This document shows, piece by piece, positions 1-28,115 of a stretch of DNA of 28,115 bases. Source of the DNA: a virus; IMG/VR virus record IMGVR_UViG_3300025687_000237, positions 1 to 28,115 of that record. One strand, written 5' to 3'. Below the pieces are notes generated by a model. It saw only the letters and a program-made list of their open reading frames with translations. It was not told the DNA's origin and made no database searches. The position numbers and the translations under genes are program-made. Positions within the stretch are counted from its first letter, which is position 1. Each line of letters begins with the position of its first letter.

Positions 1-378
1 CGTAGTGCTGGTGACGTCGCTAAAGCGATTGCTTGCGGGGCTGATACGGTGATGATTGGTTCTATGTTTGCTGGCACGCAGGAAAGTCCTGGAGATGTTT
101 ACCAAGATGAGAAGATGTATATGTACAAGGTGTACAGAGGCTCAGCATCATTTGAAGCAAAGAGGGCAAGGGGCGAATATAAGAACGTAGAGGGTGAAAC
201 AATGCGAGTGCCTTACCGCGGCCCTGTGAGCAGGGTTATTGGTAGACTTGAAGATGGTCTACGCAGTGCCATGGCATACACAAATGCGAAGACTATTATT
301 CAGTACCAAGCAAAGGCACGGTTGGTAAGAATTACTCAGCCCGGATTAATTGAGTCACACCCCCATGGAAAAATTTAA
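1..378 (+). CDS. guaB: IMP dehydrogenase (GuaB), C-terminal 125 residues; 5' end outside the window
   Basis: The reading frame is open from base 1. It encodes the end of the IMPDH/GMPR TIM barrel: SAGDVAKAIACGADTVMIGS is the phosphate-binding loop region, followed by FAGTQESPGD. The end, with RVPYRGPVSRVIGRLEDGLR, AMAYTNAKTI and a terminal VRITQPGLIESHPHGKI, matches IMP dehydrogenase better than GMP reductase, which lacks the ESHPH tail. The enzyme converts IMP to XMP with NAD+, the rate-limiting step of guanine nucleotide synthesis, so a phage copy would support nucleotide supply during replication. The catalytic cysteine loop and any CBS domains lie upstream and cannot be assessed. The next gene starts 11 bases after the stop, suggesting co-transcription. 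Confidence 0.88.
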   Translation, partial: RSAGDVAKAIACGADTVMIGSMFAGTQESPGDVYQDEKMYMYKVYRGSASFEAKRARGEYKNVEGETMRVPYRGPVSRVIGRLEDGLRSAMAYTNAKTIIQYQAKARLVRITQPGLIESHPHGKI

Positions 379-389
379 AGGGTTAGGTT

Positions 390-638
390 ATGGAATTAAT
401 TTATTTAGTATTAGGTTCAGTATTCCTAGTAATCGTTGTGGGAGCAGCCTTGGGGCTGGCCCTTAATAAACAAGAAGTCGAAATTAACGCACACATCAGA
501 GAGCTATATTTTATGTTAAATAAAAATGCTGAAAATGACTTAAAAAGTTTTGACATCGCGATGCGTGCCATAGAAGAAGAAACGGCTGAAAGAAAAGCAG
601 CTATAAAAAAACTGCAGGAAAAACTTGCAAAACTATAG
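390..638 (+). CDS. Small membrane-anchored coiled-coil protein, unknown function
   Basis: An 82-residue protein with an N-terminal hydrophobic segment (about residues 4-25, LIYLVLGSVFLVIVVGAALG) that should be a single membrane anchor. A charged, mostly helical tail follows; its last 30 residues (AMRAIEEETAERKAAIKKL) look like a coiled coil. It resembles small phage inner-membrane proteins in general layout, but I recognise no family. A purine-rich AAAGGG lies upstream with suitable spacing. It sits directly behind guaB in the same direction. The gene appears real from its position and composition; no function can be assigned. Confidence 0.6.
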   Translation: MELIYLVLGSVFLVIVVGAALGLALNKQEVEINAHIRELYFMLNKNAENDLKSFDIAMRAIEEETAERKAAIKKLQEKLAKL

Positions 639-653
639 AAAATACTCTATAAT
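625..653 (+). promoter_or_regulatory. Promoter TTGCAA-N17-TATAAT with AACCAATA leader
   Basis: TTGCAA at 625-630, a 17-base spacer and a perfect TATAAT at 648-653 form a sigma70-like promoter. It overlaps the end of the preceding gene. The short leader contains AACCAATA at 665-672, 7 bases before the ATG at 680, and no clear Shine-Dalgarno site. The same hexamers, same spacer length and same leader octamer recur at 24095-24147, so the match is unlikely to be chance. Confidence 0.75.
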
Positions 654-679
654 ATATCTGAATCAACCAATACAATATC

Positions 680-940
680 ATGGGCATACATAAAAAGAGC
701 CTAACTGAACAAGATTTCATGAGAGCTCAGTGGTGGGTTGCCCGTTACTCGGAAGAGCTAGACTTCGACCCATCATTGCACACAGAGTTTATGACTACCT
801 ATTTACATGTTAGGGCTATAGAGAGAGTTGCCGACGCATTGAATAATGTGGCGTTAGCTATCAGCGAGGGAAAGAAGCCTGAGAAGGAAGTTATTAATAA
901 GCGTAGTCAGTACTCGGAAGCAATACCTAGGACTAGGTAA
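680..940 (+). CDS. Hypothetical protein, 86 residues
   Basis: Not recognised. The protein is mostly charged, with a central helical stretch (VRAIERVADALNNVALAISE) and a basic tail. The ATG at 680 is preceded by the promoter-leader module rather than by a Shine-Dalgarno site, so translation may start on a short leader of about 20 bases. The following gene begins 4 bases after the stop (start at 944), implying a shared transcript. No membrane segment or known catalytic motif is visible. Confidence 0.6.
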   Translation: MGIHKKSLTEQDFMRAQWWVARYSEELDFDPSLHTEFMTTYLHVRAIERVADALNNVALAISEGKKPEKEVINKRSQYSEAIPRTR

Positions 941-943
941 AGC

Positions 944-1357
944 ATGGCTAAGCAAACAAAGGAAACTGGTACCATAACAGAAATCAGATTTCAGTTAGCT
1001 TGTCTGGAAAAAGGCGCAGTGGTACTAGAGCCTTTGGGAGATTACGCTCCATACGATTGTGTAGTACAGCCGGATTACAATAAAGCAGAATTTTTTAGAG
1101 TGCAAGTAAAAACTGCAATTAAAGCATCTAAGAATAGCTATAAGATTAATACCTCTAGAAGGCTGCGCAGGAGCGGAGAAAAGTCAGCTGAAACTGTTTT
1201 ATACAGAGAAGACGAGATTGATTTTTTTGCAACAGAAATTAATGATTGTTGGTATATAATTCCTTTTACGGATAAACCCCAGTTATACGTCAACCCTGTA
1301 TCTGAAGAAAAGAACTTAGACGAATACAAAGATGCTTGGCATCTACTAAAACTTTAA
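944..1357 (+). CDS. PD-(D/E)XK endonuclease-like protein (group I intron homing endonuclease fold family)
   Basis: The 137-residue protein has the arrangement of the small PD-(D/E)XK family that includes the group I intron endonuclease I-Ssp6803I. An early glutamate lies in GTITEIRFQLACLEKG, then LEPLGDYAPYDCVV supplies the aspartate, and about 25 residues later FRVQVKTA supplies the (Q)xK motif. Members cut DNA with Mg2+; some are homing enzymes and others are of unknown role. It stands free, not inside an intron, but lies about 2 kb upstream of the group I intron in tRNA-Leu(UAA), which has no ORF of its own. That it once mobilised the intron is inference. It follows the 680-940 gene by 3 bases and precedes another gene by 10, so it is part of an operon. 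Family call moderately sure, role unproven. Confidence 0.6.
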   Translation: MAKQTKETGTITEIRFQLACLEKGAVVLEPLGDYAPYDCVVQPDYNKAEFFRVQVKTAIKASKNSYKINTSRRLRRSGEKSAETVLYREDEIDFFATEINDCWYIIPFTDKPQLYVNPVSEEKNLDEYKDAWHLLKL

Positions 1358-1367
1358 AGGAAGTGTA

Positions 1368-1793
1368 ATGCAAGAAAACGGACCGGACCCAGCAGTATTT
1401 TTATTGATGCCTTTGACCGAGAAGCACGTTGAATGGTTTCCCAGGTTTAGGGGAGTATTTCTAGAAGACCCGGAACACCCCGAATTTAATGGGAAGCTTC
1501 AAATTTTAACCAGGGCGAGGAGCTCTGATTATGAAAAGCACGTTGAAATTGTAAAGGAACATCCAAACTACGTTGATATGTATGAGGACGTAGAGAATGA
1601 TTTCTTGACATTTGTCTTAGATATTCCAGAAGCATTTAAAGAGGACGTACATAAGATGCTAAACGGACAGCTTGAGGACACTAGCCCTGAATATCAGGCA
1701 GCTTGTAAGAAGACATTTGGGGATACGCCGCAGATTGTGGCAATGCTGGAGTTGTGGTTTAACCCACCACAGGAAGAACATAATATAGGATGA
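1368..1793 (+). CDS. Hypothetical protein, 141 residues
   Basis: No recognised family. The protein is acidic and soluble, with no membrane segment. Start at 1368 is supported by AAAGGAAG just upstream. It contains FLLMPLTEKHVEWFPRFRG near the N-terminus and an aromatic C-terminus with ELWFNPPQEEH. It is co-directional with and 10 bases behind the PD-(D/E)XK-like gene. The stop is followed by a small hairpin at 1803-1818. Confidence 0.6.
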   Translation: MQENGPDPAVFLLMPLTEKHVEWFPRFRGVFLEDPEHPEFNGKLQILTRARSSDYEKHVEIVKEHPNYVDMYEDVENDFLTFVLDIPEAFKEDVHKMLNGQLEDTSPEYQAACKKTFGDTPQIVAMLELWFNPPQEEHNIG

Positions 1794-1802
1794 GGCTGTT
1801 AA

Positions 1803-1818
1803 CCCGCCAGTTGGCGGG
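1803..1818 (+). other. Intergenic hairpin, CCCGCC/GGCGGG
   Basis: A perfect 6-base-pair stem with a 4-base loop (7 bp if the loop closes to 2) sits in the 42-base gap between two genes. No run of T follows, so it is not a convincing intrinsic terminator. It could be a processing or stability element. Confidence 0.4.
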
Positions 1819-1835
1819 CTACCGCCCTTTAGCTT

Positions 1836-2141
1836 ATGGTTTTAACTTCACAATTTAATAGTATATTAGAAGAATTATCAACTGAGCGTAGCGTAGTAGT
1901 TTTGGCGTTAGTGCACATGTGTATACAATTAGGAATGAATGCAGGCACATATAAAGATAATTCTGCTAATCACAACTGGAAAGATATGGTTATGATAGAT
2001 CTACCTACCGGACAAGTATCTTGGCATATTCATAAAAATGATTGGCATTTATTTGAGGGGTTACAAAAATATGATGGTAGGTGGGATGGTCATGACAAAG
2101 CAGAGCGCGAGTATAGAATTAAGCAACTAACCAAAAAATAA
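1836..2141 (+). CDS. Hypothetical protein with SWHI...WDGH motif
   Basis: A 101-residue soluble protein. The C-terminal half, GQVSWHIHKNDWHLFEGL followed by YDGRWDGH and a charged helix, has the pattern of a small phage/bacterial family with conserved WH, LF and WDGH residues, whose function I do not know. The conserved His, Asp and Trp residues could bind a ligand or metal, but that is a guess. The next gene starts 3 bases after the stop, so the two are likely co-translated. No Shine-Dalgarno site is obvious before this ATG. Confidence 0.6.
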   Translation: MVLTSQFNSILEELSTERSVVVLALVHMCIQLGMNAGTYKDNSANHNWKDMVMIDLPTGQVSWHIHKNDWHLFEGLQKYDGRWDGHDKAEREYRIKQLTKK

Positions 2142-2143
2142 CG

Positions 2144-2371
2144 ATGGCTCGAACAGTGACACTGGTTCCCGACTGGGAAGAAATTAAAAAGGTTAATGCA
2201 GCATACCCACCCAAGTTTATTGCTGTGCACGATCATTGGATTGGCTTCCATGACACGGAGCCGACCTTTAATGAAAAAAGCAACGAATGGGAACCTCGCC
2301 CATATGTGGCTTTTAATATACCAGCAGGGTTTTACTCAAAAGTACCAACTTTGATACCAGTACCAAAATAA
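2144..2371 (+). CDS. Hypothetical protein, 75 residues
   Basis: A small soluble protein rich in aromatic and proline residues (PPKFIAVHDHWIGFHD, RPYVAFNIPAGFYSKVP). No known domain is visible. It is closely coupled to the preceding gene and is the last member of the AT-rich cluster before the GC-rich hairpin region. An A/T-rich stretch with short A and T runs follows the stop at 2371. Confidence 0.55.
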   Translation: MARTVTLVPDWEEIKKVNAAYPPKFIAVHDHWIGFHDTEPTFNEKSNEWEPRPYVAFNIPAGFYSKVPTLIPVPK

Positions 2372-2412
2372 AAAAAATAATCTTTTTTAAGGTATAAGAA
2401 ATATGTAAGCAA

Positions 2413-2936
2413 GGGCGTACTATGGTTGTACGCCCAGAAAAATTGGCCCATCTGGGCCAAAGGAGGACACATGTTTTTCAAGAAGACAAAGACCCATGGT
2501 GAAAACCCCGACTTCGTGCAGAGTCACAACCTCCAACCCCGCCTCTATGAGGCGGGGGGAGAGGTGTACCTCACACTGTGGACCCGGAAGGGTCCACAGG
2601 ACTACGCACCGCACATTGCGGTGCGTGTCGCTGGGATCGAGACGGCAGCCGCACGTCGTGCGGCGGAATGGTACCAGAGCGGCCGCCAGTGGCGTAATCT
2701 CTGGCTGGAAGGCCTCGAGGTCTGCGAAGACCTCAAGGCCTTCCTGGAGGCATCCTCCTCCGGAGAGGAGGACGGTGGGGACGACCCCACCGGTGTGGCC
2801 GGCAAAGGCCGGCCGGCGGCGAAGGCCGCCGAGTTTCCCAAGGGTGTCACCCTTGGGGACTTCGAGGAACGCAAGTTTGCGTTCCTCGATGAGGAACGCT
2901 GGTAGCCTGAGAGGGAGGGGACTTAAGTCCCCTCCC
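2413..2936 (+). repeat. Array of about 15 consecutive perfect or near-perfect stem-loops
   Basis: Read directly from the sequence, as left arm / right arm: 2413-2420/2428-2435; 2443-2449/2454-2460; 2537-2545/2549-2557 (9 bp); 2561-2564/2569-2572; 2576-2585/2590-2599 (10 bp, GGAA loop); 2604-2613/2617-2626 (10 bp); 2648-2654/2658-2664; 2684-2687/2691-2694; 2707-2715/2736-2744 continuing into 2717-2723/2728-2734 (16 bp with one mismatch, GCGA loop); 2753-2760/2765-2772; 2773-2780/2785-2792; 2797-2803/2808-2814; 2815-2820/2825-2830; 2837-2845/2849-2857 (9 bp); 2862-2873/2878-2889 (12 bp in the sequence); 2913-2922/2927-2936 (10 bp). Each has its own sequence, so this is not a copied repeat. Loops are 3-5 bases in most, two of them GNRA type. 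Most lie inside the coding sequence 2471-2905, with gaps of 0-21 bases after the first 66. Confidence 0.9.
2471..2905 (+). CDS. Hairpin-packed GC-rich gene, protein of unknown function (144 residues)
   Basis: The start at 2471 is chosen because a perfect AAAGGAGGAC lies at 2459-2468, right before the ATG. The frame also stays open upstream to 2426, but that start has no ribosome site. The protein begins MFFKKTKTHGENPDF, then has a protein-like middle (GGEVYLTLWTRKGPQDYAPH, then AVRVAGIETAAARRAAEWYQ), an acidic Gly/Ser/Asp linker (SSSGEEDGGDDPTG) and a charged tail ending FLDEERW. No family recognised. GC content and codon choice (CTG, GCC, CGC, ACC) differ sharply from the AT-rich neighbours, a sign of foreign origin or of selection on RNA structure. 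Nearly the whole coding sequence folds into successive local stem-loops. Other frames are also open through this block, so coding status rests on the strong ribosome site and the plausible protein sequence. It could instead be a structured RNA with an incidental frame. Confidence 0.6.
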   Translation: MFFKKTKTHGENPDFVQSHNLQPRLYEAGGEVYLTLWTRKGPQDYAPHIAVRVAGIETAAARRAAEWYQSGRQWRNLWLEGLEVCEDLKAFLEASSSGEEDGGDDPTGVAGKGRPAAKAAEFPKGVTLGDFEERKFAFLDEERW

Positions 2937-2962
2937 ATTCTTGTTTGATTAAGTTTTTTATA
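2913..2962 (+). terminator. Probable intrinsic terminator of the hairpin gene
   Basis: A 10-base-pair perfect stem GGGAGGGGAC/GTCCCCTCCC with a TTAA loop begins 7 bases after the stop codon. It is followed by T-rich sequence, with a clear T run only about 16-20 bases on. Terminator function is likely but not textbook. Confidence 0.55.
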
Positions 2963-3009
2963 TTATTAAGAGCTGCAAAAAAAATGAGACAAAAAGGAAA
3001 CTTAAACTA

Positions 3010-3168
3010 ATGGAACCTGAACTAAATTTTGGTGATCTTAACATTACCTGTTTCAGGGACAGTAAAGGAAGAGTTGATGTCGATATTTATAGTACAGACG
3101 CCTTTGGCAATGAACAGCTGGCAACTTCTTTATCTAAAGAAGATGCAATTAAGTTGATTAACTTTTAA
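3010..3168 (+). CDS. Small hypothetical protein, 52 residues
   Basis: An open frame of 52 codons starting MEPELNFGDLNIT and ending EDAIKLINF. An AAGGAAA ribosome site lies 9 bases before the ATG. Base composition is that of the AT-rich phage background, unlike the GC-rich gene before it. The sequence (VDVDIYSTDAFGNEQLATSL) alternates hydrophobic and polar residues as in a small beta-rich fold. No family recognised. It is the last gene before the tRNA cluster. Confidence 0.55.
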   Translation: MEPELNFGDLNITCFRDSKGRVDVDIYSTDAFGNEQLATSLSKEDAIKLINF

Positions 3169-3261
3169 AAAAAACATTCGGAATATAAACAGGTGACCTT
3201 GTAGACCTAAGCGGTATCTGAAAAAAGATACACCTAGCGTAAGAACTCATCAGAAAAATTT

Positions 3262-3336
3262 GGGGCCATAGCACGGTCTGGTGAGTGCAGGAGTCTTATA
3301 AACTCAAGGTCGTGGGTTCAAATCCCACTGGCCCCA
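3262..3336 (+). tRNA. tRNA-Ile (anticodon UAU)
   Basis: Acceptor stem GGGGCCA/TGGCCCC, D stem GCAC/GTGC, anticodon stem-loop at 3290-3306 with loop CTTATAA, T stem GTGGG/CCCAC with loop TTCAAAT, discriminator A. The anticodon is TAT at 3297-3299, reading AUA. The first anticodon-stem pair (G-A) is mismatched. CCA is not encoded. Most bacteria and phages read AUA with a CAU anticodon modified to lysidine, so a UAU anticodon is unusual. Confidence 0.85.
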
Positions 3337-3339
3337 CTT

Positions 3340-3413
3340 GGGCGATTAGCTCAGTTGGTTAGAGCACTTGCTTTACACGCAAGGGGTCACTGGTTCGAGT
3401 CCAGTATTGCCCA
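3340..3413 (+). tRNA. tRNA-Val (anticodon UAC)
   Basis: Acceptor GGGCGAT/ATTGCCC, anticodon stem CTTGC/GCAAG with loop TTTACAC, T stem ACTGG/CCAGT, discriminator A. It begins 3 bases after tRNA-Ile, so the two are surely processed from one transcript. CCA is not encoded. Confidence 0.95.
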
Positions 3414-3422
3414 CATTTTTAA

Positions 3423-3783
3423 GCCCGGATGGTGGAATTGGTAGACACAGGAGACTTGCCTTACTTGCGCACTTGGGGGGTAAAAATCAAGAACGCAAGG
3501 TCGCGGGTGCGCTCTCTGAAAAGAGGGATGTAGAATGGCGTAAATTCAGGGAAGCCTTAACAGATAACGCTGATGGTAATCCTGAGCGAAGCCTTCTTTT
3601 GGAAAACAAGAAGGAACGTGCAGAGACTAGACACGCCACACCTAAAGCTAAGAAAAGCATAATATCTTAGATAAGGTGAAGGGATAGTCCAGACCACAAA
3701 CTCGAAAGAGGTAGCGAAAGCTATAGTTGGTACGAAAATCTCCTGACCGTAAGGTCGTGCGGGTTCAAGTCCCGCTCCGGGTA
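3423..3783 (+). tRNA. tRNA-Leu (anticodon UAA), interrupted by a group I intron
   Basis: Exon 1 is 3423-3457 and exon 2 is 3735-3783. Joined, they give acceptor GCCCGGA/TCCGGGT (first pair G-U), anticodon stem GGAGA/TCTCC with loop CTTAAAA (anticodon TAA), a long class II variable arm (GACC-GTAA-GGTC) and T stem GCGGG/CCCGC. The 277-base intron separates U34 from A35 of the anticodon, the same site as the well-known cyanobacterial and plastid tRNA-Leu(UAA) intron. Confidence 0.92.
3458..3734 (+). ncRNA. Group I intron in the tRNA-Leu(UAA) anticodon loop
   Basis: The upstream exon ends in U and the intron ends in G (3734), as group I introns require. The conserved core is readable: AATCCTGAGC at 3578-3587 (Q element), GTGCAGAGACTAGAC at 3618-3632 (R element) and AAGGGATAGTCCAG at 3679-3692 (S element). 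GACTA (3625-3629) pairs with TAGTC (3685-3689) as P7. Near the 3' end two small GAAA-capped hairpins (CTC-GAAA-GAG and TAGC-GAAA-GCTA) fit P9-type stems. Core sequence and insertion site resemble the subgroup IC3 introns of cyanobacterial tRNA-Leu. No endonuclease frame lies inside, so it is a minimal intron. Splicing should be self-catalysed with guanosine. Confidence 0.9.
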
Positions 3784-3846
3784 TTAACTGAAATCAGGGG
3801 CAGGTTTGCAGACCAGCCCTTCAACCATAACTGCAAGGAGGACGCA

Positions 3847-4116
3847 ATGGAAGAGATTAGTCAAGACCCCATGTATTTTGTCCTGCACAGCAGGTCACCC
3901 AAGGACACGTCCTTTTTCATCTATCAAGATGGACGAGACGTTGTCTGCATTGGAGAGTGCAGCACTGGCAAAATGGGCGTGACCCACGGTTGGTCACATG
4001 CAGAGGCACGTGAAATAGCCGACAGGCTACTCGTCCAGGAGGGACATGTTATGGCGACTGCCAACAGTCTGGCGCAGGTGTTCAGTCTGATGGAAGCGTT
4101 TGACAAAGTATTCTGA
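3847..4116 (+). CDS. Hypothetical protein inside the tRNA cluster, 89 residues
   Basis: The ATG at 3847 follows AAGGAGGAC (3835-3843), identical over nine bases to the ribosome site of the 2471 gene, so this start is preferred over any upstream frame. The protein (MEEISQDPMYFVLHSRSPKD, FFIYQDGRDVVCIGECSTGK, then a helical C-terminus) is not recognised. It is GC-richer than the phage background. Like the 2471 gene, though less densely, it contains a run of local hairpins, for example 3882-3894, 3901-3914, 3945-3962, 3979-3997 and 4056-4069. Lying between tRNA genes, with this composition, it looks like an acquired gene. Confidence 0.65.
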   Translation: MEEISQDPMYFVLHSRSPKDTSFFIYQDGRDVVCIGECSTGKMGVTHGWSHAEAREIADRLLVQEGHVMATANSLAQVFSLMEAFDKVF

Positions 4117-4137
4117 AAGTGGGGCGTTCAGTTAGTT

Positions 4138-4219
4138 CGCAGTTCCTAAGTGTCGGATGATGACCATCAACTCAAGCGCGCATTTGGTCATTACTACCTA
4201 TGACAAGGGGTAGTCTGCG
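4138..4219 (+). ncRNA. Candidate structured RNA (three-way junction) between a gene and tRNA-Thr
   Basis: In the 122-base gap, CGCAG (4138-4142) can pair with CTGCG (4215-4219), enclosing two hairpins: ATGACCA/TGGTCAT (4160-4166/4185-4191) and ACTACC/GGTAGT (4193-4198/4209-4214). The result is a plausible three-way junction just upstream of tRNA-Thr. It lacks tRNA consensus elements. It may be a small RNA, a decayed tRNA-like element or chance pairing. Confidence 0.3.
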
Positions 4220-4238
4220 TTCGTTTAACATTAAATTT

Positions 4239-4311
4239 GCCACTATAGCTCAATTGGCAGAGCAATGGTTTTGTAAACCATAGGTTGCGGGTTCGAGTCC
4301 CATTAGTGGCT
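4239..4311 (+). tRNA. tRNA-Thr (anticodon UGU)
   Basis: Acceptor GCCACTA/TAGTGGC, D arm GCTC...GAGC, anticodon stem ATGGT/ACCAT with loop TTTGTAA, T arm with TTCGAGT loop. It reads ACA. The base after the acceptor is T (discriminator), and CCA is not encoded. Confidence 0.93.
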
Positions 4312-4330
4312 ATTGTTTGTTCAGCTTATT

Positions 4331-4403
4331 CGGGATGTAGCTCAGTTGGTAGAGTGCTTGTTTTGGGAACAAGATGCCGCTGGTTCGAGTCCAGTCATCC
4401 CGA
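4331..4403 (+). tRNA. tRNA-Pro (anticodon UGG)
   Basis: Acceptor CGGGATG/CATCCCG, anticodon stem CTTGT/ACAAG with loop TTTGGGA, T stem CTGG/CCAG with loop TTCGAGT, discriminator A. It reads CCA codons. Confidence 0.94.
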
Positions 4404-4406
4404 TTT

Positions 4407-4479
4407 GACCGTATAGCTCAGCAGGTAGAGCACGTGCCTTTTAAGCATGTGGTCCTGGGTTCAAGTCCCAGTGCGGTCA
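4407..4479 (+). tRNA. tRNA-Lys (anticodon UUU)
   Basis: Acceptor GACCGTA/TGCGGTC, anticodon stem CGTGC/GCATG with loop CTTTTAA, T stem CTGGG/CCCAG, discriminator A. It begins 3 bases after tRNA-Pro. The following 94 bases (4480-4573) hold nothing I can identify. Confidence 0.94.
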
Positions 4480-4573
4480 TCACATCATCCGGAATGCCTC
4501 TCGAAGAAGCACAAATTTCCGATCTGAATTAACAGATATCAGCTGGACGACGGTTCAGAAGTGGATGTTAATT

Positions 4574-4647
4574 GCCTTGGTACGCAAATTGGTAAAGCGG
4601 CTTGGTTTAGGTCCAAGTGCATGAGGGTTCGAGTCCCTCCCGAGGTA
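4574..4647 (+). tRNA. tRNA with UAG anticodon (Leu, CUA) but class I architecture
   Basis: Acceptor GCCTTGG/CCGAGGT, short D stem CGC/GCG, anticodon stem CTTGG/CCAAG with loop TTTAGGT, five-base variable region TGCAT, T stem GAGGG/CCCTC, discriminator A. By the code it reads CUA leucine codons. Leucine tRNAs normally carry a long class II variable arm, which the tRNA-Leu(UAA) of this same cluster has and this one lacks. The amino acid it carries is therefore uncertain. Confidence 0.85.
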
Positions 4648-4651
4648 TTAC

Positions 4652-4725
4652 GGGGAATTAGCTCAGCTGGCTAGAGCGCCTGGTTTGCAACCAGGAGGTC
4701 GTGGGTTCGAGTCCCATATTCTCCA
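4652..4725 (+). tRNA. tRNA-Ala (anticodon UGC)
   Basis: Acceptor GGGGAAT/ATTCTCC, anticodon stem CCTGG/CCAGG with loop TTTGCAA, T arm GTGGG-TTCGAGT-CCCAT, discriminator A. It starts 4 bases after the UAG tRNA. Confidence 0.94.
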
Positions 4726-4736
4726 TATGGATTTCT

Positions 4737-4810
4737 GCCACCATAGCTCAATTGGATAGAGCACCGGTCTTCTAAACCGTAGGTTTCTGGTTCAAATCCA
4801 GATGGTGGTA
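4737..4810 (+). tRNA. tRNA-Arg (anticodon UCU)
   Basis: Acceptor GCCACCA/TGGTGGT (first pair G-U), followed by the usual T8-A9, D arm GCTC...GAGC, anticodon loop CTTCTAA with anticodon TCT reading AGA, T arm TCTGG-TTCAAAT-CCAGA, discriminator A. Its 3' end is duplicated at 5376-5404. Confidence 0.93.
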
Positions 4811-4849
4811 TTGGCTATGACAACGAAAAAAACTAAAAAAGGATGAAGC

Positions 4850-5029
4850 GTGAACGAGAAAGACAGGAGGGTGTTTAAGGCGTGGTACGACACGCTTGGC
4901 TGTTACATCGGAGAAGCTGTGCCACAACGGGAGGCATTCAGGCAGGTATGGCAAGCCTGCGAGCAACAGCGAAAGGAACGCATTGCCGAACTGGAGGCCG
5001 AGATCAAACGCCTAAAGGACGTCGCATGA
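4850..5029 (+). CDS. Small coiled-coil protein, GTG start (59 residues)
   Basis: The frame starts with GTG at 4850, preceded by AAAAAAGG; the nearby ATG at 4843 is in another frame and stops early. The protein (NEKDRRVFKAWYDTLGCYIG, then a charged helix ending IAELEAEIKRLKDVA) resembles small phage proteins with an aromatic N-terminal helix and a C-terminal coiled coil; function unknown. The stop overlaps the next start as ATGA. Codon use (CGC, CTG, GCC) is GC-richer than the phage core. The first 15 bases after the start recur at the start of the next gene. It is one of two genes between tRNA-Arg and the duplicated tRNA-Arg 3' end. Confidence 0.6.
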   Translation: MNEKDRRVFKAWYDTLGCYIGEAVPQREAFRQVWQACEQQRKERIAELEAEIKRLKDVA

Positions 5030-5319
5030 ACGAGAAAGACAAGGCGAAGATGAAACGGTACAATATAACCCTTCAACGCAAAGATGAATACGCCAGTGCT
5101 CGTATTGAAGAGCAAGAAGATGGCGAGTTTGTCAAGTATGAAGATCATCTGGCCGAGATCCAGCACTTGCAGGAGCGTGTCGCTGAAATAGAAGGCAAGT
5201 GGATAAGTGTAAGACTAACCAATGCCACAAAAAGCGTGGAGATCAGGCGGCTTCGGGAGGAGGTTAGATCACTAACATCTATCGCATCAAAAGAACCAGT
5301 CTCTGAGTCGGCGTTTTGA
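5026..5319 (+). CDS. Hypothetical coiled-coil protein, 97 residues
   Basis: The ATG at 5026 overlaps the preceding TGA (ATGA), which decides the start and implies translational coupling. The protein begins MNEKDKAKMKRYNITLQR, nearly repeating the N-terminus of its neighbour (NEKDRR), then has a charged helical body (HLAEIQHLQERVAEIEGKW, EIRRLREEVRSL) expected to form a coiled coil. No enzyme motif is visible. As for the preceding gene, composition and position between tRNA-Arg and a tRNA-Arg fragment suggest arrival by insertion. Confidence 0.6.
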   Translation: MNEKDKAKMKRYNITLQRKDEYASARIEEQEDGEFVKYEDHLAEIQHLQERVAEIEGKWISVRLTNATKSVEIRRLREEVRSLTSIASKEPVSESAF

Positions 5320-5354
5320 ACTAATCAAGCTCTCATAGTTTGATTAGCAAGAAT

Positions 5355-5402
5355 TTCTGTTTCGCAATCAGGAGATTTCTGGTTCGAGTCCAGATGGTGG
5401 TA
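5355..5402 (+). pseudogene. tRNA-Arg 3'-half remnant
   Basis: Bases 5376-5404 repeat tRNA-Arg 4784-4812 with only two mismatches, both in the T loop, covering the T arm, 3' acceptor strand and two downstream bases. Upstream, TTCTG (5355-5359) and CAGGA (5369-5373) form a degenerate anticodon-like stem enclosing a nine-base loop with TCG. No matching 5' acceptor strand is present, so it cannot make a normal tRNA. Confidence 0.75.
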
Positions 5403-5421
5403 TTATTTAAGGAGTAAAAAA

Positions 5422-5847
5422 ATGCAAACATTTCTACCATACGGTGACCCCGCCAAGTGTGCCAAGGTGTTAGACACTAAAAGGCTAGGTAAGCAGCGCG
5501 TAGAGACCGTACAAATCGTTAACTCATTAGTGGGAATAAAGGCGGGATGGGCAAATCACCCCGCAGTCAAGATGTGGAGAGGGTATGAGCCTTATCTAGT
5601 AAAGAAGTATTTACACGCCATGCTTAAAGAGTGGAACCAGAGAGGCTATAATAGCCCAAAGTGTATTCAGCACATGGTAAAATTTCTAAAAATGGCAGAG
5701 ATTGATAAGGTTCCCGTGGAGCCCCCATGGTTCTCGGAGGAATTATTTATTTCCCATCAATCGAATCTAATTAGAAAGCTTCCAGACCATTACAAGAAGT
5801 TCTTTCCAAATGTTCCGGATAATATAGAATATGTGTGGCCAGTATGA
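5422..5847 (+). CDS. MSMEG_6728-like conserved protein (QTFLPY...KRLGKQRVE family)
   Basis: The 141-residue protein opens MQTFLPYGDPAKCAKVLDTK then RLGKQRVETVQIVNSL, followed by NHPAVKMWRGYEPYLVKKY and an aromatic C-terminus. This is the signature of a small family widespread in bacteria and phages, often named MSMEG_6728-like and sometimes annotated as related to pyrimidine-dimer glycosylases. The biochemical role is not established to my knowledge. Start supported by AAGGAG about 10 bases upstream. Length is typical of the family, and no residue I know to be essential is missing. The next gene overlaps its stop (ATGA at 5844-5847). Confidence 0.65.
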   Translation: MQTFLPYGDPAKCAKVLDTKRLGKQRVETVQIVNSLVGIKAGWANHPAVKMWRGYEPYLVKKYLHAMLKEWNQRGYNSPKCIQHMVKFLKMAEIDKVPVEPPWFSEELFISHQSNLIRKLPDHYKKFFPNVPDNIEYVWPV

Positions 5848-6236
5848 TTTGTTTAAGTAAAAATCCTTGCCAAACAGCTTGGAAACTAAGTGAAGCGGAG
5901 CTTAGAGAAAACCTAGAAGAAGTAAAGGATCTGTTTTTAGTTTCTGTAAAAGAACTGTTATTTAAAGCAGGCCACAAACTAACAGGTGTAACTATCTCTA
6001 AAGATCCTGATACAGATTGGGTAAATTGGGCAAATAAGTCAATCTCCAATCTATTTTGGGTAAGGGCTTTTCTAGTAGACCACATAAAAGCCCATGCATA
6101 CAAACTAAAAGAATTTAAATATGTGGAGGCGGGTAATTGGGCGACGGTAGAGTTTAAAATGGCCCTGAGTATACTTAAGCCTAATCTCACTACAACAAAA
6201 ACAACACCAACAAACAAGCTATTAAAGCAGAAGTAG
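5844..6236 (+). CDS. Divergent relative of the preceding family, 130 residues
   Basis: The ATG at 5844 overlaps the preceding TGA, so this start is preferred over the in-frame GTG at 5835. The pattern NPCQTAWKLSEAELRENLEE, followed by WVNWANKSISNLFWVRAFL, loosely parallels the DPxxxAxxLDdxRLxKmxxE ... HPxxxWxxxSxxNxxWL layout of proteins related to its neighbour, suggesting an old duplication. This is inference from motif spacing. The C-terminus is a low-complexity Thr/Lys tail (TTTKTTPTNKLLKQK), and its stop lies inside the next tRNA gene. Confidence 0.55.
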   Translation: MICLSKNPCQTAWKLSEAELRENLEEVKDLFLVSVKELLFKAGHKLTGVTISKDPDTDWVNWANKSISNLFWVRAFLVDHIKAHAYKLKEFKYVEAGNWATVEFKMALSILKPNLTTTKTTPTNKLLKQK

Positions 6237-6299
6237 TTCAATTGGCAGAACTCTAGCCTTCCAAGCTAGATGTTGCGAGTTCGAGTCTCGTCTTCTGCT
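6227..6299 (+). tRNA. tRNA-Gly (anticodon UCC)
   Basis: Acceptor GCAGAAG/CTTCTGC, anticodon stem CTAGC/GCTAG with loop CTTCCAA, T stem GCGAG/CTCGT with loop TTCGAGT. It reads GGA. The 5' acceptor strand overlaps the last codons and stop of the upstream gene by 10 bases. CCA is not encoded. Confidence 0.93.
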
Positions 6300-6305
6300 T
6301 TGCAC

Positions 6306-6365
6306 CGGGTTAGCTTTGCTTACACATCTTGTCCTCCTTTGTTTGTTTACACTTCGGCTAACCCG
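6306..6365 (+). ncRNA. Candidate regulatory hairpin with a GTCCTCCTTT loop
   Basis: CGGGTTAGC (6306-6314) pairs perfectly with GCTAACCCG (6357-6365). The 42-base pyrimidine-rich loop contains GTCCTCCTTT at 6331-6340. That loop segment is a 10-base exact complement of the ribosome site AAAGGAGGAC before the 2471 gene and a 9-base complement of the site before the 3847 gene. A terminator hairpin follows at once, so a short tRNA-Gly-linked RNA is plausible. A role in blocking those ribosome sites is inference. Confidence 0.4.
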
Positions 6366-6370
6366 TGAGC

Positions 6371-6400
6371 AGGGGTGGGGCAACCCACCCCTTATTATTT
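6371..6400 (+). terminator. Intrinsic terminator after tRNA-Gly
   Basis: AGGGGTGGG (6371-6379) and CCCACCCCT (6384-6392) form a perfect 9-base-pair stem with a GCAA tetraloop, followed by TATTATTT. It closes the tRNA region and lies just ahead of the ribosome site of the next gene. Confidence 0.75.
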
Positions 6401-6415
6401 ATAAGGAAAAGCAAA

Positions 6416-6634
6416 ATGATTAAGTTATCTAGATGTGACTGCTGCGAGATGGGGTATTTAGGTCCATATACACCTGCCATATCCAACTTGGTAACATTGT
6501 TTACGGGGTTACCACATTTTGATCAATTTGAGATAAAATCAGTATGCCCTAATTGCATGGCGGAGGAAATAGACTATTTTGAAGAAACTGGAAAAAGTAA
6601 AATATTGGAGTTAAAAGAAAATGCAAGTGAATAG
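6416..6634 (+). CDS. Small protein with CxxC zinc-ribbon-like pairs, 72 residues
   Basis: The ATG at 6416 is preceded by AAGGAAAA; the frame opens earlier, but the upstream part crosses the terminator. Cysteine pairs CDCC near residue 7 and CPNC near residue 48, about 40 residues apart, suggest a small zinc-binding fold. The family is not recognised and no DNA-binding helix can be asserted. It overlaps the next gene by 14 bases, implying translational coupling, and starts a three-gene plus-strand run ending at 7101. Confidence 0.6.
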   Translation: MIKLSRCDCCEMGYLGPYTPAISNLVTLFTGLPHFDQFEIKSVCPNCMAEEIDYFEETGKSKILELKENASE

Positions 6635-6929
6635 CGCACAAGTTGAAATTAAGTTTCTAAAAAAGATGGTGGAATCTTATGAAGCCTACTTTGAAGGAAA
6701 GCAGGCTGGGATGTCAGAGGAACACCAAAACAATCCTTATCCTAAAGTAGCTCAAAGCACTAGTATGCCCTCTCCACATGAAATGTGGATAGACGGGTAC
6801 GAAGAGAGTAAAAACTCTCTAAGACAGCTTACGGCGCTAGAAAGCGCGGCCACCATGCTGAATGCAATGAAAGATTTGTTCGAACTGTTCTCACCAGAAA
6901 GGGACAAAGAGGATGAACAACAAGACTAG
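6621..6929 (+). CDS. Hypothetical protein, 102 residues
   Basis: A soluble, helix-rich acidic protein (MQVNSAQVEIKFLKKMVESY at the start, LFELFSPERDKEDEQQD at the end). The middle has SMPSPHEMWIDGYEESKNSL. No known family. It overlaps the preceding gene by 14 bases and the following gene by 17, so all three form one translation-coupled set. Confidence 0.55.
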   Translation: MQVNSAQVEIKFLKKMVESYEAYFEGKQAGMSEEHQNNPYPKVAQSTSMPSPHEMWIDGYEESKNSLRQLTALESAATMLNAMKDLFELFSPERDKEDEQQD

Positions 6930-7101
6930 TTTGTTCTTTGGGGTTTTTTGGCTTCAGGCCGTGGCAACTATCACTACGCTAGCGGGTATGGCCGCCATCT
7001 CTCCGGTGTCGTACACCGATTGTACACGCATAGGGGACAGTTATTTGGCTTTTACGGTCATTAACTGTCTTATGTATTTTGTATTAAAGAAATGGGGCTA
7101 A
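6913..7101 (+). CDS. Small membrane protein, two predicted transmembrane segments
   Basis: The 62 residues contain a hydrophobic stretch at about residues 7-30 (LFFGVFWLQAVATITTLAG) and another at about 45-58 (LAFTVINCLMYFVL), with a short positive tail KKWG. AAAGAGG lies just upstream of the ATG. No family recognised. Its stop is inside the stem-loop of the shared terminator. Confidence 0.6.
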   Translation: MNNKTSLFFGVFWLQAVATITTLAGMAAISPVSYTDCTRIGDSYLAFTVINCLMYFVLKKWG

Positions 7102-7117
7102 GGGCCCCATTTTTTTA
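7092..7117 (+). terminator. Intrinsic terminator between convergent genes
   Basis: ATGGGGC/GCCCCAT (7092-7098/7104-7110) with a five-base loop, followed by seven T. On the minus strand the same stem is followed by TTTCTTTAA, so it probably also ends the RNA polymerase operon arriving from the other side. Confidence 0.85.
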
Positions 7118-7483
7118 CATTATAAGAAGTGCTGCAGAACAACTTAGTAGCAGAATATAAGTCCATGGTATAAATTGGTTTATTAGTGGTATAGTAAAAC
7201 CCCCAAGACCCATCGCCGCCCAGGAATCCTCTTGTATACTTTCGTTTTTATTAAAGACATACCACGAAGAATCCTGCACAACGGCAAATGCACCCACTGC
7301 CCATAAATGGCCTGCCAAAAAGCAAGTTATTCCCCATATAGCCCACATGGGTAAATGGTACTTAAAACTTATTTTATTTTTGAAAAATCTGGGTTCAGGA
7401 CTTATAAACCCGCCAGCCATAACAACGTGCTCAGTGTAACCAAATAATATGGCTACAAGCATTAATAATAAAAAACTAATCAT
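7115..7483 (-). CDS. Integral membrane protein, 122 residues
   Basis: Last gene of the minus-strand operon. Hydrophobic segments lie at about residues 2-15 (ISFLLLMLVAILFGY), 46-72 (MWAIWGITCFLAGHLWAVGA), 92-103 and 106-122 (WTYILLLSCSAALLIM), giving three or four membrane passes. No signature of a known holin or transporter family was recognised. It starts within the last 8 bases of the PAS-domain gene, so it is co-translated. A role in lysis or membrane sensing is only a possibility. Confidence 0.6.
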   Translation of the reverse strand: MISFLLLMLVAILFGYTEHVVMAGGFISPEPRFFKNKISFKYHLPMWAIWGITCFLAGHLWAVGAFAVVQDSSWYVFNKNESIQEDSWAAMGLGGFTIPLINQFIPWTYILLLSCSAALLIM

Positions 7484-8021
7484 TATTTTTTACCTTACCG
7501 ATTATAGATTTTGCCAGATTCACTATATCTACTCCCTGAGCTTTTAGTACACAGTCAGATTGATTTTCGCATGTTACATAAGAGGGCAGATTTTTTAATT
7601 TATTATATAAACTATATTCTAATGTTTTATTATCCAACGATACTACACACCCACCCATAGTCCCATTAATAGGCCAAGGGTCTACGGAATATTCATAAAC
7701 TAGGCCAGAATCTGTTTTTACGGTGCCAGTACCCGATTTTAACGATGCTATTAAATCACATAGTTTGTTATGACCCTCGCAAAATTCTGGTAAAATATTT
7801 TTAATATGTATGTCTGATAAGTCGCCATACCCGTCTAGGCCAAACTCGGTTGAAAAGTTTTTAGTCCATAATAGAATTTTTTGATTTTTATCAACCATAA
7901 CGATAGGCTCAGGACAATACTTCAGGAAAGCTCTAACTATGACACCAACATCATAAATACCATCTAGGCGCTTTTGAATTTCGTTTAAACGCTCTTTCAC
8001 ATTTTGAATATCTGTATTCAT
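7476..8021 (-). CDS. PAS-domain protein, 181 residues
   Basis: After a short N-terminal helix that could be coiled (NVKERLNEIQKRLDGIYD) comes a typical PAS domain at about residues 35-130: CPEPIVMVDKNQKILLWTKN, then FSTEFGLDGYGDLS and a VYEYSVDPWPINGTMGGCVV strand pair. PAS domains sense small molecules, redox state or partner proteins. There is no kinase, cyclase or DNA-binding output domain, and the C-terminal part has two cysteines (VTCENQSDCVLKAQG). AGGGGT upstream of the ATG serves as ribosome site. The neighbouring overlapping genes encode a membrane protein and a membrane-tailed coiled coil, so a membrane-linked sensor is possible. Confidence 0.7.
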   Translation of the reverse strand: MNTDIQNVKERLNEIQKRLDGIYDVGVIVRAFLKYCPEPIVMVDKNQKILLWTKNFSTEFGLDGYGDLSDIHIKNILPEFCEGHNKLCDLIASLKSGTGTVKTDSGLVYEYSVDPWPINGTMGGCVVSLDNKTLEYSLYNKLKNLPSYVTCENQSDCVLKAQGVDIVNLAKSIIGKVKNND

Positions 8022-8029
8022 AATTACCC

Positions 8030-8422
8030 CTAGTAAAAAAGCACCTTAAAGGCCAAACCAACAAGGCCAGCAAAAACTAACCATAGTGCTTTTTGAATGC
8101 CCCCTAGATAGCTCTTCATACTTTTTACTTTTTCTATAATTTCTTCTTTTTGTAATTGCGAGATATACCTATCGTGAACCTCTACTCTGGATATAACACC
8201 GTCTCTAGGATCAGTAATATGGTTAGTTAACAGTTTTTTAATATCAGATATCTTTTCGTCTAGACTGTCTAATCTACTCGTAACACTAACTTGGTCCCTC
8301 TCATGTTCACCTAGTGCAGATGAGATAGATTGCATTTGGGATAATATGACTTTTAATATTTCTGTAATATCGAGCTGCTGTAGCGCTTGCGGGCCAAAAT
8401 CTTTATGTGGGTCTATAGCCAT
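8030..8422 (-). CDS. Coiled-coil protein with C-terminal membrane anchor, 130 residues
   Basis: Residues 20-70 form a likely coiled coil (ISSALGEHERDQVSVTSRLD, then SLDEKISDIKKLLTNH), and the last 20 residues (KALWLVFAGLVGLAFKVLFY) form one membrane segment. This layout recalls XhlA-like phage proteins but is longer, and the similarity is not decisive. The ATG shares bases with the stop of the upstream gene (TAATG). It may be membrane-tethered with the PAS and membrane proteins downstream. Confidence 0.6.
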   Translation of the reverse strand: MAIDPHKDFGPQALQQLDITEILKVILSQMQSISSALGEHERDQVSVTSRLDSLDEKISDIKKLLTNHITDPRDGVISRVEVHDRYISQLQKEEIIEKVKSMKSYLGGIQKALWLVFAGLVGLAFKVLFY

Positions 8423-8859
8423 TATGTATTTTCCTGTAATTCTATTAAGTTGCCAGCAGCTTTATTGTTTGGTAACCATTGTTCTATATAGTAAGACCAA
8501 GCCTCTTCCGGGTCTTCACCACTATTTATTAATCCTAATATCTCTTCTAGCATAAAGTCTGGCATTTGTTTAGCGAAGTATTCTCTTACCCATTCTTTTT
8601 TTAATAACGACCTCATTGTATCTTCTGAGGCAAGAATGACACTAACATTATCGTAATTATTTAGCTTTAATGCAAGCTCTAATTCGCTAGTTACAAGAGA
8701 TATATTATTTGTAAACGGTGCACTCCAACAGTCCACCACAAATATAGAGTTATCGATGTTTTTAACGTCGTCTAATATTTTATATAGTGTTTCCTGTAAC
8801 TCAGGAACTTTAATCATACTAGATTTGGTTTTTAGGCTGTATAATGTTTTAAGGCGCAT
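8422..8859 (-). CDS. Hypothetical protein, 145 residues
   Basis: Soluble protein following the RNA polymerase gene with a TAATG stop/start overlap. The central part (DNSIFVVDCWSAPFTNN, LELALKLNNYDNVSVILASE) alternates strands and helices like a small alpha/beta fold, and the acidic C-terminal half is helical (MPDFMLEEILGLINSGEDPE). Not recognised. Translational coupling to RNA polymerase might mean it accompanies that enzyme, but no sequence evidence proves it. Confidence 0.6.
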   Translation of the reverse strand: MRLKTLYSLKTKSSMIKVPELQETLYKILDDVKNIDNSIFVVDCWSAPFTNNISLVTSELELALKLNNYDNVSVILASEDTMRSLLKKEWVREYFAKQMPDFMLEEILGLINSGEDPEEAWSYYIEQWLPNNKAAGNLIELQENT

Positions 8860-11800
8860 TAATAAAACTTGCCCTTTCCAAACTCAGTACCGTACAGATA
8901 AGAAGGCATCGGATCTGTTCCATGTAAATTACTGGCAGCTCCGAGAGAGGCACCATCTTTTAAAGTATCTCTAATCCTATTAACAGTCAACTTACTTAAC
9001 CAATCTGGATTGTCCATTGCCAGAGTATCTATACTTTTAAAGTATGGCTCGTATGTTATTTGCTCCATTCCACGGGCTGCTCTATCCTTGTTATCTGCCT
9101 TAATCTTAGTAAGAGATACAGCATCTCCACGAAGGTATTCACTATCTTTCGCATCTGTAACTATTGCTTGGTTTGCAATACCTCTGATAACGGTCTCAAA
9201 CGTCTTTTTCCCGAGACCCTCTTTACCAAAAACCCCCTCTAAGTCATTAACCATCTGCAGACGCGCCGCCTGGTAACCCTTATACTTCATTAATTCTTGT
9301 GGCTTTATAGAGCCTGAACTAATCTGGTCACCTTCCAACACTTTGTCTCCGTTCTTAACAAGAATTTTCCTACCAAATGGGACGTGGTGCTTAACACCTG
9401 CTATATACACGTCATTACCACCGATACTTGATTTTTCTATTCTGTGCACTATACCACCGATTGCTGCTAAGACCGCTTTACCTGCAACAATTTCTGGAAC
9501 CTTTAGTACCTGCTCCATTCGAGGGAATCCGGCAACCACATCTTGCTCAGCTGCAGCAGAGCCACCACTATGAAAACTGTTGTGGTTTATATAGGTACCC
9601 GTGATAAACCTTTTGTCAGGGGTAACTCTATCGTAGACCATTTCAATATCTGATTGTATCGGCAGATCAAACATGCGAGCTACCACAACTTCGGAGCACC
9701 CAGGTTGTATGGGCTTCATGCGAAGTTTACCAGGTGTCCACTGTGTGCTTACTTTGATACTTCGTCCGTTTAGCCACGTATTGATACCTTCGCTATCGCG
9801 TAATTTCAAAGAGAAAGGTTGAGAGTTGTTAATATCTCGTCTTTTTTCTAGTCTTAGCGTAGCTGGTATACCAAGTACTGCGCACATAACACGAACTTGA
9901 TCCAAAAGGGCAAAACTATTAGAGTAAATTTTAAATCCTGTACGGTCCTTGCTGCCGTCTGTGTCGATTAGGCCGGAGATAAATTCTGCCAACCATTCTT
10001 TGTCTAGCCTTGCCCAGTCTAATCTTAGCTTTTTGTATTTGGCTTTCGCTTGTATTTGCTCCGAAACTAAGGTTGAGAATTTGGTATTGTGTACCTGATA
10101 GTACTTGTCCTTAATAATGCCGTCAACTTGAGAAGCCAGCTTCTCCTTAATACGCATGTCTATATTTGCTATATTGCATGCCCTAGCCACTGATGGCCTA
10201 TTAGCGTAATATCTAAAGCAACCATCGCCAGCAAAGGCCCCCATCCAATAACCGGGAGCAGCCGCTATGGAGTTGTCTTTTTCCGTGCTATTGTAGATGT
10301 TTATAATGCTTTGCAAAGAAACTTCTAAGGTATCTTTACCGACAACAATGTCTTTAGCCTGCTTCTCTTCACCATTTACCCACATTGGATGATTAGCCTG
10401 CACTATCATACAGCCACCATCTTTTAGATAAATGACTTTTAGAGTATCACTGGGAGCGTGACTTTCCGTAAAACATTGTTCTAGTGTAGTGAAAGATCCT
10501 GACCCATCAATAGTAAAACTATCTACTGTACATTTCATTGTAAGCTGAGTACTGCGCTCTGTGACTGACTGACCCTCTTTAACTCCAATGTTTGTGCCGA
10601 TAGCTACCAGGTTACCATCTTCAGCAATGCCGTAGCACTTCTGACATACGCCATTAATTGCCTCGCACGTCAAAGGAGACCTGACTTCTAATGATTTTAA
10701 CTTTTTACTACGCGCCTTGGTTAGAAGGACACTAGTAATTTCCTCACCTGCCTTACCGACACCTGGTACCGTTTTAGCAAGAAACCTATCCATTAAGTTC
10801 CTTGAGTCCATAACATCTATTTCTACGCCGTCCGTTGTTCGGCAATCCGCCTCTACTACCAGTAAGCTTTTAGTAACCCCCAGCAGAGCTTTGTTGATAG
10901 CACCGGACTGCTCGGTATTAATAGCACGGTCAACCATACCCTTTCTAGCACCATATAGAGACATCCAGTACTCACCCTGATCCAACCCCTCAGCATATGA
11001 TTTAGTAATGGGCATGGGGAGCGCTTTCCCGTGTACGTCAATCTTAACCCCAGGCATACTAATCAACTGCCTGACTGAGTCATGTTTACCCTCCGAACCA
11101 GATTCAAGCATATCATAAAAACCTCTCGCCTTATTTGTCTTTTTAATATAATTATCCTGAGCGGCCTCTATCTGTTTCTGGGCTTTTAACCAGTGAGTTG
11201 CTTTTTGTTCGTTAGACCATTTTGCATTTTCTTCTAACTTGAATTTGTTTACAATGTTATCTCTATAAGACCTATCAATATCAAGGTCGTTAATCGAAAT
11301 GGTGCTGCCGAAGCTGTGACCAAACTGCAGTGCTAAGTCCTTTAGGGCATCAATTGTTTGTGAGAATTCCTTCGAGTGATTAGTTGCTGTATCGTTTAAC
11401 ATCGAGTTCAGCTCTTTTTTGGTAATCTCCTTGTCGTAATTAGCTCTCATAGATTTTGGTAAACTATTAATTACCATTTGCCTGCCAAGACTAGTTTTTT
11501 TACCAGCTATTGTAAGAGTATCGTTTAAACCAATTTTGCCGGCAGCATTTAATTTATTAGCCTCAGCTATATTTTTTACACTATAGTTTGTAGATTTTCT
11601 TTCTCTAGTCAAGTGCCACAGACCTAGCATATAATCTTTAGCGAATGCGCCTGCCGGTACGTTATTTTTGCTGCCAGGTTGCCATACGTTTTTGCTAGGT
11701 AGCATGGTATAGGCTTCTTCTACTGCAGCGTTACCGACAGGTACATGTACTGACATGGTATTGGATAGAATAATACCGTCCACTGACATGAATGTTTCAT

Positions 11801-14800
11801 GCCCCGGCACGGTTAGATCATATCCAGTCTCTGTTTTGCCAGTATTTTCTACTTCTGTTACATAACTCCAACTTACATCTTTGTTATGGATAATATCCAC
11901 CCATCTTTGTTCCAGAACAGCTTCGCCTCTAAGAGCATAGGATCTAAGAGCGCAACTTCTAGTGCAAAAACCTTCTTTTCGGGCTTTAGCTAATGTCAGG
12001 TATAGCGTGCGGTTTTCCTTATGTCCGACCGCTTTCATAAGTATGGTAGCTATCTCTTCTGATATAGGAACCAAATCCGTTTTTTGGTACGACGGAGAGT
12101 TTTCATTTGGCTCAGTGCTTGAAAGAGCTTCCACATTTTTTTCGTGCGCTATATTTAGATCATCCTTTAGTTTAACTAAGTCCACACTGCTAATGGACAG
12201 AATCCAAAAGTCTTTGCCAGCTGTGGTCTTCTTGGAGTAACTAATTCTACTAGTAACTCCAAGAGTACGTAATAGCTGCTGACTTTCTTGAAGAAGTCTC
12301 AGGCTAGCGCTGCTTATGTTGGCTTGTAGCTGCGGTTTAGATTTTCCATGAGTAACACAAATACTTCCGTCGGTGTCTAGTAGCCCAGACAACAGTCCTA
12401 GTTTAAACTCTCTGCTTGCCGAAAACCAGCAAGGAGGCAAATGCTTATTTTGTGCACCCTTACCAATTAGGGGGTAAACCCATCCAGCAAAATCTGTCGA
12501 ATTAACAATCCATTTTTCACTAGCACCATATGAATTCTCGCTGATATTATGGCCTATGTGCGGGCTATCTATAAAGATTTCATCTAGATACTCTATGTAT
12601 CTCCCTGTAACGCATTTTTCGGTACCGGACAAGTTGACGGCCTTAAATTTATTACCAACTTTGTCAACCCAACCATCTCCGGCTAGGGCACCTATTACGT
12701 ATCCCACTTTCTTGTCAGCTGGGATTTTTTCTTTTAGTTTGCCTGTGCCCACAAAGTTAAAAAAGGAAGTTGTGCAGCATTTTTCTATATTTTTAGCATA
12801 CGGCACTAACATGCCGATACTTTCGGATGGACGACGTCTCGCAATATCCAGAGTTTTTGGTAAAATTCCGTACACTGCTCGCTCGTCGTCGTCTGTGATA
12901 ATTTGTTTTTTATTGTGTAGGGTGACCGTCCATACTTCTCTATCCTTATGAACAGACCAACCGCTTACGTCCGCCAACACCAATTTATCCAGAGCTTCAT
13001 CGTAAGCTACTACCTTAGTGTGTGGCAAGGCTTCGTAAAAATCAATATGATCTTTGGTGCCGATCAGGGCGTCTTTGTTGTACGGAAAATCTTCTAGGTT
13101 TACTACATAGAATTCACCTTCGTGCAAATAGGGCAAATCTACCCCAAATCTACTTGACATTTCTTTTGATACCTTCCTAATATTAAACCAGGCTTGATCC
13201 CGGTTACTAATATTATAATACATGTCTAAGTGTTTGTCAAGTATAAATATGAAAACGCTGCCAATTTGCAAGTCACCGTCAAAATCAGCGCCATAGCCCT
13301 TCACGATAAGTGGATTAAGTTTAATTGAGCTTCCTGCAATAGGCTTAGCTATATGTGCCTGTACACTATGTTTATGTAGTGATGGTGCACGGTTCATTAG
13401 TACAGGTCTATTTTGCATAACTACATCAAATGCACGTTTTGATACATCTGAATCTCTACGAACCTCTTCCCGAGCTTCTAATGGGGTATACCCCTGTCGT
13501 ACAAGTTGCTGGACAGCAAACGGTAAAAATATTTTTTTATATAATGTTTCAGGTAGTCCTATTTCATCAAGACCTAGTTGTGGGTCCAGAGTAATCGTAC
13601 TTCTAGCACTAAGGTCTTGGCGCTTGCCCCACAGCTTGCTATGCGCCATTCCGAACTTTGGTGATTTATTTCCTGCGATAGCTACCAGCACGCCTTCTTT
13701 TTTACTTTTATCAGGACGTGTATCTTCGGCAGTACCTACAGTGTATGTTAGTTCTTTGTATAAAGCTGTTTTAGCGGCGGGACCAAAAGCAGACATAAGA
13801 CCTGAGTCCTTGTAGTCTTTGAGGCTTTTGTTTACTAAAGCTAAGTCCCTATAATTATAATTTATTGGGGCCGAGTTTAAGTCGCCACTAGGTAAAGCGA
13901 ATGTTGGTCTATAAGCAGGGGGCATTACTGGGAAATTTTTCACCATGTATACGTCTGCTGGATTTTTATCAAACTTCTTTAAGGCTAATAAATATCTAGT
14001 TTTTTTATTTAGTTTGTTTATATCTGTTGGGGCAGCTTTTGCGAGAGCAGCTTTAGTTGATTTTATTTCGTCATCTATATTTATAGCCCTAAGCGTCTCT
14101 TCAATGCCTTGTGTGCCTGTTTTACCGTTGGGCAATTTAAATGTTTCTTGTAATAGCCCATCGAACTGTGGTTTGGTCACGCCCAGTAAAGACATAATCG
14201 GTTTTTCATACAGCGGGTGTGGCATTTTTTCAGTCAGCTCAATGTGTGACCACTTTTTACCCTTCATACCACCCGTTATTGTTTTATCAAATAAACCACC
14301 TTTAATAGCAGAAAGGTTCTTACCCACCAACATGTGTCCGGCATCTTCTAACTTTCCAGAACTCATAGCTAGGACTTCTTCATCCGTCATGGGTTCTAGC
14401 TCAAGCATATGCCCCTTTTTGTTGACATTAACGCCGACACCCTTTAAATGACCCAACAGCTTTTCAAAAGCAAAGTTAGTTTGTGGAGGCGGTATTGGCC
14501 TACCAGATTGTATGGCTGCCCACACCTCGTCATTTTGTTGTGATTTAAGCCCGGCGAACTCTTTTAAGTTCTCCTTGGCACCATGCGACAGTAAAGCAAA
14601 ACTGGACAGTGGGTCTACTTTCTGACCACCCTCTTTTCCTCTTACAGGCTGTTCGTCTATTGAGTACGTGCCGTAAGACCTGGCTTTAGCTTTATGGTCT
14701 ACGGTATGCATTAATTTCATTATATATTGATTGCCATTAAAAATTGGGTTTGTAAAAGGTTTACCACCCTTACCGTCCAGCAATACGTCATCGGCCTGTA

Positions 14801-17800
14801 GGCCGTTTTCTTTTAATTTGTTTTGAATATCTTTAAGATAATTCTTCCCACTAAAGTTTTCTATATAAAATTTCTTTCCAGTTTTCTTAGCAACCTTACC
14901 AGCCGCTGTTTCCAGTAGCTGGCCCGCGTTCATTCGGCCAGGCACACCGTTAGGGGACAGAATCAGGTCAATACGGTCGCCGTCTTTGGTGTGTGGGGCC
15001 TCGTCGTCAGGGATGATACGAGAAACGATGCTCTTGTTGCCGTGTCGACCCGCTATCTTGTCTCCAACTACCATGGGAGAGCTAGACTTTAGATGTATCT
15101 GTATCTTACCGCCAGATAACTTATTAACATAAACTACTTGTGCACGTTCGTGGCCCCTCCAGTATAGACTTCTGTTAGAGTATGGAACGTAAACACTTTT
15201 ATTCATGCTCTTTAAGATTCTATCGGTATCAGTCATATCCTTTGCTTCAAGATATGCTACTAGTATTCCGTCAGGGTCAACCCAAGAACCTTCTTTAATT
15301 ACTCCATCTTCATCGTATTTTTTGGAATCAGCGTCGGTCATTGCAGTTGGGTAGTTTACCCTAAATTTTTGTAGATTTAGTATCCCATCTTTATGAGTAA
15401 CCAGAGACTCTGTTACAATTTTAGATGAAGTAAACTTATTAGCTAAGCTTTCTGTAATAACGGCAGAGTCTTCATAATTTAAACCCTTCCAGGGCATGTA
15501 GGCCACATTTACGTTGAGCCCTAGCGCTAAACTTCCATCTTTATCGTCCTGGAAGTTGGTATGTGCTAGTATCGGTGATTTAGATGTAACCTCATCTCCA
15601 ACCTTAACCACAGGTTTAGAGTCTAAGAAAGTTTCTCTGTTGAGTGGGAAATTATTAAATAGCCCGACTTTTATTGTTTTATTTGACCCATCAGCTTTTA
15701 GGTGTACGTAATCATCTGTTATTTTGGTCACCTTAGCCTTACTAACTCCAGGCGGCAAAGAAGGGCTTAGGTATCGGGCCACAGCCTTTTCAAAGGTTAT
15801 GTCTTCGGAAACCCCAGTAATTTTAGATTCTACTAGCGGTGATTCCTTGTTGACTAGCGGTAATGCCTGCCCGGTCATCTTAGATCCAAATGAAGCTCTG
15901 ACAGCATCATTACTTTGTATAAATGGGATTAAGTTTGTAGGCCAGGAAAACAACGACCATGAACTTTCCATCCATGCGTCAACTTCCGAAGGTTTGACTT
16001 CTTTTACTGACCCACCAGACATTGCTTTAATTAATGGTTTCTTAGCAACTGGTTTACCATTTTTCATTTCCCACTGATCCGGGAAGGCAATAGTCATGGT
16101 AACTGCCTTTAGTGGTGTTATTTTTTTACGTGACCCATCGGGCATTATAACTTGTTTTTCTATATCAGTTCGACCCTTTTCTACGTCCGCCGGTAATGGC
16201 AGCGTAACACCAACTTTACCAGAATTACCTGTCCAAGAAGGAATATATCCCTCTTCTTTTACATATAATAATCCTCCAGGAACAGTAATTCCATAGACCT
16301 TACCTTTATAGTCTTTTCTGGAATGATGTCCTTTTTTAGGAAGTAATTGAGTATCAGACTTACCAAGAATGCGTACTTCATAAATGTCTAAGTATCTATC
16401 TTCTCTTTCATCTTGGTAGCATTTAATAGAGGGGGCTAATCCTAAACTAATCATAAGGCGCTCAACATCTTCGGCTAAACGCTTACTAGTAGTGGTATAA
16501 GTTTCACATTCCATGCGTTTAGCCTTTAGAGGATTTCGAGGATCTGTTCTGCGACCATCACCTTTCATTAAAGCATCAAGTAGAGCTTCTCTAGCCTCTA
16601 CCGGAGTTTCAAACAAATCTTCTGGAATGTATTTCTCGTGGCAGTAACCGAATTGAGAGAAGTACTCAGCTAGGTACGACGATTTAATGTAAAAACTATG
16701 GCTGGAATAACTATAGTTGAGCCCCATTTTGTTTAAGAGATTCTCTATAATAGCAATATTTTTTTCAATAGTTTGTGATATAGCAGTATGCGTTGGGATT
16801 CCTTTATGATTTTTTCGTAGAGACCCCTCGGATAATACCCACCCGACTAAAGCACACCAATCAGCCATCTTAAATTTATACAAATTCGAAAAAATCTTGT
16901 GTGTTAATGCTGGATTACCATCATACGCAATATGGTCCAGCTTCACCAGCCTAGATTTGCCATACATTTCTTCTGCGGTTTCAATACGGTATCCTAAATT
17001 ACTTCGCATATCGATAGGACGTACCCACATACGATGGTTATGGGTTACCGTTTGCTTAATTTTACGGTTTTCGAATGTGTATAGTTGACCTTCGTAGTCA
17101 AACTCTTGCACCTTGTGAGGGTGCAAAAAGTGTAATTTACCATCTATGTTACAAGCTAATTTGTCCCCTAGAGTAATCTCTACAACCGACTTCCAGCCCT
17201 CGGATGTAAGCGTAAGTGCTTGACTATCAAGGCATTCCGGAGTGTTGATCGGATCCAAGAATCCCATATGGCTAGGGTGCACATCGCGGACACCCATGGT
17301 AATAGCATGGGAGCTCTGAACACCACCAGTACCCATAACAGTAGTCTTACGCCATTCACCAAGAATACTAACCGGGTTAGTTTGTTCTGGAGTAGAACTT
17401 AAGTCCACAGTAGTATAGAATTTTTTTATTGGTGAAGTATATGTTTCAGATGATATAATGTCACGAATTTTTTCTTTACTATCTGTGCGTGAGGACAGCC
17501 CCATAGTTATGCCCTTCTTCTGTTTGTCTAAATACGCACTTAACAGATCAGGAGGAGTTAATAGGTTTTTGAATATGAGGCTGTCTCTTTCATCTTCTTT
17601 TTGCTCACCACGTAAAACACCAAGTATTTTTTTGGATGTAGCAAATAGAGTCTCTGCATTAACTTTGCTATGCTCTTCTCCAAGAGTTATTTTTGTAGTC
17701 ATTGGATTTACTTTTGTAGAGCTTAAGTATTCCTTTAACTGATCAACAGCAGAGTCAAAATCTTTTGGAGGTCTACGGGTTAGTTTTTCGACTAAACCAC

Positions 17801-18437
17801 GTATTTCTTTGTCTTCTCTATTTAGGCCAGATTTCTTATTTTCATCAAAAATATCAGATCCCCAAGCTTTTTTCATATTTTCTTCGGGATATGCAAGAGC
17901 CCTTAAAATTGGATATAATCTAAATTTCCTATTTGCAAGCGTCAGGTAGAATAATTTAGTTTCAGGGTCAAATATCATCTTAAAGTTATAACCCTTTTCA
18001 AGGTCAAACCAAGACTCTAGTTCACCGTTCTCTTTTGTTCTAGTATAGATCCCAGACTTTAATCTTAGCTGATTAATTGTTTGATATTCTGATCCATCTA
18101 CAATCATACTATACCTATTAGTAAGGGTAGGTATATTAGCTAGCCTAACATTTTTTGATTCATCGATTACTTTACCAGTATTATTATTAATCAAACGCAG
18201 ATGACCAAAGACAGGTAAAGACCAAGTTTTACCTTTCAGTTTTACTTCCTTTTGGGCCGGAGCATCTGTCTCGTTAACAGAGCCAGGGTCTGCTGACATT
18301 TCTACCAGCTCTAATGTATTTTTCTTACCAACTACTGGAAATTGATTAGAGATAAAATCTTTTATGTTGTTTAAGACTTCCCTATTCTGCTCGTAGGGTT
18401 CAAGTAGATTAATATTATCAGTTTTTTGTTTTGACAT
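8859..18437 (-). CDS. Fused beta-beta' multisubunit-type RNA polymerase with three inteins (3192 residues; about 2033 after splicing)
   Basis: One frame encodes both large RNA polymerase subunits. The beta part shows HPSHMGFLDPINTPE (about 387-401), joined after splicing to SGKVGVTLPLP, and the C-terminal beta motif GDKIAGRHGNKS (about 1124-1135). The beta' part shows RPVLMNRAPSLHKHSVQAH (about 1675), the metal-binding ADFDGD (1717-1722) joined after splicing to TMSVHVP, and the trigger-loop region TQLTMK joined to SFHSGG. Removing the inteins (402-738, 1723-2226, 2636-2953) leaves about 2033 residues, short compared with separate bacterial beta plus beta'. The enzyme would transcribe phage genes; no sigma or alpha homolog is seen in this window. 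The ATG at 18437 has AGGA 8 bases upstream and a strong promoter at 18489-18517. Four small genes follow with overlaps or a 9-base gap. Confidence 0.95.
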   Translation of the reverse strand: MSKQKTDNINLLEPYEQNREVLNNIKDFISNQFPVVGKKNTLELVEMSADPGSVNETDAPAQKEVKLKGKTWSLPVFGHLRLINNNTGKVIDESKNVRLANIPTLTNRYSMIVDGSEYQTINQLRLKSGIYTRTKENGELESWFDLEKGYNFKMIFDPETKLFYLTLANRKFRLYPILRALAYPEENMKKAWGSDIFDENKKSGLNREDKEIRGLVEKLTRRPPKDFDSAVDQLKEYLSSTKVNPMTTKITLGEEHSKVNAETLFATSKKILGVLRGEQKEDERDSLIFKNLLTPPDLLSAYLDKQKKGITMGLSSRTDSKEKIRDIISSETYTSPIKKFYTTVDLSSTPEQTNPVSILGEWRKTTVMGTGGVQSSHAITMGVRDVHPSHMGFLDPINTPECLDSQALTLTSEGWKSVVEITLGDKLACNIDGKLHFLHPHKVQEFDYEGQLYTFENRKIKQTVTHNHRMWVRPIDMRSNLGYRIETAEEMYGKSRLVKLDHIAYDGNPALTHKIFSNLYKFKMADWCALVGWVLSEGSLRKNHKGIPTHTAISQTIEKNIAIIENLLNKMGLNYSYSSHSFYIKSSYLAEYFSQFGYCHEKYIPEDLFETPVEAREALLDALMKGDGRRTDPRNPLKAKRMECETYTTTSKRLAEDVERLMISLGLAPSIKCYQDEREDRYLDIYEVRILGKSDTQLLPKKGHHSRKDYKGKVYGITVPGGLLYVKEEGYIPSWTGNSGKVGVTLPLPADVEKGRTDIEKQVIMPDGSRKKITPLKAVTMTIAFPDQWEMKNGKPVAKKPLIKAMSGGSVKEVKPSEVDAWMESSWSLFSWPTNLIPFIQSNDAVRASFGSKMTGQALPLVNKESPLVESKITGVSEDITFEKAVARYLSPSLPPGVSKAKVTKITDDYVHLKADGSNKTIKVGLFNNFPLNRETFLDSKPVVKVGDEVTSKSPILAHTNFQDDKDGSLALGLNVNVAYMPWKGLNYEDSAVITESLANKFTSSKIVTESLVTHKDGILNLQKFRVNYPTAMTDADSKKYDEDGVIKEGSWVDPDGILVAYLEAKDMTDTDRILKSMNKSVYVPYSNRSLYWRGHERAQVVYVNKLSGGKIQIHLKSSSPMVVGDKIAGRHGNKSIVSRIIPDDEAPHTKDGDRIDLILSPNGVPGRMNAGQLLETAAGKVAKKTGKKFYIENFSGKNYLKDIQNKLKENGLQADDVLLDGKGGKPFTNPIFNGNQYIMKLMHTVDHKAKARSYGTYSIDEQPVRGKEGGQKVDPLSSFALLSHGAKENLKEFAGLKSQQNDEVWAAIQSGRPIPPPQTNFAFEKLLGHLKGVGVNVNKKGHMLELEPMTDEEVLAMSSGKLEDAGHMLVGKNLSAIKGGLFDKTITGGMKGKKWSHIELTEKMPHPLYEKPIMSLLGVTKPQFDGLLQETFKLPNGKTGTQGIEETLRAINIDDEIKSTKAALAKAAPTDINKLNKKTRYLLALKKFDKNPADVYMVKNFPVMPPAYRPTFALPSGDLNSAPINYNYRDLALVNKSLKDYKDSGLMSAFGPAAKTALYKELTYTVGTAEDTRPDKSKKEGVLVAIAGNKSPKFGMAHSKLWGKRQDLSARSTITLDPQLGLDEIGLPETLYKKIFLPFAVQQLVRQGYTPLEAREEVRRDSDVSKRAFDVVMQNRPVLMNRAPSLHKHSVQAHIAKPIAGSSIKLNPLIVKGYGADFDGDLQIGSVFIFILDKHLDMYYNISNRDQAWFNIRKVSKEMSSRFGVDLPYLHEGEFYVVNLEDFPYNKDALIGTKDHIDFYEALPHTKVVAYDEALDKLVLADVSGWSVHKDREVWTVTLHNKKQIITDDDERAVYGILPKTLDIARRRPSESIGMLVPYAKNIEKCCTTSFFNFVGTGKLKEKIPADKKVGYVIGALAGDGWVDKVGNKFKAVNLSGTEKCVTGRYIEYLDEIFIDSPHIGHNISENSYGASEKWIVNSTDFAGWVYPLIGKGAQNKHLPPCWFSASREFKLGLLSGLLDTDGSICVTHGKSKPQLQANISSASLRLLQESQQLLRTLGVTSRISYSKKTTAGKDFWILSISSVDLVKLKDDLNIAHEKNVEALSSTEPNENSPSYQKTDLVPISEEIATILMKAVGHKENRTLYLTLAKARKEGFCTRSCALRSYALRGEAVLEQRWVDIIHNKDVSWSYVTEVENTGKTETGYDLTVPGHETFMSVDGIILSNTMSVHVPVGNAAVEEAYTMLPSKNVWQPGSKNNVPAGAFAKDYMLGLWHLTRERKSTNYSVKNIAEANKLNAAGKIGLNDTLTIAGKKTSLGRQMVINSLPKSMRANYDKEITKKELNSMLNDTATNHSKEFSQTIDALKDLALQFGHSFGSTISINDLDIDRSYRDNIVNKFKLEENAKWSNEQKATHWLKAQKQIEAAQDNYIKKTNKARGFYDMLESGSEGKHDSVRQLISMPGVKIDVHGKALPMPITKSYAEGLDQGEYWMSLYGARKGMVDRAINTEQSGAINKALLGVTKSLLVVEADCRTTDGVEIDVMDSRNLMDRFLAKTVPGVGKAGEEITSVLLTKARSKKLKSLEVRSPLTCEAINGVCQKCYGIAEDGNLVAIGTNIGVKEGQSVTERSTQLTMKCTVDSFTIDGSGSFTTLEQCFTESHAPSDTLKVIYLKDGGCMIVQANHPMWVNGEEKQAKDIVVGKDTLEVSLQSIINIYNSTEKDNSIAAAPGYWMGAFAGDGCFRYYANRPSVARACNIANIDMRIKEKLASQVDGIIKDKYYQVHNTKFSTLVSEQIQAKAKYKKLRLDWARLDKEWLAEFISGLIDTDGSKDRTGFKIYSNSFALLDQVRVMCAVLGIPATLRLEKRRDINNSQPFSLKLRDSEGINTWLNGRSIKVSTQWTPGKLRMKPIQPGCSEVVVARMFDLPIQSDIEMVYDRVTPDKRFITGTYINHNSFHSGGSAAAEQDVVAGFPRMEQVLKVPEIVAGKAVLAAIGGIVHRIEKSSIGGNDVYIAGVKHHVPFGRKILVKNGDKVLEGDQISSGSIKPQELMKYKGYQAARLQMVNDLEGVFGKEGLGKKTFETVIRGIANQAIVTDAKDSEYLRGDAVSLTKIKADNKDRAARGMEQITYEPYFKSIDTLAMDNPDWLSKLTVNRIRDTLKDGASLGAASNLHGTDPMPSYLYGTEFGKGKFY
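9579..10532 (-). other. Intein 3 (residues 2636-2953), LAGLIDADG type
   Basis: The 318-residue insert lies between TQLTMK and SFHSGG, in the beta' trigger-loop region. It starts CTVDSFTIDGSG, has block B MIVQANHPMWV, two LAGLIDADG helices (WMGAFAGDGCF, FISGLIDTDGS) and ends GTYINHN with +1 Ser. These are the canonical class 1 residues, so splicing should proceed normally. Confidence 0.94.
11760..13271 (-). other. Intein 2 (residues 1723-2226) with non-canonical splice residues, LAGLIDADG type
   Basis: The 504-residue insert splits ADFDGD from TMSVHVP in the beta' catalytic loop. Block A aligns (LQIGSVFIF against the usual CxxGDTxV), but residue 1 is Leu, encoded TTG, instead of Cys or Ser. 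Block B reads ITDDDERAV, with Asp where the conserved His is expected. The end is GIILSN, with Ser for the penultimate His; the terminal Asn and a +1 Thr remain. Block F reads GYDLTVPGHETF, so it has no class 3 cysteine. Two LAGLIDADG helices are present (VIGALAGDGWV, LLSGLLDTDGS). Confidence 0.9.
16224..17234 (-). other. Intein 1 (RNA polymerase residues 402-738), LAGLIDADG type
   Basis: The 337-residue insert lies between INTPE and SGKVG of the beta motif. It starts with Cys (CLDSQALTLT), has the block B TxxH motif (QTVTHNHRMWV), two LAGLIDADG helices (LVGWVLSEGSL and LLDALMKGDGR) and ends IPSWTGN with +1 Ser. The penultimate residue is Gly rather than the usual His, a variant I recall from other phage inteins. 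Splicing and homing functions both look intact. Confidence 0.93.
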
Positions 18438-18484
18438 TTAAATTTTCCTGGTATAAGATAAGTAATAATAGGTTATATTAGTCT

Positions 18485-18512
18485 TTGAAGTATATTAATT
18501 TTTATTTATAAA
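18485..18512 (+). promoter_or_regulatory. Candidate divergent promoter for the RavA/ViaA-like operon
   Basis: TTGAAG (18485-18490), a 16-base spacer and TATAAA (18507-18512) face the gene at 18551. It overlaps the opposite-strand RNA polymerase promoter, so the two could compete. Weaker match than its partner. Confidence 0.45.
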
Positions 18513-18517
18513 GTCAA
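18489..18517 (-). promoter_or_regulatory. Promoter of the RNA polymerase operon
   Basis: On the minus strand TTGACT (18517-18512), a 17-base spacer and TATACT (18494-18489) match the sigma70 pattern closely. The leader to the ATG at 18437 is about 45 bases and holds an AGGA ribosome site. A host-type promoter suits a phage polymerase that must first be made by the host enzyme. Confidence 0.75.
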
Positions 18518-18550
18518 CTACAAGAACCAACAGACAAGGGGAATAAGAGA

Positions 18551-19162
18551 ATGAATGACAAAATCGGCATGCAACACAAAATTTGCCCAGAGTGCCAAAC
18601 AGTAGAACTGACAGCACAGGAAGAAGCGACAAAGAGCCAGCGTTGTTATTGGTGTGAAATGGATTATATAAGAACACTAAGAGCAACTCTTGGGGACAAA
18701 ATGGCGAGTAGGTATAAAATGCCTACACCGGAAGACTTTGGTAGAACTGAACAAGAAATTATCATGGGAAGGCCTGACCCAAATAGATCCATTTTTAATA
18801 AACCCCCCACTATACCAATCAGAAACGGCGATGAGAAGGTGGGGTTTCAGAGGGACCCTAATCCCGATAATCCTGATTGGGATGATCATGCAAAGTTACT
18901 GCTAAAAGAGTTGGCGGGATTAGACGTAGATGACCCTCCGCAGATAACTGTAGTAGAAGCTCACGGTAACGCGGGAACAAAACTCAGGCTTGAATTCCCA
19001 GAGGGGATTGATCAAAAAACCGTCGATATCATTGAATCAATGCTCGACGTAACATTGATACAGATAGTTAAACTTTTAGTATTTGGGACAAAGCACGATG
19101 CAGTGCTGTCCCAGATGCGAGATATGTTAAATGGAAGAAATAACGGCCAGGAAATGGCATAA
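18551..19162 (+). CDS. Zinc-finger-containing hypothetical protein, 203 residues
   Basis: The N-terminus has CPEC (about residue 12) and CYWC (about residue 32), a four-cysteine zinc ribbon spaced by some 17 residues. A proline-rich linker (FNKPPTIPIRNG, RDPNPDNPDWDDH) and an acidic C-terminal domain follow. AAGGGG precedes the ATG. It is 14 bases ahead of the RavA-like gene and two genes ahead of the VWA gene, so it may belong to that system, perhaps as an adaptor. No family recognised. Confidence 0.6.
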   Translation: MNDKIGMQHKICPECQTVELTAQEEATKSQRCYWCEMDYIRTLRATLGDKMASRYKMPTPEDFGRTEQEIIMGRPDPNRSIFNKPPTIPIRNGDEKVGFQRDPNPDNPDWDDHAKLLLKELAGLDVDDPPQITVVEAHGNAGTKLRLEFPEGIDQKTVDIIESMLDVTLIQIVKLLVFGTKHDAVLSQMRDMLNGRNNGQEMA

Positions 19163-19176
19163 AGGAGATTTAGAGA

Positions 19177-20346
19177 ATGACAACGATTCGAGAGAAACTA
19201 AATAGTATTGAAAATGAGCTCGCAGGGCTGTTCGCAGAACGAGAAGATGTAATTCATGGTTTTCTGGTAGCCCTCTTGTCTGGTAAGCATATTCTTATGC
19301 TGGGCCCTCCTGGTACAGGTAAATCATTGTTGGCTCGTAAAGTGTTTAGTTCAATTACCGGGGCAAAAATCTTTGAAAAGCTACTGACTAGATTCACAGG
19401 ACCCGAAGAGGTATATGGCCCCATTTCAACTAAGAGCCTCAAAGAAGATAAATATTTGCGCAAAACGGCTGGGTACATGCCGGATTGTGATTTCGCCTTT
19501 ATTGATGAAACCTTTAAGGGCAGCAGCGCTATCCTCAACTCAATGCTAACTCTAGCAAATGAGGGAATCTTTCACAACGATGGTATTGCCATTAAAACTC
19601 CGCTAAAGACTATTGTTGGCGCATCGAACGAAATTCCAGAGGAAGGTGATGGTCTAGAAGCTTTTGATGACCGGTTGCAAATCAGGTTCATGATTAAAAA
19701 TATTTCAGATCGAGACGATATGTCAAAGATGTTAGAAAATAATTTTGACGCACCGCCCGAAAACACCATTTCGATGGCAGAGCTTGAAAAAGCAAAAGAA
19801 GCAACCAAGTCCATAGAAATTTCCGAAGACATCATGGGCGTATATCTTGACGTATGGAATACCTGCCGTAATAACGGTTACAACATTACAGATCGAGTGT
19901 TTAAGCAGGGCGTTGACATCATCAAGGCCGAAGCTTATCTAAATGGAAGAACACAAGTATCTGAAGAAGACTTTGAAGTACTTAGGCACGTATTCTGGAA
20001 AGACCCGGATGTACGAACCGACATTTACCGAACAATCTTGGGTGCAACCAACCCTCTTAAGAATAGGATCGAAGAAATCTACGAGGACGCTCAGGGAATT
20101 GTTAACGATGCAATGAAGAAGGCTAACACCCCCGAGGCATCCAAGATCGGCTTGGAAGTGGTTAATAAAATGAAATCTCGCCGCAAAGACATGGCCGGCA
20201 TCATTAAAGAGATGGAAAAGTCAAATAAGGACGTAAAACAGGCCAAGAAGAGACTCGCAAAGATCGACGGTTTCGTTAATCAGGTTTATTCGAAGCTGGT
20301 TGGAATTGAATTAGATCAGTTTGACGAGACAAACTCTAAATGGTAA
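19177..20346 (+). CDS. MoxR-family AAA+ ATPase, RavA-like
   Basis: The 389-residue protein has Walker A GPPGTGKS (43-50), the RavA-type stretch LLTRFTGPEEVYGPIS (69-84), Walker B FAFIDE (106-111) followed by AILNSMLTLANEGIF, sensor 1 in VGASNEIPEE, and an arginine in DDRLQIRF (about 166). These match E. coli RavA more closely than other MoxR branches. The C-terminal third is charged and helical. MoxR ATPases act with VWA proteins as chaperone-like remodelling machines, and the next gene, 17 bases on, encodes such a protein. GGAG precedes the ATG. In E. coli RavA/ViaA has been linked to respiratory complexes, lipids and aminoglycoside sensitivity; a phage role is unknown. Confidence 0.9.
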   Translation: MTTIREKLNSIENELAGLFAEREDVIHGFLVALLSGKHILMLGPPGTGKSLLARKVFSSITGAKIFEKLLTRFTGPEEVYGPISTKSLKEDKYLRKTAGYMPDCDFAFIDETFKGSSAILNSMLTLANEGIFHNDGIAIKTPLKTIVGASNEIPEEGDGLEAFDDRLQIRFMIKNISDRDDMSKMLENNFDAPPENTISMAELEKAKEATKSIEISEDIMGVYLDVWNTCRNNGYNITDRVFKQGVDIIKAEAYLNGRTQVSEEDFEVLRHVFWKDPDVRTDIYRTILGATNPLKNRIEEIYEDAQGIVNDAMKKANTPEASKIGLEVVNKMKSRRKDMAGIIKEMEKSNKDVKQAKKRLAKIDGFVNQVYSKLVGIELDQFDETNSKW

Positions 20347-20363
20347 AAAAATAAGGACTGAAC

Positions 20364-21929
20364 ATGAAGAAGCTTGACACTAAAGAAATAAAACTATTGT
20401 TCGGTCAAGGAAAATACACCGTAAAATGCGATAAATGGGACGTAGAAGATTTTAATCGTATTAAAGAGTGTAGCAGGGAACTTATTAAACTGCAGGGGCA
20501 GGGCAGCGCCCTGCTACCTTCATTTCCGGAACTGATGCAAGACGTGTTCAATAGCATGTATAAAGCCAATCCCGAGATTGTCCCTGAGTGGGAAGTAAGT
20601 AAAGAGATGCTATTTAACCGCGTTATCACAGAGCAACTGCAAGAGAATCGTAGACTAAAAGAAATTAGAACCATGAGCCAGCTAGATCCCCTAGCTAGCT
20701 CTGCCGGACTTAGCAGTTTTTCCGAAGAGTTAATGACCATCTTAACCGAAGAAAAAGAAAAGCAACAACTTTTTCAAGACTTCCTGGATGCTGCAAATGA
20801 TTATGAACAGGCGTCAGGAGAGGGAGACCAAAGCCAAGACGGCGCCGGCGCAAGTGATACAGACGGAGACGAAGGTGCCGAATCCTCCGAACAGCCTGGG
20901 CAGTCTACCGAGAACTTGTCAATAGAAGAGGCTAAAAAGAGGCTTGAAGACGCCTATAACAACTTCAAAGAAAGCACTAGTACTCCAGAGTTTAAAACCA
21001 AGTTAAACAACGCTTTTGCCAAGGTACGAGACAAGGTTGTTGAGACAACTGAAACCCTGAAAGCTTGGGGACTTAACGAAGATCATAATTTCCAGAAAAT
21101 GGATTACCGCCAAAAGGTGGATATGATGGATAGGCTAGAAAATAGCTCTAAGCTTAAAAAGGTAGCCGAAATAACGGGAAGACTGTCTGCACTAGCTATG
21201 AGCCAACAAAATCAAAAGATAAAGCGTGGCTCAGAGGAGGTGTACAACGTAGAAATGGGTCGTGACTTGTCGAGATTACTACCTTCCGAGCTAATGAAGC
21301 TGCAAGACCCCCTGCGTGAAACGGAATTTCTGTTGGACTTTTGTGAAGGCAGGTGTTTGCAATACGCCCTAAAGGGTAAGGAGAAGCAAGCTCGCGGTCC
21401 TATTGTTTGCGCAATCGATGAGTCGGGGTCTATGTTTGGGGCTTCGGAAATTTGGTCAAAGGCCGTCGCTCTCTCGTTGTATAATATCGCAACGAAACAA
21501 AAGAGAAGCTTTTATGCGATTCACTTCGACGGTGCAAGAAATCCACTAGCCTTGCCAGTACACTCCTTCCTAAAGAACGATCCGCCAGATATGACTAAAG
21601 TCATAGAAATGGCAGAAATGTTTCTAGGCGGGGGCACTAACTTTGAGTCTCCACTAACAAGGGCAAGGATGTGTATTGAAGAACAGCCAGATTTCCATAA
21701 AGCCGACGTTATCTTTATCACCGACGGCGAGTGTGCGGTAAGGACTGATTGGGTTAAAGATTTTAATAAGTGGAGAAAAGAAAAGGGAGTCAATATATTT
21801 TCGATTCTGATAGACTCTGGATACAACTCTGTTTCGGGACTAAAGGAATTCTCCACTTCTATCTTTAAACTCAGCGACCTTAAAGATTCAGCAGAATCTG
21901 CTATGATTGATATATTTTCAAAAATCTAA
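20364..21929 (+). CDS. VWA-domain protein, ViaA-like partner of the MoxR ATPase
   Basis: The 521-residue protein has a helical N-terminal region of about 140 residues, then a low-complexity acidic linker (ASGEGDQSQDGAGASDTDGD), a second helical region, and a C-terminal von Willebrand factor A domain. The MIDAS metal site is visible: DESGS at 352-356, GGGTNFESPL for the threonine, and VIFITDGE for the aspartate. The order (helical N-terminus, VWA at the C-terminus) and pairing with a RavA-like ATPase match ViaA. It presumably presents substrates to the ATPase in the cytoplasm. The retron locus begins about 20 bases after the stop with no clear terminator between. Confidence 0.88.
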   Translation: MKKLDTKEIKLLFGQGKYTVKCDKWDVEDFNRIKECSRELIKLQGQGSALLPSFPELMQDVFNSMYKANPEIVPEWEVSKEMLFNRVITEQLQENRRLKEIRTMSQLDPLASSAGLSSFSEELMTILTEEKEKQQLFQDFLDAANDYEQASGEGDQSQDGAGASDTDGDEGAESSEQPGQSTENLSIEEAKKRLEDAYNNFKESTSTPEFKTKLNNAFAKVRDKVVETTETLKAWGLNEDHNFQKMDYRQKVDMMDRLENSSKLKKVAEITGRLSALAMSQQNQKIKRGSEEVYNVEMGRDLSRLLPSELMKLQDPLRETEFLLDFCEGRCLQYALKGKEKQARGPIVCAIDESGSMFGASEIWSKAVALSLYNIATKQKRSFYAIHFDGARNPLALPVHSFLKNDPPDMTKVIEMAEMFLGGGTNFESPLTRARMCIEEQPDFHKADVIFITDGECAVRTDWVKDFNKWRKEKGVNIFSILIDSGYNSVSGLKEFSTSIFKLSDLKDSAESAMIDIFSKI

Positions 21930-21951
21930 TTAAAAATAATATTTACTAAGT

Positions 21952-22315
21952 TTGTTTTGTTAGTAGGTTAAGTTTTTTCTCTAAAAAAAACATATGATTC
22001 GATTCGAGTTGTAGAAACCTCTTACCTCCCGGAATCATGCGTACGACTACGGACCACGAAGCCAAAACTCTTTGTCGGATAAAAATCAGTCACGAATCTT
22101 CCGAGAAACCCCAAAGAAAGGCCTCAGATCGTAATACCGACAAAGAGTCGACTCGTGGTCCTCCGGCGACGAATGTCTCCGGGAAAAACAAACGCGGAAA
22201 CCCACGAGCAGCCTGGCGGGCACCGCAGTGCACCAGCTCCATGGTGTACGCAAACCCGGGATCCCGTTCGTCAAGCCATAAGATACAGAATTCCGCAGCA
22301 AGTACTAACAAACAA
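21952..22315 (+). ncRNA. Retron ncRNA locus (msr-msd) with a1/a2 inverted repeats
   Basis: The 399-base gap before the reverse transcriptase holds a retron-like layout. TTGTTTTGTTAGTA at 21952-21965 (a1) pairs with TACTAACAAACAA at 22303-22315 (a2) with one bulge. Between them a first hairpin ATGATTC/GAATCAT (21994-22000/22032-22038) could lie in msr. A long hairpin has arms 22051-22059/22153-22161 (9 bp) and 22067-22078/22137-22148 (12 bp) around an internal loop. Another element has GACGAA/TTCGTC (22168-22173/22267-22272) and an inner hairpin GTGCACCA/TGGTGTAC (22228-22235/22242-22249). The exact branching G and msd ends cannot be set by eye. At about 360 bases it is longer than most retron ncRNAs. 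Confidence 0.75.
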
Positions 22316-22328
22316 CTAATTAGAGGGA

Positions 22329-23234
22329 ATGATGCAAGACATATACTCCTTAATAGGCACCACAAAAGAAGAAGTAGAAAATATAGTTAATAGCATACAT
22401 ACTTACTATGTTAGTTATAATATTATAAAAAACAACGGTAAAGGCAAAAGGACCATAGACGCACCTCAGGGGAGGCTGAAAGAATTACAGGAAAGCCTGC
22501 TCAAGGAGGTTTTATATAAGTTTAAATGCAACGACATAGCTCATGGATTTATAAAGAATAGAAGCCCCAAAACAAATGCAGAACAACATCTAGGCGCTTC
22601 GTGTGTAATAAAAATCGATCTTAAAGATTTCTTTAGTAGTGTGAAAAGAGAACATGTACACGGCACCTTGGGACTATGTCTAAATACCAGGGAAACCAAA
22701 ATATGTGAAAGCGTATCTGATGAGGATTTAAAACTACTTTCCGCGCTATTAACACGGAAGGGAAGGGTGCCACAAGGGGCCCCAACGAGCCCGGCCATAA
22801 CTAACCTATACGCCCTCGGATTGGATAAAAGGCTTAAATCTCTTTGTGACCGTTACAAGCTGACACTAACCAGGTATGCTGATGACATTACCATATCGGC
22901 GAAATACGACTTAAATCCCACACAAAAAAAGAACATAATTACCAACGTAGCTAGGTTATGCTCTATGTATGGGTTACAGGTGAACGCGGCTAAAATTAAA
23001 CTGAGGTACAAGCATAGCCGTATGTCGGTTACCGGCGTCGTGGTGAATGAAAAAACTAACATGGCAAAGCCGAAATATCGAATATTGAGGGCAAAAGTAC
23101 ATAACGCCTATGTCGGAAAAACACAGTTAGACGCCAAAGCATTACAAGAACTTAGGGGTGAATTAGAATGGTTAAGGAGCCTAAATCCAGAGAAGGCAGC
23201 GCCACTAATAAAAAAGTTTGGTTTGATAAAATAA
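22329..23234 (+). CDS. Retron reverse transcriptase
   Basis: The 301-residue protein carries the diagnostic retron marks: NAEQH (83-87), fitting the NAxxH motif, DLKDFF (97-102), VPQGAPTSP (147-155), the catalytic YADD (183-186) and VTG (234-236) followed by VVVNEKTN. There is no maturase or endonuclease domain as in group II intron enzymes, and the length is normal for retron RTs. It reverse-transcribes part of the upstream ncRNA into multicopy single-stranded DNA linked to RNA, usually as part of an anti-phage defence. The a2 repeat ends 13 bases before the start. The ribosome site AGAGGG suits the second ATG (22332) better than the first. The following gene begins inside its last codons. 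Confidence 0.93.
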   Translation: MMQDIYSLIGTTKEEVENIVNSIHTYYVSYNIIKNNGKGKRTIDAPQGRLKELQESLLKEVLYKFKCNDIAHGFIKNRSPKTNAEQHLGASCVIKIDLKDFFSSVKREHVHGTLGLCLNTRETKICESVSDEDLKLLSALLTRKGRVPQGAPTSPAITNLYALGLDKRLKSLCDRYKLTLTRYADDITISAKYDLNPTQKKNIITNVARLCSMYGLQVNAAKIKLRYKHSRMSVTGVVVNEKTNMAKPKYRILRAKVHNAYVGKTQLDAKALQELRGELEWLRSLNPEKAAPLIKKFGLIK

Positions 23235-23677
23235 AATCAGTAATCGAACTGCAAAAAGATAATGAACATCTAAATAGCACCACAACTTGTCTGCCTATAG
23301 GACTCTTAATAAAAACCAACAGACAAGCGCAAAGGTTTACATTTAAAGATGCAAACATAACCGGACTAAAGTTTGGGTGGCACGAAGATAATCCGGGCTT
23401 AATACCAGTCTATGTAGTGGAGTTCATAAACGAAACTCATCCAGTATTTGGCAAAAATATGAGATTCGAGCTGGAATTATTTCCTTGGGATGGTTCTACG
23501 TTTAAAAAGACAGAGTCCGGGGTAACTCACACATTAAAAAATAGGAGGGGAAATGTAGTATTAAGACAAACCGTAGCATCAGAAAAAGCATTACCTGTAA
23601 TGTTAAATAAGTTTTTAAAGTATTGTTCAAAATTTTTGATCAATCATTGCGAAATACCCACAACCATTAAAATATAA
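23168..23677 (+). CDS. Unknown protein coupled to the retron RT; candidate accessory or effector (169 residues)
   Basis: It starts at 23168, 67 bases inside the RT gene in another frame, with AGGGGTG upstream, so it is translationally coupled to the RT. The protein begins basic (MVKEPKSREGSATNKKVWFD) and continues with beta-rich stretches (GLKFGWHEDNPGLIPVYVVE, MRFELELFPWDGSTF) and a helical C-terminus. No transmembrane segment, nuclease or toxin motif was recognised. Retron operons usually encode an effector next to the RT, so position makes this the first candidate, but sequence alone does not support a function. Confidence 0.65.
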   Translation: MVKEPKSREGSATNKKVWFDKIKSVIELQKDNEHLNSTTTCLPIGLLIKTNRQAQRFTFKDANITGLKFGWHEDNPGLIPVYVVEFINETHPVFGKNMRFELELFPWDGSTFKKTESGVTHTLKNRRGNVVLRQTVASEKALPVMLNKFLKYCSKFLINHCEIPTTIKI

Positions 23678-23856
23678 TGAAATCACATCTAGGCAAAGTA
23701 ATCCTTGAAGAGATTATAAAGGGAAGCCTAGTGATAATAGAGAAAGTATTCGATAAAGTAAATAGAGAAGATTCAGCGACATGTGGTAAAAGTGATCAGG
23801 GAGCAGGCGCAGGACGCCAATCAAAGAAAATTCCAAACCCTGACTATGAAAGTTAA
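23677..23856 (+). CDS. Small hypothetical protein, 59 residues
   Basis: The ATG at 23677 overlaps the preceding stop (TAATG). The protein has an amphipathic or hydrophobic N-terminal helix (HLGKVILEEIIKGSLVIIEK) and a polar Gly/Ser/Lys tail ending PNPDYES. Not recognised. Member of the RT operon by overlap. Confidence 0.55.
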   Translation: MKSHLGKVILEEIIKGSLVIIEKVFDKVNREDSATCGKSDQGAGAGRQSKKIPNPDYES

Positions 23857-23862
23857 GTTAAC

Positions 23863-24057
23863 GTGAAATATTATAAAGGCGTTCTAACGGTTAAAACAAG
23901 AAAGGGCCCCGAGAGGGAGCGCATAGTTTTTACCAGAGGAACAGATATTACCACAGCAATGGATGTCGCCAATAAAATCAGATTTGCCAAGTGGGTAACT
24001 ATAAATGAGATAGATAGGGAAACCTACATTAAGGGTGTCCAATCTAATAGTTATTAA
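23863..24057 (+). CDS. Small hypothetical protein, GTG start, 64 residues
   Basis: GTG start 6 bases after the preceding stop. Sequence KYYKGVLTVKTRKGPERERI, VFTRGTDITTAMDVANKIRF, then a short tail; the pattern of two strands, a helix and a strand resembles small single-domain phage proteins. Not recognised. The last gene before the terminator at 24063. Confidence 0.55.
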   Translation: MKYYKGVLTVKTRKGPERERIVFTRGTDITTAMDVANKIRFAKWVTINEIDRETYIKGVQSNSY

Positions 24058-24062
24058 AGAGG

Positions 24063-24093
24063 TGCGGGTAATACCCGCATTTCTTTTTTTTTA
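24063..24093 (+). terminator. Intrinsic terminator of the retron operon
   Basis: TGCGGGT (24063-24069) pairs with ACCCGCA (24073-24079) across a three-base loop, followed by a long T-rich run. It separates the retron operon from the glycosyltransferase promoter. Confidence 0.88.
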
Positions 24094-24094
24094 T

Positions 24095-24123
24095 TTGCAA
24101 TATTCATATTTTTTGTGTATAAT
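24095..24123 (+). promoter_or_regulatory. Promoter TTGCAA-N17-TATAAT with AACCAATA leader
   Basis: TTGCAA at 24095-24100, a 17-base spacer and TATAAT at 24118-24123. AACCAATA lies at 24134-24141, 6 bases before the ATG at 24148, and no Shine-Dalgarno site is visible. This is the second copy of the module at 625-679. Confidence 0.8.
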
Positions 24124-24147
24124 TATATACATTAACCAATAAATGAC

Positions 24148-25509
24148 ATGTCAAAACCCAGATTGTTAGTGTGGGCCGATACACCAAACGTCACAACAGG
24201 CTTTGGTAACGTGATTAGAAATCTATTCAGAGACGCCCATAAAGACTTTGATGTCTATATCTTAGGCATTAACGACTACGGCTTAAAAAGATATAATACT
24301 GATCAGTGGTTTATTTATCCGGTAGATCAAAAGGATCCGTATGGATACGGAAAACTACATCATGTAATAAACGACTGTAAGCCCGACCTAATCTTTTTGT
24401 TGCAGGATATTTTTAACATTCAAATATTTATGAATCAGATGCAACACGAAGGTAAGCCACTCCCGTTACCGCCAGTAATCGCTTACTTCCCGATTGACGG
24501 TGCGCCCGTAAATATAAGTTGGAGATCTATGTTCGAAGATCCCAGAATAAAGAAAGTGATTACTTATTCTGAGTGGGCCAAAGAACAACTTATTGAAAGA
24601 TTCCCTTTTATTAATCCGAGCGACGTTGACGTACTGTTCCACGGAATAGACACAGAAGTATTTAAGCGAGCAGATAAGGAAAAGGTAAAGGAATTTAGAA
24701 AGAAGTCCGGTTGGGATTTCAAGCACCCTATTACGGGGGAGAACGAAAAAAGGTTCGTCGCGTGTATGGTGAATAGATACCAACCTAGAAAAATGGTGGC
24801 GGCCGGAGCAAGGGCAGCTGCGATGGTAAGTAAGGGATATAAGATCTGTAAGTGTGGAAATTTTTATCCAATTACCAAGCAAAGGTGTGATTTAAATATG
24901 TGCGGGCCAGAGGATGTGGTAGACATTAAGCCCCCCAATACAGAGGTAGCACTATATCTTCACATGAATATGAGTGAGCCTATCATGGGCCCACCGCCAG
25001 CGCACCTACTTCCAAGTCTGCTGGTAAACTGCGGATACGATGATTCTGATGTTGGGAAATCACTATTTTTGTTGGGTAATAGAAATCACCTAGTGAATCC
25101 ACTAACTGAAGAAGAAATGGCAGTGATTTATACTGCCGCTGACATTAACCTTAGCTCAGCTATAGGTGAAGGCTTCGGCCTTTCTCTTGCTGAATCTGCA
25201 GCTTGCGGCACAAGATCAATTGCGCCAAAAAACTCGGCCATACCAGAGGTGCTAAAGAACACAGGTAAGCTGGTAAAGAATGCAGGACTATTTAATATGG
25301 CTATGGATAATAGCCATCTTAGACCTGTAGTAGATATTACAGCTATGGTAAAAGCTATAGAAGAGGCTTATGAAGAGTGGAAGGTTAACGGGAAGAGTAG
25401 CTACTATCAAGAGTGCGTTGATCTCGTTAATCAAAACTTTAAGTGGGATGATAAGCGGGAATACCTAATAAACACTCTAAAAGAAGTGCACGCAAAGTTC
25501 TCGCAATAA
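24148..25509 (+). CDS. Glycosyltransferase, GT4-like (GT-B fold), 453 residues
   Basis: The N-terminus (KPRLLVWADTPNVTTGFGNV) is the first Rossmann-like domain with the glycine-rich loop of GT-B enzymes. The C-terminal nucleotide-sugar site is visible as IGEGFGLSLAESAACGT at about residues 337-353, the E-x7-E motif of GT4 retaining transferases. Between the domains is an insert with four cysteines (C234, C236, C247, C252), which looks like a zinc-binding ribbon and is not typical of the family. Phage GTs modify phage DNA bases, host surface sugars or virion proteins; which applies here cannot be told. It is a single-gene transcription unit with its own promoter and terminator. Confidence 0.85.
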   Translation: MSKPRLLVWADTPNVTTGFGNVIRNLFRDAHKDFDVYILGINDYGLKRYNTDQWFIYPVDQKDPYGYGKLHHVINDCKPDLIFLLQDIFNIQIFMNQMQHEGKPLPLPPVIAYFPIDGAPVNISWRSMFEDPRIKKVITYSEWAKEQLIERFPFINPSDVDVLFHGIDTEVFKRADKEKVKEFRKKSGWDFKHPITGENEKRFVACMVNRYQPRKMVAAGARAAAMVSKGYKICKCGNFYPITKQRCDLNMCGPEDVVDIKPPNTEVALYLHMNMSEPIMGPPPAHLLPSLLVNCGYDDSDVGKSLFLLGNRNHLVNPLTEEEMAVIYTAADINLSSAIGEGFGLSLAESAACGTRSIAPKNSAIPEVLKNTGKLVKNAGLFNMAMDNSHLRPVVDITAMVKAIEEAYEEWKVNGKSSYYQECVDLVNQNFKWDDKREYLINTLKEVHAKFSQ

Positions 25510-25512
25510 AGC

Positions 25513-25543
25513 AAGAGGGGGTCAATGACCCCCTCTTTTTTTA
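25513..25543 (+). terminator. Terminator between convergent genes
   Basis: AAGAGGGGGTCA (25513-25524) pairs perfectly with TGACCCCCTCTT (25526-25537), followed by T. The 12-base inverted repeat also gives a stem on the minus strand, with the A run becoming less T-rich there, so it mainly serves the glycosyltransferase. Confidence 0.88.
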
Positions 25544-25545
25544 CA

Positions 25546-25737
25546 TTACGAATCCAAATCCCAAGGATCTGTTTCTACCCACCACACAGTTATTAACATT
25601 TTATTACCACGAGTTTTATCGTAACTTCTCATTTCGTCCATGATCTCCACGTTAGTGTCATTCATGAGTTTTTCATACTCTAGGCGTTCAAGCTCGTCAT
25701 CGATATCAAACTTCTTTACTCTTTTCCTCTGTGCCAT
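25546..25737 (-). CDS. Small hypothetical protein, 63 residues
   Basis: The ATG at 25737 is chosen because AGGAGG lies 9 bases upstream; a TTG three codons earlier is also in frame. The protein begins MAQRKRVKKFDIDDELERLE (very basic, then an acidic helix) and ends with aromatic VWWVETDPWDLDS. Not recognised. It overlaps the upstream gene by 32 bases in another frame and is the last of the portal operon in this window. Confidence 0.6.
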   Translation of the reverse strand: MAQRKRVKKFDIDDELERLEYEKLMNDTNVEIMDEMRSYDKTRGNKMLITVWWVETDPWDLDS

Positions 25738-25885
25738 CCGTATCAACCTCCTGACTTAACCTAATCCACTCTGAATTTTTCTCAAACTCTTCAATGACTT
25801 CAACTTCATCTAGCGGTATTTCTACCTGCGTCTGATTATTATCATCTACTTTTTTAAATATTACGTATGTACCATACTTTTCCAT
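25706..25885 (-). CDS. Small acidic protein, 59 residues
   Basis: The ATG at 25885 overlaps the portal stop (TAATG). The protein (MEKYGTYVIFKKVDDNNQTQ, then VEIPLDEVEVIEEFEKNSEW) is acidic, with a short N-terminal beta hairpin-like part. Not recognised. Its end overlaps the next gene by 32 bases. Tight coupling to portal suggests a structural or assembly role, by position only. Confidence 0.6.
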   Translation of the reverse strand: MEKYGTYVIFKKVDDNNQTQVEIPLDEVEVIEEFEKNSEWIRLSQEVDTDGTEEKSKEV

Positions 25886-27780
25886 TATTTAGGCTCTCCA
25901 CTTTTAGCCGCCGTGTGCTTCTCACTAGAGCCTCCCCTATTAGACGCCCTTCTTTGAGAAACCTCGTCTTTCATTTGACGGTCAGCCTCTGCCTCGTTTG
26001 CTTGGGTTGTTTGAGGTGTAGCTTGAAGCATAGCCTCTTGTCCGAGCTGTAGGCGCTGCATCAATAAGGCAGTTACAGTCGGCATCTTAGGCTGAAGGTT
26101 ACCAAGCAAAGCCATTTGGTGAGGTTGTGGCAGCATTAGCATTTGCGCCGTAAGCTTTCTCATGAATGTGGTGGTATCTGTACCCTGCAACATCTGGCCT
26201 GCCTCTGTTGCTATTTCTTCTGAGAATAACTCCTCATTCAAAATACTCTTCTCTTCCATATAAACTGACTCAGCTTGTGCCTGGCCCCTCATTTGCTCAA
26301 TAGCCATAATATTATTTATTTTGGCTTGACTAGAGGCTCTTTTTTCATTTAGATCTGCCTCAATATCAATATCTTCCTTGATAGTTTTAGTGTTCTCTAT
26401 CGGGTCGTATCCAAAGTCTTGTAAGAGTATAGAATCTGCCAGCTTGCCAGCCGAATTCAGCTGCATAGCTAGGTTTTTACTTTCGGAATCATCAGACATC
26501 CGAAGCCTTCCAAACTTAACTCTAATTGCTTTGTATCCGAGCATTCCTGCAACTTTTGGGATTATAAAATAGTTTAGCATGTCCTCTAAATGCTCTCTAT
26601 AGCTTATAAAACCGTTCTCGACTATGCGCAGAGATACTGATGATCCTGTCCAGGTAGCCCCACCCTTTACAAATTCTATGGGCACTCCCAATGAATTAAT
26701 AATGCTATCTTCCAAAAACTTTAGCTCGGGAGTTGTTAATAAAGACCTTGCATCTCCGCCCAAACTCTGATAACCAAGCGGAACAGGGAAAATACCAATA
26801 TAGTTAGGGTCGTGCCTGTAATTATCTAACTCTTCTTTTACCCTACTCTTCCAACTGGCCAAATTTAACTGCAATGCAGGATTTATATCTCCCATGCTTG
26901 CCGGGTAAATAGCACGCATTGGTACTACGTGTTCAAGAGCAATAGCTTCGTTACCCCGGCGTAGTGTTTGCATGTACCATATAAGGCTCATAGCAGGTAG
27001 AATAGTAGGCTTACCCCAACTCATATCTTCTTCTGAAAGGCCCGGCCGTCTTAGGTGATAGATATTATCAGGGTCAAGTTTAATTTTTTTACCGGTCTTT
27101 ATACTTTCAATAAATATTTTTGGTATTTTATTTATTTTGGTAACATTGCCGGACGTGATTGCCTTTTTTATTCCTGGGGGAATCATGTAAAAATATTCTG
27201 TTTCCCCAGTAAGTGGGTCGTAATCCATGTCTATATTTTCTGGAGCCCAGCGAACAAAATTTATAGAATTAACGTTTTTTACTGGTATGTCTTCTATTTT
27301 TAATTCTGAGTTTCCATAATGACATTTTGGGCAAGTGCCGCGATATTTATAATCCTGAAATTTAAGATCTTTAACTGAACTATATAAAAAAGACTCCCCA
27401 CAGTTAGAACAAGTTAAATGTCTTTTAAACTTCTGGTTAGCGGAAATAAAGCAATTACCAAATACATGATAATCAAGCCCAACTTCCACTAAAAATGTTT
27501 TTAGTTTTAAGTTGTGGTATAGTATGGTGCGCCATTTATTGGTCAGTTCTGGATCAGAAAGATCTTCAAAGCGTAAAGGAGTAATCGGGTACTCCGTCAT
27601 TTTATGCAGCACACTATTTAAAAATTCGTTACGATAAAAAAACATCCTGCAAAAACGTAGGATTGATTTTATACCCTTCGGCATGTATACCTTAGACAGG
27701 TCAAAAAACGGATTTGGATACTTTTGTCTAGCTAAGGTTCTATCACTTAAGATACTTGCATTCTGCGGTGAAACAGGCAT
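25885..27780 (-). CDS. Portal protein with an internal zinc ribbon, 631 residues
   Basis: Portal features include an N-terminal basic segment, a central region with YHLRRPGLSEEDMSWGKP and IPAMSLIWYMQTLRRGNEA-like helices, LGVPIEFVKGGATWTGSSVS (a typical portal clip/stem junction pattern), and a long helical Gln/Met-rich C-terminus (QMRGQAQAESVYMEE, MLMLPQPHQMALLGNLQP). Portals form the dodecameric ring at the capsid vertex through which DNA is packaged. At C124, C127, C150 and C153 two CxxC pairs form a likely zinc ribbon inserted in the N-terminal third, not usual in portals. The ATG overlaps the upstream stop (TAATG). The C-terminal tail is low-complexity and polar. Confidence 0.8.
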   Translation of the reverse strand: MPVSPQNASILSDRTLARQKYPNPFFDLSKVYMPKGIKSILRFCRMFFYRNEFLNSVLHKMTEYPITPLRFEDLSDPELTNKWRTILYHNLKLKTFLVEVGLDYHVFGNCFISANQKFKRHLTCSNCGESFLYSSVKDLKFQDYKYRGTCPKCHYGNSELKIEDIPVKNVNSINFVRWAPENIDMDYDPLTGETEYFYMIPPGIKKAITSGNVTKINKIPKIFIESIKTGKKIKLDPDNIYHLRRPGLSEEDMSWGKPTILPAMSLIWYMQTLRRGNEAIALEHVVPMRAIYPASMGDINPALQLNLASWKSRVKEELDNYRHDPNYIGIFPVPLGYQSLGGDARSLLTTPELKFLEDSIINSLGVPIEFVKGGATWTGSSVSLRIVENGFISYREHLEDMLNYFIIPKVAGMLGYKAIRVKFGRLRMSDDSESKNLAMQLNSAGKLADSILLQDFGYDPIENTKTIKEDIDIEADLNEKRASSQAKINNIMAIEQMRGQAQAESVYMEEKSILNEELFSEEIATEAGQMLQGTDTTTFMRKLTAQMLMLPQPHQMALLGNLQPKMPTVTALLMQRLQLGQEAMLQATPQTTQANEAEADRQMKDEVSQRRASNRGGSSEKHTAAKSGEPK

Positions 27781-28115
27781 TACATCCCCTGGTTTGTTTT
27801 AGAATTCCAAACTTCTTTTGCAATCATCTGGTCTATATACATATCTATAGACAACATTTTACTGGCCTGTATATCTAATATACTATCATCACCCAAAGGG
27901 AATGGACCAGACTTTGCTTTTTCTTTGATTTTGTCGTATGATATTATAGCATTATCATTAGTAAAATTCAACTCAGGCGGTGTAAAGAAAACGCCCTCTC
28001 GTTCTAGAGAGTACTTTACCCACTGTTTTACTTCCCAATCAAAATAAAAGTTTTTATGTAATTTTCCTATAACATAAAATGCATAAAATATCTGTTCTGG
28101 GGTTGCGCCTTCCAT
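27780..28115 (-). CDS. Unknown protein upstream of portal; possibly truncated by the window edge (111 residues visible)
   Basis: The frame runs from the window end. A Met codon sits exactly at 28115, so this may be the true start or an internal Met of a larger protein. The visible part is helical (PEQIFYAFYVIGKLHKNFYF, then DWEVKQWVKYSLE) and acidic, with no recognised domain. Its position directly before portal would suit a terminase-linked or head-assembly protein, but nothing in the sequence proves it. The stop overlaps the portal ATG. Confidence 0.55.
   Translation of the reverse strand: MEGATPEQIFYAFYVIGKLHKNFYFDWEVKQWVKYSLEREGVFFTPPELNFTNDNAIISYDKIKEKAKSGPFPLGDDSILDIQASKMLSIDMYIDQMIAKEVWNSKTNQGM

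Follow-up and report, generated by a model that had tools for sequence, protein, structure and literature searches.

Coding palindromes have been described in protein genes of the mitochondrial DNA of Nematomorpha, and non-functional repeat conversion was proposed as their origin (PMC6649704). The repeats are AT-rich, measure at least 15 bp (mean 43 bp, up to 142 bp) and have an average spacer of 37 bp (PMC6649704). A further hallmark of this type is that the arms remain perfect from one species to another even as their positions move. A second precedent is provided by template-switch mutations, which create RNA stems by generating perfect reverse-complement arms in one step (PMC8794818), although they are not described there as an array that fills a whole gene. 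A third is found in the single-stranded RNA (ssRNA) phages (Leviviricetes), whose coding RNA is laid out as successive local stem-loops.

The gene that we consider here lies in a 28,115-nt stretch of DNA (the window), a fragment of roughly 41% GC from a large uncultivated myovirus in IMG/VR. A preliminary description, made from the sequence alone, reported about 15 hairpins standing back to back, most of them within the frame 2471-2905. Defining a perfect hairpin as a Watson-Crick stem of at least 7 bp with a loop of 3-8 nt, we found 15 perfect hairpin centres in 2413-2936, 12 of them within that open reading frame (ORF), in agreement with that account; nearly all of the loops measure 3-4 nt (Table 1). 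The 12 compare with a mean of 1.0 and a maximum of 4 in 500 codon-preserving shuffles, and perfect hairpins take up 54% of the bases of the ORF (cover 0.545). The longest stems are found at 2862-2889 (12-13 bp), at 2576-2599 and 2604-2626 (10 bp each), and at 2707-2744 (16 of 17 pairs), whereas the longest run without a perfect hairpin, 2461-2529, contains the ribosome site, the start codon and the first 20 codons. Two loops, GGAA and GCGA, are of the GNRA type noted earlier; the remaining loops are not. The statement that no two hairpins share a sequence was nearly right: the hairpins at 2862-2889 and 2879-2899 have an arm in common, in the order A-A'-A (2864-2872, 2879-2887 and 2891-2899, with GAGGAACGC present twice), and 2800-2811 and 2817-2828 are identical at 11 of 12 positions. 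The accompanying view that the array is not a repeat expansion is supported.

Table 1. Features of the hairpin unit, in window coordinates.
Feature	Position	Strand	Description
5' leader hairpin 1	2413..2435	+	stem 8 bp, loop 7 nt
5' leader hairpin 2	2443..2460	+	stem 7-8 bp
Shine-Dalgarno AGGAGG	2461..2466	+	4 nt upstream of ATG; partly paired in fold model
ORF, 144-aa orphan protein	2471..2905	+	16.2 kDa, pI 5.3, net charge -5
Hairpin	2530..2564	+	perfect core 2537-2557, 9 bp, loop TAT
Hairpin	2576..2599	+	10 bp, loop GGAA (GNRA-type)
Hairpin	2604..2626	+	10 bp, loop CAT
Hairpin	2648..2664	+	7 bp, loop GTC; 8 bp with loop closed further
Imperfect hairpin	2674..2704	+	10 pairs, two blocks
Hairpin	2707..2744	+	16 of 17 positions paired, loop GCGA (GNRA-type), one C-A mismatch
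Hairpin	2753..2772	+	8 bp, loop CGGA
Hairpin	2773..2792	+	8 bp, loop ACGA; abuts hairpin 2753..2772
Hairpin	2797..2814	+	7 bp, loop AAAG
Hairpin	2814..2831	+	7 bp, loop GAAG; abuts hairpin 2797..2814
Hairpin	2831..2862	+	core 2837-2857, 9 bp, loop GTC; 5 further pairs beyond one mismatch
Hairpin	2862..2889	+	12-13 bp
Competing hairpin	2879..2899	+	9 bp; arm in common with 2862-2889 (arm order A, A', A)
Terminator-like hairpin	2913..2936	+	10-12 bp, then ATTCTTGTTT; end of unit

The hairpin gene and the Nematomorpha genes alike carry perfect inverted repeats in frame, with both arms translated, above the level of codon shuffles; in both there is no excess of imperfect repeats, and hairpins overlap or compete. 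They differ in that the phage stems are of 7-13 bp (one of 16 of 17 pairs), with loops of 3-4 nt and GC-rich sequence, and fall short of the long repeats of the Nematomorpha type (at least 15 bp, mean 43 bp). Moreover, this is one orphan gene in a DNA phage, whereas the Nematomorpha repeats are spread over conserved mitochondrial genes. The closest described parallel of the hairpin gene is the coding palindromes of Nematomorpha mitochondrial DNA. The preliminary description knew of no described family of this kind, and we found nothing like it in the collections searched, nor a phage gene of the coding-hairpin kind described in the literature searched; its claim has to be qualified by the Nematomorpha palindromes (PMC6649704) and by ssRNA-phage genes that have comparable z values in another style. 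Coding palindromes are already known elsewhere, and what is new is a phage gene dense in perfect hairpins, represented by one gene on one contig.

As a whole, the 524-nt stretch folded at -317.2 kcal/mol, compared with -215.3 (SD 7.2) in dinucleotide shuffles (z = -14.1). For ORF 2471-2905 alone, 300 codon-preserving shuffles gave z = -8.9, and repeat folds with a 150-nt pairing span and 25 shuffles gave z = -9.2 and -10.3; the prospect that synonymous versions might fold equally well, raised at the outset as grounds for abandoning the idea, did not materialise. By comparison, 24 GC-rich genes of DNA phages (Caulobacter phage CcrBL9 and Streptomyces phage Microdon) had a mean z of -0.9 (SD 1.26, minimum -4.3), and the next strongest 200-nt fold in the rest of the window had a z of about -6. 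Perfect-hairpin cover reaches 0.652 in a 400-nt stretch at the hairpin unit. No other 400-nt stretch exceeded 0.245 when we scanned about 2 Mb of retrieved phage sequence, the bulk of it from relatives of the phage that carries the gene or from carriers of relatives of its neighbour genes. Hairpin clusters in four loci (L106, L025, L024 and L108) were intermediate, but sparse and not comparable.

The only yardstick tested with an overlapping synonymous-shuffle z was that of the ssRNA-phage genes: segments of MS2, PP7, phiCb5 and AP205 ranged from -1.4 to -9.3, with values of about -4 to -9 in most. This overlap, and the presence of a retron-type reverse transcriptase in the same window, would suit the idea that a piece of an ssRNA-phage genome, for example a coat-like gene with packaging hairpins, was captured as DNA. 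The build of the stems argues otherwise. Those of the ssRNA phages are short, interrupted and richer in G-U, with a weighted helix length of about 5 bp, close to that of their own shuffles, as against 7.3 bp in the hairpin ORF, and with a perfect-hairpin cover of 0-0.11 as against 0.545. In addition, the encoded protein is acidic (pI 5.3), and neither Pfam nor PHROG searches linked it to coat, maturation, replicase or lysis proteins. We find such a capture scarcely credible.

We asked how the order of amino acids bears on the hairpins. Randomising the order of the codons gives an expectation of 0.19 perfect hairpins; keeping the real amino-acid order but shuffling synonymous codons gives 1.0; the actual number is 12. 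The rise from 0.19 to 1.0 means that the amino-acid order is itself hairpin-friendly, and the difference in hairpin-permissiveness between the real and random orders of the same codons has a p of about 1e-43. The hairpins and the protein sequence have shaped each other. In seven of the 12 coding stems, second codon positions lie opposite one another and first positions lie opposite third positions, a register called 'phase 2' in the Nematomorpha paper (PMC6649704). At one third for each register, the binomial chance of at least seven in 12 is about 0.07, and this preference is suggestive only.

Because three overlapping frames are open at the hairpin unit, and about 11% of frames remain stop-free when the hairpin modules are permuted, the openness of a frame is weak evidence of coding here. 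Frame 2471-2905 carries a codon signature, with G at position 1 in 63 of 144 codons, A at position 2 in 48 of 144, and a GC3 of 0.74; neither its position-by-base chi2 of 36.3 nor its G-first/A-second score was matched in any of 5000 module permutations. The signature indicates that the frame is genuinely coding, and it is from this signature that we infer translation itself. Both the signature and the ribosome site belong to 2471-2905; the other frames (150 aa on the plus strand and 172 aa on the minus strand) are most simply a by-product of GC-richness. The earlier suggestion that arms and codons are maintained together is borne out by the coding frame and by the excess of folding over synonymous shuffles. 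The ribosome site, described beforehand as strong, is real in that AGGAGG stands 4 nt before the ATG, but it is predicted to be mostly paired (mean unpaired probability 0.28-0.29). What is predicted for 2461-2529 is weaker pairing, so that the ribosome-site stretch cannot be termed open.

No homologue of the 144-aa protein was found in PHROGs, Pfam, PADLOC, INPHARED phages, PLSDB plasmids or PDB sequences, in IMG/VR and GTDB genomes (exact-peptide scans), or in the whole records behind 84 related phage loci. Pfam yielded nothing up to E = 1, and PHROGs nothing better than E = 0.33. Relatives sought via the neighbouring genes were distant phages only, and we likewise detected no relative of the hairpin DNA in the collections searched. 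Degenerate scans for the motifs QWRNLW and LWTRKGP returned chance matches only, the best of which (L129 and L130) come from unrelated ORFs that carry the motif DLGxxxxxWRNLW, tail-fibre-like by eye. AlphaFold, run on the single sequence, gave a mean pLDDT of 44.

The GC content changes abruptly at the hairpin unit, to 63% (GC3 74%), and the GC3 of 0.74 in the gene compares with 0.27-0.58 in 13 other genes of the window. Since the unpaired third positions of the gene are still 62% GC, this composition looks foreign and not merely a by-product of the stems. The dense array of hairpins extends over leader, ORF and terminator and is confined to this one apparent transcription unit. After the stop codon, the terminator-like hairpin and a T-rich tail (2913-2946) are a consensus match only, and a promoter scan yielded one weak 9/12 consensus match at 2351-2378, with 0.5 expected by chance. 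From its composition and layout, the unit looks like a cassette of foreign, moron-like character, in which one gene comes with its own ribosome site and terminator-like hairpin. With phage morons it shares a single gene, a deviant GC content, a terminator of its own and a place among accessory genes; we found no moron built of coding hairpins described in the literature searched. The abrupt GC change, on a single contig and with no second copy, could also be attributed to an assembly or chimera artefact. Random artefacts would not yield a coding frame, Shine-Dalgarno sequence, stop codon and terminator placed in order across the hairpins, however, and we attach next to no weight to this explanation. 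The portal protein of the phage is 70% identical to that of a relative (L078/G001), and about 21-33% identical to those of Vibrio phages such as D181, Salmonella phage Arash and Bacillus phage G. No empty site was seen in this nearest relative contig, which lacks the hairpin gene but ends so near its tRNA-Val that the locus is cut.

Rfam covariance models run on the hairpin stretch gave no family at the gathering threshold. Matches to Guanidine-II and PrrB_RsmZ were below gathering scores and are explained by generic hairpins. The kinship proposed earlier with ROOL and GOLLD, which are likewise structured RNAs near tRNA genes, finds no footing in these searches, and the hairpin unit differs from them in being a coding gene. 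The weak PrrB_RsmZ match (22.1 bits at 2815-2941; gathering score 44) is in keeping with a CsrA/RsmA sponge of the CsrB/RsmZ type, a hairpin array with GGA loops, as are the GGA in two loops and the 4 accessible GGA, compared with 1.25 (SD 1.26) in synonymous shuffles. Those two are among about 15 loops, which have no common motif; most GGA triplets are buried in stems; and the unit, unlike CsrB/RsmZ, encodes a protein. A sponge was already very unlikely on these grounds.

G-U pairs account for 5 of the 182 local pairs in the hairpin unit, with no coding-strand excess, and the two strands fold near-equally (-317 and -310). Such nearly pure Watson-Crick, strand-symmetric stems, far less interrupted than those of ssRNA-phage genes selected at the RNA level, fit an account in which the hairpins are DNA-level palindromes without an RNA function, their arms arising and homogenising by template switching or hairpin conversion in the phage or in a donor genome. 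The 3-4 nt loops, the competing A-A'-A arms and the shaping of amino-acid order by hairpins fit it as well, and published work offers both a precedent and a mechanism for it (PMC6649704, PMC8794818). The effects of a mutational process should be visible across the genome, however, and such arrays are missing from the remainder of the window and from about 2 Mb of retrieved phage DNA; the hairpins instead match the extent of a single transcription unit, from its leader to its terminator. We regard this account as possible, if somewhat unlikely.

The reading that we tentatively favour is that of a foreign, moron-like cassette with a dual-coded gene, whose stems were made by copying and are kept at the RNA level for resistance to endonucleases. 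The cassette would encode the 144-aa orphan protein in a coding sequence that doubles as a hairpin ladder (about 13 local, independent stem-loops) flanked by the two leader hairpins and the terminator hairpin. The transcript would fold during synthesis into short, nearly G-U-free hairpins and would expose little single-stranded RNA to endonucleases; the ribosome would enter at AGGAGG, which lies in the one long segment that perfect hairpins leave free, and would then unwind the hairpins singly. The gene may thereby yield an unusually long-lived mRNA. As for origin, replication template switching (fold-back copying) would have produced the perfect arms, with changes that the protein could bear, and selection on the RNA would then have retained them. 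The A-A'-A order at 2864-2899 is what serial fold-back copying would leave, and this order, the scarcity of G-U and the strand-equal folding point to template switching as the origin of the stems (PMC8794818). That the hairpins fill exactly one transcription unit and are absent elsewhere favours their being kept at the RNA level over a purely mutational account. Several observations count against the favoured reading: selection on the RNA of one strand should leave more G-U than A-C, and no such excess is seen; the strand-equal folding, the partly paired ribosome site and the weak promoter match point the same way. Because no homologue was found, continued selection on the structure is something that we infer.

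The preliminary description offered a nuclease-resistant mRNA, a double-stranded-RNA decoy and DNA cruciform sites among its candidate roles. It would be unlikely, but is worth stating, that DNA phages have a class of gene whose protein-coding sequence evolves as an almost unbroken ladder of perfect hairpins because the folded transcript has its own job. That job would be to escape host RNases or RNA-sensing defence, or to interfere with them, and the protein would yield to the demands of the structure. A narrower proposal is a decoy or inhibitor resembling double-stranded RNA, in which the ladder would titrate a double-strand-specific protein of the host or its defences, such as RNase III or a dsRNA sensor. 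Dense perfect stems in a short transcript, adjoining a tRNA cluster where phages keep accessory genes, accord with a decoy. RNase III prefers roughly two turns of duplex, however, and most of the stems, at 7-13 bp, are below that preference; nor would a pure decoy need the coding frame verified here. We consider a decoy improbable.

Coding constraint normally breaks perfect stems, even in ssRNA phages, which need folded genomes. A phage gene in which perfect hairpins span over half of the codons would be a natural setting in which to ask to what extent RNA or DNA structure can determine a protein, whether template switching builds genes, and whether coding mRNA itself serves phages as a shield or decoy.

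Just downstream of the hairpin gene, tRNA genes are clustered together with small accessory ORFs. Two of these ORFs (3847-4116 and 5026-5319) have raised GC3 (0.58 and 0.49), with hairpins that are not unusual, and their composition suggests that GC-richer sources contribute genes to the tRNA region. Of the ten phage tRNAs (3262-6300), most have anticodons that read A-ending codons (TAT, TAC, TGT, TGG, TTT, TAG, TGC, TCT and TCC), as expected if the host GC exceeds that of the phage. A group I intron (3452-3714; Rfam RF00028, 65 bits) apparently interrupts a tRNA-Leu(UAA) gene (3423-3783). On visual inspection, the halves of the gene, GCCCGGA...GACTT and AAAATC...TCCGGGT, rejoin in the anticodon, which we take to be the position of the cyanobacterial and plastid tRNA-Leu(UAA) intron.

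Upstream of the hairpin gene, a PD-(D/E)XK endonuclease (PF11645) is encoded at 944-1357, with a weak PADLOC match to a homing endonuclease. On the minus strand, 8859-18437 encodes a fused RNA polymerase beta-beta' of 3192 aa, 69% identical to its relative in L078/G001; it has three intein-like insertions (approximately residues 401-737, 1722-2225 and 2635-2953) that are absent from the 2044-aa G001 protein. A retron-like unit at 21960-23234 includes the retron-type reverse transcriptase (best PADLOC match RT_XIII, 1e-70). Upstream of the reverse transcriptase is a structured stretch (z = -4.4) with no Rfam match, and the enzyme has a 48% identical counterpart at the corresponding place in G001.
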